In this document: positions 1 through 64,000 of the stretch, in pieces
Layout: every line of letters starts with the position of its first letter
How positions within the stretch are numbered: the stretch's first letter is position 1
Source: Streptomyces sp. WP-1
GTDB taxonomy: Bacteria; Actinomycetota; Actinomycetes; Streptomycetales; Streptomycetaceae
Direction of reading: 5' to 3'
Assembly (NCBI RefSeq): GCF_030450125.1
Contig: NZ_CP123923.1
Span: 5,456,001 to 5,520,000 of the forward strand
Length of the DNA stretch: 64,000 nucleotides
Made by a program: the position numbers and the translations under genes
The notes under the pieces: model-generated
What the model saw: the letters and a program-made list of their open reading frames with translations, nothing else
The model's database searches: none
Told to the model about the DNA's origin: nothing

Positions 1-2
1 CC

Positions 3-1439
3 CTCCCCGACATGTCCCTCGCCCTGCACAGCACGTTCGCCTCGCTGCAATGGGTGATCGACGCCTACGCCCTGGCCCTCGCCGTGGTGCTGCTCGGCGT
101 GGGAGCGCTCGCCGACCTGACCGGGCACCGGCGCGTCTACCTGGGCGGCCTCGTGGCCTTCGCGCTCGCCTCCGCGGTGTGCGGCGCGGCGCCGAACCCG
201 GGCCTGCTGATCGCGGCCCGTGCCGTGCAGGGGCTCGGGGGCGCGGCGATGTTCGCGACCGCCTTCCCGCTCCTGAACGCCTCCTACCAGGGGCGCGACC
301 GGGGCACCGCGTACGGCGTGTGGGGCGCGGTCTCCGGCGCCGCCGCCGCGGTCGGCCCCGTCCTCGGCGGTCTGCTCACCGAGGCCGTCGACTGGCGGTG
401 GATCTTCTACGTCAACATCCCGATCAGTGTGGTGGCGGTCCTGCTGGCCGTGAAGGCCCTGTCCGCGGACCGGCCCACGTCCGGGCGCCGCCCCGACTGG
501 ACGGGAACCGTGCTGTTCACCGTGGCCGCCGCGGCCCTCGTCCTCGGGGTGATCCGCGCCCAGGAGCACGGCTGGACCTCCGGCGCGGTCCTGGGCCTGT
601 TCGCCCTCGCCGTCGTCGCCTTCGTCGTCTTCCTGGTCGTCCAGGCCCGCTCGCCGCACGCGATGCTCGACCTGTCCCTGTTCCGCAGCCGCTCGTTCAC
701 CGGGATCATGATCGCGTCGCTGACGGTGAACGTCGCGGCGTTCGCGATGCTCGCCTACACGTCGATCTGGCTGCAGTCCCTGCTCGGCCTGACGCCGCTG
801 GAGGCGGGCCTGACCGGACTGCCGCTGTCCGTGGCCTCGTTCTTCACCTCGCTGGTCGTCGGCCGCTTCCTGCACGGCGTCCGCCCGCAGCTGCTGATAG
901 GCGTGGGCATGGTGCTGATCGGCGCCGGCGCGCTGGCCGAGAGCCTGCTGATCGGCGCGGGCTCCGACTGGACGGCACTGATCGTCGGCTACGCGGTGAT
1001 CGGCGTCGGGGTCGGCGCCACGCTGCCCACGCTGGGCTCCTCGGCGACCGCGGCGGTGGGCTGGCAGCGGGCGGGCATGGCCGCGGGCGCGACCAACAGC
1101 GCGCGCCAGCTGGGCCACGCCATCGGCATCGCCGTCCTCGGCAGCGTCTTCGCGTCCTCGTCGGCCGCGTGGCTCACCGACCACCACGTCCGGGGCGGCG
1201 CCGCCCTCGGCCGGGCCCTCTCCGGGGGCGGCGCGGGCCACGTCCTGGCCGCGACCCCGCCCGCGGGGCGCGCCGAGCTGGCCGACGCCCTGCACGGCGC
1301 CGCGGCCCACGCCCTGCGGGCCGGCTTCACCGTCGCCGGGGTGGTGGGCCTGGCCGCCGGACTCCTGGCCCTGCTCCTGATGCGCCCCCAGCGGGTCGCC
1401 CCGGCGGTGGAACAACCCCCGGTCCCCGCCCACGCCTGA
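3..1439 (+). CDS. MFS drug exporter, DHA2 (EmrB/QacA) type, 5' end missing
   Basis: Probable proton-driven multidrug efflux protein of the plasma membrane. The reading frame is open from base 3 and reads LPDMSLALHSTFASLQW, which is the usual family sequence just after the first membrane helix. The first ATG (base 12) is therefore internal and the true start lies before the window. Visible family marks are the WVIDAYAL helix 2 motif, LADLTGHRR (loop 2-3 motif A), GAAMFATAFPLL, and the motif C-like AAAVGPVLGGLLTEAVDWRWIFYVNIP. About 12-13 helices are present in this fragment. A perfect palindromic terminator follows 43 bases after the stop, so the gene ends its transcription unit. The substrate cannot be told from sequence. 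Confidence 0.9.
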   Translation, partial: LPDMSLALHSTFASLQWVIDAYALALAVVLLGVGALADLTGHRRVYLGGLVAFALASAVCGAAPNPGLLIAARAVQGLGGAAMFATAFPLLNASYQGRDRGTAYGVWGAVSGAAAAVGPVLGGLLTEAVDWRWIFYVNIPISVVAVLLAVKALSADRPTSGRRPDWTGTVLFTVAAAALVLGVIRAQEHGWTSGAVLGLFALAVVAFVVFLVVQARSPHAMLDLSLFRSRSFTGIMIASLTVNVAAFAMLAYTSIWLQSLLGLTPLEAGLTGLPLSVASFFTSLVVGRFLHGVRPQLLIGVGMVLIGAGALAESLLIGAGSDWTALIVGYAVIGVGVGATLPTLGSSATAAVGWQRAGMAAGATNSARQLGHAIGIAVLGSVFASSSAAWLTDHHVRGGAALGRALSGGGAGHVLAATPPAGRAELADALHGAAAHALRAGFTVAGVVGLAAGLLALLLMRPQRVAPAVEQPPVPAHA

Positions 1440-1481
1440 CCGGGCCGGTACACGGCGTACCGCCCGACTCGTCTGCCCCCA

Positions 1482-1519
1482 GGCACCTGACCTGCGATAT
1501 CGCAGGTCAGGTGCCTTTT
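1482..1519 (+). terminator. Perfect 34-bp palindrome plus T-run, terminator of the MFS gene
   Basis: Two 17-base arms, GGCACCTGACCTGCGAT (1482-1498) and its exact reverse complement (1499-1515), meet with no spacer and are followed by TTTT (1516-1519). Folded with a 4-base loop this gives a stem of about 15 bp, a classical intrinsic terminator. The perfect dyad could also bind a protein, but its place directly after a stop codon favours termination. Bases 1520-1669 hold nothing else that I recognise. Confidence 0.8.
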
Positions 1520-1669
1520 CTCGCGGAATCGTGGGCGTCGCCTCACTCCTGTGCGGTCCTCGAATGCCTGCCGATCCGGGGGCCGAGCTCCGGTGACGCC
1601 TCAGGAGTGGCGACAGTTCGGCGCGGGGAAACAGGAGCGGTTCGCCGTCCGTGTCCGGAGCGCAGTGGG

Positions 1670-2833
1670 TCAGGCGATCCGGTGCTCCCAGCGCAGGGAG
1701 GGGGCCTGGTCGATCCAGTACCGGTGGGACGCGGGCGTCACGCGGAGCCGTACGGAGTCGATCTCCGGAGCCCCGGCGTCCCGCCAGGCGACGAGGGAAC
1801 GTTCCACGTCGTCCCACAGGGCCATCGGGCCGCCTTGGCGGACGGCCCAGTTCTCGCCGTCGAGGAAGAACTCGGCGAACGACTCCCTCTCCGGATCGAA
1901 CAGGTACCGCAAGGGCGACCCGTCACCGTCCGTCGCGCGGACGAACTGAGCGCCCGGCGCCGCCAACTGCGCAAGGAAGGCGGGCATCCACTCCTCCAGG
2001 ACAAGAGGAGGCACCCGAGTGCGCCGCTCGCTGTCCGCGTACGCGGTCCGGGCGGAGAGATCGCCGGCCACGGGGGCCACTGCCTGGGCTCGCGCCTGCA
2101 TGAAGGAGGAGCGCCCGACGATCGAGCCCTCGGCGGTGCCGTCATCGCCGACGGCCAGTTTCGCGAGGCCGGTTCCCCACGGCCACGAGCCGACCGTGCC
2201 GAGGACGACGCCTCCGGGTCTCGTCTGCCTGATCCACGCGTACGGGATGCGGCGGACCGCGCAGGTGGCGATGACCCGGTCGTAGGGTGCCCGGTACGGG
2301 TGGCCGAGCAGCCCGTCGCCCGTCACCGTCCACGTCGAGAAGCCGGCGGCTTCGAGAGCGGCATCGGCGCGCGCGGCCACCTGTGCGTCGACCTCGACCG
2401 TGGCGACGTTGTCCTCGCCGAGGTAGTGGCACAGCAGGGCCGTGGAGTAGCCGGTGCCTGTGCCGATCTCCAGGACTCGGTGGCCCGTCGCGAGGTCCAG
2501 GTTCTCGATCATGCCGACGACGGTGGCCGGGTCGGTCGAGGAGGACGTGGGCACGCCTATGACGGGTCCGTCGGCCTGGTCGGCGGTGAGGTGGCCGTCG
2601 AGCTGGGTGGTGAGGGTGTCGACGCTGTACGCGGTCTTCACCCACTCGTCCGGGTCCGTGTCGGCGGCGGTGACGGGCCGCCAGGTCCGCCCCTCGTCCA
2701 GGAAGACTCCGGGGCGGAGGAACCGCTCACGGGAGACGGCCTCGACGGCCGCACGCAGCCATGGGGATTTCAGGACACCTTCGTCCATGAGCACGGTCAC
2801 CATGCGACGCCGCTCGGATGCCGGGTCGGTCAT
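1670..2833 (-). CDS. tgmC: PIMT-like methyltransferase of an ATP-grasp peptide (graspetide) cluster
   Basis: SAM-dependent O-methyltransferase related to protein-L-isoaspartate methyltransferase. In known clusters of this layout (fuscimiditide ThfM) it methylates an Asp side chain of the cross-linked peptide, which then closes to an aspartimide. The 387-residue protein shows the PIMT-like GVPTSSSTDP segment (residues 93-102), SAM motif I LEIGTGTGYS (121-130), and a C-terminal extension of about 150 residues beyond the PIMT core. The start was chosen at 2833 because ATGA overlaps the stop of the ATP-grasp gene, implying translational coupling; longer in-frame starts would run deep into that gene. 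It is last in the three-gene operon. Family assignment (TIGR04188-type) is by memory of motifs and context. Confidence 0.88.
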   Translation of the reverse strand: MTDPASERRRMVTVLMDEGVLKSPWLRAAVEAVSRERFLRPGVFLDEGRTWRPVTAADTDPDEWVKTAYSVDTLTTQLDGHLTADQADGPVIGVPTSSSTDPATVVGMIENLDLATGHRVLEIGTGTGYSTALLCHYLGEDNVATVEVDAQVAARADAALEAAGFSTWTVTGDGLLGHPYRAPYDRVIATCAVRRIPYAWIRQTRPGGVVLGTVGSWPWGTGLAKLAVGDDGTAEGSIVGRSSFMQARAQAVAPVAGDLSARTAYADSERRTRVPPLVLEEWMPAFLAQLAAPGAQFVRATDGDGSPLRYLFDPERESFAEFFLDGENWAVRQGGPMALWDDVERSLVAWRDAGAPEIDSVRLRVTPASHRYWIDQAPSLRWEHRIA

Positions 2834-3795
2834 CGGCGGTCTCCTTGTACGAGTAGGTCGGCGAAGGCGCTGGACATCGGAAGGCCGGTCTCGGTCTCCA
2901 GCCACCCCCACTGTCCGTTGGGATTCAGCTCCAGCCACCAGTAGTCCCCCGCGCGGTCGACCGCGAGGTCGAAGCTTCCCGATACCAGATCCAGTCGGTC
3001 CAGGTAGGCGTGCAGCGCCTTGGCCACACGGTCGGGAAGGTGCTCCACGGTGTAGGTCAGCGCGCTGTAGTCCTTGCGCCAGTCCAAGAGGTCGGAGTCG
3101 ATGCGTACGGCGAACGTATGCCGGCCTACGAGCAGCACGCGGACATCGGCGACCTTGTCTACACGGGCTTGGAACAAATGGGGGGCGAACCGGACGCTGT
3201 CGTCGATCTCGTCGGCGGTGACTGGGTCCGCCCAGCCAGTCACCGGCACGCGGTCACGCGTGTAGGGGGTCCATCGCAGTGTCTTGAAGATCGACTGCTC
3301 CTGAGCGCGGACGAACTCGCGCGCTTCGTCCGGGTCGTTGGTGACAAGGGTGGGCGGGATGGTGAAGCCGAGTTGCTGGGCGAGAACGAGCTGCGCGGGT
3401 TTGTAGTCGGCTGCGGCGACGCGCAGGGGGTGGTTGACCCAGAGCGGGCCGCTCAGGGCGTAGAGGGTGCCACCGAGTCCGTAGCGGACCTGCGCTGCCG
3501 CGAACCGGGAGTCGTCAGGGGACAGGTGGGGAAACGTGGGCCATTCCGGGCGGCGCCAGTACACCGAGCGGACTTGGGTCACATCAGCGGTTCTCGACGG
3601 GGTGCGCACCTGCCCAACCACCGGTGTCGGGCAGGTGCCGAACCGAGCCGAGACCGTGAGGTCCTCGCCGATGTCGGCGAGGTTGAACCGGACCACCGGC
3701 ACATCGCGCCGGTTGAGTTCGGTGATCACCATGTCGGCGGTGATGTCGTCCGCCTCGGTGGCCACCAGAACCGGCTTCTCCTCGGTCATGGCCAT
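2830..3795 (-). CDS. tgmB: ATP-grasp graspetide maturase (ester/amide-forming ligase)
   Basis: ATP-grasp ligase of about 321 residues that activates Asp/Glu side chains of the precursor peptide as acyl phosphates and joins them to Thr/Ser hydroxyls (omega-ester links) or Lys amines. The N-terminal pre-ATP-grasp half starts PVLVATEADDITADMVITEL. The C-terminal metal/ATP site LELNPNGQW (about 288-296) is the hallmark shared with microviridin-type ligases. The start ATG at 3795 overlaps the precursor stop as TGATG; a second ATG lies two codons in (3789). The gene sits between precursor and methyltransferase with one- and four-base overlaps, so the three proteins are made together. Confidence 0.9.
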   Translation of the reverse strand: MAMTEEKPVLVATEADDITADMVITELNRRDVPVVRFNLADIGEDLTVSARFGTCPTPVVGQVRTPSRTADVTQVRSVYWRRPEWPTFPHLSPDDSRFAAAQVRYGLGGTLYALSGPLWVNHPLRVAAADYKPAQLVLAQQLGFTIPPTLVTNDPDEAREFVRAQEQSIFKTLRWTPYTRDRVPVTGWADPVTADEIDDSVRFAPHLFQARVDKVADVRVLLVGRHTFAVRIDSDLLDWRKDYSALTYTVEHLPDRVAKALHAYLDRLDLVSGSFDLAVDRAGDYWWLELNPNGQWGWLETETGLPMSSAFADLLVQGDRR

Positions 3796-4055
3796 CAGTC
3801 CTGATTGCTGTCCTGGTCGTGCCCTTGGTCGTTCTTCGAGTCCGAGTTCGTCGTCGTGGAGGTCTCGGTACCGGAGCTGGTGCCGTGCTTGCCCATCTCG
3901 ACCACCTGCCCGACGCGGTCGCGGAACACCCCGAGCTGCGTTGAGGGGTCGATGGCGACCGTGGCGTGGGGTCGGCGGATGACCGTCGGGTAGGGCGCGA
4001 GTCGGCCCGCACCCCACGGCCTCGTGGGGGAGGGAAGTGCGACAGAGGTGGTCAT
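3795..4055 (-). CDS. tgmA: Graspetide precursor peptide (ATP-grasp-modified RiPP)
   Basis: An 86-residue precursor. The leader carries the conserved RPWGAGRLAPYP (12-23) and IDPSTQLGVFRD segments, probably the recognition element for the ligase. The C-terminal core starts near KHGTSSGTETSTTT (56-69): a run of Thr/Ser donors followed by a tail with Asp at 72, 76, 80, 82 and 86, which can act as acceptors or as the aspartimide site. No export signal or protease site is obvious. The start at 4055 has AAGGAG seven bases upstream. An alternative in-frame ATG at 4130 lacks such a site. The 290-bp gap to the divergent regulator at 4346 should hold the promoter; I see no clear -10/-35 pair there. Confidence 0.88.
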   Translation of the reverse strand: MTTSVALPSPTRPWGAGRLAPYPTVIRRPHATVAIDPSTQLGVFRDRVGQVVEMGKHGTSSGTETSTTTNSDSKNDQGHDQDSNQD

Positions 4056-4345
4056 GAGACTCCTTGGGGTGAAGGGTGTGGTGCGGGAAACCGTCTCCGT
4101 CGGTGTGTGACGGAGCCCGGCTCGGCGCACCCCACTGGGGTTGTACGTCCGGCCACTGGCGCCAGGGTCCTGCGGGGGAGTCCGGAGGGGGCCTTCGGCC
4201 TCCGAGTGGCGTGTGACCAGTGAACGACGATCCGTTACCTTCCCCCAGAGCGAACCTCGCGCAATACCCGGGCGTTTTCCAGGCGTTGGCGGGTGGCGAG
4301 CATGAGTGCGTGAAAGGGTTCTCGTGAGGGGAGACCTAGAGACCT

Positions 4346-5602
4346 ATGACGTCGCGGCGTAAGCACTTGGCGGAACGGCGCGCGGCCCGAGGTTACTCGC
4401 AGGAGGAATTCGCAGAAGCGCTCTTGGTGGCCGCGTCCACCGTGGTCCGTTGGGAAAGCGGTCGTGCCACCCCGCGTCCCCATCAACGGCCCAAGATCGC
4501 AGAGTTGTTGGGAGTGGCCCTCCCCGAGCTGGAAGCCCTTTTCTCCGACGAACAGCCGGCCGAGACAGCCGGGCTCTCCGCCGCTCCCCCCCTCCTCCAT
4601 GGTGATGATGACGACATGAAGCGCCGCGAAGTCCTGGGTCTGCTCGCCGTCACGGGTGCGCTGGTCGCTCTTCCCGATTCCGGTGAGACCTCCCGAGGGC
4701 GGGCGGCGTCGACACTCTTGGAGACGGGGGACGCCCTGCATCGCAGCCTCTGGCAGGTCTACGCGCTGTCGGACTCCAAGCAGGTTGTGTTCCCCGCGGT
4801 GCGCGCACAACTCGATGTGATGGCGAAGGGACTGACCGAGACCCGTACCGCTGTGGATCGGTCCCGACTGTGTCGGATGACGGCCGACCTCTACCAGCTC
4901 GTCGGTGAGCTGTTCTTCGACACCAACCGTTACACCGACGCCGCGCAGTGCTACACGCTGGCCGCCAACGCGGCCTACGCCGGTGGCGACCACGATTTGT
5001 GGGCCTGTGCCATGACCCGCCACGCGTACGTCGAGCTGTACGCGCGCCGCGCGCACGCTGCCCAACCCCTGCTCGCGGCGGCGCTCCGCGTTGCTCGGAG
5101 GGGCGACGGCACTCTTTCCACCCGGCACTGGATCGCGGCCGTCCAGGCACAGGTGTACGCGGCCGTGGGCGATCTCGACGCGTGCAGAAGGGCTCTGGAT
5201 GAAGCGGGGAAGGTGCAAGGTCTCGACGGCGCTCACTCCCACAACGGGGGCTGGCTCCGCTTCGACGGCTCCCGCCTGGCCGAGGAGAGAGGGGCCTGCT
5301 ACCTCCAGCTGGGCCGCCCTGATCTCGCCGAGGAAGCGCTCACCGCGGCCCTTGCCCAGCCTCTGTCCCTGCGTCGCCGCGCCGCTGTTCTGAGCGACCT
5401 CGCCGTGCTCGGGGCGCACAGGCGGGACGTCGACCAGGTCGTGCACTACGCGGAGCAAGCACTCGGACTGGCCGACCGGTCGAATTCGGGATTCATCGGC
5501 AAGAAGCTGGACGGGCTTCGGGGGCGTCTTGCCCCGCTCATGTCCGATGACCGAGTCTCGACTCTTGATCACCGAATCGCGGCGCTTCCGCGCACCGCAT
5601 GA
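4346..5602 (+). CDS. XRE-family regulator with C-terminal TPR-like region
   Basis: DNA-binding protein of 418 residues. An N-terminal helix-turn-helix (about 8-60, GYSQEEFAEALLVAASTVVRWESG) is followed by an acidic linker and the stretch KRREVLGLLAVTGALVALPD (about 92-111), which resembles a Tat signal but is internal and common in this Streptomyces family. The rest (about 120-400) is alpha-helical with repeated YxxAAxxY/ALxxA patterns, consistent with TPR ligand-sensing repeats. It diverges from the graspetide operon and is the natural candidate to control it; that link is inference. The stop is 16 bases before the next gene, so the two are probably co-transcribed. Confidence 0.8.
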   Translation: MTSRRKHLAERRAARGYSQEEFAEALLVAASTVVRWESGRATPRPHQRPKIAELLGVALPELEALFSDEQPAETAGLSAAPPLLHGDDDDMKRREVLGLLAVTGALVALPDSGETSRGRAASTLLETGDALHRSLWQVYALSDSKQVVFPAVRAQLDVMAKGLTETRTAVDRSRLCRMTADLYQLVGELFFDTNRYTDAAQCYTLAANAAYAGGDHDLWACAMTRHAYVELYARRAHAAQPLLAAALRVARRGDGTLSTRHWIAAVQAQVYAAVGDLDACRRALDEAGKVQGLDGAHSHNGGWLRFDGSRLAEERGACYLQLGRPDLAEEALTAALAQPLSLRRRAAVLSDLAVLGAHRRDVDQVVHYAEQALGLADRSNSGFIGKKLDGLRGRLAPLMSDDRVSTLDHRIAALPRTA

Positions 5603-5618
5603 CGAGAGGGACACGTGC

Positions 5619-5972
5619 ATGAATGACGGCCGGATCTTCCGCGAGGCGTGGATCGACGGTGTGAACAAGCACTATCCCGGCGATCCGAAGCCCGGCTATG
5701 TCACGCCGTGGGACGAGACGCCCGCGTGGGAGCGCGAAGCCGCCACCGCCGTGTACGGGCAGGTGCGCGACTTCATCAAGGTCAGTGGCGGGCATGCGGC
5801 CCGGCTCTCCCGCGAGCAGAAGGGCCGGTTCGTCGCGATCTGCTGGACCGCTCAGATGTTCAGGCACTTCGAAGACCCGAAGCCTGGGTATGTTGCCGAC
5901 TGGTCCGACCTGCCGGTCTGGCAGCGGGAGACGGACGCGGACATCTTCGAACGCATCGAGGGGACCGTCTGA
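5619..5972 (+). CDS. Small protein with an internal duplication, next to the RiPP cluster
   Basis: A 117-residue soluble protein of unknown function. It contains the same motif twice: DPKPGYVTPWDETPAWERE (about 21-39) and DPKPGYVADWSDLPVWQRE (about 86-104), each followed by a helix (AAT.VYGQVRDFI / TDADIFERIEG). The middle has ARLSREQKGRFVAICW. The ATG at 5619 was chosen for GAGAGGG nine bases upstream; the longer frame from 5529 only reads through the end of the regulator gene. It follows the XRE gene by 16 bases and is probably expressed with it. The repeated PGYV..W...P.WxRE unit looks like a small binding module. Partner unknown. Confidence 0.75.
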   Translation: MNDGRIFREAWIDGVNKHYPGDPKPGYVTPWDETPAWEREAATAVYGQVRDFIKVSGGHAARLSREQKGRFVAICWTAQMFRHFEDPKPGYVADWSDLPVWQRETDADIFERIEGTV

Positions 5973-6087
5973 TCTCAGGAACGACGACGTCCCCGTCCGG
6001 GGCGATCCGGGCGGGGACGTCTTGTCACAGGTCATAGCGTTGCGTTGCCCGTTCCCGGCGGACGACCTTTTCGCCCGCGCCGACGCA

Positions 6088-6321
6088 CTAACTCCGCGCC
6101 CCGGCGTAGGCGACGAACGCCGACCAGGTGGTGGGGGTGAGGGCGAGTTGGGGGCCCTGTTTGGCTTTGGAGTCGCGGATGTGGATGGTGGCGGGGGTGG
6201 TGGCGACTTCGATGCAGTTGTCGCCGGACGCGCTGCTGTAGCTGGACTTGCGCCAGTTCAGGGCGACTTCGACGCAGTCGCCGTCGCCGCTGCTGCTGTA
6301 ACTGCTCTTGAACCAGTTCAT
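6088..6321 (-). CDS. DUF397 protein with tandem SSYS motifs
   Basis: A 77-residue protein of the DUF397 family, very abundant in Streptomyces and nearly always paired with an XRE/DUF5753 regulator (related to the BldB/AbaA-type partners). Two copies of the family start motif are visible, WFKSSYSSSGDGDCVEVA and WRKSSYSSASGDNCIEVA, so the N-terminal half is duplicated; the common C-terminal HIRDSK...LALTPTTWSAFV follows. Its ATG at 6321 overlaps the stop of the regulator (ATGA), so translation is coupled. Probably modulates the regulator; exact role unknown. Confidence 0.88.
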   Translation of the reverse strand: MNWFKSSYSSSGDGDCVEVALNWRKSSYSSASGDNCIEVATTPATIHIRDSKAKQGPQLALTPTTWSAFVAYAGARS

Positions 6322-7145
6322 GGGTTCCCTCGCATCCGCTGCAACAGGCTCCGTGAGTATTCCGGGGAGAGAGCCTGCGAACGCATCCTGGCATACCGTT
6401 GGTGAAGGATGCTGATCTCCTTGGCGTCCGATACGAGGATCCCGCCACGCTGCCCTTCGCAGTAGGCGAACCACTTGTGCTTCGGGGTCTCCAGCAACTG
6501 CATGGGACCGGCGAGACCGGCGTGCGATGCGCGGGCAGTCGGCATGATCTGGATCTCGACGTTCCGTAGCTCGCTGACCTCCAGGATGTGGTCGATGACT
6601 TCCCGGGTGACGTCCGGCCCGCCCGTGCCCCGATGGAAGACATGCTCCTCCAGGATGAAGTTGAACGCCGTGTTCGGGCGCTCCCACAGCAACTGCTGGC
6701 GCTTGGCGCGGGCGAGCCACTGCTCTTCGATCTGGCTGTCGCTCAGCGGCGGAAGCTGCTCGGTGAACAACACCCGCGCATACCGCTCCGTCTGCAAGAG
6801 CCCCGGCACCATCCTGGACTCGTACGTGTAGAGCGTGATGGCCACTTGCTCCAGCATCGCCCAGCGGCGGAACCAGGAAGCCAGTCCAGGCTCGCGCTCA
6901 AGATGCTCGGCGGCTCGTCGGAAGGCGCCCGTGTTGCCGAGCGCCGCCTCCGCCGCCTCGATGAAGTCGGGGTCGGGCATACGCCTGCCCAACTCGATCG
7001 AGGCGATCGTGTGCTTGGAGTACCCCACGAGTTCCCCAAGTTCCTCTCGGGTGAGCCCGTGATACTCGCGGAGCGCTTGAAGCACCGCTCCGAACGTGCG
7101 CAGACTTACCGACGACTCCGGCTCACCGCCGCTTCCCGTAGCCAT
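6318..7145 (-). CDS. XRE-family regulator with DUF5753 domain
   Basis: About 275 residues. An N-terminal helix-turn-helix (LRTFGAVLQALREYHGLTREELGELVGYSKHTIASIE) is followed by the long DUF5753 region with its usual YESRMVPGLLQTERYARVL and ARAKRQQLLWE segments and RNVEIQIMP. It is the partner of the downstream DUF397 protein and is divergent from a HATPase gene, a neighbourhood seen over and over in Streptomyces. The ATG at 7145 is given as start; a GTG at 7160 in the same frame adds five residues and cannot be excluded, and neither has a good ribosome site. Confidence 0.88.
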   Translation of the reverse strand: MATGSGGEPESSVSLRTFGAVLQALREYHGLTREELGELVGYSKHTIASIELGRRMPDPDFIEAAEAALGNTGAFRRAAEHLEREPGLASWFRRWAMLEQVAITLYTYESRMVPGLLQTERYARVLFTEQLPPLSDSQIEEQWLARAKRQQLLWERPNTAFNFILEEHVFHRGTGGPDVTREVIDHILEVSELRNVEIQIMPTARASHAGLAGPMQLLETPKHKWFAYCEGQRGGILVSDAKEISILHQRYARMRSQALSPEYSRSLLQRMRGNP

Positions 7146-7261
7146 GCGACCGATGGTCACGCCCCGTCATGAGTACTGTCCAGTCCGTGACCGCGTACGC
7201 CCCCGCAGCGTACACGCGTCACCCCTGGTGAACCCCCCTCCCCGCGCCCCACATTGGGCGC

Positions 7262-7744
7262 ATGACAGCACTCCCGGTCATCACCCCCACACTCGTCCAA
7301 CGCCTCAGCTCCACCCCCCGCGGCGCACGCCTCGCGCGGCGGCTCGCCGTGGCGCAGTTGGATGCCTGGGGGTTCGCCCATGACAGTCGGACCACCGAGG
7401 CCGTCGCCCTGGTCGTCGCCGAACTCGCCGCCAACGCCGTCACCCACGGCCGCGTGCCGGGGCGGGACTTCGAGCTGCGGCTCGCCCGGGACGCGGACGG
7501 TATCCGGATCGAGGTGAGCGACACCCGGTCGGAGCGTCAGCCGCCCGGCCCCGAAAACGTGACCTCACCCTCCCCGCTCGCCGAGTCCGGGCGCGGGCTG
7601 CTGCTCGTGGACGCGGTGGCGCGGCGGTGGGAGGTGGTGGACCGGGAGCCGCCGCCCGGCAAGACCGTGCGGGCCGTCGTCGCCGTACCGGCGCCTTTCG
7701 AGAATGCTTTCGATCCCGCATCGAACATTCACAGCGGTGCCTAG
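7262..7744 (+). CDS. ATP-binding protein, anti-sigma-factor kinase (RsbW/SpoIIAB) fold
   Basis: A 160-residue single-domain GHKL/HATPase protein. The N box VVAELAANAVTHG (about 57-69) supplies the Mg/ATP-binding Asn, IRIEVSDT is the G1 box, and SGRGLLLVDAVARRWEVV is the G2-type box. Such stand-alone HATPases in Streptomyces act as anti-sigma switch proteins or as partners of DUF397/XRE systems. The gene is divergent from the XRE-DUF397 pair with about 116 bp between, fitting one signalling locus. No sigma factor or anti-anti-sigma factor is adjacent, so its target is unknown. Confidence 0.88.
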   Translation: MTALPVITPTLVQRLSSTPRGARLARRLAVAQLDAWGFAHDSRTTEAVALVVAELAANAVTHGRVPGRDFELRLARDADGIRIEVSDTRSERQPPGPENVTSPSPLAESGRGLLLVDAVARRWEVVDREPPPGKTVRAVVAVPAPFENAFDPASNIHSGA

Positions 7745-7781
7745 GAACGTGACGCGCGTCGACCCTGGTCTTCCCGGCGTC

Positions 7782-8459
7782 ATGGACTACTGCCTCCCGT
7801 GCCGACGGCACCTCAACGGCGCCCTGGTCTGCCCGGGGTGCGGAACACCGGCCGACCGAATACCCGGTCCGGTGGCGGTGGAGCCGGAACGCGGGGAGCC
7901 CGAACAACGTCCGGTGGAAGGGCGCCCGGAAGGGGAGCCCGCAGGGGGAAGGGCGGAGCGGCGGGGGCGTAGGGCCGCCGCGCACCGGCGGCGGCGTCGC
8001 CGTACCGTCCTCCTCGCCGCCGGCTTCCTGCTCGCGGCCGGCGGCCTCGGCTTCGCCGGACTCGGCACGGACGCGCCGCTGCCCTTCACCGGCGGCGGCA
8101 CGGCCACCGTCAAGGACACCTCGACCGGCGACCACGACGGCGACAGCTCCAGCCCCTCGGGCCGTACGACCGCCCCGCCCCGGGGCACCGACGTCTCGGC
8201 GACCTCCGGGGCGACGGCCTCCGCGAGCGGGTCCCCCTCCGCGGGGGCCACCGGCTCCGGCTCCCCCTCCGCCACCGGTACGACGAAGCCGCCACCCCCC
8301 GCCACCACCGCCCCCGGCTCACCCGTCACCGCCCCCACCGCCCCGCCCACGACGCGGCCGACCGCCGCCCCCCCCACCACCGCCCCCGCGACCTCCGCAC
8401 CGCCCCCGGCTCCGTCCCCGACCCGCACCTGCGACCGCTTCCTGTGGTGGTGCGCCTGA
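7782..8459 (+). CDS. SCO2400-family protein: zinc ribbon, one membrane helix, Pro/Thr-rich tail
   Basis: A 225-residue protein that starts with the family signature MDYCLPCRRHLNGALVCPGC, a four-cysteine zinc-ribbon-like motif. A highly basic segment (RRRRRR) precedes a single membrane helix (TVLLAAGFLLAAGGLGFAGLG, about 74-94), placing the zinc ribbon inside the cell. The remaining about 130 residues are extracellular, low-complexity Pro/Thr/Ser/Ala, ending in CDRFLWWCA. The start at 7782 begins exactly at the conserved MDYC; an in-frame upstream ATG would read through the preceding gene. Function unknown. Confidence 0.82.
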   Translation: MDYCLPCRRHLNGALVCPGCGTPADRIPGPVAVEPERGEPEQRPVEGRPEGEPAGGRAERRGRRAAAHRRRRRRTVLLAAGFLLAAGGLGFAGLGTDAPLPFTGGGTATVKDTSTGDHDGDSSSPSGRTTAPPRGTDVSATSGATASASGSPSAGATGSGSPSATGTTKPPPPATTAPGSPVTAPTAPPTTRPTAAPPTTAPATSAPPPAPSPTRTCDRFLWWCA

Positions 8460-8575
8460 TCAGGGCCGCCGGAATTGCGCCTCTCCCATGCCATCGGCCG
8501 TTCGGGGCATCGATGACACCGAAGGGCCTTCAGGGCGGTTGAGTCGTTACAGGGACAGGTTCTGAAGGAGAACGG

Positions 8576-9736
8576 ATGACGCAGGACATCGCCGTGCACG
8601 GCACGGTCGCCGAGGGGTTCGAGGCGGTACACGAGGAATTCGCCGGGTTAGTCGCCGGCGAACGGGACGACTACGAGGGCCAGTTGTGCGCCTATGTGCG
8701 CGGGCGATGCGTGGTGGACCTGTGGGCGGGGGAGACCGGCACCGGTGACGCGCTGTACGGCGTGTTCTCGGCCACCAAGGGCGCGGCCCACCTGGTCACG
8801 GCGCTGCTGGTGCAGGACGGCACGCTGGAACTGGACCGCAAAGTCACGTACTACTGGCCCGAGTTCGGGGCCGAGGGCAAGGGCGAGCTGACCCTGCGGG
8901 ACCTGCTCGCGCACCGGGCCGGACTCGTCGGCACCGACGCCGGGTTCACCCGCGCCGAACTGGCGGACGACCGTGCGATCGCCGAACACCTCGCCGACCA
9001 GCGCCCGTTCTGGCGCCCGGGAGCCGCGTTCGGCTACCACGCCCTGGTCATCGGCGCGTTGACGGGCGAGGTGGTGCGCCGGGCGACCGGCCGTACGATC
9101 CAGGACCTGTACGAGGACCGGGTCCGCGCCCCCTACGGGCTGGACTTCTACCTGGGCCTCCCCGCCACCGCAGACCCCCGCTTCCGCGCCGCCCAGCCGC
9201 TGCTCCCCGCCCCCGGGCAGCAGGCGCTCATCGACGCCTCCCCGCGCGGCCCGCACACCCTGGAGGCGATCGCCTTCAACCGGCACGGCGCCGAACCGAC
9301 CGACCTGGAGCGGCTGTACGAGGACCCGCTGATCCGCGCCAAGGGCCCCGCCTCGGCGGGCGGCATCGCCTCCGCGCGGGGGCTCGCGCGGATGTACGCG
9401 GCGATGATCGGGGAGGTCGACGGCAAGGCGCCGCTGCTGAAGGCGGACACCGTCGCCGAGTTCGGCCGGATCCACTCCGCCGGCTACGACCTCGTGACCC
9501 GCGACCACCGTTCCTTCGGCCTCGGCTTCCAGGCCACCGCCGACCTCTGGCACCCCTTCCTGGGCGCCGGTTCCGTGGGCCACAGCGGCGCCAACGGCAC
9601 CCAGGCGTTCGCCGACCCGCACGCCGCCCTGGCGTACGGGTACACCCGGCGACGGTTCACCTTCCCGCACGGGGCGGCGCCGGAGAACGACCGGCTGGTG
9701 CGGGCGGTGCATCGGGCGGCGACGGCCGCCGGGTGA
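8576..9736 (+). CDS. Serine hydrolase, class C beta-lactamase / esterase family
   Basis: A 386-residue cytosolic enzyme of the beta-lactamase-fold esterase group (EstB type); no signal peptide. The nucleophile motif SxxK is SATK (Ser65-Lys68 in VFSATKGA). The second motif is the Tyr of FGYHALVIGAL and the third is GHSGANG near the C-terminus. It probably cleaves small esters rather than beta-lactams. GAAGGAGAACGG before the ATG is a good ribosome site. It stands alone and ends at a 9-bp terminator hairpin. Confidence 0.88.
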   Translation: MTQDIAVHGTVAEGFEAVHEEFAGLVAGERDDYEGQLCAYVRGRCVVDLWAGETGTGDALYGVFSATKGAAHLVTALLVQDGTLELDRKVTYYWPEFGAEGKGELTLRDLLAHRAGLVGTDAGFTRAELADDRAIAEHLADQRPFWRPGAAFGYHALVIGALTGEVVRRATGRTIQDLYEDRVRAPYGLDFYLGLPATADPRFRAAQPLLPAPGQQALIDASPRGPHTLEAIAFNRHGAEPTDLERLYEDPLIRAKGPASAGGIASARGLARMYAAMIGEVDGKAPLLKADTVAEFGRIHSAGYDLVTRDHRSFGLGFQATADLWHPFLGAGSVGHSGANGTQAFADPHAALAYGYTRRRFTFPHGAAPENDRLVRAVHRAATAAG

Positions 9737-9746
9737 CGGCCCCACC

Positions 9747-9770
9747 GGGTGGGGACACGCCTCCCCACCC
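9747..9770. terminator. Terminator hairpin between convergent genes
   Basis: GGGTGGGGA (9747-9755), a 6-base loop CACGCC, then TCCCCACCC (9762-9770). The stem is a perfect 9 bp and lies in the 55-bp gap between two genes that end toward each other, so it can serve both. Confidence 0.65.
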
Positions 9771-9791
9771 AGCGGCCCGGCGCGCCGGGGG

Positions 9792-10799
9792 CTACGGCTT
9801 GACGACCATCTTCCCCGTGTTGTCACCGCGCAGCAGTCCCAGGAACGCCTCCACGGTGTTCTCGATGCCGTCCACCACGGTCTCGCGGTGCTTCAGCCGC
9901 CCCGAGGCCACCCACGGCCCGACCTCCCGCACGAACTGCGGCTGGAGATCGCGGTGGTCGTTGACGAGGAAGCCCTCGATCCGGCCCCGCGTCTGGATCA
10001 GCCGCGCCAGGTTGCGCGGGCCGGGCGCGGGCTCGGTGTCGTTGTAGACCGAGATCATGCCGCAGACGGCGATCCGGCCGCCCTCCCGCAGCGAGCCGAT
10101 CGCCGCCTCCAGGTGGTCCCCGCCGACGTTGTCGAAGTACACGTCGATCCCGTCGGGCGCGGCCTCGCGCAGCTGCTTCGACACCGGGCCGTTCTTGTAG
10201 TTGAAGGCCGCGTCGAAGCCGTACTCCTCCACCAGCAGCCGCACCTTCTCGTCCGACCCGGCCGAGCCGATCACCCGCGAGGCCCCCTTGAGCTTCGCGA
10301 TCTGCCCCACCTGGCTGCCGACGGCCCCCGCGGCGCCGGACACGAACACGATGTCGCCCTCCTTGAAGGAGGCGGTGCGCAGCAGGCCCGCGTACGCGGT
10401 CAGGCCGGTCATGCCGAGCACGCCGAGGTACGCCGACAGGGGCGCCGCCTCCGGGTCGACCTTGACGGCGTGCCGCGCGTCCAGCACGGCGTACTCGCGC
10501 CAGCCGAGGAAGTGCAGCACATGGTCGCCGGCGGCGATCCCCTCGGCGCGGGACTCGATCACCTCGCCGACCGCGCCGCCCTGCATGACCTTGCCCAGCT
10601 CGAACGGGTCTACGTACGACTTCGCGGCACTCATCCGGCCCCGCATGTACGGGTCCACGGAGAGGTACGTGTTCCGTACCAGGATCTGGCCCTCGCCCGG
10701 GGTCGGGACGGGCGTCTCCACGAGCGCGAAGTCCTCGGGCTTCGGCCAGCCGACGGGGCGGCTGAGCAGGTGCCATTCGCGGTTGATCTCGGTCGTCAT
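9792..10799 (-). CDS. NADP-dependent oxidoreductase, zinc-free MDR family (curA-like)
   Basis: A 335-residue medium-chain dehydrogenase/reductase of the leukotriene-B4 12-hydroxydehydrogenase / curcumin reductase class, which reduces activated C=C bonds with NADPH. Marks are NTYLSVDPYMRGRM at the N-terminus, the cofactor motif VSGAAGAVGSQVGQIAKLKG (Rossmann GAAGAVG), and YFDNVGGDHLEAA. There are no catalytic zinc ligands. The ATG at 10799 was preferred over the one at 10817 because AAAGG lies upstream of it. It is divergent from a MarR gene, and inverted repeats between them suggest control by that protein. Confidence 0.9.
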   Translation of the reverse strand: MTTEINREWHLLSRPVGWPKPEDFALVETPVPTPGEGQILVRNTYLSVDPYMRGRMSAAKSYVDPFELGKVMQGGAVGEVIESRAEGIAAGDHVLHFLGWREYAVLDARHAVKVDPEAAPLSAYLGVLGMTGLTAYAGLLRTASFKEGDIVFVSGAAGAVGSQVGQIAKLKGASRVIGSAGSDEKVRLLVEEYGFDAAFNYKNGPVSKQLREAAPDGIDVYFDNVGGDHLEAAIGSLREGGRIAVCGMISVYNDTEPAPGPRNLARLIQTRGRIEGFLVNDHRDLQPQFVREVGPWVASGRLKHRETVVDGIENTVEAFLGLLRGDNTGKMVVKP

Positions 10800-10820
10800 C
10801 GCGGCGGTGCCTTTCATTTA

Positions 10821-10860
10821 TTTCATCACCTGAAACAATGGTTAGGCTGAATATTTCAGG
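10821..10860. promoter_or_regulatory. Candidate MarR operator between the oxidoreductase and marR genes
   Basis: TTTCA-TCACC-TGAAA (10821-10835) is a perfect inverted repeat. CCTGAAA (10829-10835) also forms a dyad with TTTCAGG (10854-10860). The 90-bp divergent gap is AT-rich for this genome and these half-sites sit where both promoters must be. Binding by the adjacent MarR protein is inference. Confidence 0.6.
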
Positions 10861-10889
10861 TTGTCAAGTAACAGGGTAGGCTGGACGGC

Positions 10890-11324
10890 ATGGCACCACC
10901 GCATCCCCGCCGTCCGGACCAGCTGACCATGGACGTCGTCGAACTGATCGCCGAGGTCGTGGCGCGCTACCACGCGGACTACGACGAGGCGGCGGCCGAG
11001 CACGCGCTGACCGGCGCGCAGGCCAAGCTCCTCAGCCTGCTGTCCCTCGGGCCGCTGCCCATGCGCAAGCTCGCGCAGAAGCTGAAGTGCGAGCCGTCGA
11101 ACGTGACGGGGATCGTGGACCGCCTGGAGGCCCGGGGCCTGGCCGAGCGCCGCCCGGACCCCGCCGACCGCCGGATCAAGATGGCCGCGGCCACGGAGGA
11201 GGGGCTGCGGGTGGCCCGGGACCTGCGGGAGGGGCTGCACTTCGCGCGGGAGCCGCTGGCGGGGCTGTCGGCGGACGAGCGGGCGACCCTGCGGGATCTG
11301 CTGCGGCGCATGCTCGGCACGTAA
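10890..11324 (+). CDS. MarR-family transcriptional regulator
   Basis: A 144-residue winged-helix dimer. The recognition region reads MRKLAQKLKCEPSNVTGIVDRLEARGLAERRPDPADRR, with the wing Asp-Arg pair (DPADRRIK) typical of MarR proteins. It is divergent from the NADP oxidoreductase and probably represses it and itself until a small electrophile or phenolic ligand binds. A second ATG at 10929 (MDVVEL) is possible. The next gene starts only 10 bases after the stop, so they are likely co-transcribed. Confidence 0.9.
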   Translation: MAPPHPRRPDQLTMDVVELIAEVVARYHADYDEAAAEHALTGAQAKLLSLLSLGPLPMRKLAQKLKCEPSNVTGIVDRLEARGLAERRPDPADRRIKMAAATEEGLRVARDLREGLHFAREPLAGLSADERATLRDLLRRMLGT

Positions 11325-11334
11325 GGTTTCCGCC

Positions 11335-12132
11335 ATGCGTGATCTGGGGGCGGGATTCAAGTACCTGGTCGAGGGCCAGCGGTGGGTGGCCCGGCACGGC
11401 CGGCAGTACGGCGTCGCCCTGCTGCCCGGCCTGATAGCACTGGTCCTCTATGTGGCCGCGCTGGTCGCGCTGGCGATATGGGGCGAGGACGCGGTGACGT
11501 GGGCCACGCCCTTCGCGGACCGCTGGTCGAGCCCCTGGGGCGCGCTGTTCCGGGGCTTCCTGACGGCCGTGCTGTTCGCCCTGGGACTGCTCCTCGCGGT
11601 GCTCACGTTCACCGCCGTGACCCTGGTGATCGGGCAGCCGTTCTACGACAGCCTCTCCGAGCGGGTCGACGCCTGCGAGTCGCCCGACGGTACGGCCCCC
11701 CGATCCGGGCTCACCTTCTGGCGGGAGCTGTGGCTGTCGGCCCGCGACAGCGTCCGCGTCCTGATCCGGGCGACGCTGTGGGGCGTCCTGCTCTTCGCGC
11801 TCGGCCTGCTGCCGTTCGTCGGCCAGACGGTGATCCCGGTGCTGGGCTTCTTCGTGACGGGCTTCTTCCTCGCCGAGGAGCTGACCTCCATCCCCTTGCA
11901 GCGCCGGGGCCTCGACCTGCGCACCCGCCTCACCCTGCTGCGCTCCCGCCGCCTGCTGGTCTGGGGCTACGGCACCCCGCTCGGCCTCGCCTTCCTGGTC
12001 CCCTTCGTCGCCGTCTTCCTGATGCCGGGCGCGGTGGCCGGCGCGACCCTGCTGGCGCGGGACCTGCTGGGGGAGGAGTCCGGGCCGGCGGAACCCGAGC
12101 CCGCCGCCCAGGAACGGACACCGGACCGCTGA
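11335..12132 (+). CDS. EI24/CysZ-family membrane protein
   Basis: A 265-residue integral membrane protein of the EI24 domain family (E. coli CysZ is a sulfate permease of this fold). About five to six hydrophobic segments are visible, including LLPGLIALVLYVAALVALAIWG, FLTAVLFALGLLLAVLTFTAVTLVIG and LLFALGLLPFVGQTVIPVLGFF. The conserved GQPFYDSLSERVD motif follows helix 2. Actinobacterial members have no proven substrate. It follows marR by 10 bases, but a functional link to the oxidoreductase locus is not evident. Confidence 0.85.
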   Translation: MRDLGAGFKYLVEGQRWVARHGRQYGVALLPGLIALVLYVAALVALAIWGEDAVTWATPFADRWSSPWGALFRGFLTAVLFALGLLLAVLTFTAVTLVIGQPFYDSLSERVDACESPDGTAPRSGLTFWRELWLSARDSVRVLIRATLWGVLLFALGLLPFVGQTVIPVLGFFVTGFFLAEELTSIPLQRRGLDLRTRLTLLRSRRLLVWGYGTPLGLAFLVPFVAVFLMPGAVAGATLLARDLLGEESGPAEPEPAAQERTPDR

Positions 12133-12234
12133 CCCCACCCGCACGTCCGCACGTCCCGCGGCGGACCGACGGGCCACGAGCGCGAGCGAGACCGTGCGGT
12201 GCACGACCCGAACCGGCCCGCCGCACAAGGGACT

Positions 12235-13227
12235 TCAGGCGGGTGTCGTCCGGAAGCGGCGGCGGTATTCCGTCGGGGTGGTGTCGAGCCGGCGGCGGAA
12301 GGACCGGACGAGCGTGTCCAGGGTGCCGAACCCGCAGGCCGCGGCGACGCGTTCGAGGGTGGCGTCGGTGGACTCCAGCTGATGGCGGGCGCGTTCGACG
12401 CGTACCGACTCGATGTAGGCGTGCGGGGTCGTGCCCAGCTCGTTCTTGAAGATCCGGGTCAGCTGCCGGTCGCTGATGTGGGCGTGCTCGGCGAGCTGGG
12501 TGACGGTCAGCGGCTCGGCGATATGGCGCAGGATGTAGTGGCGCAGGTCCTCGATCCGCCGGGTCGTGGACGTCTGCTCCAGCGGCACGCTGAACTGGCT
12601 CTGCCCGCTGGGCCGTTTCAGGTACATCACCAGCTGCCGGGCGACCCGTAGCGCGACGGCCTCGCCGAGGTCGTCGGCGATCAGCGCGAGCGACAGGTCC
12701 AGGCAGGCGCTGATACCGGCGCCGGTCCACACATCGCCCTGGCGGATGAAGATCGGGTCGGCGTCGACCTCGACGTCCGGATGGTCGGCGGCGAGCTGCT
12801 GCGCGGTCGACCAGTGCGTGGTGGCCCGCTTGCCGTCGAGGAGCCCGGCGGCGGCGAGGATGTGCGCCCCGACGCACACCGAGGTCATCCTCCGGGTGCG
12901 CGCGGCGAGCTGCCGTACGCGCCGTACGACCACCGGGTCCACCGTCGGCCGCAGCCGGCCGCCGCCGTCGGCCGCGACGGCTCCCGGCACGATCACGGTG
13001 TCGATGCTCCGGGACGCCAGCGCGTCGAAGGTGACATCGGGCAGCACCCGGACCCCGGCGGCCGTGACCACCGGGTCCATGGTCTCGGCCGCGAGCACGA
13101 CGTCGTACGCCGCGGCCTCCTCCGACTCCCGGCGGGCGAGATGGAAGACCTCCGGCGGTCCCGTGACATCGAGCAGGTCCACCTGGTCGAAGAGGACGAT
13201 CACGATCAGCTGGTCGACGGTGTGCAC
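12235..13227 (-). CDS. GlxA-type regulator: DJ-1/PfpI domain plus AraC helix-turn-helix
   Basis: A 330-residue AraC-family transcription factor. The N-terminal half (about 1-185) is a DJ-1/PfpI glutaminase-like sensor with the nucleophile-elbow Cys in VCVGAHILAAAGLLDG. The C-terminal 100 residues carry the double AraC helix-turn-helix (LTVTQLAEHAHISDRQLTRIFKNELG and ERVAAACGFGTLDTLVRSFRRRL). The GTG at 13227 is chosen for a G-rich site upstream; a TTG at 13242 adds five residues. It diverges from two isochorismatase-type hydrolases, and GlxA regulators often sit beside exactly such genes, so it probably controls them. Confidence 0.88.
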   Translation of the reverse strand: MHTVDQLIVIVLFDQVDLLDVTGPPEVFHLARRESEEAAAYDVVLAAETMDPVVTAAGVRVLPDVTFDALASRSIDTVIVPGAVAADGGGRLRPTVDPVVVRRVRQLAARTRRMTSVCVGAHILAAAGLLDGKRATTHWSTAQQLAADHPDVEVDADPIFIRQGDVWTGAGISACLDLSLALIADDLGEAVALRVARQLVMYLKRPSGQSQFSVPLEQTSTTRRIEDLRHYILRHIAEPLTVTQLAEHAHISDRQLTRIFKNELGTTPHAYIESVRVERARHQLESTDATLERVAAACGFGTLDTLVRSFRRRLDTTPTEYRRRFRTTPA

Positions 13228-13377
13228 AGGCCCCCCGGGCAACGGAATACGACGGTGTCGGTTTCTGCATGCTAGACGTCATTGCCGACGTATGGGGCGG
13301 GGCCATAACGTCAAGGCACAGGCCGCCGCACCGGCGCGCCGCCTCCCAACTCCCGATCCCCCCCCAGGTGGTTTGCC

Positions 13378-13968
13378 ATGCCCAGAACGACTCTGCGTCA
13401 GCTCAACGGCTTCGACGAGACGCCCCCGAAGCTCGCCGACTCCACGCTGGTCCTGATCGACTACCAGAACACCTACACCACCGGTGTGATGGAGCTGGAC
13501 GGCTGGCAGCCCGCCCTGGACGCGGCCGCCCGGCTGCTGGAGCGGGCCCGCCGGGAAGGCGCCCGGGTCATCCACGTCGTCAACGACGGCGGCGAGGGCA
13601 CCCCCTACGACATCCGCGCCGAGATCGGGCAGATCCACCCGAGCGTCGCCCCGGCCGACGGCGAGTCCGTCGTCGTCAAGCAGGCCCCCGACGCCTTCCA
13701 CGGCACCGACCTGGGCCGGCTGGTGGACGAGGCCGGCCGCGGTGACCTGGTCGTCGCCGGCTTCATGACCCACATGTGCGTCGCCTTCACCGCCCAGGGC
13801 GCCTTCCTGCGCGGCAACCGCCCCACCGTGGTCGCCGACGCCTGCGCCACCCGCGCGCTGCCGGTCGCGGGCAAGGAGGTGGACGCCCACGGCGTGCACC
13901 TCAGCGCCCTGGCCACCATCGCCGACCTGTACGGGGTCGTCGTAGCCGGTCAGGAGGACATCGGCTGA
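13378..13968 (+). CDS. Cysteine hydrolase, isochorismatase family (cytosolic copy)
   Basis: A 196-residue alpha/beta hydrolase of the isochorismatase-like family (amidases such as nicotinamidase or N-carbamoylsarcosine amidase). The triad is visible: Asp in VLIDYQN, Lys in VVVKQAPDAFHGTDL, and nucleophile Cys in GFMTHMCVAFT. No signal peptide. AGGTGG precedes the ATG. It overlaps the next gene by one base (TGATG), and the two proteins share most of their sequence, so they arose by tandem duplication. Substrate unknown. Confidence 0.88.
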   Translation: MPRTTLRQLNGFDETPPKLADSTLVLIDYQNTYTTGVMELDGWQPALDAAARLLERARREGARVIHVVNDGGEGTPYDIRAEIGQIHPSVAPADGESVVVKQAPDAFHGTDLGRLVDEAGRGDLVVAGFMTHMCVAFTAQGAFLRGNRPTVVADACATRALPVAGKEVDAHGVHLSALATIADLYGVVVAGQEDIG

Positions 13969-14687
13969 TGAACGCGACCCGCCGTACCGCCGCGCTCGGC
14001 ATCGCCGCCCTCCTGACGGCCACGCTCGCCGCCTGCGGCTCCGACTCGGACTCCGCCTCCCCCAAGAAGGAGTCCGCCGCGCCCGCCGCCCACGCGAACG
14101 TGGCCAAGGACACCACGACGCTGCGCAAGCTCAACGGCCTCGGTGAGACCCCGGCCACGCTCTCCGACGCGACGCTCATCCTGGTCGACTACCAGAACAC
14201 CTACACCGACGGTGTGATGGAACTCGACGGCTGGAAGCCGGCCCTGGCCAACGCCAAGGCCCTGCTGAACCGGGCCCGCGCGGCGGGCACACCGGTCATC
14301 CACATCGTGGACAAGGGCTACGACCTCAAGTCCAGGGCCGGGCAGATCGTCCCGGAGCTCAAGCCCGCCAAGGGCGAGCCGGTGGTCGAGAAGAGCGTCC
14401 CCGACGGCTTCCACGGCACCGACCTCGCCCAGAAGGTGAAGCAGGCCGGGCGCAAGAACGTCATCGTCGCCGGCTTCATGACCAACATGTGCGTCCTGTT
14501 CACCACCCAGGGCGCGTTCCTCGCCGGCTACCACCCGACCGTCGTCGCCGACGCCTCGGCCACCCGGCCGCTGCCGCTGAAGGGCGACCCCGAGGGCATC
14601 CCCGCGCGACAGGTCCACGAGGCCGCCCTCGCCACGGTCCAGGACCTCTACGGGGTCGTCGTACCCACGCAGAAGTCCCTGACCTGA
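13968..14687 (+). CDS. Cysteine hydrolase, isochorismatase family, exported lipoprotein copy
   Basis: A 239-residue paralogue of the gene just upstream, with an added lipoprotein signal: a basic start (MNATRR), a hydrophobic helix and the lipobox LAAC at about residues 19-22, then a Ser/Ala/Lys linker. The hydrolase domain keeps the triad (ILVDYQN, VVEKSVPDGFHGTDL, GFMTNMCVLFT) and the conserved YQNTYTDGVMELDGWKPAL segment. The same enzyme type thus seems to be made inside and outside the membrane. The ATG overlaps the previous stop and has CAGGAGG 12 bases upstream. A hairpin follows the stop. Confidence 0.88.
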   Translation: MNATRRTAALGIAALLTATLAACGSDSDSASPKKESAAPAAHANVAKDTTTLRKLNGLGETPATLSDATLILVDYQNTYTDGVMELDGWKPALANAKALLNRARAAGTPVIHIVDKGYDLKSRAGQIVPELKPAKGEPVVEKSVPDGFHGTDLAQKVKQAGRKNVIVAGFMTNMCVLFTTQGAFLAGYHPTVVADASATRPLPLKGDPEGIPARQVHEAALATVQDLYGVVVPTQKSLT

Positions 14688-14702
14688 GCCGACCCGGCCT
14701 GC

Positions 14703-14723
14703 ACCGGGCCGCTGAGGCCCGGT
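14703..14723 (+). terminator. Hairpin after the lipoprotein hydrolase gene
   Basis: ACCGGGCC (14703-14710), loop GCTGA, GGCCCGGT (14716-14723): an 8-bp perfect stem 15 bases after the stop. No U-run follows, as usual in Streptomyces. It separates the hydrolase pair from the gene at 14881. Confidence 0.5.
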
Positions 14724-14880
14724 CCGGTCCGACCCGGTGAGGCATCCGCAGCCGGGGCCGCGGCGACGCCCATGGCCCCGGCGACTCCCCTCTCGCCGGC
14801 GCACCACCCCCCGAGAACTCCCCCCACATCTTTCCCCCCACCCCACAGGAGCACCACCACTCATCACGGAAAGACGGGGC

Positions 14881-16014
14881 ATGACCACTCGCAGAGGATT
14901 TCTGGGGACCGTTTCCGCAGTAGGCGCAGCCACCCTCCTCATGGAGACCCAGGCGGCCGCCGGCGCGTCGGCCGCGACCGGCGCGGCCGGTGCGACCGAC
15001 GAGAAGGCCGCACGGGACGCGATACGCAATGTCAACGCCGGGATGCGTGCCAACTACGCGTCCCTCAAGTCCGAACTGACCAAGCACCTCAGCCCGGTCG
15101 TCGTCGTGCAGAACAACGCCGTCGGCGGGCGCTTCACCCTGATCGACAAGGGGGTGCAGGTCGAGACGGTGGACCCGGTGCCGGAGTACTTCGAACTGGC
15201 CAAGTCCATCGCCCACGTACCCCTCGGCGTCTACTCGGTCATCGCCGCCTATCTCAGCGACAAGGTGCCGAACATCGCCAACTCCGAGCGCATCGACCCG
15301 CACGACCTGGACATGGTCGCCTTCAAGCCCGCGGGCGACACCGGCTGGATCACCCCGCTGACCGCCTTCCGCGCCACGCTCGGCACGGCCCGCACCAAGC
15401 TGCCGACGGCCAACCTCCCCGCCGACCTGACGGCCTCCAGCAACAAGATCCTCACCGAGGCCATCAAGTTCATCGACACCGCCGTCGGCGCCAAGTCCTT
15501 CGACATGGTGGCCTTCAACCGGTTCGCCGCCACCGTGTACCCGTCCATCCGCGTCAACATGACCGCCGCGGCCACCGCGCAGATCACCGGGATCGAGGCG
15601 CTGATGAAGCGCTGGCGGGCGCGGATCGGCGAGCAGGCGTGGAGCGACCTGTACGTCATGGTGCTGTCGATCTGGACCACCGCCGAACTCAACCAGGCGT
15701 CCATCATCATCCGGCGCACCATGAACCAGGCCAAGGTGAACACCCACCTCATCGACCTGCCGACCGCACAGACCCCCGCCGACCCGATCGGCGTGGCCCT
15801 GGAGAACCTGGCCCGCATCGTCCAGGACAACGTGGCCGCCGAGATGGTCTTCAACGCCGCCCTCGACGTCGCGGACGCGCTCAAGGGCAAGGAGGACCTG
15901 CTCTCGAAGGAGATCCTCCAGCAGATCGGCGGCACGGCACCCGCGCACACCGCCGCCTTCGGCGCCGCCGCGGCCGGAACCTGCCCGATCACCGGGCGGA
16001 CCGCCACGGCGTGA
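14881..16014 (+). CDS. Tat-exported protein of unknown function
   Basis: A 377-residue protein with a twin-arginine signal (TTRRGFLGTVSAVGAATLL, residues 2-20) followed by an Ala-rich segment, so it is exported folded. The mature part is mainly alpha-helical with no catalytic motif that I recognise: DAIRNVNAGMRANYASLKSE, PVPEYFELAKSIAHVPLGVYS and MKRWRARIGEQAWSDLYVMV are typical stretches. It ends CPITGRTATA, with the only Cys. Folded Tat export with an orphan helical fold suggests cofactor binding, but no ligand set is clear. It starts a separate unit about 190 bases after the hydrolase pair and ends at a strong terminator. Confidence 0.8.
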   Translation: MTTRRGFLGTVSAVGAATLLMETQAAAGASAATGAAGATDEKAARDAIRNVNAGMRANYASLKSELTKHLSPVVVVQNNAVGGRFTLIDKGVQVETVDPVPEYFELAKSIAHVPLGVYSVIAAYLSDKVPNIANSERIDPHDLDMVAFKPAGDTGWITPLTAFRATLGTARTKLPTANLPADLTASSNKILTEAIKFIDTAVGAKSFDMVAFNRFAATVYPSIRVNMTAAATAQITGIEALMKRWRARIGEQAWSDLYVMVLSIWTTAELNQASIIIRRTMNQAKVNTHLIDLPTAQTPADPIGVALENLARIVQDNVAAEMVFNAALDVADALKGKEDLLSKEILQQIGGTAPAHTAAFGAAAAGTCPITGRTATA

Positions 16015-16019
16015 GCACC

Positions 16020-16053
16020 GGTGTCCCCCGGCCCGCGCCGGCCGGGGGACACC
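16020..16053. terminator. Strong bidirectional terminator
   Basis: A 14-bp perfect stem: GGTGTCCCCCGGCC (16020-16033), 6-base loop, and its exact complement (16040-16053). It lies in the 49-bp gap between the convergent Tat-protein and aldose epimerase genes. Confidence 0.75.
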
Positions 16054-16063
16054 CGTGGCACCG

Positions 16064-17041
16064 TCAGCGCGCGGAGAAGCCGTACACCGTCTGCGAGCGG
16101 TACACCTCGCCGGGGCGCAGCACCGTGGACGGGAAGTCCGGGTGGTTCGGGGAGTCCGGGAAGTGCTGGGTCTCCAGGGCGATCCCGTCGCAGGGGGCGA
16201 AGGGCGCGGGCAGGTGGTCGCCGGTGTAGAGCTGGAGACCGGGTTCGGTCGTGGAGACGGTGAGGGTACGGCCGGACGACGGGTCGTGCAGCTCGGCGAC
16301 CTCCTCGGGCGCGGTCGTGACCCCCTTGTCGAGCACGAAGTTGTGGTCGTAGCCCGTGCCCACCTTGCGCGCGCCGCGGAAGTCGAAGCGCGAGCCGGCC
16401 ACCTCGCGCAGCTCGCCCGTGGGGATCAGGTCCTCGCCGGTCGGCGTCAACCGGGAGGCGGCGAGCCGCAGTTCGTGCCCGGCCGCCGAACCCGTCCCGG
16501 AACCGGCGAGGTTGAAGTAGCCGTGGCTGGTGAGCGCGACCACCGTCGGGGCGTCCGTCGTCGCCTCGTACGCGATCCGCAGGGCGCCGTCGGCGTCCAG
16601 CGTGTACGTCACCGCCACGTCCAGCCGGCCGGGGAAACCCTCCTCGCCGTGCGGACTCACCCGGGCCAGCCGCACCCCGTGCGCGACGCCCGTCGCCTCC
16701 CACACCCGCTTGTCGAACCCCCGCGCACCTCCGTGCAGCAGATGGGGCCCCTCGTTCGGCTCCAGGGCGTACACCGCGTCGTCCAGCGGGAACCGCGCCC
16801 CCGCGAGCCGGTTGGCGTACCGCCCGACCAGCGCGCCCAGGTACGGCTCCGGGTGCGCGAGATAGCCGTCGAGACCCGCGAACCCGAGCACCACGTCCGC
16901 CGTCCGGCCCTCCCGGTCCGGCACCTCCACCGAGCGCACGATCCCGCCGTACGTCAGAACCTCCACCCGCGTCCCGCCCCGCTGAAGCGTCCAGCGGTGG
17001 ACCTCGGTGCCGTCGGGAAGTGTGCCGAAGAGTTCGCTCAT
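16064..17041 (-). CDS. galM: Aldose 1-epimerase (mutarotase)
   Basis: A 325-residue enzyme that interconverts alpha and beta anomers of galactose, glucose or related sugars. The family fold is shown by GGIVRSVEVPDREGRTADVVLGF, the RYANRLAGARFPLD segment, GPHLLHGG with its binding His, TSHGYFNL with the catalytic His, and DHLPAPFAPCDGIALETQHFPDSPNHPDFPS near the C-terminus; the catalytic Glu should be in that last segment. It lies alone, divergent from an SRPBCC gene with about 46 bp between. Confidence 0.93.
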   Translation of the reverse strand: MSELFGTLPDGTEVHRWTLQRGGTRVEVLTYGGIVRSVEVPDREGRTADVVLGFAGLDGYLAHPEPYLGALVGRYANRLAGARFPLDDAVYALEPNEGPHLLHGGARGFDKRVWEATGVAHGVRLARVSPHGEEGFPGRLDVAVTYTLDADGALRIAYEATTDAPTVVALTSHGYFNLAGSGTGSAAGHELRLAASRLTPTGEDLIPTGELREVAGSRFDFRGARKVGTGYDHNFVLDKGVTTAPEEVAELHDPSSGRTLTVSTTEPGLQLYTGDHLPAPFAPCDGIALETQHFPDSPNHPDFPSTVLRPGEVYRSQTVYGFSAR

Positions 17042-17087
17042 GCCGGAACCCTAGGTGACCGGCGCGGTCGTCTATAGCGTGCCGTGC

Positions 17088-17609
17088 ATGCGACCCGTCA
17101 CCGTGTCGACCGAGGTTCCGTACCCGCCCGCGCAGGTCCATGACTTCCTCGAAGTGATGGCCCATCACGAGCGGTTCACCGACCACTACCTGACCGACTG
17201 GCGCTACAGCGGCCCGAGCCGGGGCTTCGGCGCCCGCGCCACCGTCACCGCCGCCCTGGGCGGCACCCGGACCGATGTCAGCATCGAGGTCATCAACTCC
17301 GAACCGCCGCACCGCGTCGTCGAGCACAACGTCAGCGCCGCCGGCCGCCGCCAGGCCCACGGCACGTACACCATCGCCCCGCTCCCGGACGGCGCCGGCA
17401 GCCGGGTCTCCTTCACCTGCACCTGGCTGTGCGCGCCGCTGCCCGAACGCCTGCTGGCCCCCGTCGTCCGCGCCGCGATGCGCCGCGCCAACCGGACGGT
17501 CATGCGCCGCCTGGCCGCCGAACTCGCCCGGCACGCGAGCGAGGACGGGGGCGGAGGCAGGGACGGGGGCGGGGGCGGGGGAGTCACGCCACCGGACCGG
17601 CGGCCGTGA
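17088..17609 (+). CDS. SRPBCC-family (START-like) protein
   Basis: A 173-residue lipid/polyketide-binding-fold protein (polyketide cyclase/dehydrase type). The N-terminus MRPVTVSTEVPYPPAQVHDFLEV is the usual first strand plus helix; RVSFTCTWLCAPLPERLLAPVVRAAMRRANRTVMRRLAAEL is the long C-terminal helix. The tail is Gly-rich low complexity. The ATG at 17088 fits the family start; the frame extends to 17055 without a better site. Its last 26 bases overlap the end of the convergent SGNH gene. Confidence 0.8.
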   Translation: MRPVTVSTEVPYPPAQVHDFLEVMAHHERFTDHYLTDWRYSGPSRGFGARATVTAALGGTRTDVSIEVINSEPPHRVVEHNVSAAGRRQAHGTYTIAPLPDGAGSRVSFTCTWLCAPLPERLLAPVVRAAMRRANRTVMRRLAAELARHASEDGGGGRDGGGGGGVTPPDRRP

Positions 17610-18468
17610 CCGTCCGGTAGGCGATCGACGCCAGCCGGGCCTGGCCGTCCTTGCTGGGGTGGAACCAGTCCCAGTGGCTGAGCTGGTCGGTGTCGAAGCG
17701 GTAGTCGTACACCGCGTCGCCGTCGAAGCGGCAGCGGCGGTCGGCGGCGCAGACCTCCTTCAGCACCTTGTTGTAGGCCACCACCCGGTCCTCGACCTGG
17801 TCGCGCCGGTGCTCGGCCGCCTCGCCCAGGTCGTCGGCGTCGCCCAGCATCGAGGGGCAGATGCCGAGCTTCCAGACCTCCTTGCCCAGCGGATTGCCCC
17901 GGCCCTGCTCCCAGAGCCGCTTCAGGTTCGGCACGCTCGCGACGTACACCTGCGTCTTCGGGGCGGTCGCGCGCAGGGTGCGCAGGGCCTCCTCGAAGTC
18001 CGCGCGGAACCCGGCGACCGGGGTCATCGCCCGGGTGGAGGAGCGGCAGGCGTCGTTCGCGCCGACCATCACGGTGACCAGTTCCGGGTCGCGACTCGCC
18101 GCATCCGCCATCTGCTGCGAAAGATCCGCCATCCGGGCGCCCGTCATCGCGTAGTTCCAGCTGTGCGTGGCCGCGCCCGCCGCGCCCAGGAGCCGTACCG
18201 CCAGGCTCTCCACCGCGGCGTCGCTGCCCGTCGCCCAGGACACCTCGGGGCAGTCCGACAGCACCGTGCACGCGTCGAAGCCGCGGGTGATGGAGTCGCC
18301 GACGGCGGCGACCGAGGCCGGACTGCGGTTCCACACCGGCGCCTGTGCGGCCCGGGTCCCGGTGCCCCGGGCCGTGGGCGAACCCTGGGCGTCGCACCCG
18401 GCGACGCCCAGCACGGTGGCCGCCGCCACGGCCAGGGCGGGCCGCGCCCACTGGCTTCGCTTCCGCAT
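17584..18468 (-). CDS. SGNH/GDSL hydrolase, lipoprotein
   Basis: A 294-residue exported esterase/lipase of the SGNH fold. The signal peptide ends in the lipobox VAGC, so it should be a membrane-anchored lipoprotein. Catalytic blocks are VGDSITRG (Ser), MVGANDAC (Asn block) and DWFHPSKDGQ (Asp/His pair). Two Cys-containing loops (ACTVLSDCPE and CAADRRC) suggest disulfides outside the cell. The ATG at 18468 was chosen because the signal peptide starts there (MRKRSQWARPALAVAAATVLG). Substrate unknown. Confidence 0.88.
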   Translation of the reverse strand: MRKRSQWARPALAVAAATVLGVAGCDAQGSPTARGTGTRAAQAPVWNRSPASVAAVGDSITRGFDACTVLSDCPEVSWATGSDAAVESLAVRLLGAAGAATHSWNYAMTGARMADLSQQMADAASRDPELVTVMVGANDACRSSTRAMTPVAGFRADFEEALRTLRATAPKTQVYVASVPNLKRLWEQGRGNPLGKEVWKLGICPSMLGDADDLGEAAEHRRDQVEDRVVAYNKVLKEVCAADRRCRFDGDAVYDYRFDTDQLSHWDWFHPSKDGQARLASIAYRTVTAAGPVA

Positions 18469-18724
18469 GCCCGCTGTTCTCCTCGCTCGAAGTCGGGTGC
18501 CTTCCCCCATATCAACGTGCGAGGGTTCCCGGCGCCGGGTCCGCTGGAACGAACGGGGCCCGTACAAGCGTCCCACTGGGTGAATGGTGAAGGATTCCTG
18601 GCACCGGGACCGACGGTACGTCACACTCCTTGCCCCGCCGCAAGGTAGCCTCGCCATCAGCGCGGCCGTGGTGCCACAGCCGCCGGCAAGCCAGCAAGAT
18701 GTCCCGCTCAGCCCGGAGGTTCCG

Positions 18725-19219
18725 GTGACGACCCGTGGAGTTCTGTACGTGCACTCCGCGCCGCGCGCGCTGTGCCCGCACGTCGAGTGGGCCATCGCCG
18801 GGGTGCTCGGCACGCGCGTCAACCTCGACTGGATCCGGCAGCCCGCCGCGCCCGGCACCTGGCGCTCCGAGTTCTCCTGGCAGGGCCGGCCCGGCACCGC
18901 CTCCAAGCTCGCCTCCGCGCTGCGCGGCTGGCATCTGCTGCGCTTCGAGGTCACCGCGGAGCCCTGCGCCACCGCCGAGGGCGAGCGCTACAGCTGCACC
19001 CCCGACCTGGGCATCTTCCACGCCGTCACCGGTATCCACGGCGACATCCTCATCCCCGAGGACCGCCTGCGCGCCGCCCTCACCCGCTCCCAGCGCGAGG
19101 AGACGGACCTGGAGGCCGAGATCGCCAAGCTGCTCGGCAAGCCGTGGGACGACGAACTGGAGCCGTTCCGGTACGCCGGGGAGGGCGCGCCGGTGCGCTG
19201 GCTGCACCAGGTGGTCTGA
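18725..19219 (+). CDS. DUF3145 protein
   Basis: A 164-residue actinobacterial protein of unknown function, starting VTTRGVLYVHSAPRALCPHVEWAIAGVLG and ending in PVRWLHQVV. The GTG at 18725 has GGAGG a few bases upstream; an ATG at 18584 would add 47 residues with no family similarity. It is conserved next to the fatty acid synthase operon in Streptomyces, with which it converges across a terminator. That constant position suggests, but does not prove, a link to lipid metabolism. Confidence 0.88.
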   Translation: MTTRGVLYVHSAPRALCPHVEWAIAGVLGTRVNLDWIRQPAAPGTWRSEFSWQGRPGTASKLASALRGWHLLRFEVTAEPCATAEGERYSCTPDLGIFHAVTGIHGDILIPEDRLRAALTRSQREETDLEAEIAKLLGKPWDDELEPFRYAGEGAPVRWLHQVV

Positions 19220-19254
19220 GTCCCGGTACGGCCGCGCGGTTCGTCCCCGGGCAC

Positions 19255-19291
19255 GGGAAAGGGCCCCCACCGGCTGGTGGGGGCCCTTCCC
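19255..19291. terminator. Bidirectional terminator between DUF3145 and fabF
   Basis: Stem GGGCCCCCACC (19261-19271), loop GGCT, GGTGGGGGCCC (19276-19286), extended by GGGAA/TTCCC with one bulged A: about 16 bp. It lies in the 81-bp gap between convergent genes and should end the fab operon transcript. Confidence 0.8.
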
Positions 19292-19300
19292 TGTGCGTAC

Positions 19301-20563
19301 TCAGATGGTGCGGAACGCCAGCACCACGTTGTGGCCGCCGAACCCGAACGAGTCGTTCAGCGCGGCGATCCGGCCCTCCGGCAGCTGCCGGGCCTCGCCG
19401 ACCACGATGTCCGCGTTGACCTCGGGGTCGAGGTCCTTCATGTTGATCGTCGGGGGCGCCGTACGGTTCACCAGCGCCAGGATCGACGCCACCGTCTCGA
19501 TGCCGCCGGCGCCACCGAGCAGGTGACCGGTCATCGACTTGGTCGCGGAGATCGCCATGTGCTCGACGTCGTCGCCGAACACCTTCCACAGCGCCTTGAT
19601 CTCGGCGACATCACCCTGCGGGGTGGACGTGGCGTGCGCGTTGACGTGCACGACCTCGGCCGGCTTCAGATCCGTGTTGTCCAGCAGGTTCTGGAGCGCG
19701 TGCGCGATGCCGTTGCCCGAGGGCTCCGGCTGCGTGATGTGGTGGCTGTCGGCGGAGATGCCCTGGCCGACCGCCTCCACGTAGATCCGGGCGCCGCGAG
19801 CCTTCGCGTGCTCCTCGGACTCCAGGATGATCACACCGGCGCCCTCGCCGAGCACGAAGCCGTCGCGGCCCGTGTCGAAGGGCCGGGACGCGCCCGAGGG
19901 GTCGTCGTTGTTCTTGGACATCGCCATCATGTTGCCGAACGCGGCGATGGGCAGCGGGTGGATCGCGGCCTCGGTGCCACCGGCGATGACGACGTCCGCA
20001 CGCCCGGTGCGGATCATCTCGATCGCGTACCCGATGGCCTCGGCGCCGGAGGCGCAGGCCGACACGGGGGTGTGCACGCCGGCGCGCGCGCCCAGGTCGA
20101 TACCGACGTTGGCCGCCGGGGAGTTGGGCATGAGCATCGGCACGGTGTGCGGGGAGACGCGGCGTACGCCCTTCTCCCGCAGCACGTCGTACTGGTCGAG
20201 CAGCGTCGTCACACCGCCGATGCCGGAGGCGATCACGGTGCCGAGGCGGTCGGGGTTGACGGACGCGTCCTCGCCGGCCCGGGCGGTGAAGCCGGCGTCC
20301 TTCCACGCCTCGCGCGCGGCGATCAGCGCGAACTGCGCCGAGCGGTCGAGCTTGCGGGCCTGCGGCCGGGGGATGATCTCACCCGGCTCGACGGCGATAC
20401 GGGCGGCGATGCGGACCGGGAGGTCCGCCGCCCACTCCTCCTCCAGGAGGCGGACACCGGACTCGCCGGCGACCAGGGCCTCCCAGAACGAGGCTGCGTC
20501 GCCACCCAGCGGTGTGGTTGCGCCGATACCGGTGACGACCACGGTGCGATTGGTCGGGCTCAC
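19301..20563 (-). CDS. fabF: Beta-ketoacyl-ACP synthase II
   Basis: Condensing enzyme of type II fatty acid synthesis that extends acyl-ACP with malonyl-ACP. The 420 residues carry the full KAS II active site: nucleophile Cys in SACASGAEAIGYA (about 168), His in VNAHATSTPQGD, and the second His in SFGFGGHNVVL near the C-terminus. The Lys of ATKSMTGHLLGGAGG is also present. It is last in the operon fabD-fabH-acpP-fabF, about 110 bp after acpP. All catalytic residues are intact. Confidence 0.96.
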   Translation of the reverse strand: MSPTNRTVVVTGIGATTPLGGDAASFWEALVAGESGVRLLEEEWAADLPVRIAARIAVEPGEIIPRPQARKLDRSAQFALIAAREAWKDAGFTARAGEDASVNPDRLGTVIASGIGGVTTLLDQYDVLREKGVRRVSPHTVPMLMPNSPAANVGIDLGARAGVHTPVSACASGAEAIGYAIEMIRTGRADVVIAGGTEAAIHPLPIAAFGNMMAMSKNNDDPSGASRPFDTGRDGFVLGEGAGVIILESEEHAKARGARIYVEAVGQGISADSHHITQPEPSGNGIAHALQNLLDNTDLKPAEVVHVNAHATSTPQGDVAEIKALWKVFGDDVEHMAISATKSMTGHLLGGAGGIETVASILALVNRTAPPTINMKDLDPEVNADIVVGEARQLPEGRIAALNDSFGFGGHNVVLAFRTI

Positions 20564-20676
20564 GGGAATTCTCTCTCCAACGGATGCGGGAATCTACGGC
20601 GCCACCGCCGGGTGGCGGGGCCTTGCCAGCCTGACGGCCTCGCGGCCTGACGGCCGTAGGGCCTTCAGCGGATGGC

Positions 20677-20925
20677 TCAGGCCTGGTGCTTGAGGATGTA
20701 GTCGGTCGCGTCGCCGACGGTCTTGAGGTTCTTGACGTCCTCGTCCGGGATCTTCACGTCGAAGCGCTCCTCGGCGGCGACGACGACCTCGACCATGGAC
20801 AGCGAGTCGACGTCCAGGTCGTCGGTGAAGGACTTGTCCACCTGGACGTCCTCAACCGGGATGCCGGCGATCTCGTTGACGATTTCGGCGAGACCTTCGA
20901 CGATCTCTTCCTGAGTGGCGGCCAT
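20677..20925 (-). CDS. acpP: Acyl carrier protein of fatty acid synthesis
   Basis: An 82-residue acidic carrier protein. Ser41 in DLDVDSLSMVE is the attachment site for 4'-phosphopantetheine. MAATQEEIVEGLAEIVNEIAG is the usual helix 1. The start at 20925 was chosen over 20967 because AAGGAGCGCCTGAC lies just upstream and it matches other ACPs. It sits between fabH and fabF in the fab operon, the expected order. Confidence 0.96.
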   Translation of the reverse strand: MAATQEEIVEGLAEIVNEIAGIPVEDVQVDKSFTDDLDVDSLSMVEVVVAAEERFDVKIPDEDVKNLKTVGDATDYILKHQA

Positions 20926-21005
20926 GTCAGGCGCTCCTTCTTCGATGTTCCAGACGGTTTGTGGCATTTACCCCCCACCGGATCGCATGATCCGGCACGG
21001 AGTGC

Positions 21006-22037
21006 CTAGGGGAGGGTAACGACCGTGGCGGCGTAGACGAGACCCGCCCCGAATCCGATGACGAGCGCGGTGTCACCGCTCTTCGCCTCCCCGGTCGCCA
21101 GGAGCCGCTCCATGGCGAGCGGGATCGAGGCGGCCGAGGTGTTGCCGGTGGTGCGGATGTCACGGGCGACCGTGACATGCTCCGGCAGCTTGAGAGTCTT
21201 CACCATCGAGTCGATGATCCGCACATTGGCCTGGTGCGGGATGAAGACATCCAGGTCTTCCGAGGTGATCCCGGCCGCGTCCAGCGCCTGCTGGGCGACC
21301 TTCGCCATCTCGAACACGGCCCAGCGGAACACCGCTTGGCCCTCCTGCGTGATCGCGGGGAACTTGATGTTTCCCTCGCTGTCCAGCGGAAGCTCGTTGA
21401 CGTCGCCCACGTGGAACCGGTCCCACGAGACGGTCTGCTTGATGGTCTCGGACTTGTCGCCCTCGGAGCCCCACACGGTCGGGCCGATGGCCGGCTCCGT
21501 GGCGGGCCCGACGACGACCGCGCCGGCGCCGTCGCCGAACAGGAAGGCCGTGGCCCGGTCCTCCAGGTCGGTCAGGTCGCTGAGCCGCTCCACGCCGATC
21601 ACCACGACGTACTCGGCGGAGCCCTCCACGACCATGCCCTTGGCCAGGGTGAGGCCGTAGCCGAAGCCCGCGCAGCCGGCCGAGATGTCGAAGGCGGCCG
21701 CCTTCTCGGTGCCGAGCTGGTCGGCGATCGAGGTGGCGATGGCCGGGGTCTGGGCGAAGTGCGACACCGTCGACACGACGACCGCGCCGACCTGCGAGGC
21801 GTCGATACCGGCGTCGGCGATCGCCTTGCCGGCCGCCTCGACCGACATCGCGGCCACCGTCTCCTCGGGGCCCGCCCAGTGCCGGGTCTCGATGCCGGAG
21901 CGGGAGCGGATCCACTCGTCGGACGAGTCGATCTTCTCCAGGATCACCTCGTTGGGCACCACCCGGGTCGGGCGGTAGCCGCCGACACCGAGGATGCGCG
22001 CGTACGGGGCGCCCTTGCTGGGCTTGATCTTCGCCAT
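21006..22037 (-). CDS. fabH: Beta-ketoacyl-ACP synthase III
   Basis: Initiates fatty acid synthesis by condensing an acyl-CoA (branched or straight starter in Streptomyces) with malonyl-ACP. The 343 residues show the Cys-His-Asn triad: SAGCAGFGYGL (about 117), IPHQANVRI and TTGNTSAASIP. It follows fabD after a 24-bp spacer containing AAGGAGC as ribosome site. Standard length and complete. Confidence 0.96.
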   Translation of the reverse strand: MAKIKPSKGAPYARILGVGGYRPTRVVPNEVILEKIDSSDEWIRSRSGIETRHWAGPEETVAAMSVEAAGKAIADAGIDASQVGAVVVSTVSHFAQTPAIATSIADQLGTEKAAAFDISAGCAGFGYGLTLAKGMVVEGSAEYVVVIGVERLSDLTDLEDRATAFLFGDGAGAVVVGPATEPAIGPTVWGSEGDKSETIKQTVSWDRFHVGDVNELPLDSEGNIKFPAITQEGQAVFRWAVFEMAKVAQQALDAAGITSEDLDVFIPHQANVRIIDSMVKTLKLPEHVTVARDIRTTGNTSAASIPLAMERLLATGEAKSGDTALVIGFGAGLVYAATVVTLP

Positions 22038-22061
22038 CTACGGCTCCTTAGGCGTCAGGCG

Positions 22062-22994
22062 TCAGGCGTCGACGTGCTCGGTGATGAGCGCACGGGCCGC
22101 GTCGAGGTCGTCGGGGGTCTTCAGGGCCAGCGTCCTGACGCCGGGCAGTGCCCGCTTGGCCAGTCCGGTGAGCGTGCCGCCGGGGCACACCTCGATGAGC
22201 GCGGTGACGCCCAGCTCCTTGAACGTCTCCATGCACAGGTCCCAGCGCACCGGGTTGGCCACCTGGCCGACCAGGCGCTCCAGCACCTCGGCGCCGGACG
22301 TGACGGACGCGCCGTCCTTGTTGGAGACGTAGGGGACCTCGGGGTCGGCGGGCGCGAGGCCGGCGGCGGCTTCGGCCAGCGTCGCGACCGCGGGGGCCAT
22401 GTGCCGGGTGTGGAAGGCGCCGGCCACCTTCAGCGGGACGACCTTGCGCACGCCCTCGGGCTTGTCCTCGTTCAGCACCGCCAGCTGCTCCAGCGTGCCC
22501 GCCGCGACGATCTGCCCCGCGCCGTTGATGTTCGCCGGCGTCAGGCCCAGCTTCTCCAGGTGCGCGAGGGAGGTCTCGGGGTCGCCGCCGAGCAGCGCCG
22601 ACATGCCGGTCCCGGTGATCGCGGCGGCGTCCGCCATGGCGAGGCCACGGGTGCGGACCAGCTTCAGGGCCGCGGCGTCCGGCAGCACGCCCGCGAAGAC
22701 GGCCGCGGTGATCTCGCCGACGCTGTGCCCGGCCACCGCGCCCGGCGCGATCTCCGACATGGCACCCAGTGCCGCGGCGGACAGGATCCCGGCGGCGACC
22801 AGCAGCGGCTGCGCCACGGCGGTGTCCCGGATCGCGTCGGCGTCGGCCTGGGTTCCGTAATGCACCAGGTCGAGACCGATGGCGTCCGACCACGCGGCGA
22901 CACGGTCGGCGGCGCCGGGGAGTTCGAGCCAGGGGGTCAGGAAGCCGGGCGTCTGGGCGCCCTGGCCGGGAGCGACGAGTACGAGCACTCTCAC
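22062..22994 (-). CDS. fabD: Malonyl-CoA:ACP transacylase
   Basis: Loads malonyl from CoA to ACP. The 310 residues include APGQGAQTPGF at the N-terminus, nucleophile Ser in AVAGHSVGEITAA (about 94), and GAFHTRHM with the catalytic His. First structural gene of the fab operon, 83 bp after fasR; that gap holds an inverted repeat likely used for regulation. Its stop codon lies within a short GGCGTCA tandem repeat, harmless to the protein. Confidence 0.95.
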   Translation of the reverse strand: MRVLVLVAPGQGAQTPGFLTPWLELPGAADRVAAWSDAIGLDLVHYGTQADADAIRDTAVAQPLLVAAGILSAAALGAMSEIAPGAVAGHSVGEITAAVFAGVLPDAAALKLVRTRGLAMADAAAITGTGMSALLGGDPETSLAHLEKLGLTPANINGAGQIVAAGTLEQLAVLNEDKPEGVRKVVPLKVAGAFHTRHMAPAVATLAEAAAGLAPADPEVPYVSNKDGASVTSGAEVLERLVGQVANPVRWDLCMETFKELGVTALIEVCPGGTLTGLAKRALPGVRTLALKTPDDLDAARALITEHVDA

Positions 22995-23054
22995 ACTCTC
23001 TCTTGGGTACGGGCACGGCCGCCCGTGGGGACAGGGACGAAGAACACGAAGGGC

Positions 23055-23075
23055 TTTTGTTGACCTCCGACAAAA
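23055..23075 (-). promoter_or_regulatory. Inverted repeat upstream of fabD, candidate FasR site
   Basis: TTTTGT (23055-23060), nine bases, ACAAAA (23070-23075). This AT-rich dyad stands out in the GC-rich fasR-fabD gap, 61-81 bp before the fabD start. FasR is known to act at the fabD promoter in S. coelicolor; that this repeat is its site is inference. Confidence 0.5.
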
Positions 23076-23077
23076 CC

Positions 23078-24283
23078 CTATGCCTGGGGGTCACCGTCGG
23101 CCAGGCGCCCCAGGATGAGCGCGATCCGCAGCGTGAACGCGGATCGTACATCCGAAGGCGACCACCCGGTGACGTCTGTCACACGTCGGAGCCGGTAGCG
23201 CACGGTGTTCGGGTGAACGAAGAGCATGCGCGCCGCGCCCTCCAGGCTGCTCGCCTGCTCCAGGTAGACACTCAGGGTTTCCAGGAGCGCCGATCCGGCC
23301 TCTCCCAGTGGTCTGTAGATCTCCTCCACCAACTGCTCACGGGCGCTCGGATCGCCCGCGATCGCGCGCTCCGGCAGCAGATCGTCCGCCAGCACGGGCC
23401 GCGGCGCGTCCTGCCACGCCGTGCACGCCTTCAGCCCGGCCGCGGCGGCCTGCGCGGACCGGGTGGCGGCCAGCAGGTCCGGTACGACGGGACCGGCGAC
23501 CACCGGACCCGCCGCGTACGGCCCGATCAGAGACTTCGCCACCGCGAGCGGGTTGGGGCTGCCGCCCGCGATCACCACGAGGCGGTTCCCGAGCACGCCG
23601 GTGAGCACCTGGAGCTTGGCGTGCCGCGCGGCCCGCCGGATCGCCTCCACGGTCAGCTCGCTGTCCCCGTCCGGGGCGGTGCCGAGGACGACGCACACAT
23701 GCTCGGGGGAGTTCCAGCCCAGCGCGGCGGCCCGGCTGACGGCGCCCTCGTCGGCCTCGCCGCTGAGCACGGCGTTGACCACCAGCGACTCCAGGCGCGC
23801 GTCCCAGGCACCGCGTGCCTCGGCGGCCTGGGCGTACACCTGGGCGGTCGCGAAGGCGATCTCCCGCGCGTACACCAGCAGCGCCTCGCGCAGCACGCGC
23901 TCGTCGCCCGGGGCGGCCACCTCGTCGATGGCGCTCTCCATGACCTCGATGGTGGTGCGCACCATCTCCACGGTCTGCCGCAGCGTGATCGCCCGGGTCA
24001 GCTCGCGCGGCGCGGTCCCGAAGACGTCCGTGGAGATCGCCTGGGGGGTGTCCGGGTGCCGGAACCACTCGGTGAACGCCGCGATGCCCGCCTGGGCGAC
24101 CAGTCCGATCCAGGACCGGTTCTCCGGGGGCATCGCCCGGTACCACGGCAGGGTCTCGTCCATCCGCGCGATGGCCTGGGCGGCGAGACTCCCGGAGGAC
24201 TTCTCCAGCCGTTTCAGGGTCGCGGCGTGCGTATGGACGAAGGATGCTGCGGGGTCACCAGGGTGGGATTCGGGTTCGGGCAC
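23078..24283 (-). CDS. fasR: Fatty acid synthesis regulator, PucR/CdaR type
   Basis: A 401-residue transcription factor. The C-terminal PucR helix-turn-helix reads TLSVYLEQASSLEGAARMLFVHPNTVRYRLRRVTDVTGW (about 330-370). The middle is a GGDEF-like regulatory fold and the N-terminal part is helical. It lies directly upstream of fabD in the same direction, the position of FasR (SCO2386 in S. coelicolor), which activates the fab operon. Assignment rests on this synteny plus the domain type. Confidence 0.9.
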   Translation of the reverse strand: MPEPESHPGDPAASFVHTHAATLKRLEKSSGSLAAQAIARMDETLPWYRAMPPENRSWIGLVAQAGIAAFTEWFRHPDTPQAISTDVFGTAPRELTRAITLRQTVEMVRTTIEVMESAIDEVAAPGDERVLREALLVYAREIAFATAQVYAQAAEARGAWDARLESLVVNAVLSGEADEGAVSRAAALGWNSPEHVCVVLGTAPDGDSELTVEAIRRAARHAKLQVLTGVLGNRLVVIAGGSPNPLAVAKSLIGPYAAGPVVAGPVVPDLLAATRSAQAAAAGLKACTAWQDAPRPVLADDLLPERAIAGDPSAREQLVEEIYRPLGEAGSALLETLSVYLEQASSLEGAARMLFVHPNTVRYRLRRVTDVTGWSPSDVRSAFTLRIALILGRLADGDPQA

Positions 24284-24376
24284 GGGGACAAGAGTGCCTT
24301 ATCAGGACGGGACCATGCGTCGCCGGGTCGGCGACCCGGGGCCCGCGCGCACCGGGGACGGGACTACGGTGGGCCC

Positions 24377-25033
24377 GTGATCGACGTACGGCGCGCCGCC
24401 GAGCGCTACCCGGGCGGGGACCCGGCGGCCGGGATCGAGACCCGCCACGCCTTCTCCTTCGGCCCGCACTACGACCCCGGCAATCTGCGCTTCGGCCCGC
24501 TGATCGCCTGCAACGAGGAACGGCTCGCGCCCGGCGCCGGATTCGGCGAACACCCGCACAGCCACACCGAGATCGTCACCTGGGTGATCGAGGGCGCGCT
24601 GACCCACCGCGACTCCGCGGGCCACGAGCGGACCGTGCGCGCGGGGGACGTCCAGCATCTGAGCGCGGCGGCGGGCGTACGGCACGTCGAACGCAACGAC
24701 GGCGAGGGCCCGTTGGTCTTCCTCCAGATGTGGCTGGCCCCGCTGGAGCCGGGCGGCGAGCCGTCGTACGGCATCGTCCCCGGCATCGCCGACGCCACCC
24801 CCTACGCGGTCCCGGCCGCGGGCGCGATGCTGCATGTGCGCCGGCTGGGCGCGGGGGAGCGGACCGCCGTACCGGACGCGGCGTACCTGTACGTCCATGT
24901 CGTGCGCGGCGAACTGCTGCTGGACGGCGCCGGGCTGGGCGCCGGGGACGCGGCCCGGGTCACCGGCGCGCGGGGCCTGGAGGCGGTCGCGGTGACGCCC
25001 GCCGAGCTGCTCGTCTGGGAGATGTCCGGCTGA
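24377..25033 (+). CDS. Pirin-family protein
   Basis: A 218-residue cupin-fold protein. The N-terminal cupin keeps the pirin metal site: EHPHSHTEIVTWVIEGALTHRDS and VQHLSAAAGVRHVERN (three His and one Glu). The second cupin is shorter and degenerate. Some pirins are quercetinases, others redox-sensing cofactors. The GTG at 24377 is the only sensible start; the open frame further upstream runs antisense through fasR. It is divergent from fasR with about 93 bp between. Confidence 0.85.
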   Translation: MIDVRRAAERYPGGDPAAGIETRHAFSFGPHYDPGNLRFGPLIACNEERLAPGAGFGEHPHSHTEIVTWVIEGALTHRDSAGHERTVRAGDVQHLSAAAGVRHVERNDGEGPLVFLQMWLAPLEPGGEPSYGIVPGIADATPYAVPAAGAMLHVRRLGAGERTAVPDAAYLYVHVVRGELLLDGAGLGAGDAARVTGARGLEAVAVTPAELLVWEMSG

Positions 25034-25069
25034 CGGGCCCCGCTCGCGGCCCCGGCGCCGACGGCCGGG

Positions 25070-25897
25070 TCAGCGCATGCCGCGCGTCTCGCCCAGCACC
25101 GCGTCGGTGAAGACCGGCCACGCCTCGACGGCCCAGGGGCCGAAGGCGCGGTCGGCGAGGGCGGCGCAGGCGAGGCCCGCGTCCGGGTCGATCCACAGGA
25201 AGGTGCCGGCCTGGCCGAAGTGGCCGAAGGTGCGCGGGGAGGAGGAACTGCCGGTCCAGTGCGGAAACTTGCCGTCACGGATCTCGAAGCCGAGACCCCA
25301 GTCGTTGGGGTTCTGATGGCCGTAGCCCGGCAGCACACCCTTGGTGCCCGGGAATTGGACCGTCATCGCCTCGGCGACGGTGCGCGGGTCCAGCAGCCGG
25401 GGCGCCTGCGCCTCCGCCGCGAACAGCAGCAGGTCCGCCACCGTCGAGACACCGTCCTTCGCCGGGGAGCCCGCGAGCGAGGTGGCCGTCATGCCCAGCG
25501 GCTCCAGCACCGCCTGCCGCGCGTAGTCCGCGAACGGGATGTCCGTCGCCTTCGCGATGTGGTCGCCGAGCTGCTCGAACCCGGCGTTGGAGTACAGCCG
25601 CCGCTCCCCGGGCGGCGCCATCACCCGGTGCTCGTCGAAGGCGAGGCCGGAGGTGTGCGCCAGCAGATGCCGCACCGTCGCCCCGGGCGGCCCGGCCGGC
25701 TCGTCCAGCTCGATCGCCCCCTCCTCGTACGCCACCAGCGCCGCGTAGGCGGCCAGCGGCTTGGTGACCGAGGCGAGGGGGAAACGGTGGGCGAGGGGTC
25801 CGTGCGTCCCGAGGACGGTCCCGTCGGCTCGTACGACACCCGCGGCCGCGGTGGGCACGGGCCAGTTCTCGATCGACACCAGGCTGTTCAACGACAT
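25070..25897 (-). CDS. Serine hydrolase, beta-lactamase family
   Basis: A 275-residue cytosolic penicillin-recognising-fold hydrolase. SxxK is SVTK in FPLASVTKPLAAYAAL, the second motif is YSN in LYSNAGFEQLG, and HFGQAG replaces KTG. No signal peptide. It is compact compared with class C beta-lactamases (about 380), so probably an esterase or D-aminopeptidase-like enzyme. The gene for a GNAT acetyltransferase is 19 bases upstream on the same strand, so the two are likely co-transcribed. Confidence 0.88.
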   Translation of the reverse strand: MSLNSLVSIENWPVPTAAAGVVRADGTVLGTHGPLAHRFPLASVTKPLAAYAALVAYEEGAIELDEPAGPPGATVRHLLAHTSGLAFDEHRVMAPPGERRLYSNAGFEQLGDHIAKATDIPFADYARQAVLEPLGMTATSLAGSPAKDGVSTVADLLLFAAEAQAPRLLDPRTVAEAMTVQFPGTKGVLPGYGHQNPNDWGLGFEIRDGKFPHWTGSSSSPRTFGHFGQAGTFLWIDPDAGLACAALADRAFGPWAVEAWPVFTDAVLGETRGMR

Positions 25898-25916
25898 GCC
25901 GTCGAGACTATGCCGC

Positions 25917-26402
25917 TCACAGCATGAGCCGCATCGACGGGTCCGGGTCCCGGGTGAAGCCCAGTGACGCGTACAGCGGCCGGGCGTCCGGGGAGGCGGT
26001 GAGCAGGACGTGTCCGGCGCCCCGCTCCCGGAGCCGGGCCAGCAGCTCGGCCATGCACGCCCGCGCGTATCCCCGGTGCCGGGCGTCCGGGCCGGTGGCC
26101 ACGCTGAAGACGTAGCCGACCCGGCCCCGGGGATCGTGCGGGGTGCCGACGCGGTGGTCCACCGTGCCCGCCGCCGGCGCGGCCGGCCCGCCCGGCCTCT
26201 CCGGTGCCTCGACGACGAACGCCCCGACGTCCGAGCCGGTGTCCGCGAGCCGCTCGCGCAGCAGCGGCAGGGACTCGGCGTGCCGGCCCGTCTCCCCGGC
26301 GAAGCCCGGCCTGCCCAGCGAATCGATCATGACCTGGCGCAGGCGCGGTACCTCGGCGGCGTCCTCGGGCCCGGCCCGGCGTGCGAGACTCAGGCCGCGC
26401 AC
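25917..26402 (-). CDS. GNAT-family N-acetyltransferase
   Basis: A 161-residue acetyl-CoA-dependent acetyltransferase. The N-terminal RRAGPEDAAEVPRLRQVM is the GNAT first strand-helix; VGYVFSVATGPDARHRGYARACMAELL contains the acetyl-CoA loop (usual R/Q-x-x-G-x-G/A, here RHRGYA), and LLTASPDARPLYASLGF is the final motif. Start is GTG at 26402. It precedes the serine hydrolase by 19 bases. Substrate unknown. Confidence 0.87.
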   Translation of the reverse strand: MRGLSLARRAGPEDAAEVPRLRQVMIDSLGRPGFAGETGRHAESLPLLRERLADTGSDVGAFVVEAPERPGGPAAPAAGTVDHRVGTPHDPRGRVGYVFSVATGPDARHRGYARACMAELLARLRERGAGHVLLTASPDARPLYASLGFTRDPDPSMRLML

Positions 26403-26452
26403 GCCATCCAGCCACCCCGCGCCCGGTCCTGCGGTTTTCTTACCGGCCCGGC

Positions 26453-26483
26453 TTGCTTGGAGTGCACTCGAAGGTCATAGCGT
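26453..26483 (+). promoter_or_regulatory. MerR-type promoter with 19-bp spacer and central dyad
   Basis: TTGCTT (26453-26458) and TAGCGT (26478-26483) are separated by 19 bp, the long spacer typical of MerR-controlled promoters. Between and across them lies the near-perfect palindrome CTTGGAGTG/CACTCGAAG (26456-26473, one mismatched pair). The -10 ends only six bases before the ATG at 26490, so the mRNA should be leaderless. Confidence 0.72.
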
Positions 26484-26489
26484 TGAGGC

Positions 26490-26954
26490 ATGACGGTGAT
26501 GCAGACCACGCCTGCGACCCTTGAGGACTCACACCCCGCCGACATCTGCTCCGCCCGGCCCCCGCGCCACCCGCGCCCGGACGGCCAGGACCGCTACACG
26601 ATCAGCGAGGTCGTCGCCTGCACCGGCCTGACCGCGCACACGCTGCGCTGGTACGAGCGGATCGGCCTGATGCCGCACGTCGACCGCTCGCACACGGGTC
26701 AGCGCCGGTACACCAACCGCGACCTGGACTGGCTGGACCTGGTGACCAAGCTGCGGCTGACCGGCATGCCGGTCGCGGACATGGTCAGGTACGCGGAACT
26801 GGTGCGCGAGGGCGCCGGCACCTACCGGGAGCGGCAGGAACTGCTGGAGCAGACCCGCCGGGACGTGCTCGGCCGGATCGCGGAGCTGCGGGACACGCTC
26901 GCCGTGCTCGACCGCAAGATCGATTTTTACGCCACTGAGGGGAACACGCGATGA
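26490..26954 (+). CDS. MerR-family transcriptional regulator
   Basis: A 154-residue regulator with the winged helix YTISEVVACTGLTAHTLRWYERIGLMPHVDRSHTGQRRYTNRDL (about 34-77) and a C-terminal coiled coil (ERQELLEQTRRDVLGRIAELRDTLAVLDRKIDFY). It lacks the Cys ligands of metal-sensing MerR proteins, so it probably senses an organic ligand, as in the AdhR/YhdM-like group. It overlaps the aldo/keto reductase start (ATGA) and is likely to control its own operon through the 19-bp-spacer promoter just upstream. Confidence 0.92.
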   Translation: MTVMQTTPATLEDSHPADICSARPPRHPRPDGQDRYTISEVVACTGLTAHTLRWYERIGLMPHVDRSHTGQRRYTNRDLDWLDLVTKLRLTGMPVADMVRYAELVREGAGTYRERQELLEQTRRDVLGRIAELRDTLAVLDRKIDFYATEGNTR

Positions 26955-27970
26955 CCGACACCAGGATTCCGACGGCCCGCCTGGGAGCGCAGGGGCCCGA
27001 GGTCGGTGTGCAGGGACTCGGCTGCATGGGCATGAGCTTCGGCTACGGCCCCACCGACACCGACCAGGCGCGCGCCGCCCTCGACCGCGCGTTCGAACTG
27101 GGCGTGACCCTTTACGACACCGCCGACGCGTACGGCGCCGGTGAGAACGAGCGGTTCCTCGCCCCGTTCTTCCGGGCCCACCGCGACGAGGTGGTGATCG
27201 CCACCAAGTTCGCCCTGTCCATCCCGAAGGACGACCCGACCAAGCGGATCATCCGCAACGACTCCCCGTACATCCGCGAGGCCGTCGAGGGCAGCCTCCG
27301 GCGGCTCGGCGTCGATGTGATCGACCTCTACTACATGCACCGCCGCGATGTGAACGTGCCCATCGAGGAGACCGTCGGCACGATGGCGGAGCTGGTGCGC
27401 GAGGGCAAGGTCAAGCACCTCGGCCTCAGCGAGGTCACCGCCGAGGAGCTGCGCGCCGCGCACGCCGTGCACCCGATCGCGGCCGTGCAGTCGGAGTGGT
27501 CCCTGTTCAGCCGGGACATCGAGGCGCATGTCGTGCCCGCCGCACGGGAGTTGGGCGTCGCCCTGGTGCCGTACTCGCCGCTCGGCCGGGGCTTCCTCAC
27601 CGGCGCGTTCGCCAACGCGGACAAGGACCTCACCGCCGACGACTTCCGCCGCCAGCAGCCCCGCTTCACCGGTGACAACGCCGCCGCCAACGCGGCCCTC
27701 CTGAAGCCCCTGCACACCATCGCCGCCGCCCACGACGCGAGCGCCGCGCAGATCGCCCTGGCCTGGGTCCAGCAGCGCGCGGCGGTCGACTCCCTGCCGG
27801 TGATCCCGATCCCGGGCACCCGCAAGGCGAGCCGGGTGGAGGAGAACGTGGGCGCGACCCGGATCACCCTGACCGAGGAGGAGCTGGCGCAGCTGGAGCC
27901 GATCGCGGGCAAGGTGGCGGGCGAGCGGTACGCGGACATGGCGTTCACCTCGGCCGGCCGGGAGGCATAG
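26951..27970 (+). CDS. Aldo/keto reductase
   Basis: A 339-residue NADPH-dependent TIM-barrel reductase of the AKR13-like group. The catalytic tetrad is visible: Asp and Tyr in LYDTADAYGAGENE, Lys in VIATKFAL, and the His position in DLYYMHRRD. KHLGLSEVTAEELRAAH and LGRGFLTGAF are family marks. Coupled to the MerR gene by a four-base overlap. Together they form a typical response to toxic aldehydes or electrophiles; the inducer is unknown. Confidence 0.93.
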   Translation: MTDTRIPTARLGAQGPEVGVQGLGCMGMSFGYGPTDTDQARAALDRAFELGVTLYDTADAYGAGENERFLAPFFRAHRDEVVIATKFALSIPKDDPTKRIIRNDSPYIREAVEGSLRRLGVDVIDLYYMHRRDVNVPIEETVGTMAELVREGKVKHLGLSEVTAEELRAAHAVHPIAAVQSEWSLFSRDIEAHVVPAARELGVALVPYSPLGRGFLTGAFANADKDLTADDFRRQQPRFTGDNAAANAALLKPLHTIAAAHDASAAQIALAWVQQRAAVDSLPVIPIPGTRKASRVEENVGATRITLTEEELAQLEPIAGKVAGERYADMAFTSAGREA

Positions 27971-27972
27971 GG

Positions 27973-28006
27973 GCGCCCCCGAAGGGGCGCGGGGAACCGC
28001 GCGAGA
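27973..28006. repeat. Copy of a dispersed Streptomyces repeat with hairpin, also likely terminator
   Basis: GCGCCCC (27973-27979), CGAA loop, GGGGCGC (27984-27990) forms a 7-bp hairpin just after the aldo/keto reductase stop. Its right arm begins AGGGGCGCGGGGAACCGCGCGA (27983-28004, written here across the site), a sequence found again in reverse at 32886-32915 and, degenerate, at 43611-43639. Elements with this core are scattered in Streptomyces genomes downstream of genes. Confidence 0.65.
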
Positions 28007-28056
28007 AACCACCTCGGACCCGCGCCCTGACGACCTCACCGAGCCCGGCGGACGCC

Positions 28057-28896
28057 TCACAGCTCCGCGAGCAGTTCCGCCTTCTTCCCGGCGAACTCCT
28101 CGTCGGTCACCAGACCGGCCTGGTGCAGCTCACCGAGGTGTCTGATCCGCTCGGCGATGTCCGCGGGGTCGCGGCGGCACTGCGACACCGCGGGCACCGG
28201 CCGGCGCGCACGCACGGCCGCGAGCACCGCGGCGGCGAACGGCAGCGACTCGTGCACGGGGCCGTAGCCCAGCCCGAACACCACCGCCGCCGGGTCCTGG
28301 TCGGGCTCCGGGACCGCTGCCGTGCCCGAGGCGCGCAGCCGCAAAAACCCCTCCAGGGCCTCCGGTGAGCGCCACTCCACCCCGCTGAGGCCGGCGACCG
28401 CGTAACTCTGGTCGCCGGCCTTCCACTTGGCCGTGGACGCGCCCGTCCAGGACCAGCGGAACTGCACCGACGTCCCGTCGAACGTCGCCTTCCCGTCGTA
28501 CGCCTTGAACTGGAGCGGCGCCGTGGGCGCGGCCACCAGGTACCGGTCCGCGGGGCCCGACTCCGTCAGCCGCGCCGCCAACTCCTCCGCGCGGGACGCC
28601 GCCTGGGGCTCCCGCTCGGCCGGTAGGACCAGCCGGTAGGGGTCGGAACCCTCCTTCAGCTGCCCGTCCGCCGCCTCCATGAGGGGATCCGCGCCCGCCC
28701 GGGGCACCAGCCGCAGAACGAGGGTGCCACGCCGGCCGGGAGTGAGCGTGACCTCTTCCAGCGCGGCCAGCGGGATCCGCCGCTCGCCGAGCGCCTGGAA
28801 CAACTTCGGTGTTCGAATCCCCCGTTCGTAGCGGATGAGCACGGAGTCGGACTCGAACTCCCAGACGGCATGAAAACCCGCCAGTACGTCACCCAT
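28057..28896 (-). CDS. DUF4429 protein with C-terminal SHOCT motif
   Basis: A 279-residue soluble protein. Two DUF4429 units are visible, one beginning VLAGFHAVWEFESDSVLIRYERG and one beginning LQFKAYDGKATFDGTSVQFRWSW; these are PH-like beta folds with conserved RGIRTPKLFQALGERRIPLAAL. The C-terminus RIRHLGELHQAGLVTDEEFAGKKAELL is a SHOCT short helical motif, often a self-assembly or targeting tag. ATG at 28896 is given; ATG 28905 and an upstream one at 28950 are alternatives. Function unknown. Confidence 0.85.
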   Translation of the reverse strand: MGDVLAGFHAVWEFESDSVLIRYERGIRTPKLFQALGERRIPLAALEEVTLTPGRRGTLVLRLVPRAGADPLMEAADGQLKEGSDPYRLVLPAEREPQAASRAEELAARLTESGPADRYLVAAPTAPLQFKAYDGKATFDGTSVQFRWSWTGASTAKWKAGDQSYAVAGLSGVEWRSPEALEGFLRLRASGTAAVPEPDQDPAAVVFGLGYGPVHESLPFAAAVLAAVRARRPVPAVSQCRRDPADIAERIRHLGELHQAGLVTDEEFAGKKAELLAEL

Positions 28897-28962
28897 GCGG
28901 CTCATCGTATGCGGCACGTCCTTCTCCGTCGCCACCTTCGCGGACCGCACTTCCTGCTGTTT

Positions 28963-30183
28963 CTACGCGCGTCGGGCCGTGGTCGTCGTGCCCAGACCGG
29001 CCCGGCACACGTCATTTCCACCGGCGCACGTCACCGCGTCGTACGCTCCCGTGCCGATGTCGGCGAGGTTGCGCAGGCTGTCCGTGCCCGGCGTGAAGTA
29101 CCCGGCGTGGCCCTGCGCGTCCCGCGCGGACAGCACCCGGGCACCGAAGCCCGCCGCGACCGGATCCGCGCCGTGCCCGAGCCCGCCCAGCTCCAGGTAC
29201 GGCACGTCCTGGATCCAGTCGGTGGCATCCCGCATCGCCCACACCCGGGCGGTGGTGTCCAGGTCGGCGGCCCTGGAGACCCGCATCCCGGGGCTGGCGG
29301 CCACCGCTATGTCGGCGACCCGCCCGGGCATGCCGTGCGCGGCGACCCCGCACAGCACGGAGCCGTAGCTGTGGCAGAACATCGAGACCGGGGCCCGGCC
29401 GGGCAGGGCCCGCAGCAGCGCGTTCAGCCGCAGGGAGCCCTCCGCCGCGCGCGCCCCGGTGGCCGCGTCCATACCGAGGCCGTCGGGGGAGGTGTAGTCG
29501 GCCCAGGCGATCACGGCCGTACGCGTCCTCGGGGCGGCGGTGCGCTCCGCCGCGTACAGCGCCTTGGCCATGCCGACCGGCGCGGTGTAGGGGCGGCTGG
29601 TCTTCTGGAAGGTGAGCAGATCGGTGTCGACGCCGGGGACGACGACCGAGATCCGCTGCGCCTTCGCCAGGTTCCCGAACACCTCGGAGATACGGCCGCT
29701 GCCCGCCGGGTCGAAGGAGAGGATCTGGCGGCCGGGGGTCAGCAGCGACTCGTAGCGGTGCATACGACGGCCCGCGTCCTGCTGGCCGGCCGTGCTGAGC
29801 CGGCTGTCGTGCATGCGCTCGCGCTCGACCGCGCGCTGCTGCTCCAGGGCGAGGTGGTTGGCCTCGTAGCGCAGGGAGACCGGCGCGCCGTTCATGTTGC
29901 CCACCGCGAGCGGATAGCGGTGGGCGAGGCGGGAGCGGTCCTGCGCGGAGAGCGAGACGAAGAAGCGGGTGAGCCGCGCCGGGCCGGCCCCGGGATCCGG
30001 CAGCCGCCGTCCGTGCAGGCTGCCGTGCGTCCACTTGTCGCGGGACGCCTGGAGTTCGCCGGACTCCCGGTGGGTGCGCAGGGCGGTCCAACCGGTGGTG
30101 GCGAGCATCACGAACACGACGGCCAGCGCCAGCATCGCGCGCCAGACGTTGAGTTGCGGGGAGGAGGTGTCGAAGGAAGTCAC
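28963..30183 (-). CDS. Membrane-anchored alpha/beta hydrolase (DUF1023 type)
   Basis: A 406-residue protein with an N-terminal membrane anchor (MLALAVVFVMLATTGW, about 17-32) and a C-terminal alpha/beta hydrolase domain. The nucleophile elbow is CHSYGS (HSYGS in VSMFCHSYGSVLCG); ISVVVPGVDTDLLTF precedes it as the oxyanion strand, and HAGYF near the C-terminus may supply the His. Actinobacterial DUF1023 proteins are probable lipases/esterases. Start is GTG at 30183, without a ribosome site. The 180-bp gap to the TetR gene contains no gene. Confidence 0.83.
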   Translation of the reverse strand: MTSFDTSSPQLNVWRAMLALAVVFVMLATTGWTALRTHRESGELQASRDKWTHGSLHGRRLPDPGAGPARLTRFFVSLSAQDRSRLAHRYPLAVGNMNGAPVSLRYEANHLALEQQRAVERERMHDSRLSTAGQQDAGRRMHRYESLLTPGRQILSFDPAGSGRISEVFGNLAKAQRISVVVPGVDTDLLTFQKTSRPYTAPVGMAKALYAAERTAAPRTRTAVIAWADYTSPDGLGMDAATGARAAEGSLRLNALLRALPGRAPVSMFCHSYGSVLCGVAAHGMPGRVADIAVAASPGMRVSRAADLDTTARVWAMRDATDWIQDVPYLELGGLGHGADPVAAGFGARVLSARDAQGHAGYFTPGTDSLRNLADIGTGAYDAVTCAGGNDVCRAGLGTTTTARRA

Positions 30184-30366
30184 TGGGAGGACACACTAGG
30201 AGAACGAGACGGTCTCGCGGTAACCCAGTGACCGGGATCACGTTTCGGCGGAGATCGAACACGCGGTGAACGATCTTTCGAACCCGTCGCGGTCGATCTG
30301 CCGAACACCACATCGGCGGACCCCCGGCGCACTTCCGTCGATCTCTCCGGCGTCGTGCCAACGGCC

Positions 30367-30993
30367 TCAGCGCGCGCGCCAGTTCCCCTGGAGGGCCGAA
30401 CCCACCTGATCGAGGTACGAGACGGTGAGCGATCTGACGGCCTCCAGGCTGAAGTCCCGGCCCAGGCACCACTGCCGCTCCGTGACCCGAATCACCCCGC
30501 CGAACACCGCCACCGCGAGCCTCGGCCGGGGGTCGGCGTCCACGTCCACGCCCTCCCGCTCGGCCAGCAGCCGCGCGAGGCTCTCCTCCACGGCGGTCGA
30601 GCGGCGCAGATGGGCGGCGAGCAGCGCGGGCGTCGACTCGATCGTCCGGTACATGCGCAGGTACAGCTCCATCGGCACGGCCGACTCGACGGTCTCGCGG
30701 ATCGACTCCCAGTCCTGGAGGACGGCCTGCCGCAGCGCCTCCATCGGCGCCTCGTGCGGCGGCCGGGCGCGCAGGACGGACAGGAAGTGGGCCTCCGTCA
30801 TCTCCTGGACCGCGAAGGCGGCGTCCTCCTTGCCCGCGAAGTAGCGGAAGAAGGTGCGCTGCGAGACCTCGCAGGCCGCGGCGATCTCGTCCACCGTGGT
30901 GCGCTCGTACCCCTGGGTCGTGAACAGTTCGAGAGCGGCCCGCAGCAGCGACTCCCGGGTACGCCGCTTCTTGCGCTCGCGCAGCGTCTCCAT
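30367..30993 (-). CDS. TetR-family regulator
   Basis: A 208-residue repressor with the helix-turn-helix ESLLRAALELFTTQGYERTTVDEIAAACEVSQRTFFRYFAGKED (about 14-57) and a helical ligand domain. It is divergent from an MFS exporter with 123 bp between, the standard drug-responsive arrangement, and probably represses it. CTGTCAGT occurs at 31053-31060 and 31087-31094, with the related CTGTCACT at 31097-31104, and may be operator half-sites. Confidence 0.92.
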   Translation of the reverse strand: METLRERKKRRTRESLLRAALELFTTQGYERTTVDEIAAACEVSQRTFFRYFAGKEDAAFAVQEMTEAHFLSVLRARPPHEAPMEALRQAVLQDWESIRETVESAVPMELYLRMYRTIESTPALLAAHLRRSTAVEESLARLLAEREGVDVDADPRPRLAVAVFGGVIRVTERQWCLGRDFSLEAVRSLTVSYLDQVGSALQGNWRAR

Positions 30994-31079
30994 GGCCCCT
31001 CGACTGCCCCTTCCCGAACGTTCGACCAGCTCAGCCTATGTGGCGGTGCACCCTGTCAGTTACCGACTTATGAAAATGT

Positions 31080-31109
31080 TTGTCAACTGTCAGTGGCTGT
31101 CACTAGTCT
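31080..31109 (+). promoter_or_regulatory. Promoter of the MFS gene, implies leaderless mRNA
   Basis: TTGTCA (31080-31085), 18 bp, TAGTCT (31104-31109), then seven bases to the ATG at 31117. Transcription would start at or next to the A of the ATG. No Shine-Dalgarno sequence is present. The CTGTCAGT/CTGTCACT repeats overlap this promoter, so TetR binding here would block it. Confidence 0.65.
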
Positions 31110-31116
31110 CGAACGC

Positions 31117-32736
31117 ATGACTGGTCAGACCACCATCGACACGACGGGCCCGGGTGACGGAGCCCCGCCGGCCCAGGCGGAGCGAGCGCCGGCCACAGGG
31201 ATGCGCGGCCACCCGTGGCTCACCCTGATCACCGTCGCCGTAGGGGTCATGATGGTGGCCCTGGACGGCACCATCGTGGCCATCGCCAACCCGGCCATCC
31301 GCGACCATCTGAACGCGACCTTCGCCGATGTGCAGTGGATCACCAACGCCTACTTCCTCGCCCTCGCGGTCACCCTGATCACCGCGGGCAAGCTCGGTGA
31401 CCGCTTCGGGCACCGGCAGACCTTCCTCATCGGCGTGACCGGCTTCGCCGTCGCCTCCGGCGCGATCGGGCTGTCGGACAGCATCGCCGCGGTCGTCACC
31501 TTCCGCGTCTTCCAGGGACTGTTCGGCGCGCTGCTGATGCCGGCCGCGCTCGGCCTGCTGCGGGCCACGTTCCCGGCCGAGAAGCTCAACATGGCCATCG
31601 GCATCTGGGGCATGGTGATCGGCGCGTCCACCGCGGGCGGCCCGATCCTCGGCGGTGTGCTCGTGCAGCACGTCAACTGGCAGTCGGTGTTCTTCATCAA
31701 TGTGCCGGTCGGCGCGATCGCCCTGGTCCTCGGCCTGCTGATCCTGCTCGACCACCGCGCGCACAACGCGCCGCGCTCCTTCGACGTGCTCGGCATCGTG
31801 CTGCTGTCCGGCGCGATGTTCTGCCTCGTCTGGGCCCTCATCAAGGCGCCGAGCTGGGGCTGGGGCGACGGCAGGACCTGGGGCTTCCTCGTCGCCTCGG
31901 TCCTGCTCTTCGCGTTCTTCGCGTTCTGGGAGACCAGGGTCGCCGAGCCGCTCATCCCGCTCGGCCTGTTCCGCTCCGTGCCGCTGTCGGCCGGTGTGGT
32001 CCTGATGGTCCTCATGGCCATCGCCTTCATGGGCGGCCTGTTCTTCGTGACCTTCTACCTCCAGAACGTGCACGGGATGTCCCCGGTCGACGCCGGTCTG
32101 CACCTGCTGCCGCTCACCGGCATGATGATCGTCGCCTCGCCGCTCGCCGGCGCCGCGATCACCAAGCTCGGCCCGCGGGTCCCGCTGGCCGGCGGCATGG
32201 CCGCGACCGCGATCGCCATGTACGGCATGTCCACGCTCAAGGCCGGTACGGGCGGCGGCGTGATGTCCGTCTGGTTCGCCCTCCTCGGCCTCGGCCTCGC
32301 CCCGGTCATGGTCGGCGCGACCGAGGTCATCGTCGGCAACGCGCCGATGGAGCTGTCCGGTGTGGCCGGCGGTCTCCAGCAGGCCGCCATGCAGATCGGC
32401 GGCAGCCTCGGTACGGCGGTGCTGGGCGCGGTGATGGCCTCCAAGGTCGACAGCGCGCTGCCGGGCAACTGGTCCCGCGCGGGGCTGCCACCGCTGAAGC
32501 CGGCCCAGCTGGACCAGGCGTCGCAGGCGGTGCAGGCGGGGGTGGCACCGGTGCAGAAGGGAATACCGGCCGAGATCGCCGCCAGGATCACGACCGTGGC
32601 GCACGACACGTTCATCTCCGGGATGAGCCTCGCGTGCCTGGTCGCCGCGGGTGTCGCCGTGGGCGCGGTGCTGGTCGCGCTGCTCACCAAGCGGGGCGGG
32701 AACGCGGAGGCGGGGGCGGGCGTGGGTCATATCTGA
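31117..32736 (+). CDS. MFS multidrug exporter, DHA2 type (14 helices)
   Basis: A 539-residue proton antiporter of the EmrB/QacA group. Motif D1 is VMMVALDGTIVAIANPAI, motif A is GKLGDRFGHRQ, motif C is GASTAGGPILGGVLVQHVNWQSVFFINVP. About 14 membrane helices are visible. The ATG at 31117 is fixed by the promoter just upstream; the open frame further 5' is not coding. Divergent from a TetR repressor that probably controls it. The natural substrate is unknown. Confidence 0.93.
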   Translation: MTGQTTIDTTGPGDGAPPAQAERAPATGMRGHPWLTLITVAVGVMMVALDGTIVAIANPAIRDHLNATFADVQWITNAYFLALAVTLITAGKLGDRFGHRQTFLIGVTGFAVASGAIGLSDSIAAVVTFRVFQGLFGALLMPAALGLLRATFPAEKLNMAIGIWGMVIGASTAGGPILGGVLVQHVNWQSVFFINVPVGAIALVLGLLILLDHRAHNAPRSFDVLGIVLLSGAMFCLVWALIKAPSWGWGDGRTWGFLVASVLLFAFFAFWETRVAEPLIPLGLFRSVPLSAGVVLMVLMAIAFMGGLFFVTFYLQNVHGMSPVDAGLHLLPLTGMMIVASPLAGAAITKLGPRVPLAGGMAATAIAMYGMSTLKAGTGGGVMSVWFALLGLGLAPVMVGATEVIVGNAPMELSGVAGGLQQAAMQIGGSLGTAVLGAVMASKVDSALPGNWSRAGLPPLKPAQLDQASQAVQAGVAPVQKGIPAEIAARITTVAHDTFISGMSLACLVAAGVAVGAVLVALLTKRGGNAEAGAGVGHI

Positions 32737-32885
32737 CCCGCGGTCGCCCGGCCGGGTGATGTGAGGGGCGTTCGCTGGCGCGGCGCGGCCGGGGCGGGAC
32801 AGAGTTCCACCGGCAGCCGGGTTTGCAGACGCGCACGGCAGGAGGGGGGCGGTGCGCGTCTGCGGCTGCGGGTGCGCCGTGGCTT

Positions 32886-32915
32886 GTCGCGCAGTTCCCC
32901 GCGCCCCTTACGGGG
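32886..32915 (-). repeat. Copy of the dispersed AGGGGCGCGGGGAAC repeat; intergenic 32737-33046
   Basis: Read on the minus strand this copy has the core AGGGGCGCGGGGAACTGCGCGA, nearly identical to the plus-strand copy at 27983. CCCC/GGGG arms allow a small hairpin. It lies in a 310-bp gap between the convergent MFS and aceE genes; the rest of that gap is G-rich simple sequence with no gene that I can support. Confidence 0.65.
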
Positions 32916-33046
32916 CTACTCCACTGCGGACAGACGTGCCCCGCTGGGGCGGCACGGGTGGGCGCTGGGGGTACCCCCGCTGGGGGAGGCACCCGGCCGG
33001 CGCCGGTGAGTGTCACCCACCCCCGGCCCGCCCCAGCAGACCTGGA

Positions 33047-35794
<2,748 letters not shown>

Positions 35795-36254
35795 GCTGTT
35801 CCTTACCTGTCGGAGGGCCGGTTGTCGCTGCTCGTGCCTACTGCTCGTAGGCGCTGCCGCTCATGCCTACTGCCAGTGCCCGCGCCGTTCCCCATCGTGT
35901 ACCTCGGGGGGACGTCCGTCATCTCCACCGACGCCACCCCGCGTACCGCCGGAGCACACCGCCGGTCAAAACGCAACGATACGCCCGGGGTGTGACGCGC
36001 TTGGCAAAGTTGTTCGATGGTTCCATCCGCGGATGATTCCGCTGAACGCAAACCGGGCACATGCGGGTGATGTGGGTGGCGAGGAATCGAGATACGGTGC
36101 CAGGAGTTGCCACGACACGGCCGGTATCGTCACCGTTTCGGCGGTCGGGACGGCCGGGTACTTGCGCTATCCGCCCCGCCCGTGTGGACTACGGCCAATG
36201 CTTCGCGCACGCGCGTGGCTGAGATATTCACCAGACATGATCAGGAGGCAACCC
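35795..36254. other. Intergenic region between divergent aceE and DUF3052 genes
   Basis: No gene is supported in these 460 bases. On the aceE side a 15-base unit GCAGTAGGCAYGAGC (minus strand) occurs twice (within 35830-35875), and GCCTAC/GTAGGC (35836-35841, 35847-35852) can form a hairpin in the aceE leader. Nearer the middle two adjacent dyads, GATGGTTCCATC (36016-36027) and GCGGATGATTCCGC (36029-36042), may be operators. Promoters must lie here but I could not fix them with confidence. Confidence 0.5.
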
Positions 36255-36692
36255 GTGAGCGCGACCGCGGACCACGCGGAGGAGCGGACGAACCCTGCCG
36301 CCAGGCTGGGGTTCCAGCCCGGACAGGTGGTCCAGGAGATCGGCTACGACGACGACGTCGACCAGGAACTCCGCCAGGCCATCGAGGAAGCCGTCGAGGG
36401 CGACCTGATGGACGAGGAATACGACGACGTGGCCGACGCCGTCGTGCTCTGGTTCCGGGACGACGACGGCGACCTGACGGATGCGCTGGTGGACGCCACC
36501 ACGTACATCGAAGAGGGCGGCGCGATTCTGCTCCTCACGCCGAAGACCGGCCGTTCGGGATACGTCGAGCCGAGCGACATCTCGGAAGCCGCGACGACGG
36601 CCGGCCTGACCGCCGCGAAGAGCGTCAGCGTCGGCAAGGACTGGAGCGGCAGCCGGCTGGCCACGCCGAAGGCGGCCAAGTCGAAGCGGTGA
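36255..36692 (+). CDS. DUF3052 protein
   Basis: A 145-residue acidic protein of the actinobacterial DUF3052 family: NPAARLGFQPGQVVQEIGYDDDVDQELRQAIEEAV then DAVVLWFRDDDGDLTDALVDA and a conserved ILLLTPKTGRSGYVEPSDISEAA. The GTG at 36255 has AGGAGG at ideal spacing, so the ATG at 36237 (which precedes that site) is rejected. Function unknown; it is conserved beside a peroxiredoxin and aceE. Confidence 0.88.
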   Translation: MSATADHAEERTNPAARLGFQPGQVVQEIGYDDDVDQELRQAIEEAVEGDLMDEEYDDVADAVVLWFRDDDGDLTDALVDATTYIEEGGAILLLTPKTGRSGYVEPSDISEAATTAGLTAAKSVSVGKDWSGSRLATPKAAKSKR

Positions 36693-36813
36693 CCGCGACC
36701 GGACGGGCCGGATCTCGCCCCGGCCCGTCCGGGACCCAGGTGATCGCTGCGTAGGGTGGACCAGAGCGTTTGCTGTGCTCTCATCCGAACAGCCCACCGA
36801 AGGGAAGCACGAC

Positions 36814-37272
36814 ATGGCGATCCAGGTCGGCGACAAGGCACCCGACTTCGAGCTCAAGGACAACCACGGCCGCACGGTGCGGCTCGCCGACTTCCGCGGC
36901 GAGAAGAACGTGGTCCTGCTCTTCTACCCCTTCGCCTTCACCGGCGTGTGCACCGGCGAGCTGTGCGAGCTGCGCGACAACCTGCCGAAGTTCGCCGACC
37001 GCGACACCCAGCTGCTCGCCGTCTCGAACGACTCCATCCACAGCCTGCGCGTCTTCGCCGAGCAGGAGGGCCTGGAGTACCCGCTGCTCAGCGACTTCTG
37101 GCCGCATGGCAACGTCTCGCGCGACTACGGCGTCTTCGACGAGGACAAGGGTTGCGCGGTGCGGGGCACCTTCATCATCGACAAGGACGGCGTCGTGCGC
37201 TGGACCGTGGTCAACGGGCTGCCCGACGCGCGCGACCTGAACGAGTACGTGAAGGCGCTCGACACCCTCTAG
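36814..37272 (+). CDS. Peroxiredoxin, AhpE/BCP-like
   Basis: A 152-residue thiol peroxidase that reduces hydroperoxides. The peroxidatic Cys46 is in the PxxxT(x)xxC motif YPFAFTGVCTGE; the conserved Arg should be in the later segment AVRGTFIID. A second Cys at 51 (ELCELRD) could be a resolving partner, as in BCP enzymes. GAAGGGAAGCACGAC precedes the ATG. Single gene about 120 bp after DUF3052. Confidence 0.93.
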   Translation: MAIQVGDKAPDFELKDNHGRTVRLADFRGEKNVVLLFYPFAFTGVCTGELCELRDNLPKFADRDTQLLAVSNDSIHSLRVFAEQEGLEYPLLSDFWPHGNVSRDYGVFDEDKGCAVRGTFIIDKDGVVRWTVVNGLPDARDLNEYVKALDTL

Positions 37273-37410
37273 TCGGCCGGTCGGCCGAACCTGGGAACCT
37301 TCGGGTCCAGGGTCTGCGGGGGGCGGGAACTCGTCACTAGGATCGGCTCGTTGATCCCATATCCGAAGCACGACGGGGCTCCCCGCCCCTCGACACCACA
37401 TGGAGGACTC

Positions 37411-37986
37411 GTGGGAGTCAGCCTCAGCAAGGGCGGCAACGTCTCGCTGACCAAGGAGGCCCCGGGCCTGACCGCCGTCATCGTCGGACTGGGCTGGGAC
37501 GTGCGCACCACGACCGGCACCGACTTCGACCTCGACGCGAGCGCGCTGCTGCTGAACAGCTCCGGCAAGGTCATCAGCGACCAGCACTTCGTCTTCTTCA
37601 ACAACCTCAAGAGCCCCGACGGCTCCGTGGAGCACACCGGCGACAACATCACCGGTGAGGGCGAGGGCGACGACGAGCAGATCAAGATCAACCTCGCCGG
37701 TGTGCCCGCCGACGTCGACAAGATCGTGTTCCCGGTGTCGATCTACGACGCCGAGAACCGCCAGCAGTCCTTCGGCCAGGTGCGCAACGCGTTCATCCGC
37801 GTCGTCAACCAGGCCGGCGAGGCCGAGATCGCCCGCTACGACCTCAGCGAGGACGCCTCCACCGAGACCGCCATGGTCTTCGGCGAGCTGTACCGCAACG
37901 GCGCGGAGTGGAAGTTCCGCGCCATCGGCCAGGGCTACGCGTCCGGGCTGCGCGGCATCGCCCAGGACTTCGGCGTCAACGTCTGA
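37411..37986 (+). CDS. TerD-family protein (first of tandem pair)
   Basis: A 191-residue calcium-binding stress protein of the tellurium-resistance TerD/CABP family. Acidic calcium-site residues are in [20 protein letters not shown] and the repeated [57 protein letters not shown] is the family's second half. The GTG at 37411 has GGAGG four bases upstream. About 67% of residues look shared with the next TerD gene (by eye), indicating a tandem duplication. Confidence 0.93.
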
Positions 37987-38005
37987 CGTCCGCCAGCTGG
38001 GACAC

Positions 38006-38042
38006 CGTCCGGCGCCGCGCCGTTTACGGCCGGCGCCGGACG
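38006..38042 (+). terminator. Strong hairpin between the two terD genes (partial terminator or mRNA processing site)
   Basis: CGTCCGGCGCCG (38006-38017), one bulged C, GCCG, loop TTTA, CGGC, CGGCGCCGGACG (38031-38042): 16 paired bases. It begins 20 bases after the first terD stop. It may stop part of the transcription so that the two TerD proteins differ in amount. Confidence 0.65.
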
Positions 38043-38083
38043 CGCAGGAAACAGGAAGCACTGTCAGGGGAGGACCAGCAATC

Positions 38084-38662
38084 ATGGGCGTGACGCTCGC
38101 CAAGGGGGGCAATGTCTCCCTCTCCAAGGCCGCACCGAACCTCACCAACGTCATGATCGGGCTCGGCTGGGACGCGCGCTCCACCACCGGCGCCCCCTTC
38201 GACCTGGACGCCAGCGCCCTGCTGTGCGGCGCCAACAACCGGGTGATGGGCGACGAGTGGTTCGTCTTCTACAACCAGCTCAAGAGCCCGGACGGTTCGG
38301 TCGAGCACACCGGCGACAACCTCACGGGTGAGGGCGAGGGCGACGACGAGTCGATCCTGGTGGACCTCCCCAAGGTCCCGCCCCAGTGCGAGAAGATCAT
38401 CTTCCCGGTCTCCATCCATATGGCCGACGAGCGCGGGCAGACCTTCGGACAGGTCTCGAACGCCTTCATCCGGGTCGTCAACCAGTCGGACGGTCAAGAA
38501 CTCGCCCGGTACGACCTCAGCGAGGACGCCTCCACCGAGACCGCCATGATTTTCGGCGAGCTGTACCGCTACCAGGGCGAATGGAAATTCCGGGCGGTCG
38601 GCCAGGGGTACGCGTCGGGACTGCGCGGCATCGCTCTAGACTTTGGGGTCAACGTTTCGTAA
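38084..38662 (+). CDS. TerD-family protein (second of tandem pair)
   Basis: A 192-residue TerD protein closely similar to the one at 37411. It keeps [20 protein letters not shown], the acidic [24 protein letters not shown] and [39 protein letters not shown] precedes the ATG. TerD proteins are thought to form calcium-dependent membrane-linked complexes with TerC-type proteins; the following DUF475 gene supplies such a partner. Confidence 0.93.
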
Positions 38663-38725
38663 AGCCGTGCTCGGCGCGGGGGAGACCCTCTTGGGAGGCG
38701 CCCCCACAACACGATGGGGTAACCA

Positions 38726-39865
38726 GTGCTGCTGAAAACCTTCGGCTGGTCGTTCGCGGTCACCGCGATCGGCCTCGTCGCCGCCGTCCTCTACGGGGGG
38801 TGGGAGGCCTTCGGGGTGGTGGCGATCCTCGCCGTCCTGGAGATCTCGCTGTCCTTCGACAACGCGGTGGTCAACGCCGGAATCCTGAAGAAGATGAACG
38901 CCTTCTGGCAGAAGATCTTCCTCACGGTCGGTGTCCTCATCGCCGTCTTCGGTATGCGGCTGGTCTTCCCCGTCGTCATCGTGGCCATCACCGCCAAGCT
39001 CAACCCGATCGACGCCGTGCACCTCGCGTTCGCGGACAAGGACCGCTACCAGCAGCTGGTCACCGACGCCCACCCGGCGATCGCGGCCTTCGGCGGCATG
39101 TTCCTGCTGATGATCTTCCTGGACTTCATCTTCGAGGACCGGGACATAAAGTGGCTGCAGTGGATCGAGCGGCCGCTGGCCAAGCTCGGCAAGGTCGACA
39201 TGCTGTCGGTCTGCATCGCCCTGATCGTCCTGCTGATCACCTCCTTCACCTTCGCCACCCACGCCCACCAGCACGGCGGCGCGCACATCGACAAGGCGCA
39301 GACGGTCCTGATCTCCGGCATCGCCGGCCTGATCACGTACATGATCGTCGGCGGTCTCTCCGGCTTCTTCGAGGACCGGCTCGAAGAGGAGGAGGAGCGC
39401 GAGCACGAGGCGGAGGAAGAGGCCGCCCGCACCGGCAAGAAGAAGTCGGCCGTCCTGCTGGCCGGCCAGGCCGCGTTCTTCATGTTCCTCTACCTGGAGG
39501 TCCTGGACGCGTCCTTCTCCTTCGACGGTGTGATCGGCGCCTTCGCCATCACCAACGACATCGTGATGATGGCCCTCGGCCTCGGCATCGGCGCGATGTA
39601 CGTCCGTTCGCTCACCGTCTACCTGGTCCGCCAGGGCACCCTCGACGACTACGTCTACCTGGAGCACGGCGCCCACTACGCGATCGGCGCCCTGGCCATC
39701 ATCCTGATGGTCACCATCCAGTACGAGATCAACGAGGTGATCACCGGCCTCGTCGGCGTCGTCCTGATCGCGCTGTCCTTCTGGTCCTCCGTACGGCGCA
39801 ACCGGGCCCTCGCGGCGGCCGAGGGCGGCAGCGGGGAGAAGACCGAGGTCCCCTCCGGGGTGTGA
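38726..39865 (+). CDS. DUF475 / TerC-like integral membrane protein
   Basis: A 379-residue membrane protein of the DUF475 branch of the TerC/LysE superfamily, with about nine helices. Conserved intramembrane acidic patches are EISLSFDNAVVNAGIL (about 37-52) and YLEVLDASFSFDGVIGAFAIT, the TerC-type SFDN/SFDG motifs that likely bind a metal ion. A long charged loop (LEEEEEREHEAEEEAARTGKKK) is cytoplasmic. Start GTG 38726 follows GGGGTAACCA. It is placed 63 bp after the second terD and probably acts with it in the membrane stress complex. Confidence 0.9.
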   Translation: MLLKTFGWSFAVTAIGLVAAVLYGGWEAFGVVAILAVLEISLSFDNAVVNAGILKKMNAFWQKIFLTVGVLIAVFGMRLVFPVVIVAITAKLNPIDAVHLAFADKDRYQQLVTDAHPAIAAFGGMFLLMIFLDFIFEDRDIKWLQWIERPLAKLGKVDMLSVCIALIVLLITSFTFATHAHQHGGAHIDKAQTVLISGIAGLITYMIVGGLSGFFEDRLEEEEEREHEAEEEAARTGKKKSAVLLAGQAAFFMFLYLEVLDASFSFDGVIGAFAITNDIVMMALGLGIGAMYVRSLTVYLVRQGTLDDYVYLEHGAHYAIGALAIILMVTIQYEINEVITGLVGVVLIALSFWSSVRRNRALAAAEGGSGEKTEVPSGV

Positions 39866-39954
39866 CACCCTGGTCCATGAGGAACGCTCTGTTCGGGGCG
39901 GTTGGCACGGCCGGCCGCCCCGCACGCATGAGGACGATGACCTGGGGGCGGGAA

Positions 39955-40680
39955 ATGGGCTTCTTCGACGGGCTGCTGGGCGCACGCGCGGTCGACTTCG
40001 ACTCCGGCAACGCCACCAACGCCATCGAGCTCACCAAGCGGCGCCAGTCGGCGTCCCTCACCAAGCAGGGCGCGGCCACCGGGCATCTGCGCGTCAACCT
40101 CACCTGGCGGATGCGCACCTCCGACTTCGGCGCCCAGCGCCCCAGCCTGCTGCGGCACCCCCTCAAGGCCCTCAAGCCGCCGGAGATCCAGGGCCACGGG
40201 CAGAGCATGGTCGACGTCGACCTCGACCTGGGCTGCCTGTACGAGCTGGCGGACGGCACCAAGGGCGTCGTACAGCCGCTGGGCGACTACCTGGGCGACA
40301 TCAACGCGGCGCCGTACATCAAGATCAGCGGTGACGACCGGTTCGGCTCGGGCTCCGGCGAGACGATGTACATCAACCTCGACCACCGCGAGTCCATCAA
40401 GCGGATCCTGGTCTTCGTCTACATCTACGACCAGACCCCGGCGTTCGACCGCACCCACGCCATCGTGACCCTGTACCCCAGCAGCGGGCCCCGCCTGGAG
40501 ATCAGCCTGGACGAACGGCACCCCCAGGCCCGCTCCTGCGCCGTCCTGCTCCTGGAGAACGTCAAGGGCGAACTCATGGTCCGCCGCGAGGTCAAGTTCG
40601 TCTACGGCTTCCAGGCCGAACTGGACCGGCTGTACGGGTGGGGGCTCCAGTGGGGCCGGGGCTACAAGGCGAAAGTCTGA
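39955..40680 (+). CDS. TerD-domain protein (third, divergent member)
   Basis: A 241-residue TerD-like protein. The N-terminus MGFFDGLLGARAVDFDSGNATNAIELTKR leads into LRVNLTWRMRTSDFG; VDVDLDLGCLYELADGTKGVVQPLG and FVYIYDQTPAFDRTHAIVTLY are TerD-type core strands. A loop around GDDRFGSGSGETM is probably the metal-binding region. In-frame ATGs at 39937 (with GAGGACG close upstream) and 39928 are alternative starts. It converges with the next TerD gene with only 21 bases between. Confidence 0.85.
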   Translation: MGFFDGLLGARAVDFDSGNATNAIELTKRRQSASLTKQGAATGHLRVNLTWRMRTSDFGAQRPSLLRHPLKALKPPEIQGHGQSMVDVDLDLGCLYELADGTKGVVQPLGDYLGDINAAPYIKISGDDRFGSGSGETMYINLDHRESIKRILVFVYIYDQTPAFDRTHAIVTLYPSSGPRLEISLDERHPQARSCAVLLLENVKGELMVRREVKFVYGFQAELDRLYGWGLQWGRGYKAKV

Positions 40681-40701
40681 TCCTCATCGGCGGTCCGGTC
40701 G

Positions 40702-41469
40702 CTACCGCCCGATGAATTGCGGTCCCTGCGGCGGCAGCCGGAAGTTCGGGTCCGGGGTGAAGGGCGCGGGCACCGGCTGCGGACAGCCGTACGCCGGGGC
40801 CGAGGTCGGCGGGGGGAAGCCGTAGCCCGGCTGGGGCGGCACCGCCGTGGTCGGCTGCTCCGGGGGCAGCGGCCGGGAGACCGTGACGCCCTCGTCGACC
40901 GCGGGCTCCGAGGACGCCTGCTCCTCCGACTCGTCCACCGAGATGCCGAAGTCCGTGGCCAGGCCCTTGAGGCCGTTGGAATAGCCCTCGCCCAGCGCCC
41001 GGAACTTCCAGCCCTCCCCGCGGCGGTACAGCTCGCCGCAGATCATCGCCGTCTCCGCGCCGGTCTCCGGCTTGATCTCGAACACCGCCCACGGCTCACC
41101 GTCGGCGACGGCGGCGTCGTACACCGCGATGCTCAGGTTCGGCACCCGGTCGAAGGTGACCCCGTCCGCGGACGCGACCAGCAGGATCCGCCCGATCTCC
41201 GGCTCGACCCCCGTCAGCTCCGACTGGATCGTGTCGGTCAGCCCGTCGGCGACCCGCTTCTTGCCCAGCCGCCACACCTTCCCCGAGGGATGCCGGGGCT
41301 GGTTGTAGAAGACGAAGTCCTCGTCCGAGCGCACACGGCCGCCGGGGCCCAGCAGCAGCGCCGAGGCGTCCACGTCCGGGACCGACGTCCCCGGCGTCCA
41401 GCGCAGCACGGCGCGCACCGTGGTGGCCTCCAGCGGGACGTTCGACCCCTTCAGCATCGCGTGCGTCAT
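40702..41469 (-). CDS. TerD-family protein with Pro/Gln-rich C-terminal tail
   Basis: A 255-residue protein. The TerD domain occupies about 1-175 (DVDASALLLGPGGRVRSDEDFVFYNQP, TFDRVPNLSIAVYDAAV, ETAMICGELYRRGEGWKFRALGEGYSNGLKGLATDFG). A tail of about 75 residues rich in Pro, Gln, Gly and Tyr (QPGYGFPPP, PAPFTPDPNFRLPPQGPQF) follows, a likely disordered binding or assembly segment. The ATG at 41469 has CAGGATG upstream. It is the only ter gene on the minus strand and is divergent from the biosynthetic arm starting at 41649. Confidence 0.88.
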   Translation of the reverse strand: MTHAMLKGSNVPLEATTVRAVLRWTPGTSVPDVDASALLLGPGGRVRSDEDFVFYNQPRHPSGKVWRLGKKRVADGLTDTIQSELTGVEPEIGRILLVASADGVTFDRVPNLSIAVYDAAVADGEPWAVFEIKPETGAETAMICGELYRRGEGWKFRALGEGYSNGLKGLATDFGISVDESEEQASSEPAVDEGVTVSRPLPPEQPTTAVPPQPGYGFPPPTSAPAYGCPQPVPAPFTPDPNFRLPPQGPQFIGR

Positions 41470-41648
41470 GCCGTCATCCTGCCCTCTCGGTCCTGGCCAC
41501 GACAATGCGGGGGGTGCCGGTGACCGACACAGTGGAGTTACCGGAAATTCACGCCAGGAGGGAACCTCGGACAGGTCACCCTACGTACTATTACCGGCCA
41601 CCCTTTACCGAATCCTCAATCCCGGGTTGCATCTCTTGGGGGAGTCCT

Positions 41649-42815
41649 ATGCGTCATTTCGGGCATATCGCCCCTGAGGTCCGGCAGCGCCTCTTCCACC
41701 GGGAGCCGTGCGCGTTCACCGCCGACTCCCCGGCCCGGCTGCTCGCCGCCGCCCTCGGCGCCACCCTGTACAGCCCGGCCACCCGGCCCCGGCTCGCCGA
41801 CGACGTCCTGCGGCAGGCGGGCAACGGCGTGGTCTCCATGGTGCTCTGCCTGGAGGACTCCATCGGCGACGCGGACGTGGTGGCCGGTGAGGAGAACCTG
41901 GTCCGGCAGTTCGCCGACCTCGACTCCCGGGCGGGCGCCGAGCCCCCGCTGCTGTTCATCCGGGTGCGCACCCCCGAGCAGATCCCCGACCTCGTACGCC
42001 GCCTCGGCCCGTCCGTGCGGCTGCTGTCCGGATTCGTACTGCCCAAGTTCACCGGGGAGCGCGGCCTGCCCTTCCTGGAGGCCCTGGCCGCCGCCGAGGC
42101 GGACGCCGGACGCCGGCTCTTCGCCATGCCGGTCCTGGAATCCCCGGAGCTGCTCTACCGCGAGTCGCGCGTGGAGACCCTGGAGGGCATCTTCCGCGCC
42201 GTCGACAAATACCGCGACCGCGTCCTCGCGCTGCGCCTCGGCGTCACCGACTTCTGCTCCTCCTACGGCCTGCGCCGCGCCCCCGACATGACCGCGTACG
42301 ACGTCCAGGTCGTCGCCTCCGTCATCGCCGACGTGGTGAACATGCTGGGCCGCGCCGACGGCACCGGGTTCACGGTCACCGGGCCCGTGTGGGAGTACTT
42401 CCGCCTCTCCGAGCGCATGTTCAAGCCCCAGCTGCGGCAGAGCCCCTTCCTGGAGGTGCGGGCCGCCGAGCTGCGCGCGAAGCTGCTGGAGCACGCCATG
42501 GACGGGCTGCTGCGCGAGATCTCCCTCGACCAGGCCAACGGCCTGCTGGGCAAGACCTGCATCCACCCCTCCCACGTGCTGCCCGTGCACACGCTGTCCG
42601 TGGTCAGCCACGAGGAGTACAGCGACGCCCAGGACATCCTGCGGCCGGAACGCGGCGGCGGGGGCGTCCTCAGGTCCGCCTACACGAACAAGATGAACGA
42701 GGTGAAGCCCCACCGCGCCTGGGCCGAGCGGACCCTGCTGCGCGCGGAGGTGTTCGGCGTCGCGCACGAGGACGTCAACTTCGTGGAACTGCTCGCCGCC
42801 GGAATACCCGACTGA
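41649..42815 (+). CDS. CitE-like HpcH/HpaI aldolase/lyase of the Ter stress module
   Basis: A 388-residue TIM-barrel lyase related to citrate lyase beta subunits and HpcH/HpaI aldolases. Conserved pieces are SMVLCLEDSIGDADV (Glu-Asp metal site), LPKFTGERG, AMPVLESPELLYR and LRLGVTDFCSSYGLRR. GGGGGAGTCCT precedes the ATG at 41649. It opens a three-gene unit (lyase, phosphoribosyltransferase fusion, HAD). This set is the biosynthetic arm predicted by comparative genomics to make a nucleoside-like metabolite in Ter systems. Confidence 0.88.
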   Translation: MRHFGHIAPEVRQRLFHREPCAFTADSPARLLAAALGATLYSPATRPRLADDVLRQAGNGVVSMVLCLEDSIGDADVVAGEENLVRQFADLDSRAGAEPPLLFIRVRTPEQIPDLVRRLGPSVRLLSGFVLPKFTGERGLPFLEALAAAEADAGRRLFAMPVLESPELLYRESRVETLEGIFRAVDKYRDRVLALRLGVTDFCSSYGLRRAPDMTAYDVQVVASVIADVVNMLGRADGTGFTVTGPVWEYFRLSERMFKPQLRQSPFLEVRAAELRAKLLEHAMDGLLREISLDQANGLLGKTCIHPSHVLPVHTLSVVSHEEYSDAQDILRPERGGGGVLRSAYTNKMNEVKPHRAWAERTLLRAEVFGVAHEDVNFVELLAAGIPD

Positions 42816-42849
42816 CTCTCCCGCACCGGGAGACGCACCCAAGGAACGC

Positions 42850-45333
42850 ATGAACAACGCAGTGAACGACGGGGTCTGGTCCGGCAGCTGGGTCGCCGAG
42901 CGACTCGGGGTCGAACTCGTGGGCGACGACGGCCGGGGCGGCGAGGAGCTGCGCGCCATGCTGGGCCTCGCCCTGCGCCGCAACCCCAAGCGGGCCCATC
43001 TGCTGGTCTCCCACGTGCTCGGCAAGCACGTACCGCAGACGCCTTCGGTGGTGTACGGCCACGGGGTGCGGCTCGGCCGGCGGGTGCACGCGCTGCTCGG
43101 CCCGCGGGAGGCGGCCCGCGCGGTCGTCCTCGGGTACGCGGAGACCGCGACGGGACTCGGGCACGCGGTGGCCGACGGCCTCGGCGCGGCGCCGTATCTG
43201 CACTCCACGCGGCGGCCGGTCGCCGGGGTGACCCCCGCGGGCGGGTTCGAGGAGTCGCACTCCCACGCCACGTCGCACCTGCTGCTGCCCTCGGACCCCG
43301 GGCTGCTGGGCGGCGACGGGCCGCTGGTGCTGGTGGACGACGAGTTCTCCACCGGGAACACGGTCCTGAACACGATCCGCGATCTCCATGCCCGGTATCC
43401 ACGGACGCGGTATGTGGTGGTCGCGCTCGTGGACATGCGGTCGGCGCGGGACGTCCGGCGGCTGGAGGGGTTCGCGGCGGAGATCGGGGCGCGGGTGGAT
43501 CTCGTCGCCGCGGCCTCGGGGACGGTACTGCTTCCGGAAGGTGTGCTGGAGAAGGGGCAGGAGCTGGTGGGCCGCCATGAGGCGGCCGGGCGCGGCTCCG
43601 GGGCGGCCGGCCGCGCGGTTCCCCGCGTCCCTGAGGGGGCGACGCGTGTGGACCTCGGCTGGCCCGCCGGCCTTCCCGACGGAGGACGGCACGGATTCAC
43701 CCCCGACCACCGCGCCCGCCTCGAAGCCGCCCTCCCCGCGATGGCCGGCCGAATATCCGGCGCCCTCCCCGCCGACGCCGGGAACGTGCTGGTCCTCGGC
43801 TTCGAGGAGCTGATGTACGCCCCCCTGCGGCTCGCCGGTGAGCTGGAGCGGACGCGGGACGGCGCGGTGCGGTTCTCCACCACCACGCGCTCGCCCGTGC
43901 TCGCGGTGGACGACCCGGGGTACGCGATCCGCAGCCGCATCGTCTTCCCGGCGCACGACGACCCGGCCGACGGGCCCGGCGAGCGGTACGCCTACAACGT
44001 GGCGGGCGGCGGGTTCGACGCCGTCGTCGCCGTGGTCGACTCGGCCGGCGACACCCCCGCGCTGCACGCGCCGGACGGACTGCTCGCGCGGCTCGCCGAA
44101 CAGGTGCCGCACGTCCTGCTCGCGGTCGTCCCCTCCTTCGTCCCCGCACCCCCGCACGCTCCCGAAAGGCCGGCCATGCTGCCCGAGCCCCTCCGCGGCC
44201 CCGCGTTCTCCTCGTACCCGCCCGACGAGGTCGGCTGGCTGCTCCGGGACCTCTCCGACGTCACCCTGGAGGCGCCGACCGAGGAGCGGGAGGAGGCCGT
44301 CCAGAGCGGCGGGGCGCACTACGCCGAGTCGCTGCCGGTGGAGTACCAGCCCAGCGCCCAGTACCAGGAGCTGTTCCACGCGGCCCTCGACACCTCGGCC
44401 GCGCGGATCGCCCGCGCCGTCGGCGTGGTGACCGAGACGGCCCTCGGCGAGAGGTCGCCGCGCCCGGTGCTGGTGTCGCTGGCCCGTGCCGGAACCCCGG
44501 TCGGTGTGCTGATGCGCCGCTGGGCGCACTTCCGGCACGGCCTCGAACTGCCGCACTACGCCGTGTCGATCGTGCGCGGCCGGGGCATCGACGCCAACGC
44601 GCTGCGCTGGCTCGCCGCCCATCACGACCCGAGAGACGTCGTGTTCGTGGACGGCTGGACCGGCAAGGGCGCCATCACCCGTGAACTCGCCCAGGCGATC
44701 GAGGAGTTCGAGAAGTCGGAGGGCATCAGCGGCTTCGACCCGGAGATCGCCGTCCTCGCCGACCCGGGCTCCTGCGTGCGCACCTACGGCACCCGCGAGG
44801 ACTTCCTCGTCCCCTCCGCCTGCCTCAACTCCACCGTCTCCGGGCTGATTTCGCGTACCGTCCTGCGCGCCGACCTGGTCGGCCCGGACGACTTCCACGG
44901 CGCGAAGTTCTACCGCGAACTCGCCGGCGCCGATGTCTCCGTGGCCTTCCTCGACACCGTCGAGGCACGCTTTTCCGAGGTCGCCGAGGGCGTGGCGGAG
45001 GCGGTCAAGGAACTGCTGGCCGCGGACCGCACCCCGACCTGGGCGGGCTGGCGGGCCGTCGAGCGGATCAGCGAGGAGTACGGCATCCACGACGTGAACC
45101 TCGTCAAGCCGGGCGTCGGCGAGACCACCCGGGTGCTGCTGCGCCGGGTGCCCTGGAAGATCCTCGCGCGCAAGGGCGCGGGCGCCGACCTGGACCATGT
45201 CCGGCTGCTCGCCCGGCAGCGCGGGGTACCGGTCGAGGAGGTGGACGAACTGCCGTACACCTGCGTCGGGTTGATCCACCCCCGGTACACGCGCGGGGCG
45301 ACCGGTGCCGACGGCCGGGCGGTGAACGTCTGA
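42850..45333 (+). CDS. Double phosphoribosyltransferase fusion: PRTase-TRSP-StiP/PRTase-PELOTA
   Basis: An 827-residue fusion. Part 1 (about 1-235) is a PRTase with PRPP loop VLVDDEFSTGNT (about 160-171). Part 2 (about 265-440) fits the TRSP domain that accompanies it. Part 3 (about 475-720), the StiP-type PRTase, has a second PRPP-loop sequence VVFVDGWTGKGAI (about 596-608). The last about 90 residues (VNLVKPGVGETTRVLLRRVPWKIL...) fit the PELOTA-like RNA-binding domain. In many genomes these are two proteins. A linker at about 250-265 is encoded by a dispersed genomic repeat. The gene follows the lyase by 34 bases and overlaps the HAD gene (TGATG). Domain names follow published Ter-system analyses, from memory. 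Confidence 0.87.
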   Translation: MNNAVNDGVWSGSWVAERLGVELVGDDGRGGEELRAMLGLALRRNPKRAHLLVSHVLGKHVPQTPSVVYGHGVRLGRRVHALLGPREAARAVVLGYAETATGLGHAVADGLGAAPYLHSTRRPVAGVTPAGGFEESHSHATSHLLLPSDPGLLGGDGPLVLVDDEFSTGNTVLNTIRDLHARYPRTRYVVVALVDMRSARDVRRLEGFAAEIGARVDLVAAASGTVLLPEGVLEKGQELVGRHEAAGRGSGAAGRAVPRVPEGATRVDLGWPAGLPDGGRHGFTPDHRARLEAALPAMAGRISGALPADAGNVLVLGFEELMYAPLRLAGELERTRDGAVRFSTTTRSPVLAVDDPGYAIRSRIVFPAHDDPADGPGERYAYNVAGGGFDAVVAVVDSAGDTPALHAPDGLLARLAEQVPHVLLAVVPSFVPAPPHAPERPAMLPEPLRGPAFSSYPPDEVGWLLRDLSDVTLEAPTEEREEAVQSGGAHYAESLPVEYQPSAQYQELFHAALDTSAARIARAVGVVTETALGERSPRPVLVSLARAGTPVGVLMRRWAHFRHGLELPHYAVSIVRGRGIDANALRWLAAHHDPRDVVFVDGWTGKGAITRELAQAIEEFEKSEGISGFDPEIAVLADPGSCVRTYGTREDFLVPSACLNSTVSGLISRTVLRADLVGPDDFHGAKFYRELAGADVSVAFLDTVEARFSEVAEGVAEAVKELLAADRTPTWAGWRAVERISEEYGIHDVNLVKPGVGETTRVLLRRVPWKILARKGAGADLDHVRLLARQRGVPVEEVDELPYTCVGLIHPRYTRGATGADGRAVNV
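43611..43639 (-). repeat. Degenerate dispersed repeat inside the PRTase-TRSP coding region
   Basis: On the minus strand this stretch contains AGGGACGCGGGGAACCGCGCGG, matching the intergenic repeat copies at 27983 and 32886 except for a few bases. It is in frame and encodes part of a Gly/Ala/Arg linker (AGRAVPRVPEGA). Confidence 0.55.
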
Positions 45334-46148
45334 TGCCGGTGCTGGTGGCGAGCGACCTCGACCGGACGCTGATCTACTCCTCGGCGGCCCTCGCGCTGAC
45401 CATGCCGGACGCCCGCGCGCCCCGGCTGCTGTGCGTGGAGGTGCACGAGAGCCGACCGCTGTCGTACATGACCGAGACGGCGGCGCGGCTGCTGACCGAC
45501 CTCGGGGACGCGGCCGTGTTCGTGCCGACCACGACCCGGACCCGCAAGCAGTACCAGCGCATCAACCTGCCCGGCCCGCAGCCCGCGTTCGCGATCTGCG
45601 CCAACGGCGGCCACCTGCTCGTCGACGGTGTCACCGACCGCGACTGGCACGCCCGGGTGCTGGCCCGCCTCGCCGACGAGTGCGCGCCGCTCGCAAAGGT
45701 CCAGGAGCATCTGACGCGGACCGCCGACCCCGTGTGGCTGCGCAAGCAGCGGGTCGCCGAGGACCTGTTCGCCTACCTCGTGGTCGAGCGCGAGCTGCTG
45801 CCCGAGGACTGGGTGAAGGAGCTGAGCGCCTGGGCCGAGAGCCGTGGCTGGACCGTCTCGCTCCAGGGCCGCAAGCTCTACGCCGTGCCCAAGCCGCTCA
45901 CCAAGAGCGCCGCCGTCCACGAGGTGGCCCGCCGCACCGGCGCCGAGCTGACCCTGGCCGCCGGCGACTCCCTGCTGGACGCCGACCTCCTGCTGGCCGC
46001 GGACCGGGGCTGGCGACCGGGCCACGGGGAACTGGCGGACACGGGGTGGCTGGCGCCGGGGATCAGCGCGCTGCCGGAGAGGGGGGTGCTGGCGGGGGAG
46101 CGCATCCTGAGAGAGTTCCTGAAGGCGACGCGCACGGCCGCCCCGTAG
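45333..46148 (+). CDS. HAD-superfamily phosphatase of the Ter stress module
   Basis: A 271-residue Cof-type HAD hydrolase. Motif I ASDLDRTLIYS (6-16) contains the nucleophile Asp and the acid/base Asp; motif II is VPTTTRT; GRKLYAVPKPLTKSAAV carries the motif III Lys; TLAAGDSLLDADLL is motif IV. The ATG overlaps the PRTase stop (TGATG), so it is translationally coupled. It likely removes phosphate from the product of the PRTases. Confidence 0.9.
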   Translation: MPVLVASDLDRTLIYSSAALALTMPDARAPRLLCVEVHESRPLSYMTETAARLLTDLGDAAVFVPTTTRTRKQYQRINLPGPQPAFAICANGGHLLVDGVTDRDWHARVLARLADECAPLAKVQEHLTRTADPVWLRKQRVAEDLFAYLVVERELLPEDWVKELSAWAESRGWTVSLQGRKLYAVPKPLTKSAAVHEVARRTGAELTLAAGDSLLDADLLLAADRGWRPGHGELADTGWLAPGISALPERGVLAGERILREFLKATRTAAP

Positions 46149-46187
46149 GTGACCCCCGGTGGGGGCCCGGTGGGGCCCCGGCCGGGG

Positions 46188-46403
46188 TCAGCCGCAGCAG
46201 CCCCCGCCGCAGCAGCCGCCGCCACCCCCCTGGGGCGCTGGGGCCGAGGACGGGGCCGAACCGCCCACCGCGACCGTGGACAGCAGCTTCACCGTGTCCG
46301 CGTGCCCGGCGGGGCACTGCGCCGGTGCCGCCGACTCCGACATCGGCCGGCTCAGTTCGAACGTGTCGCCGCAGCTCCGGCAGCGGTACTCATAGCGAGG
46401 CAT
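46188..46403 (-). CDS. FmdB-family zinc ribbon protein
   Basis: A 71-residue protein. MPRYEYRCRSCGDTFELSRPMSE is the FmdB zinc ribbon (CxxC), with the second Cys/His pair in QCPAGHAD. The tail is Gly-rich and ends GGGGGCCGGGCCG with four more Cys, a common feature of actinobacterial members. The ATG at 46403 is preferred over a GTG two codons before. Probably a metal-binding regulatory protein; role not established. Confidence 0.88.
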   Translation of the reverse strand: MPRYEYRCRSCGDTFELSRPMSESAAPAQCPAGHADTVKLLSTVAVGGSAPSSAPAPQGGGGGCCGGGCCG

Positions 46404-46577
46404 GAGCACAGCGTAGCCGCGAGGGGCAAACGCGTCGTCTCAATGTTTGATGAGTGTTGGCAGGCACCCGGTACTCGTGCGGAGGAATCGAAAACTTCGC
46501 TGATAACTTGTGAACGCCGTTGCGAGGACGCTCAGCTCACCGCGCGAGCAAGAGCGAGTGCGGAGGGGAGACGCATA

Positions 46578-48821
46578 GTGACCGATGCGTCGCAGGGGGA
46601 GGGCCGGACCGGCCGGGACGAGCAGCCGCTCGACGCCGACCGGACCCTGCATCTGAGAGTGGACGCTCTCCGGGCCGACGAGACCGTGCAACTGCGCGTG
46701 CCCCCGCCGCCCGAGCCCCCGTCCGGCGGCGGACGGGCCGAGCGCAGACGCAGCGCGCGCCCCTCCCCGCGGGAGCGCGCGGGGAGCGTGACGGCCCGAA
46801 TACTCACCCTGCCGACGCCACTGACACGCCGGCTCGCGCCGTACCTGCGCCCCCTCGCACCCTACGCGCGGCGCCTCAGGCCCGCCTACCCCCGCCCCGG
46901 CCGCAACGGCTGGCGGCGCTGGCTGCCCTCCTGGCGGCAGTGGCTCGGCGGCACCCTGGCCTCCTTCGGCCTGCTCAGCGCCTTCCTGGTGACCGCGTAC
47001 GCGGTCACCGGCATACCGAGCGACCTGAACTCGTACGCCACCCAGCAGGACAACGTCTACTTCTGGTCCGACGGCACCCCGATGGCCCGTACGGGCTGGG
47101 TGCAGCGGCAGGCGATGCCCCTGAAGGAGATCCCCCCGGACGTCCGCTGGGCGGTGCTCGCCGCGGAGAACGAGACCTTCTACTCCGACCCCGGGATTTC
47201 CGTGAAGGGCATCAGCCGGGCGCTGTTCCGCACCGTGGGAGAGGGGGACACCCAGGGCGGTTCCACCATTACCCAGCAGTACGTGAAGAACGTCTATCTG
47301 AACCAGAACCAGACCGTCAGCCGCAAGTTCACCGAGGCGATGATCTCGCTCAAGCTCGACAACAAGATGAGCAAGGACAAGATCCTCGAGGGTTATCTCA
47401 ACACCAGCTGGTTCGGCCGCGGCACCTACGGCATCCAGCGCGCCTCCCAGGCCTACTACGGCAAGGACGTCAGCAAGCTCGACGTGTCCGAGGCCGCCAT
47501 GCTCGCCGGACTCCTCAAGGGCGCGGGCCTGTACGACCCCACCCTGAGCAAGGCCAACCACCAGCGGGCCGTCGCGCGCTGGTCCTGGATCCTCGACCGC
47601 ATGGTCAAGATCCACAAGCTGACGCCGGCCCAGCGCGCCCAGTACAAGACGTTTCCCGAGCCGCTGAAGTCCAACCCGCTGTACAACACCGGCGAGCAGA
47701 GCGACTACCTGGTGGAACTGGCCTCCCAGTACGCCAAGAAGTCCGCCCACCTGACCGACCAGCAGTTCGACCTCGGCGGCTACCAGATCTACACCACCTT
47801 CGACCGCGAGCGGGAGAACGCGCTCACCGGCGCCGTCACCAAGGCCCGCAAGAAGGCCAAGCAGGACGACCCCGACGCCGCGAAGAACGGCCACTACGGG
47901 GCCGCCTCCGTGGGCACCGACGGCCGGATCCTCGCCGTCTACGGCGGCCCCGACCACCGCACCCAGGGCTACAACGAGTCCAACGCGACCACCGTCCCGG
48001 CCGGCACCGCCTTCCTGCCCTTCGTCTACGCCGCCGGGCTCGAACACGGCGTCCACAAGACCCGCGGCGGACCCGCCACCCCGGTCACCCCCGACAGTGT
48101 CTACGACGGCGACGACGCCGTACCCGTCACCACCCCCGAGGGCCCCTACTGGGACCGCAGCGGCAAGAAGGTCGCGGCGCACAACGACGGCAACAAGTCG
48201 TACGGCAGGATCACCCTGCGCGAGGCCCTCGCCAAATCGGTCAACACACCGTTCATGCAGCTCGGCATGGACACCGGCCTCGGCCAGGTACGCCAGACCG
48301 CCCAGGCCGCCGGGCTGCTCCCCGCCAGCATCGGTCCCCAGGTGCCCACCCTCTCGCTCGGCAGCTCCACCCCCAGCGCCATCCGGATGGCCAGCGGATA
48401 CGCCACCTTCGCCGCCGGCGGCACCCACACGGAGCCGTACTCGGTGCGCCGTATCACCCGCAACGGCGCCCCCGTCGACCTGGCCACCCCGAGCCCCGCC
48501 CGCGCGATCGGCGCCGACGTCGCGCAGGACGTCGACCAGGCGCTCACCGACTCCTTCCGCGCCGCCCACCCGGACGTCACCACCCCGGGCGTGGCGGGCA
48601 AGGCAGGGACGGCGGACCAGGGCACCACCGACGAGGGCGGCACCGGCCGGAACACCGCCGCCTGGTACGCGGGCACGGCCGACTCGGTGTCCACGGCGGT
48701 CGTCGTCTACCGCATGGACCTGGCCAAGTCCCTCGAACCGCTCCCGCTGAAGGGACTCGCGGGCACCTCGCCGGACACCGTCCCCTACGCCCTCTGGTCG
48801 GCCGCCATGGGCCTGGACTGA
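46578..48821 (+). CDS. Class A penicillin-binding protein with degenerate transpeptidase motifs
   Basis: A 747-residue membrane protein. A long Pro/Arg-rich cytoplasmic part is followed by one helix (WLGGTLASFGLLSAFLVTAYAVTG, about 124-147). The GT51 glycosyltransferase domain is intact: AENETFYSDPG (catalytic Glu about 196), GGSTITQQYVKN and LNTSWFGRGTYGIQRASQAYYGKD. The C-terminal transpeptidase fold is present but altered: SxxK is TAFL (477-480), SxN is SVN (554-556), KTG is KAG (675-677). Ser nucleophile and its Lys are thus missing, so it should polymerise glycan but not cross-link. Start GTG 46578 follows GGAGGGGAG. Confidence 0.9.
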   Translation: MTDASQGEGRTGRDEQPLDADRTLHLRVDALRADETVQLRVPPPPEPPSGGGRAERRRSARPSPRERAGSVTARILTLPTPLTRRLAPYLRPLAPYARRLRPAYPRPGRNGWRRWLPSWRQWLGGTLASFGLLSAFLVTAYAVTGIPSDLNSYATQQDNVYFWSDGTPMARTGWVQRQAMPLKEIPPDVRWAVLAAENETFYSDPGISVKGISRALFRTVGEGDTQGGSTITQQYVKNVYLNQNQTVSRKFTEAMISLKLDNKMSKDKILEGYLNTSWFGRGTYGIQRASQAYYGKDVSKLDVSEAAMLAGLLKGAGLYDPTLSKANHQRAVARWSWILDRMVKIHKLTPAQRAQYKTFPEPLKSNPLYNTGEQSDYLVELASQYAKKSAHLTDQQFDLGGYQIYTTFDRERENALTGAVTKARKKAKQDDPDAAKNGHYGAASVGTDGRILAVYGGPDHRTQGYNESNATTVPAGTAFLPFVYAAGLEHGVHKTRGGPATPVTPDSVYDGDDAVPVTTPEGPYWDRSGKKVAAHNDGNKSYGRITLREALAKSVNTPFMQLGMDTGLGQVRQTAQAAGLLPASIGPQVPTLSLGSSTPSAIRMASGYATFAAGGTHTEPYSVRRITRNGAPVDLATPSPARAIGADVAQDVDQALTDSFRAAHPDVTTPGVAGKAGTADQGTTDEGGTGRNTAAWYAGTADSVSTAVVVYRMDLAKSLEPLPLKGLAGTSPDTVPYALWSAAMGLD

Positions 48822-48866
48822 TCACCCGGGCCCCGAACCCTCGACCACACGGAGATTGAGCCGCGC

Positions 48867-50168
48867 ATGTCTCGCAAGAAGCCACAGACGGGCCGGGGCC
48901 GGCGTCGCGCCCCCGGCCGCCGCCGCGTCCCCGCCGCCACCCGCCCGCAGCTCTTCACGCTCGCCGCCTTCCTCGTCGTGGCCTCCCTGGTGGCCGGCTA
49001 CCTCGCCCTGAGCCGCCCCGACGACACCACGCCCACCGCCGCCTCCGGCAAGGACGGCAAGGCGGGCGGCCCCGCGCCCTCCGCGACCGCGAAATGGGAC
49101 GGCAGGACCCACGTCCTCGGCGACGGCTCCACCTCCGACACCGGCCCGCAGAAGGGCACGCTCAAGCCCGTACCGCTCAAGCCCGGCGAGAAGCCGCCCC
49201 AGTTCGTCGTCTTCTCCTGGGACGGCGCCCTGGAGGGCGACGACCATCTCTTCTCGCACTACCGGGAGATGGCCCAGGAGTACAACGCCCACATGACCTT
49301 CTTCCTCACCGGCATCTACCTGCTGCCCAAGAGCAAGAAGGACCTCTACCACGGGCCGATGCACGAGCCCGGCGACGCCGCCATCGACTACCCCACCGAC
49401 GAGCACATCCGCACCACCCTGGAACAGCTCCGCCTCGCCTACGAGCAGGGCAACGACATCGGCACCCACTTCAACGGCCACTTCTGCGGCGCCAAGGGCG
49501 GCGGCGACTGGAGCGTCCAGGAGTGGAAGAGCGAGATCGACCAGTTCTACTCCTTCGTGGAGAACTGGAAGACGAACACCGGATACACCGACATCCCGCC
49601 GCTGCCCTTCGACTTCAAGCAGGAGGTCACCGGCGGTCGGGCACCCTGCCTGGAGGGCCAGCCCAACCTGCTGAAGGCCATCAAGAGCTACGGCTGGCGC
49701 TACGACGCCAGCTCCCCGGGCGACTTCCAGATATGGCCCGCCAAGAAGAACGGCATCTGGGACTTCCCGCTCCAGATGCTCCCGTACGAGAACGGCAAGT
49801 TCCAGGGCCTGTCCATGGACTTCAACTTCCTCTACAACCAGTCCAATGGCGAGACCGACGGCGACCCCGCCAAGTACGCGCAGTGGGAACAGCAGACGGT
49901 CGACTCCTACATGGCCGGCTTCAACCGCGTCTACTACGGCAGCCGCGCACCGCTGTTCATCGGAAACCACTTCGAGCACTGGAACGGCAGCATCTACATG
50001 AAGTCCATCGACCGGATCATCCCGGAGATCTGCACCAAGAAGGGCGTCAAGTGCGTGTCGTTCAAGGAACTCGCCGACTGGATGGACGTCCAGAAGCCCT
50101 CGACACTGGCCGCGCTGCGCAGCCTCGACCCCGCCCAGTCCCCGGACTGGTCCACCGTCGTCAAATGA
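48867..50168 (+). CDS. Exported polysaccharide-deacetylase-like (NodB fold) protein
   Basis: A 433-residue protein with an Arg-rich start and one N-terminal helix (LFTLAAFLVVASLVAGYLAL, about 29-48), so exported or anchored. The NodB-like core shows FVVFSWDGALEGD (one Asp of the usual TFDDG), HMTFFLTGIYLLP, and the metal-site-like THFNGHF. The C-terminal GNHFEHWNGSIY and CTKKGVKCVSFKELADWM close the barrel. Because the first Asp pair is WD rather than DD, deacetylase activity is uncertain. It follows the PBP by 45 bp and may act on cell wall glycans. Confidence 0.85.
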   Translation: MSRKKPQTGRGRRRAPGRRRVPAATRPQLFTLAAFLVVASLVAGYLALSRPDDTTPTAASGKDGKAGGPAPSATAKWDGRTHVLGDGSTSDTGPQKGTLKPVPLKPGEKPPQFVVFSWDGALEGDDHLFSHYREMAQEYNAHMTFFLTGIYLLPKSKKDLYHGPMHEPGDAAIDYPTDEHIRTTLEQLRLAYEQGNDIGTHFNGHFCGAKGGGDWSVQEWKSEIDQFYSFVENWKTNTGYTDIPPLPFDFKQEVTGGRAPCLEGQPNLLKAIKSYGWRYDASSPGDFQIWPAKKNGIWDFPLQMLPYENGKFQGLSMDFNFLYNQSNGETDGDPAKYAQWEQQTVDSYMAGFNRVYYGSRAPLFIGNHFEHWNGSIYMKSIDRIIPEICTKKGVKCVSFKELADWMDVQKPSTLAALRSLDPAQSPDWSTVVK

Positions 50169-50276
50169 CGTAAACGCAGGCCAGGTTCCGCTTGTGCAAC
50201 CCCCTTCACACGCGCCCAGGGGATCATGCGAAGATGCCCCCTCCCGGTAGGTGTACCGGCGTAGAGGGGAACATCA

Positions 50277-51470
50277 TTGAAGTCAAGAAGACTCAGCCGT
50301 AAGGGGCGTCGCACCACCATCGTCGGCGCCTCCGCCGCCGCCGTGGTCGCCGGCGTGGCGCTCATACCCAACTGGAGCGCGGGCGCGGCGGTCACCAACG
50401 ACCCGACCGTGGACGCGGCCACCAAGGCGACCTTCCAGAAGCTCGCCGACGCGGTCTTCACCGACCGCACCCAGGCCCTGGTGGACGGCTCCACCAGCGC
50501 CCGCACCCAGCACACCAAGGGCTTCCACGGCTCCGTCCGCCTCTCCGGCGGCCAGAGCCACGAGCAGTCCTCCGCCCTCGGCCAGCTGCGCGCCCGCAAG
50601 GACCGCCTCGCCAAGCTGGGCGAGAAGTACAGCGCCGGCAACACCACGGTGACGCTCGACGCCACCGAGGTGCACGGCCGCAGCGCCAAGGTCGCCGTCA
50701 CCGAGACGACGTCGCTGACCTACAAGCCGGGCACCACCTCGGCCAAGGGCCCGAGGACGACGGGCTTCCAGGCCCACCACGAGCTGACCTTCCAGGCCGG
50801 CCGGCACGGTGACTGGCAGCTCACGGGCATCAAGGACACCGACGACGGCTACCTCGCCGTCAACCAGGTCGCCACGCCCTCCGCGCCCAAGGACGACAAG
50901 CCCGCCGCCGCCTCCGACGACGGGCCGCCCACCGCGCCCCGCGCGGCCATCAGCTACCCGGCACCGGCGAACCCCAAGAAGCTCACCGGGGGTACGTACG
51001 ACTACAAGGCGATGGTCACGTACGCGCAGAAGTACTGGAACCACTACAACACCGCGTACCCGGACTACAACGGTGAAGGCGCCGGCGGCGACTGCACCAA
51101 CTTCGTCAGCCAGGTGCTGAAGGCGGGCGGCTGGAAGCACGTCCCCGGCTACACCGACGACTACACCAAGTGGTTCGGCACCGCCGACATCCAGTCCGAC
51201 TCCTTCGTCGGCGTCAACGAGTTCTCCTGGTTCGCGCTGTCCTCCAAGCGCGTCACCCCGCTCGCCAACGTGTACCAGGCGGACCTCGGTGACGTGATCC
51301 AGATGGACTTCAACCGGGACGGGTCCAAGGACCACTCCATGGTCGTCACCTACCGGGACGCCTCCGGCGTGCCCTACGTGACGTACCACTCCACCAACAC
51401 CTACAACAGGTCGGTGGCCAGCCTGGTCGCGTCCTACCCGACGGCGTACTACTACGCCTACAGGACCTGA
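50277..51470 (+). CDS. Secreted amidase-domain (Amidase_6) protein
   Basis: A 397-residue exported protein. The signal peptide is MKSRRLSRKGRRTTIVGASAAAVVAGVALIP... cut near AGAA (about 38). The middle is an Ala/Lys-rich stalk, then a low-complexity linker (DDKPAAASDDGPPTAP). The C-terminal amidase_6 domain (about 235-397) has YDYKAMVTYAQKYWNHYN, the Cys of GAGGDCTNFVSQVLKAGGW, and DHSMVVTYRD with the likely His. This NlpC/P60-like group cleaves peptide or amide bonds, perhaps in the cell wall. Start TTG 50277 follows AGAGGGGAAC. Its 3' end overlaps the next gene by 13 bases. Confidence 0.87.
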   Translation: MKSRRLSRKGRRTTIVGASAAAVVAGVALIPNWSAGAAVTNDPTVDAATKATFQKLADAVFTDRTQALVDGSTSARTQHTKGFHGSVRLSGGQSHEQSSALGQLRARKDRLAKLGEKYSAGNTTVTLDATEVHGRSAKVAVTETTSLTYKPGTTSAKGPRTTGFQAHHELTFQAGRHGDWQLTGIKDTDDGYLAVNQVATPSAPKDDKPAAASDDGPPTAPRAAISYPAPANPKKLTGGTYDYKAMVTYAQKYWNHYNTAYPDYNGEGAGGDCTNFVSQVLKAGGWKHVPGYTDDYTKWFGTADIQSDSFVGVNEFSWFALSSKRVTPLANVYQADLGDVIQMDFNRDGSKDHSMVVTYRDASGVPYVTYHSTNTYNRSVASLVASYPTAYYYAYRT

Positions 51471-52009
51471 CCGCGCCGGTCCGGCCGCCCCGGTCCTTCC
51501 TGCGGGGAGGACTCGGGGTGGCGGGCCCGCCAGTACGGATTGTCGTGCGGCAGCGCGTGACCGACCCGGCCGTACATCCCGAAGGTCATCAGCAGCAGCC
51601 CCACCACGAAGCTGAACAGCACGTTCTGGATCCTGAACGCCAGGAAGTTGTTCGGCGTGTCCAGCAGGGCCAGGAACAGGAACCCGTTCAGCAGGAACAG
51701 GATGCCCAGCACCATGTTCAGCGTGGACGCGACGTTCCCCCCGATCACCATGCCGACCAGCAGCAGCGCGCCGATGCAGATCGACAGCACACTGAGCGTG
51801 CCGTTCGTGTTCAGACCGGCGACGGTCGCACCGCCGATGTCGAAGAACCCGATGTGGTTGATCAGGCCCAGGATGCCGAAGACGACGAGGAACGCGCCGA
51901 TCAGCCCCGCACCGACCCGGTACACCAGGTTCAGCCGGTGATCGGTCGGCAGATGCTGATCGAACCGGATCCGCTGCTTGTCCTGCGTACGCGCTGCGTG
52001 CGTGGCCAT
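51458..52009 (-). CDS. DUF4383 membrane protein
   Basis: A 183-residue membrane protein with four helices: VGAGLIGAFLVVFGILGLI, LSVLSICIGALLLVGMVIGG, TLNMVLGILFLLNGFLFLAL and VLFSFVVGLLLMTFGMYG. The DUF4383 signature RVGAGL..FGILG and the RDNPYWR-like DNPYWRARHPE tail are present. GGGAGG precedes the ATG at 52009. Function unknown. Confidence 0.88.
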   Translation of the reverse strand: MATHAARTQDKQRIRFDQHLPTDHRLNLVYRVGAGLIGAFLVVFGILGLINHIGFFDIGGATVAGLNTNGTLSVLSICIGALLLVGMVIGGNVASTLNMVLGILFLLNGFLFLALLDTPNNFLAFRIQNVLFSFVVGLLLMTFGMYGRVGHALPHDNPYWRARHPESSPQEGPGRPDRRGQVL

Positions 52010-52207
52010 CTCGGCCTCCCTCGGGCGCTGGCGGCGGCCACCCGTCCCGGAACGTCCCGGAACGCGGCTTACCTCAATATCCGCCCGAACCGGGGCACCC
52101 GGCAACATGAGCACCAGCCGGCGGTGCCGCATCGGTTCGGCGCGGGTGGGCGGGGACCGGGCGGGTGCCGGCCCCCTGCGACTGCCGCACGATCCGCCGG
52201 GCAGTCC

Positions 52208-53611
52208 CTAGTGCGCGACGCCCCCGCGGTCCTCCCGGATCCGCGTCACCACCTGCGCCACCGCCTGCCGTACCGCGTCCGTCTCGGTCAGGAAGTGCCA
52301 GTAGTCCGGATGCCGGCCGCCCTCAAGGCCCGCGACCGCCCGCTCCAGCCGCGCCACCGCGTCGTCCAGCGGCCGGGCGTGACCCGGATCCGGGGTCGCC
52401 CGGCCCGTCATCGCCAGCCGCTGCGCGTCCCGGATCGCGAACCGCGTCCGCTCGATCTCCGCCTGCGGATCCTTCTGCACCGCGTTCAGCCGCGCCAGCC
52501 GGTCACCGGCCGCCGAGACCGCGTCGTCCGTCGTGTTCAGCAGCGCCCGCACCGTCGACAGCAGCGAGGCCGCGTCCGCCCAGCGCTGCGCGTCCCGCGC
52601 GGCCTGCGCCTCGCCCAGCTTCCGCTCCGCCTGCGTCACATTCTCCGCGGCCTGTGCCGGCACCTGCTGGAGGTCCTGCCAGCACGCCGCCGCGAACCGC
52701 CGCCGCAACTCGCTGAGCACCGGGTCCACCTGCCCGGCGCGCGTGGTCAGCGCCTGCGCGCGGGTCCGCAGCGAGACCAGCCGGTGGTCGATCTCGGCCG
52801 CCTTCTGCGGCAGCCCCTCGGCCTCCGCCCGGATCGCCCCGGCCTCCCGCTGCACCCGCTCGGCCCGCTCCAGCGTCTGCTGCACCCCGTGCTGACCGGC
52901 GCCCTGGTTCAGCTTCGTCAGCTCCGGCGCCAGCGCGGCCAGCCGGCCCGCGAGGTCATCGGCGCGCAGCCCCTGCTCCCGTACGCCGTCCAGCGCGTTG
53001 CTCGCCGCCAGCAGCGCCTGGCGGGCCCGCTCCACCGCGGGCGCCACCCGGGCGAGCAGCGTCTCGGCCGAACCCAGCAGCGGGCCGAGGGAGCCGCCGA
53101 ACCGCTCCAGCTCCTGCCTGACCCGCACCAGCTCGTCCCGCGCCGCCGTCAGCTCGGTGCGCGCCCGCGCCGCCGCCCCGGCCTCCAGATCGGCCCGGTC
53201 CAGGTCATGGGCGTCGACCGCCTGGATGTACCGCTGGCTGACCTCGTCGATCCGCCGTCCGAAGCCCTCGAAGTCCGCGGCGGCACGCCGGGCGGCGGGG
53301 GAGTCGTCCACCGCCGTGATGGTCTCGATCGAGATCCGCAGGTCCCGCTGCGCGGTGTCCAGTTCGTAGAACGCGGCCGCCGCCGCGTCCTTCGCCTCCT
53401 GCGCCTGCGCCCGCTGGCTCTCCGCCCGGCCGCCGAACCAGCGCCGGGTGCCGCCCCCCGCGAAGGCCACGGGCAGCGCGAGCACGGCGAGCGCCGGCAG
53501 GCTCATCAGGGTGAGGGTGTCCCGGAGAGCGGCGGCGGCCCCGTGCCGGGTCCTCGCGGCGGACGACGGTGGGTACGGCTGTGTCACTGACGTGCCCGGT
53601 CTCGCCGTCAC
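52208..53611 (-). CDS. Membrane-anchored coiled-coil protein
   Basis: A 467-residue protein of unknown function. A hydrophobic segment (MSLPALAVLALPVAFAGGG, about 36-54) is followed by a basic stretch and then about 400 residues of Ala/Arg/Glu/Leu-rich helix with heptad patterns, for example QRAQAQEAKDAAAAAFYELDTAQRDL and QTLERAERVQREAGAIRAEAEGLPQKAAEIDHRL. It resembles scaffold or envelope-spanning coiled coils. The GTG at 53611 has GGAGAGGGAT directly upstream; the ATG at 53506 would begin at the helix. The tail WHFLTETDAVRQAVAQVVTRIRED is conserved-looking. Confidence 0.78.
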   Translation of the reverse strand: MTARPGTSVTQPYPPSSAARTRHGAAAALRDTLTLMSLPALAVLALPVAFAGGGTRRWFGGRAESQRAQAQEAKDAAAAAFYELDTAQRDLRISIETITAVDDSPAARRAAADFEGFGRRIDEVSQRYIQAVDAHDLDRADLEAGAAARARTELTAARDELVRVRQELERFGGSLGPLLGSAETLLARVAPAVERARQALLAASNALDGVREQGLRADDLAGRLAALAPELTKLNQGAGQHGVQQTLERAERVQREAGAIRAEAEGLPQKAAEIDHRLVSLRTRAQALTTRAGQVDPVLSELRRRFAAACWQDLQQVPAQAAENVTQAERKLGEAQAARDAQRWADAASLLSTVRALLNTTDDAVSAAGDRLARLNAVQKDPQAEIERTRFAIRDAQRLAMTGRATPDPGHARPLDDAVARLERAVAGLEGGRHPDYWHFLTETDAVRQAVAQVVTRIREDRGGVAH

Positions 53612-53815
53612 ATCCCTCTCCCGTGCTGTGGTCCGCCCTGGGTGGTGCCATTCTCCCACCCCGTACGGACGAACACACGGGCCGGTCGGTTCGCTTTCGG
53701 CGACCGGAGCGGGGACGACCCTCGACCACCCTTGCCGTCCCGCCGTTCGGGTTTGCCCCGCACCGGCTCGGGCAAGGTAGGCTGTCGACTCGACCTGGGC
53801 GCCTGCCCGGGACAC

Positions 53816-53887
<72 letters not shown>

Positions 53888-53896
53888 CCGATGGGG

Positions 53897-53928
53897 AGAG
53901 CCTCCGGCCGAATGCGGCCGGGGGCTCT
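53897..53928 (+). terminator. Terminator of the tRNA-Val gene
   Basis: AGAGCCTCCGGCCG (53897-53910), loop AATG, CGGCCGGGGGCTCT (53915-53928): 14 pairs with one T-G, followed by TC. It ends the tRNA transcript. Confidence 0.75.
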
Positions 53929-54004
53929 TCGCGTTGAGAGGGGGCGGGCGGGGAGGCCGAGGCCCGTGGCGCCGAGGCCGATCGGGGTGGACCGGATCGG
54001 CCGG

Positions 54005-54358
54005 TCAGGCGTCTTCCGGGTCCCCGGCCGGCTGCTCCTCGTGGGCGTGCTTCAGGCGGCTGCGGGCCTGCACGCGCTGTTCGGCCGCGACCTCGGCCCA
54101 GAAGCGGTGGGTGCTGATGAACACCGCGAGTTCGTGTTCGCGGCGGCGCAGCTTCTCCACCTCCGCCTGTTCGTCGGCCGTCCAGCCCGGGGAGGCGGGG
54201 CGCTCCCGCTTGCGCCAGCCGTTGTCGTCACTGAAGCCGTCGACCGGCTCGACCGACCAGGGCAGCCGCCTGAGCAGGGCCGACAGCTCGGCCCTGACCT
54301 GGTGCAGCTCCTCCTGGCCGGCGAGGAGGTCACTGGGGAATTGATAGGTCGTAGCCAC
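54005..54358 (-). CDS. Hypothetical helical protein
   Basis: A 117-residue charged soluble protein. LAGQEELHQVRAELSALLRRLPW and DEQAEVEKLRRREHELAVFISTHRFWAEVAAEQRVQARSRLKHA are two amphipathic helical stretches separated by a Trp/Pro-containing loop. No known family is recognised. The ATG at 54358 gives the whole protein. It is 51 bases after helR on the same strand and could share its transcript, which would place it under the same control; that is inference. Confidence 0.7.
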   Translation of the reverse strand: MATTYQFPSDLLAGQEELHQVRAELSALLRRLPWSVEPVDGFSDDNGWRKRERPASPGWTADEQAEVEKLRRREHELAVFISTHRFWAEVAAEQRVQARSRLKHAHEEQPAGDPEDA

Positions 54359-54409
54359 GCCGCAATGCTACGCCTGTTCGATTTACGGTTGCGAGGTCGA
54401 TCGAGAGGT

Positions 54410-56596
54410 TCATCCGAACGGGTGTTCATCGATGGGGGCGGGCTCCGCGGTGGGGCTCGTGAGGATGATCAGCTGCCGGGTGGCCCTGGTCATCGCCACA
54501 TAGCGGTCCACGGCGCCCGCCACGCCCTCCCCGAAGCGCTCGGGATCGACCAGGACGACCAGGTCGAACTCCAGGCCCTTCGACAGGGCGGGGGACAGCG
54601 AGCGGACGCGGGGGCTCGACGGGCGGAAGTCCGGGGCGCCGATGACGCAGGCGGTGCCCTCGGGGTGGGCGGCGAGCCAGTCGTCGAGGACCGCGGTCAG
54701 GTCGGCCGCCGAGCCGCGGCCCACCGGCAGGCCGTTGCCGCGGATCGAGGTCGGCACATTGGCGTCCGGCAGCGCGGCCCGTACGACCGGCTCCGCCTCC
54801 GCCATGATCTCCTTCGGCGTACGGTAGTTGACGGTCAGACCGGCCAACTCGACCCGGCCGAAGCCGATACGGGCGAGCCGCTCCTGCCAGGACTCGGTGA
54901 ATCCGTGCCGGGCCTGGGCGCGGTCGCCGACGATGGTGAAGCTGCGCGACGGGCACCGCGACAGCAGCATCTGCCATTCCGCGTCGGTGAGTTCCTGCGC
55001 CTCGTCCACCACGATGTGCGCGAACGGCCCCGCGAGCGCGTCCGGTTCGGCGGTGGGCAGCACCGTCTCGTCGATCAGGGCGTCCCGCAGATCCTGTCCG
55101 TGCAGCATCGTCACCGCGCCCTCGCCGTCGTGGTCGGCCGCGAGCATGTTGTCGATGACCCCGGCCATCCGCGCGTGTTCGGCGGCGACGGCCGCCTTGC
55201 GCCGGCGTTCGCGCACCGCCGCCTTCGGGTCGCCGAGGCGCTGCCGTGCCGCGTCCAGGAACGGCAGGTCGGACACCGTCCACGCCTGCGCGTCCGCGCG
55301 CCGCAGCAGTCGTACCTCCTCGGGGGTGAGCCAGGGGGCGCACAGCCGCAGATACGCCGGGACCGACCAGAGGTCGCCGACCAGGTCGGCCGCCTCCAGC
55401 AGCGGCCAGGAGCGGTCGAAGGCCGTGCGCAGCTCCCGGTCGCCCGCCAGCGACCTGCGCAGGAGTTCGGTGGGGGCGCCGTCGTGCCGGTCGGCCAGGA
55501 GGGTGAGGAGTTCGTCCCAGACCTGGGCGCGTGCCTCGTTGTGCGGGGTGCCGGGCTCGGCCGCGTCGAACGCCGACTCCCAGTCGGAGACGGTCAGTTC
55601 GAGCTCGCCCCAGGGGGTGGTGACCGTCAGCGGCTCGGTGGGCGGCTCCTCGTAGAACCGTACGGCCCGCTCGATCGCCCCCACCAGCCGCGCGGACGAC
55701 TTCAGCCGCGCCACCTCGGGATCGGGCTCGGTGCGCGCGGCGGCGCCCTCGGCGACGAGGTCCCGCAGGACGCAGGTCTGCACGCCCTCCTCGCCGAGGC
55801 TCGGCAGCACATCGGAGACGTACGCCAGATACGGCCGGTGCGGGCCGACGAAGAGCACCCCGCCGCGCCGGTGGCCGAGGCGCGGGTCGGAGTAGAGGAG
55901 GTAGGCGGAGCGGTGCAGGGCGACGACCGTCTTGCCGGTGCCGGGGCCGCCGTCCACGACGAGGGCGCCGCGCGAGCCCGCCCGGATGATGGCGTCCTGG
56001 TCGGCCTGGATGGTGCCGAGCACATCGCGCATCCGCGGCGAGCGCTCGCCGCCCAGGCTCGCGATGAACGCCGACTGGTCGTCCAGCGCGGCGTGCCCGT
56101 CCAGCGCGTCCGGGGCGAACACCTCGTCCCAGTAGTCGCGGATACGGCCGTCCGCCCAGCGGTATCTGCGACGGCTCGCCAGGCCCGTCGGATTGCCGTG
56201 GGTGGCGCCGAAGAAGGGCTCCGCGGCCGGGGAGCGCCAGTCCAGCAGCAGCCGGCGGCCGGTGTGGTCGGTGAGGCCGAGCCGGCCGACGTAGACCGGC
56301 TCGTCGGGGTTCTCGGCGCTCACCATGCGGCCGAGGCACAGGTCGAGGCCGAAGCGGCGCAGGGCGCGCAGGCGGGTGGTCAGCCGGTGCACCTCGGCGT
56401 CCCGGTCCAGTGCCTGCCGGCCCAGTCCGCCGGGGGCCCGGCGCTCCTGGTCGAGCTGGTCGGAGACCTCGGCGATCGTCCGCTCCAGGCACCGCGCGAT
56501 CGCCGCGAAGTGCGCGTCGTCGGTGGCGATCAGCTCCGGGGCGGCCTTGGCGACGAGGCGGTCGGGGAGGTCGAAGGCGCTGGTGGCGGTGGGCAC
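54410..56596 (-). CDS. helR: RNA polymerase recycling motor ATPase HelR (HelD-like)
   Basis: A 728-residue superfamily 1 ATPase of the HelD/HelR group. HelR binds RNA polymerase, displaces stalled or rifamycin-bound complexes and so gives rifamycin tolerance. Seen: N-terminal coiled region (DDAHFAAIARCLERTIAEV...), DRLLLDWRSP-type segment (LLLDWRSPAAEPFF), Walker A DGGPGTGKT (about 215-223), Walker B VVDEAQELTD (about 528), GDRAQ and the C-terminal LSKGLEFDLVVL plus YVAMTRATRQL helicase motifs. Start GTG 56596 is preceded by GGAG. A rifamycin-associated element lies 153 bp upstream, which fixes the HelR identity over other SF1 ATPases. Confidence 0.9.
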   Translation of the reverse strand: MPTATSAFDLPDRLVAKAAPELIATDDAHFAAIARCLERTIAEVSDQLDQERRAPGGLGRQALDRDAEVHRLTTRLRALRRFGLDLCLGRMVSAENPDEPVYVGRLGLTDHTGRRLLLDWRSPAAEPFFGATHGNPTGLASRRRYRWADGRIRDYWDEVFAPDALDGHAALDDQSAFIASLGGERSPRMRDVLGTIQADQDAIIRAGSRGALVVDGGPGTGKTVVALHRSAYLLYSDPRLGHRRGGVLFVGPHRPYLAYVSDVLPSLGEEGVQTCVLRDLVAEGAAARTEPDPEVARLKSSARLVGAIERAVRFYEEPPTEPLTVTTPWGELELTVSDWESAFDAAEPGTPHNEARAQVWDELLTLLADRHDGAPTELLRRSLAGDRELRTAFDRSWPLLEAADLVGDLWSVPAYLRLCAPWLTPEEVRLLRRADAQAWTVSDLPFLDAARQRLGDPKAAVRERRRKAAVAAEHARMAGVIDNMLAADHDGEGAVTMLHGQDLRDALIDETVLPTAEPDALAGPFAHIVVDEAQELTDAEWQMLLSRCPSRSFTIVGDRAQARHGFTESWQERLARIGFGRVELAGLTVNYRTPKEIMAEAEPVVRAALPDANVPTSIRGNGLPVGRGSAADLTAVLDDWLAAHPEGTACVIGAPDFRPSSPRVRSLSPALSKGLEFDLVVLVDPERFGEGVAGAVDRYVAMTRATRQLIILTSPTAEPAPIDEHPFG

Positions 56597-56612
56597 GGGG
56601 AGGCTCCGGTTC

Positions 56613-56690
56613 GAGAGGGAGGACGAGAGGGGGACGAGGGGGAGAGGGAGGAGGGGAGGGGGACGAGGGGAAGAGGGGGAGGGGAGGCGG
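56613..56690. repeat. 78-bp near-polypurine tract in the helR leader
   Basis: On the plus strand this stretch is almost only G and A (repeats like GAGGGGGACGAGG and GGGGAGG), with rare C. The helR transcript, made from the other strand, would therefore carry a long C/U-rich leader between the RAE and the start codon. A second pyrimidine-rich stretch lies at about 56869-56905 on the plus strand. Purpose unknown. Confidence 0.6.
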
Positions 56691-56748
56691 TGCTCTCGGT
56701 TCCCCGTTTCGGTGGCTTTCGGGCCAGACGGGCGATTGTGCGGCATCA

Positions 56749-56773
56749 GGGGGGCCTTGCCGCAAGGCCCCCC
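56749..56773 (-). promoter_or_regulatory. Rifamycin-associated element (RAE) upstream of helR
   Basis: GGGGGGCCTTGC (56749-56760), a central C, and GCAAGGCCCCCC (56762-56773): perfect 12-base arms. It matches the RAE, a conserved inverted repeat with a TTGC-N-GCAA core found before rifamycin-resistance genes, including helR of Streptomyces (from memory of the published motif). It sits 153 bp before the helR start. TATAGC at 56780-56785 (minus strand) may be the -10. Confidence 0.85.
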
Positions 56774-56936
56774 ATGCGCTATAGGTTGTAAGTGGCAAGG
56801 AGTCCGGTGACGTCCTTGCCATTCGCTTTTTCCGGCGCCCCCCGCCACCCCCGGCGCCCCTCGCGCCTTCTCCTCTCCTCCCCTCGTCCCCGCCGCGCCC
56901 CTCTCGCCGCTCCGGTCGCGGCGGGAGACTGAAGGC

Positions 56937-57185
56937 ATGTGCCGGAGTATCAAGACGCTGCGTCCGCCCGTGCTGCCCACCGAGGCCACGGAGGAGGACA
57001 TTCACGCCGCCGCGCTGCAATACGTGCGCAAGGTCTCGGGCTTCCGTGCCCCCGCCGCCCACAACCGCGAGGTCTTCGACGCCGCCGTGGCCGCCGTCGC
57101 CCGTGCCACGGCCGAACTGCTCGGCGGCCTGGAGGTGCGCGGGCACGCGCCACGCGCTGTTACGGAAGCGGAAGAACGCCCGTAA
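56937..57185 (+). CDS. DUF2277 protein
   Basis: An 82-residue protein with the family start MCRSIKTLRPP. It continues TEEDIHAAALQYVRKVSGFRAPAAHNREVFDAAVAAVARATAELL, all helix, and is short and soluble. GGGAG and GAAGG precede the ATG. DUF2277 proteins have the conserved CRSIKxLRP start and YVRKVSGxRxPS-like core; function unknown, possibly nucleic-acid binding. It diverges from helR with 340 bp between, which hold the RAE and the purine tract. Confidence 0.9.
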   Translation: MCRSIKTLRPPVLPTEATEEDIHAAALQYVRKVSGFRAPAAHNREVFDAAVAAVARATAELLGGLEVRGHAPRAVTEAEERP

Positions 57186-57369
57186 CACCGCGCCCATAGC
57201 GTTCCTCGTGGCGCCTTTCATGCGATCGATCCGGTCGGCCAGAGGCGGTTTCGGCCATATTTTCGGGCCTTGACGCGGAGACGCATACGACCCTACGTGC
57301 TGTCAGTTCGGGAGCGGGGGTCTCATCTGAAGCGGAGCACTGGCCAGAACTTGAACTTGCAAGCATTGG

Positions 57370-57388
57370 TTAGGTACGCCTAACCTAT
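57370..57388 (+). promoter_or_regulatory. Iron box (DmdR/IdeR-type operator) before doxX
   Basis: TTAGGTACGCCTAACCTAT (57370-57388) matches the 19-bp DtxR/DmdR1 consensus at most positions and contains the perfect dyad GGTTAGG-TACG-CCTAACC (57368-57385). It lies 81 bp before the DoxX start and overlaps the space between TTGCAA (57357-57362) and TAACCT (57381-57386), a plausible promoter with an 18-bp spacer. Repression by iron-loaded DmdR is expected. Confidence 0.78.
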
Positions 57389-57468
57389 ACCCCTCATTCG
57401 GTACCGCCACCCCCACCGGTCCGCCTGTCCCCGGCGGACTCGTCCGACACCGAGAGGGTCAACCTCCC

Positions 57469-57927
57469 ATGCCTTCCGCTCGCCTCAACTCCGCGCAGCC
57501 CTACGCCCTCGGGCTGTTCCGCATCGTCGTCGGCCTGCTCTTCACCGCGCACGGCGCCGCCTCGCTCTTCGGCGTCTTCGGCGGGGCCGTGGGCACCCAT
57601 GGCGGCACCGTCGCCACCGGCACCTGGCCCGGCTGGTACGCGGCCGTGATCCAGCTGGTGGCCGGCGCCCTGGTGCTCATCGGCCTGGGCACCCGCGGTG
57701 CCGCGCTGATCGCCTCCGGCTCGATGGCGTTCGCGTACTTCGACATCCACCAGCAGCAGGCGCTGCTGCCCATCCAGAACGGCGGCGAGCCCGCGGCCAT
57801 GTTCTGCTGGGCCTTCCTCCTGCTGGTCTTCACCGGGTCCGGCGCCTTCGGCCTCGACCGGCTCCTCGTCCGGCGCTCGGCGGACGCGGACGAGCGCGTT
57901 CCGGAGCAGGCCCCGATAGCCGCGTGA
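57469..57927 (+). CDS. DoxX-family membrane protein
   Basis: A 152-residue protein with four helices: YALGLFRIVVGLLFTAHGAASLFG (conserved His), WYAAVIQLVAGALVLIGLG, AALIASGSMAFAYFDIH and MFCWAFLLLVFTGSGAFGLDRLL. DoxX proteins take part in membrane redox homeostasis. The upstream iron box suggests that it is made under iron limitation. The ATG follows GAGAGGGTCAACCTCCC. Confidence 0.9.
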   Translation: MPSARLNSAQPYALGLFRIVVGLLFTAHGAASLFGVFGGAVGTHGGTVATGTWPGWYAAVIQLVAGALVLIGLGTRGAALIASGSMAFAYFDIHQQQALLPIQNGGEPAAMFCWAFLLLVFTGSGAFGLDRLLVRRSADADERVPEQAPIAA

Positions 57928-58081
57928 CGGGTCCCTCCCGCGTCTTCACGGCGCCCCGTCCCGGCCCGGCCGGGACGGGGCGCCGTACCGTTCGACCGGT
58001 TCCGTAGCCCCCCGCGCACCTCCTGTCACACCCGCGGCGTACGCTGTACGGCTGTCATCGGGGGAAGTAACAGGAGAAGAC

Positions 58082-58705
58082 GTGTTCGAGAGTGTGGGGT
58101 CGCTCGCGGCCGGTCCGTGGATCTATGCCGTGGTGTCCCTGTCCGTGCTGCTCGACGTGTTCCTGCCGGTGCTGCCGAGCGGTGTGCTCGTCATCACGGC
58201 GGGCACGGCGGCGGCCGCGGGCTCGGGCGCGGCGACCGCCGCCACCGGCCGGGTCCCGCACGGGGTGCCGGACCTGCTGGCCCTGGTCCTGCTGGCCGCG
58301 GCGGCCTCGGTCCTCGGCGATCTGGTGGCCTACCGGCTGGCCTGGCGGGGCGGGGAGCGGCTGGACCGCGCGATAGCCCGCTCCCGTCGGCTGACCACCG
58401 CGCAGGAGCGTCTCGGCGGTGCCCTGGCCCGGGGCGGCGGCGCGCTCGTCGTCCTCGCCCGCTTCGCCCCCGCCGGGCGCTCGGTCGTCTCCTTCTGCGC
58501 CGGCGCCGCCCACCGCAGGGCCCGCGACTTCCTCCCCTGGTCGGCCCTCGCCGGTCTGTCCTGGGCCGCCTACAGCGTCGCCCTCGGCTACTTCGGCGCG
58601 CGCTGGCTCGGCGCCACCTGGCTGGCGACCGGGGTGTCCCTGGCCGCGCTGTTCGGGGCGGGCGCGGCGGCGGGATTCCTGATGCGCAGGCAGCCCGCTT
58701 CCTGA
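58082..58705 (+). CDS. DedA-family membrane protein
   Basis: A 207-residue DedA/SNARE-associated-fold protein, probably an undecaprenyl-phosphate or other lipid flippase. VLLDVFLPVLPSGVLVITAGTAA is the first re-entrant segment (usual E/D..P.P.E), ASVLGDLVAYRLAWRGGERL the GD.xxYxxG motif, and VVLARFAPAGRSVVSFCAGAAHRRARDFL the R-F-P-x-G-R motif. Start GTG 58082 has AGGAG upstream. Confidence 0.88.
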   Translation: MFESVGSLAAGPWIYAVVSLSVLLDVFLPVLPSGVLVITAGTAAAAGSGAATAATGRVPHGVPDLLALVLLAAAASVLGDLVAYRLAWRGGERLDRAIARSRRLTTAQERLGGALARGGGALVVLARFAPAGRSVVSFCAGAAHRRARDFLPWSALAGLSWAAYSVALGYFGARWLGATWLATGVSLAALFGAGAAAGFLMRRQPAS

Positions 58706-58729
58706 GGCCGCGCGCGGCATCGTCGTAAC

Positions 58730-58783
58730 AGCCACGACAGCCACGACAGCCGCCATAGCCGTCACAGTTGTCACAGTCGTCAC
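58730..58783. repeat. Six imperfect 9-bp tandem repeats
   Basis: Consecutive units AGCCACGAC, AGCCACGAC, AGCCGCCAT, AGCCGTCAC, AGTTGTCAC, AGTCGTCAC cover 58730-58783 between the DedA stop and the terminator. No reading frame that I trust uses them. Confidence 0.6.
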
Positions 58784-58788
58784 GTCGA

Positions 58789-58821
58789 AGAGCCCGGCCG
58801 GAGTCGATCCGGCCGGGCTCT
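58789..58821. terminator. Bidirectional terminator between dedA and the HNH gene
   Basis: AGAGCCCGGCCGG (58789-58801), 7-base loop, CCGGCCGGGCTCT (58809-58821): a perfect 13-bp stem in the gap between convergent genes. Confidence 0.8.
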
Positions 58822-58838
58822 CGCGCGCGGGGCCCGGG

Positions 58839-59483
58839 TCAGCAGCCCGACAGGTCGTTCTGGAGCGCGGTCTTCTCCGCCGGGTCGACGGACAGGTTGT
58901 AGTAGTACTTCACCTGCACCCAGGCGCGGACGTACGTGCAGTCGTACGCGGTGCGGGACGGGATCCAGGTGGCCGGGTCCTGGTCGCCCTTGGACTGGTT
59001 GACGTTGTCGGTGACGGCGAGGAGCTGGGGGCGGGTGACGTCGTTGGCGAACGCCTGGCGCTGGGCGGTGGTCCACTTGCTCGCGCCGGAGTCCCAGGCC
59101 TCGGCCAGCGGCACGAGGTGGTCGATGTCCACGTCGGAGGCGGACGTCCAGGTCGCGCCGTCGTACGGCGAGTACCAGCTGCCGCTGGTCGCGGTGCAGG
59201 CGGAGTTGGTGACGACGTTCGTGCCGTCCCGCTTGATGATCCACTCACGGGTGTTGCAGTTGCCCTCGATGGTGATCCACGTCGGGAACTTGTCGCGGCT
59301 GTAGCCGGTGCGGTCCTCGGCGGCGACGGTGAGCTGGGAGAGGTAGCCACGGGCGGTGGACGCGGCGACCGGCGTCGGCAGGGCCGCGGAGGCGGTGGGG
59401 GAGTTGAACAGCGCGGCGGTGGCGACCAGGCCGGTGAGACCGGCGAGCACGCTGAGACGTCGACGCGCGTAGAACTTGGGCAT
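58839..59483 (-). CDS. Secreted HNH endonuclease family protein (DUF1524)
   Basis: A 214-residue protein with a signal peptide (RRRLSVLAGLTGLVATAALFNSPTASA, cut near residue 33). The nuclease core is DVDIDHLVPLAEAWDSGASKW (catalytic His in DHLVPLAEAW) followed by RQAFANDVTRPQLLAVTDNVNQSKGDQDPATWIP, the DUF1524/HNH signature with conserved Asn and Lys. Cys residues near NCNTRE, NSACTA, YDCTYV and the C-terminal GC suggest disulfides. It is a typical Streptomyces extracellular DNase/RNase-type protein. It lies alone. Confidence 0.9.
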   Translation of the reverse strand: MPKFYARRRLSVLAGLTGLVATAALFNSPTASAALPTPVAASTARGYLSQLTVAAEDRTGYSRDKFPTWITIEGNCNTREWIIKRDGTNVVTNSACTATSGSWYSPYDGATWTSASDVDIDHLVPLAEAWDSGASKWTTAQRQAFANDVTRPQLLAVTDNVNQSKGDQDPATWIPSRTAYDCTYVRAWVQVKYYYNLSVDPAEKTALQNDLSGC

Positions 59484-59644
59484 TGCTGAACTCCCTTGTG
59501 GGGGTGGGGTTTTGGGCCACGAGTCAGGGAATGCTCGCGACGTGGAGTTACCGGAGGGTGAGCGCCCGGTAAGAAGTTAGTGACGTGATCATGTCAATGC
59601 AAGGTTGAGGACCGGACTTTGCCGTCCCGTATCATGGGGAGCGC

Positions 59645-59752
59645 AGAAGGGGAGTAGCTCTTCGCCGGACCGTCGACATACTGCTCAGCGAGCCTGAGCC
59701 GGCGCCCGGAGGCGGACCCTCGGTACCGCCAGCGAGACCTTCGGCAAAGCAG
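59645..59752 (+). ncRNA. yybP-ykoY (manganese) riboswitch
   Basis: The two conserved internal-loop sequences of this aptamer are present: GGGGAGTAGC (59649-59658) and GCGAGACCTT (59732-59741), with CGTCGACATACTGC between them at about 59671-59684. This is the Mn2+-sensing four-way/three-way hairpin class. It stands about 110 bp before a UPF0016/TMEM165 gene, the most common gene after this riboswitch in actinobacteria. Exact edges were not computed. Confidence 0.88.
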
Positions 59753-59860
59753 TGCACGTCCGCGCGACCAGGTGCGGGCGCCGAGTGTGCTGCCGTGCCG
59801 AGGTGTCGTCGCAAGATGTACCGCACTCTCGGTGGGGTGGCCCCGACCGATTGAGGACCC

Positions 59861-60442
59861 TTGATCAGCATCACCGTGACGGCGCTCGTCTTCGGCGTCA
59901 TCTTCCTCGCCGAACTGCCGGACAAGACCGCGCTCGCCGGTCTCGTGCTCGGCACCCGGTATCGCGCCAGTTACGTCTTCGCGGGCGTCGCCGCGGCCTT
60001 CCTGGTGCATGTCGTGCTCGCGGTGGCCGCGGGCAGCGTGCTCACCCTGCTGCCCCAGCGGCTCGTGCACGCCATCACCGGTCTGCTCTTCCTCGGTGGC
60101 GCCGCGATGCTGCTGTTCAGCAAGGGGGAGGAAGAGGAGGAGATCAAGAAGCCCGCCGACCAGTCCTTCTGGAAGGTCGCGGGGACGGGCTTCATGCTCA
60201 TCCTGGTCGCCGAGTTCGGTGACCTCACCCAGATCATGACCGCCAACCTCGCCGCCCGCTACGACGACCCGATCTCCGTCGGCCTCGGCGCGGTGCTCGG
60301 TCTGTGGGCCGTCGCCGGGCTCGGCATCGTGGGCGGAAAGGCCCTGATGAAGAAGGTTCCGCTGCGGCTGATCACGCAGATCGCGGCGCTGCTGATGCTG
60401 GGCCTCGGCGCCTGGAGCCTGTACGAGGCGGTCGCGGGCTGA
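59861..60442 (+). CDS. UPF0016/TMEM165 (GDT1) family cation transporter
   Basis: A 193-residue membrane protein with six helices in two halves. Each half has the signature E-x-G/P-D-x-T/S: AELPDKTALAG (about 17-27) and VAEFGDLTQIM, which form the metal site. A charged loop (SKGEEEEEIKKPADQ) separates them. Family members export Mn2+ or Ca2+ in exchange for protons. The upstream manganese riboswitch supports Mn2+ export. TTG start at 59861 is preceded by GAGGACCC. Confidence 0.92.
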   Translation: MISITVTALVFGVIFLAELPDKTALAGLVLGTRYRASYVFAGVAAAFLVHVVLAVAAGSVLTLLPQRLVHAITGLLFLGGAAMLLFSKGEEEEEIKKPADQSFWKVAGTGFMLILVAEFGDLTQIMTANLAARYDDPISVGLGAVLGLWAVAGLGIVGGKALMKKVPLRLITQIAALLMLGLGAWSLYEAVAG

Positions 60443-60611
60443 GCTGAACGCCAGGTGAATCATCGCGGGGGGCGGTGGCGAGAATGCCGCCGGGTTTTGT
60501 ACCGTAGAAAAACAAAGTGGCTCCCGCCCGTTTTCCCTGACCGGCGGGCGGGGCCGCCTTGTCCCTCCCCGTCGCGAACGTGCGGGGCCTCTCGTTCCTG
60601 GAGCACTGCCG

Positions 60612-61286
60612 ATGACGGCCACCCCCACGCCCGCCCCCACCGTCCTCGACGCCGGCGCCCTGCTGCTCGACATGGACGGCACCCTCGTCAACTCGGATGC
60701 CGTGGTCGAACGCGTCTGGCGGCGCTGGGCGGGGCGGCACGGGCTGGACGGCGACGCCGTGATGAAGGTCGTGCACGGCCGCCAGGGACACGCCACGATG
60801 GCCGCGCTGCTGCCCCAGCGGCCCGTGGAGCAGAACCTCGCGGAGAACGCGCGCATGCTCGCCGAGGAGACCGCCGACATGGACGGCGTGGTCGAGGTCG
60901 CCGGGGCCTCGGTCTTCCTCGCCGCGCTGCGTGAGCTGCCGCACGCCCTGGTGACCTCGGCGGACGTCGGCCTGTCCACCGCCCGGATGAACGCGGCGGG
61001 GCTGCCGCTGCCCGAGGTCCGGGTCACCGCCGAATCGGTCGGCGCGAGCAAGCCGGACCCCGAGGGCTTCCTCAAGGGCGCCGCCGAGCTGGGTGTCGCC
61101 CCGGCCGAGTGCGTCGTCTTCGAGGACTCCGGCGCGGGGATCGCGGCGGGCCGGGCCGCGGGGATGGTCGTGGTGGGGGTGGGCCCCCGGGCAGCCGCCC
61201 ATGGCCCCGACGTCGTGGTGCCCGACCTGACCCGGGTACGGGTGGAGGCCCTGCCGGGCACCGGTATCCGGCTGCACATCGGCTGA
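60612..61286 (+). CDS. HAD-superfamily sugar-phosphatase-like hydrolase
   Basis: A 224-residue HAD protein of the beta-phosphoglucomutase/phosphatase group. Motif [14 protein letters not shown] contains Dx[13 protein letters not shown] is motif [18 protein letters not shown] gives the motif III Lys; [19 protein letters not shown] is motif IV. It resembles YfbT/DOG-type sugar phosphatases that remove toxic sugar phosphates. It converges on the next gene across a 9-bp tandem repeat. Confidence 0.9.
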
Positions 61287-61336
61287 CGGCCACCGGACCC
61301 GGGCCGCGTATCGGCCGACGGCAACGCCTGTCGGCC

Positions 61337-61408
61337 GGCCCCTGCGGCCCCTGCGGCCCCTGCGGCCCCTGCGGCCCCTGCGGCCCCTGCGGCCCCTGCG
61401 GCCCCTAC
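61337..61408. repeat. GGCCCCTGC tandem repeat, 7 perfect copies plus one variant
   Basis: The 9-bp unit repeats exactly seven times (61337-61399) and once as GGCCCCTAC (61400-61408). The variant A creates the stop codon (TAG, 61405-61407) of the minus-strand gene; other units carry CAG there. In that frame the array downstream of the stop would read Gln-Gly-Pro repeats. Confidence 0.8.
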
Positions 61409-62340
61409 GGTTCCGACGTCTCCGATTCCAGGCTCGCCCGGGTCTGTGGGCCGTACACCCCCAGGGGGTCGCCCTGGATGCCCCGGGTCAGCTGGTACGT
61501 GCTGACGGCGTTCTCCACGGGGTGCGTGTAGACGCCGTTCACGTCACCGTCGTACAGGTTCAACTCCCACAGCCGGTACTCCAGTTCGACGACCTGTGGG
61601 CCGGAGTCCCCGCGCTCCAGGACCGCCGCGTTCGCCGGGGCGGCCGGCGCGGAGGCGGTGGGGGAGGGGGGCCGGGAAGGCGTCCGGCTCGGGGTCGGCG
61701 ACGGCGACGGTGAGCGTGTCGGGGTGGGTGAGGGGCTCGGCGGGGGCGGCGCGGGTATGGAGCGTGCCGTCGAGCGGGACGGGGCGGAGGTGTCGTGCGC
61801 CGAGGGGGTCGCGGTGGCCGGCGGCGGCACGTCCGGGACGCTCTCCCTGACCTCCGGGGCCGCGTCGTCGCGGGACGGCGTGTGGTACGAGAACAGCGCG
61901 ACACCGGCCGCCGCGACGACCGCCACGCCCGCGCCCGCCGCGGCGATCAACGCGGTACGGCGGAACCGCCGGCGCCGGACCGGCTCCCCGGGTGTCCCGG
62001 CGGGCGCGGACGCGGGGCCGGGCTCGCCGGGGGCCGCCGTGAGGAGCCGTACATCGGCGGATCCGGCCACCGGGCGCAGCGGCAGCGTGGCCTCGACGGG
62101 CGGGAGAACGGGCGGGAGAACGGGTGGGGGAGCGGGCGGGGGATCCGCGCCGTCCCCGGGCCCCACGTCCACGTAGGGCCTGATCCGCAGCGGGTCGAAG
62201 TCCTCCGCCGCTGCCGCCTGTGCCGTACGCGTCCGGCGCACCGCCTCGGCCGTGCGCTCGGCGCAGTCGCAGGACGGGGCGCCCGCCGCGTCCCTCGGTG
62301 TGCCGCACTCCGGGCAGGCCGTGCCCTTCTCCCCGGTCAC
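61405..62340 (-). CDS. Zinc-ribbon membrane protein with peptidoglycan-binding domain
   Basis: A 311-residue protein. The N-terminus [11 protein letters not shown]...APSCDCAE is a zinc-ribbon-like Cys cluster; after a Pro-rich linker comes an Arg-rich stretch and one membrane helix ([23 protein letters not shown], about 142-164). Outside is a long Pro/Ser/Thr stalk and a PG_binding_1 domain at the end ([48 protein letters not shown]). It should anchor to the wall while the zinc ribbon stays inside. Start GTG 62340 follows GGGGAGGGGAC. The stop lies in the last unit of a tandem repeat. Confidence 0.85.
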
Positions 62341-62489
62341 GTTCGTCCCCTCCCCTGGAACCCCCGACCCCCGAAGCCACACAGGCTATGCCCATTCCCT
62401 CCACATCCGCAGGACTCGACAGGCCATAAACGGCGACACCGCCCAGGATGGAAAGGGCGCATCCCAGCCCCGAGCCCCGGGAGGTCTCC

Positions 62490-64000
62490 ATGGCCCTGGA
62501 CACGCACGGTGCGGCGAAGGACGTGAGCGGGGAGGAACACGTGGCGCGCGGCGTGTTCGTCTCGATCGGGGCGCTGCTCCTCGGCCTGCTGCTCGCCGCG
62601 CTCGACCAGACCATCGTGTCGACCGCGCTGCCCACCATCGTCAGCGATCTCGGCGGCCTCGAACACCTGTCCTGGGTGGTCACCGCCTATCTGCTGGCCT
62701 CGACCGCCGCGACCCCGCTGTGGGGCAAGCTCGGCGACCAGTACGGGCGCAAGAAGCTGTTCCAGACCGCCATCGTGATCTTCCTGATCGGCTCGGCGCT
62801 GTGCGGCATGGCGCAGAACATGCCCCAGCTGATCGGCTTCCGGGCGCTCCAGGGCCTGGGCGGCGGCGGGCTGATGGTGCTGTCGATGGCGATCGTCGGC
62901 GACATCGTGCCGCCTCGCGACCGGGGCCGCTACCAGGGCCTGTTCGGAGCCGTGTTCGGCGCGACCAGCGTGCTCGGACCGCTGCTCGGCGGACTGTTCA
63001 CCGAGCATCTGAGCTGGCGCTGGGTGTTCTACGTCAACCTGCCCATCGGTATCGTGGCGCTCGCCGTGATCGCCGCCGCCCTGCGCATACCGGTGCGCAG
63101 CGCCCGCCACGTCATCGACTACCTCGGCACCTTCCTGATCGCCTGCGTCGCCACCTGCCTGGTCCTGGTGGCCTCCCTCGGCGGCACCACCTGGGCCTGG
63201 GGCTCCCCGCAGATCATCGCCCTCGCGGTGGCCGGCGTGCTGCTCGCGGTCGCGTTCGTGGCCGTGGAGCGCCGGGCCGCCGAGCCGGTGCTCCCGCTGG
63301 GCCTGTTCCGCATCCGCACCTTCACTCTCTCCGCCGTCATCAGCTTCATCGTGGGTTTCGCCATGTTCGGCGCGATGACCTATCTGCCGACGTTCCTCCA
63401 GGTCGTGCACGGTGTCTCCCCGACCATGTCCGGCGTGTACATGCTGCCGATGGTCTTCGGGCTGCTGCTGTCCTCCACCGTCTCCGGGCAGATCGTCAGC
63501 CGCACCGGCCGCTGGAAGGTCTTCCCGGTCACCGGTACCGCCGTCACCGCCATCGGCCTGCTCCTGCTGCACCGCCTGGACGAGACCAGCTCCACCGCCG
63601 AGATGAGCACCTACTTCTTCGTCTTCGGCCTCGGCCTCGGCCTGGTCATGCAGGTCCTGGTGCTGATCGTGCAGAACGCCGTCTCGTACGAGGATCTGGG
63701 CGTCGCCACCTCCGGGGCCACCTTCTTCCGCTCCATCGGGGCCTCCTTCGGCGTCGCCATCTTCGGCACCGTCTTCGCGAGCCGCCTCGCCGACAAGCTC
63801 ACCGCCGCCTTCGCGGGCGTCCGTCTGCCGCCCGGGGTGAACGCGGACACCCTCAAGGCCGACCCGCGCGGCATCGCGGCCCTGCCGCCCGCCCTGCGCC
63901 CCGCCGCCCTGCACGCCTACGCGTCCTCCATCACCGATGTCTTCGTCTACGCCGCCCCCGTCGCCCTCCTCGGCTTCCTGCTGGCCTGGCTGCTCAAGGA
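62490..64000 (+). CDS. MFS drug exporter, DHA2 type, 3' end beyond the window
   Basis: At least 503 residues of a proton-linked multidrug exporter, open to the end of the window. Motif D1 ALLLGLLLAALDQTIVSTALPTI, motif A GKLGDQYGRKK, and motif C GATSVLGPLLGGLFTEHLSWRWVFYVNLP are complete. Start ATG 62490 has GGGAGG seven bases upstream. It resembles LfrA/EmrB proteins. No TetR/MarR gene lies within the window beside it; it diverges from the peptidoglycan-binding protein. Confidence 0.93.
   Translation, partial: MALDTHGAAKDVSGEEHVARGVFVSIGALLLGLLLAALDQTIVSTALPTIVSDLGGLEHLSWVVTAYLLASTAATPLWGKLGDQYGRKKLFQTAIVIFLIGSALCGMAQNMPQLIGFRALQGLGGGGLMVLSMAIVGDIVPPRDRGRYQGLFGAVFGATSVLGPLLGGLFTEHLSWRWVFYVNLPIGIVALAVIAAALRIPVRSARHVIDYLGTFLIACVATCLVLVASLGGTTWAWGSPQIIALAVAGVLLAVAFVAVERRAAEPVLPLGLFRIRTFTLSAVISFIVGFAMFGAMTYLPTFLQVVHGVSPTMSGVYMLPMVFGLLLSSTVSGQIVSRTGRWKVFPVTGTAVTAIGLLLLHRLDETSSTAEMSTYFFVFGLGLGLVMQVLVLIVQNAVSYEDLGVATSGATFFRSIGASFGVAIFGTVFASRLADKLTAAFAGVRLPPGVNADTLKADPRGIAALPPALRPAALHAYASSITDVFVYAAPVALLGFLLAWLLK

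What the first reader, a model, noticed from the sequence alone, without database searches (positions are those of the whole stretch)
1670..4055. Compact graspetide cluster predicted to make an aspartimide-containing RiPP
Seen: an 86-residue peptide with a conserved leader and a Thr/Ser-rich then Asp-rich core, an ATP-grasp ligase with ELNPNGQW, and a PIMT-like methyltransferase with a C-terminal extension. The three overlap at TGATG and ATGA. Known: this trio is the layout of fuscimiditide-type biosynthesis, where the ligase makes ester cross-links and the methyltransferase turns Asp into aspartimide. Inferred: core near residues 56-86 with donors in TSSGTETSTTT and acceptors among D72, D76, D80, D82, D86. 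No protease or exporter is in the operon. The compound from this strain is, as far as I know, undescribed.
Basis: partly seen in the sequence, partly recalled or inferred. Interest (0 to 1): 0.85.

Follow-up and report, generated by a model that had tools for sequence, protein, structure and literature searches.

The report
Streptomyces graspimiditide (group 13 graspetide) cluster
Three overlapping genes in a Streptomyces chromosome encode a small peptide and two enzymes predicted to tie it into an ester-linked hairpin and convert one loop aspartate to an aspartimide; it is a real but ordinary member of a known natural-product class, close to two relatives already made in the laboratory.

Summary
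An 86-residue precursor (TIGR04186), an ATP-grasp ligase (TIGR04187) and a PIMT-like methyltransferase (TIGR04188) score above curated cut-offs and overlap at TGATG and ATGA. This is a group 13 graspetide ("graspimiditide") cluster, a class with over 1,300 predicted clusters and four expressed members (PMC13001092). The S. albidoflavus orthologue, very probably the albusimiditide precursor, has nearly the same core, and published SsfA residue numbers fit the same core type. This corrects one detail: D72 is the predicted loop methylation site, not an ester acceptor; acceptors should be D76, D80, D82 and D86, perhaps with the C-terminal carboxylate. Five Thr (59, 63, 65, 67, 69) and five Asp are invariant, or Thr-to-Ser only, in 102 of 102 distinct 30-aa cores. 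The less ordinary point: D72 is followed by Ser with a six-residue loop, whereas all four expressed members have Gly there. No protease or exporter was found among the recurrent neighbour families scanned, though that scan was incomplete. The host genome has five graspetide loci. All chemistry is inferred. New member of a known kind; modest interest.

The parts
3795..4055 (-). precursor peptide, 86 aa; leader about residues 1-56 with RPWG at 12-15; predicted core about H57-D86 (boundary inferred)
   Evidence: TIGR04186 100.6 bits, PF14408 91.2 bits; 225 homologues at E<=1e-5, best 120 listed; RPWG
3849..3881 (-). codons of residues 59-69: invariant Thr 59, 63, 65, 67, 69, predicted ester donors
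   Evidence: 102 distinct 30-aa cores: T63, T67, T69 in 102 of 102; T59 and T65 Thr in 101, Ser in 1; pairing not determined
3837..3842 (-). codons of D72-S73, predicted loop methylation / aspartimide site with n+1 Ser
   Evidence: D72 and S73 in 102 of 102 distinct 30-aa cores; aligned with D81-G82 of SsfA by residue numbers
3798..3830 (-). codons of residues 76-86: D76, D80, D82, D86, predicted ester acceptors
   Evidence: 102 of 102; last 12 residues hold four Asp and no Glu, as stated for SsfA
2830..3795 (-). ATP-grasp peptide ester ligase (graspetide synthetase)
   Evidence: TIGR04187 421.6 bits; solved relatives 9bou E 2e-40, AMdnB 7m4s, 5ig8, CdnC 7mgv
1670..2833 (-). PIMT-like O-methyltransferase, motif VLEIGTGTGY at residue 120, C-terminal domain with WRDAGAP (WXXXGXP) at 350-356
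4346..5602 (+). divergent NsdA-family HTH/TPR regulator, possible regulator of the cluster
   Evidence: NF053720 153.6 bits against 75; beside the cluster in 19 of 65 loci, window included
5619..5972 (+). 117-aa protein of no Pfam family, directly downstream of the NsdA-family gene; same neighbourhood in the nearest relatives
   Evidence: 19 of 65 loci, the same 19 as the NsdA-family gene; no Pfam hit

Best explanation
A group 13 graspetide (graspimiditide) operon. The ATP-grasp enzyme, probably recruited by the RPWG leader segment, phosphorylates Asp side chains of the C-terminal half of the core (D76, D80, D82, D86, possibly also the C-terminal carboxylate) and joins them as esters to Thr from the set 59, 63, 65, 67, 69, giving a nested stem-loop with 4-5 losses of 18 Da. 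The methyltransferase then methylates D72 in the loop of the folded peptide. The methyl ester closes on the amide of S73 to an aspartimide, which may hydrolyse to isoAsp. Shown here: gene identity, order, conservation and the predicted fold of the methyltransferase. Inferred: all chemistry, pairing, leader removal and export.
For: Three curated HMMs above cut-off. In 102 distinct 30-aa cores five Thr and five Asp positions stay constant (two Thr-to-Ser changes), while the other hydroxyl positions (60, 61, 66, 68, 71, 83) vary to non-hydroxyl residues. Codons at these positions vary synonymously, e.g. T65 uses four Thr codons in 57 sequences. The published SsfA facts (fragments starting at 63 and 66, T78, D81-G82, four Asp and no Glu in the last 12 of 97 residues) fit a 32-aa core of this family, placing D81 on window D72. 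The genome of S. albidoflavus NRRL B-1271 has one TIGR04186 match and one above-cut-off TIGR04188 match (its completeness is not told), the species of albusimiditide. WXXXGXP in 71 of 75 full-length methyltransferase rows, a set that holds some genes twice or three times and three to four of the host's other loci. The model matches 1dl5 including its C-terminal domain.
Against: No mass data. All four expressed graspimiditides have Gly after the methylated Asp; this one has Ser (PMC13001092). If T69-D76 is the inner cross-link the loop is 6 aa, shorter than the 10-12 aa given for graspimiditides, so either the inner Thr is an earlier one or the loop is unusually short. The sequence of SsfA itself was not seen; the mapping rests on residue numbers in passages of the paper, and three residues named there (Gly77, Asn83, Ser89) differ from the P0085 core used.
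Confidence: 0.88

Rival explanations
1. A variant of the best explanation: no lasting aspartimide. The Asp-Ser loop ends as isoAsp (or a mix of Asp and isoAsp), the aspartimide being a short-lived intermediate, as for SsfA(BM).
For: SsfA(BM) was obtained as an isoAsp/Asp mixture; the n+1 residue affects aspartimide hydrolysis in lihuanodin.
Against: Three of four expressed graspimiditides were purified with the aspartimide. Nothing here measures lifetime.
Confidence: 0.45
2. Decayed or silent locus: the cluster is not functional in this strain, since relatives often lose it.
For: Related loci show loss: in L119 (G076) the NsdA-family gene matches only from codon 275 and the methyltransferase only from codon 272, and the precursor and ATP-grasp gene give no match; by tblastn at E<=1e-10 and at least 40% of length, 5 of 65 loci lack an ATP-grasp match and 4 of 65 a methyltransferase match, some on short contigs.
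Against: All three window genes are open and match their models nearly end to end; mean pN/pS 0.32 for the core and 0.40 for the leader over 1,431 pairs of 54 sequences, i.e. constraint.
Confidence: 0.07
3. The methyltransferase is a housekeeping isoaspartate repair enzyme that happens to lie next to a graspetide pair.
For: It has the PIMT fold and PF01135.
Against: It scores 488 bits for TIGR04188, overlaps the ligase gene, has the extra C-terminal domain with WXXXGXP, and is found with the precursor in 61 of 65 loci.
Confidence: 0.02

Closest known systems
albusimiditide (S. albidoflavus J1074); likely orthologue L113 from S. albidoflavus NRRL B-1271
   Same: Same three-gene order; core HGTSTGTETNTTTSSDGQNNDQGHDQDSDKD aligns with the window core, with all five Thr and the Asp ladder kept; ATP-grasp 71% and methyltransferase 65% identical.
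   Different: n+1 residue Gly instead of Ser, position 70 Ser instead of Asn, loop one residue longer. That L113 corresponds to albusimiditide is inferred from the species and from L113 being the only TIGR04186 match in that genome; the albusimiditide paper was not held.
SsfA(BM) from Streptomyces sp. F-3
   Same: Residue numbers in passages of PMC10787088 fit the same core type; methylated Asp aligns with D72, four Asp in the last 12 residues.
   Different: Gly at n+1; total length implies a core two residues longer; five esters reported, the fifth thought to use the C-terminal carboxylate. Not known for the window peptide.
fuscimiditide (T. fusca ThfA/B/M) and amycolimiditide
   Same: Same enzyme trio and stem-loop logic; RPxG leader tetrapeptide (RPFG there, RPWG here).
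   Different: Two cross-links in fuscimiditide and four in amycolimiditide; loops of 10-12 aa.

Membership tests
Group 13 graspetides (graspimiditides) | precursor of the TIGR04186 / PF14408 family | tested here: met
   100.6 bits (cut-off 25) and 91.2 bits (cut-off 25)
Group 13 graspetides (graspimiditides) | ATP-grasp graspetide synthetase in the same operon | tested here: met
   TIGR04187 421.6 bits, cut-off 350; overlap TGATG
Group 13 graspetides (graspimiditides) | PIMT homologue with extra C-terminal domain and WXXXGXP | tested here: met
   TIGR04188 488.1 bits; WRDAGAP at 350-356; fold match to 1dl5 over 310 of 317 residues
Group 13 graspetides (graspimiditides) | conserved leader tetrapeptide of the RPFG kind | tested here: met
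   RPWG at residues 12-15; P13 and W14 invariant in 32 aligned precursors, G15 in at least 90%
Group 13 graspetides (graspimiditides) | Thr block, loop Asp, Asp block (stem-loop core) | tested here: met
   sequence pattern conserved in 102 of 102 distinct 30-aa cores; structure itself not tested
[quoted passage not shown]
   needs expression and MS/MS
Group 13 graspetides (graspimiditides) | aspartimide or isoAsp at one Asp | not testable with these tools
   needs expression, hydrazine trapping, NMR
Group 13 graspetides (graspimiditides) | loop of 10-12 aa (as in the two NMR structures) | tested here: inconclusive
   6 aa if T69-D76 is the inner link, 10 aa if T65-D76; pairing unknown
Asp-Gly subtype of the four expressed graspimiditides | Gly after the methylated Asp | tested here: not met
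   Ser73 here; Ser in 102 of 102 distinct 30-aa cores. Gly is not class-defining: PMC13001092 lists Ser among predicted n+1 residues

The most novel reading that the evidence does not exclude
The Asp-Ser, six-residue-loop cores form a separate chemical subtype: with Ser at n+1 in a tight ring the loop ends in a different state (for example mainly isoAsp, a persisting methyl ester, or hydrolysis back to Asp) from the Asp-Gly relatives. Within one ATP-grasp clade N70, S73 and the short loop go together, against S70, Gly/Asn73 and a 7-9 residue loop.
Probability: 0.3. Interest if true: 0.5.

Novelty: new member of a known kind. Interest (0 to 1): 0.3.

Why it matters
The class is known, but its biological role and its leader proteases are not (PMC13001092 section 12, and passages of PMC12291112). 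This core is nearly invariant across many streptomycetes and some Kitasatospora and Actinacidiphila, so it is a good candidate for asking what these peptides do. It is also an untested Asp-Ser case next to studied Asp-Gly ones: one pair of peptides would show what the n+1 residue does to the aspartimide.

Tried and rejected
Exporter: the MFS gene at 12-1439 (+) was considered and rejected as part of the cluster; it is beside the trio in 2 of 65 loci, the window included.

A first filter was too strict (about half of the known trio genes lost). A looser one gave 31 groups in at least 6 loci, many of them antisense or shadow frames; representatives of 20 of the 31 were scanned with Pfam. They gave MerR, GNAT, HD, XRE-DUF5753, YaaA, aldolase, HATPase, RNase II, SnoaL-like, DUF6087 and short-chain dehydrogenase families, 9 of 20 without a hit, and no protease or exporter. 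The filter also lost the NsdA-family gene, known from 19 loci, so a missed protease or exporter is not excluded, nor is one encoded elsewhere in the genome.

Solved structure for the precursor: two weak matches only (mt-SAF38, best E 0.015).

Number of origins of the Asp-Gly subtype: a first test rejected one clade at p 0.004, but L010, whose core is of the Asp-Gly type, had not been labelled so. Repeated with L010 labelled: 3 changes on the tree; one clade of all seven long-loop rows p 0.03, of the six Asp-Gly rows alone p 0.07. So a single origin of Asp-Gly is not rejected, and I do not claim repeated switching. Swapping of precursor genes between clusters is not excluded either.

Loop coupling: of 116 distinct cores from 150 proteins, one (P0088, with an unrelated end) was not parsed; 87 parsed as N70/Asp-Ser/6 (one of them, P0111, is a DS-repeat expansion that the pattern mis-reads), 1 as N70/Asp-Ser/8, 26 as S70/Asp-Gly/7-9 and 1 as S70/Asp-Asn/8. 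The 150 are the listed best hits of two searches, not a random sample. The rule fails outside this clade: the host's locus L003 (TSLDGTPDQ) is Asp-Gly with a six-residue loop. An earlier parse was faulty and not used.

Literature not reached: the albusimiditide, amycolimiditide and fuscimiditide papers and a 2023 graspetide review are not held. Of PMC13001092 I read the outline, parts 1-2 of 5 of the text, sections 11 and 12 and passages. Of PMC10787088, PMC12291112, PMC13003496, PMC13097080, PMC8939145, PMC12262139 and PMC9576775 I saw passages only. That this exact peptide is undescribed rests on the paper searches only.

Full report
What is there. On the minus strand of window 1670-4055 lie a precursor gene (3795-4055, 86 aa), an ATP-grasp gene (stop at 2830, ATG at 3795) and a methyltransferase gene (1670-2833, 387 aa). 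Hmmscan gives TIGR04186 at 100.6 bits (cut-off 25), TIGR04187 at 421.6 (cut-off 350) and TIGR04188 at 488.1 (cut-off 380); Pfam adds PF14408 and PF01135. The start and stop codons overlap as TGATG and ATGA.

Related clusters. The precursor has 225 homologues at E<=1e-5 in the protein collection, of which 120 were listed; among those with a name the closest are from Streptomyces murinus and Streptomyces sp. 2RAF24, each 95% identical. A scan of species genomes gave 64 loci with organism names: 61 Streptomyces, two Actinacidiphila and one Kitasatospora. Among 392 genomes sampled from the host's genus, 97 have a match at E<=1e-10, and by my hand count of that table 43 of 392 have one at 60% identity or more, so the subtype is widespread but patchy. 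With the family model, 107 of 150 genus genomes have some TIGR04186 match at E<=0.001.

The core. From 214 sequences (120 proteins plus 94 copies read from loci, many of them duplicates) I took 121 distinct cores; 102 are 30 aa long like the window's and 19 are of other lengths. In the 102, Thr at 63, 67 and 69 and Asp at 72, 76, 80, 82 and 86 never change; Thr59 and Thr65 change once each, to Ser. H57, G58, N70, S73 and Q81 also never change. The other hydroxyl positions (60, 61, 66, 68, 71, 83) all vary to residues without a hydroxyl. In 57 sequences the constant positions show synonymous codon changes. The 19 cores of other lengths are less constant; for example L010 has Val at the place of Thr63 and extra residues at the end. 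Mean pN/pS over 1,431 pairs of 54 sequences is 0.40 for the leader (13-56) and 0.32 for the core (57-86), 0.23 for residues 76-86 and 0.49 for the loop 70-75; no correction for multiple hits was made, so these ratios are a rough guide.

Which Asp is methylated. In SsfA, GluC and trypsin fragments begin at residues 63 and 66, five ring-forming carboxylates lie in the last 12 residues of 97, which have four Asp and no Glu, and SsfM turns Asp81, followed by Gly82, into isoAsp (PMC10787088, passages). Numbering a 32-aa family core (P0085) from 66 to 97 puts Asp at 81, Gly at 82, Thr at 78 and four Asp with no Glu in the last 12; residues named as Gly77, Asn83 and Ser89 differ in that particular homologue. 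So window D72 is the counterpart of Asp81 and should be the methylation site, and D76, D80, D82 and D86 the acceptors. Five constant Thr would match the five esters reported for SsfA, but which Thr pairs with which Asp is not known.

Nearest expressed relatives. L113, from S. albidoflavus NRRL B-1271, has core HGTSTGTETNTTTSSDGQNNDQGHDQDSDKD. Its genome has one TIGR04186 match and one TIGR04188 match above cut-off. Albusimiditide comes from S. albidoflavus J1074 (PMC13001092), so L113 is very probably its orthologue; the albusimiditide paper itself was not held. In an ATP-grasp tree of 75 rows L113 falls inside the 61-row clade that holds the window gene (100/99).

Asp-Ser against Asp-Gly. All four expressed graspimiditides have Gly after the methylated Asp, while Ser is on the list of predicted alternatives. 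In 150 proteins with 116 distinct cores, Asp-Ser goes with N70 and a six-residue loop and Asp-Gly or Asp-Asn with S70 and a loop of 7-9 (exceptions and parsing faults are told under Tried and rejected). Outside this clade the link fails (L003), and the tree does not reject a single origin of Asp-Gly (p 0.07). I therefore report it as a correlation within one family, useful for choosing experiments.

ATP-grasp enzyme. The nearest solved relatives by sequence are 9bou (E 2e-40), AMdnB 7m4s, 5ig8 and CdnC 7mgv; the window enzyme has ELNPNGQWGWLE where AMdnB has EINPTGEWGMLE.

Surroundings. In 64 related loci plus the window, tblastn (E<=1e-10, at least 40% of length) finds the precursor in 63, the ATP-grasp gene in 60 and the methyltransferase in 61 of 65; some loci end early. 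The divergent NsdA-family regulator and a 117-aa protein occur together in 19 of 65; the MFS gene in 2 of 65 and the DUF397 gene in 3 of 65. Clustering of neighbour ORFs gave 31 groups present in at least 6 of 65 loci; the 20 representatives scanned with Pfam include no protease or exporter, but the clustering missed at least one known neighbour. This fits, without proving, the published statement that native proteases are not known for graspimiditides. In one genome without a TIGR04186 match (G076, L119) only the end of the NsdA-family gene and the end of the methyltransferase gene remain, side by side, so the cluster can be lost.

The host genome holds five TIGR04186 loci, each with a TIGR04187 gene. 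Three have a TIGR04188 gene above cut-off, a fourth has a weaker match (250 bits) and the fifth, at 733 kb, has none listed. Their cores differ strongly.

Verdict. A correct and well-supported annotation of a known class, close to two members already expressed. What is new is limited to the reassignment of D72, the exact constant ladder, and the untested Asp-Ser loop.

Noticed in passing
L045:1328-1438 (+), own genome near C1:7495176: A 37-aa Lys/Pro/Gly-rich peptide with an Asp-Gly ends about where a PIMT-like methyltransferase (239 bits to TIGR04188) begins; it looks like a type I pamtide / imiditide pair.
   Followed up: partly
L037, own genome C1:733151-734284: A fifth graspetide locus with a 63-aa precursor (core end GTTTSTAGSKTHFDD) and an ATP-grasp gene but no PIMT listed nearby; many of the weaker matches in genus genomes are of this short length.
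   Followed up: partly
L119 (G076:C68): Remnant of the cluster: an NsdA-family gene matching only from codon 275 lies next to a methyltransferase piece matching from codon 272; no precursor or ATP-grasp match.
   Followed up: partly
window 5619-5972 (+): 117-aa protein with two DPKPGYV...W...E-type repeats, no Pfam family; homologues in 40 of 150 genus genomes. In at least five (G000, G015, G030, G075, G092) it lies within about 3 kb of a TIGR04186 match, in others such as G007, G085 and G147 it lies elsewhere; not counted throughout.
   Followed up: partly
window 6088-7160 (-): DUF397 gene and HTH-DUF5753 gene pair; such pairs are reported near group 11 and 13 graspetides (PMC13097080 passage), but the DUF397 gene is found in only 3 of 65 loci here.
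   Followed up: partly
L110:11404-11694 (+) and similar loci: A DUF6087 protein encoded directly downstream of the methyltransferase gene; the ORF group occurs in 14 of 65 loci but has no room in the window's 230-base gap before the MFS gene.
   Followed up: no
L085:7913-8434 (+) and similar loci: A HATPase_c_2 (PF13581) protein near the cluster in a group of 14 of 65 loci; PF13581 is also in a published list of families associated with ATP-grasp graspetide loci (PMC8939145 passage).
   Followed up: no
L084 and L111: Precursors with a changed end (L084) or a DS-repeat expansion (L111); no ATP-grasp or methyltransferase match was found for L084, and only a 79-residue ATP-grasp match for L111.
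   Followed up: partly
L052, L053, L058, L059, L109: ATP-grasp matches that are short or missing in these loci although the precursor reads through; decay or sequencing error not told apart.
   Followed up: no
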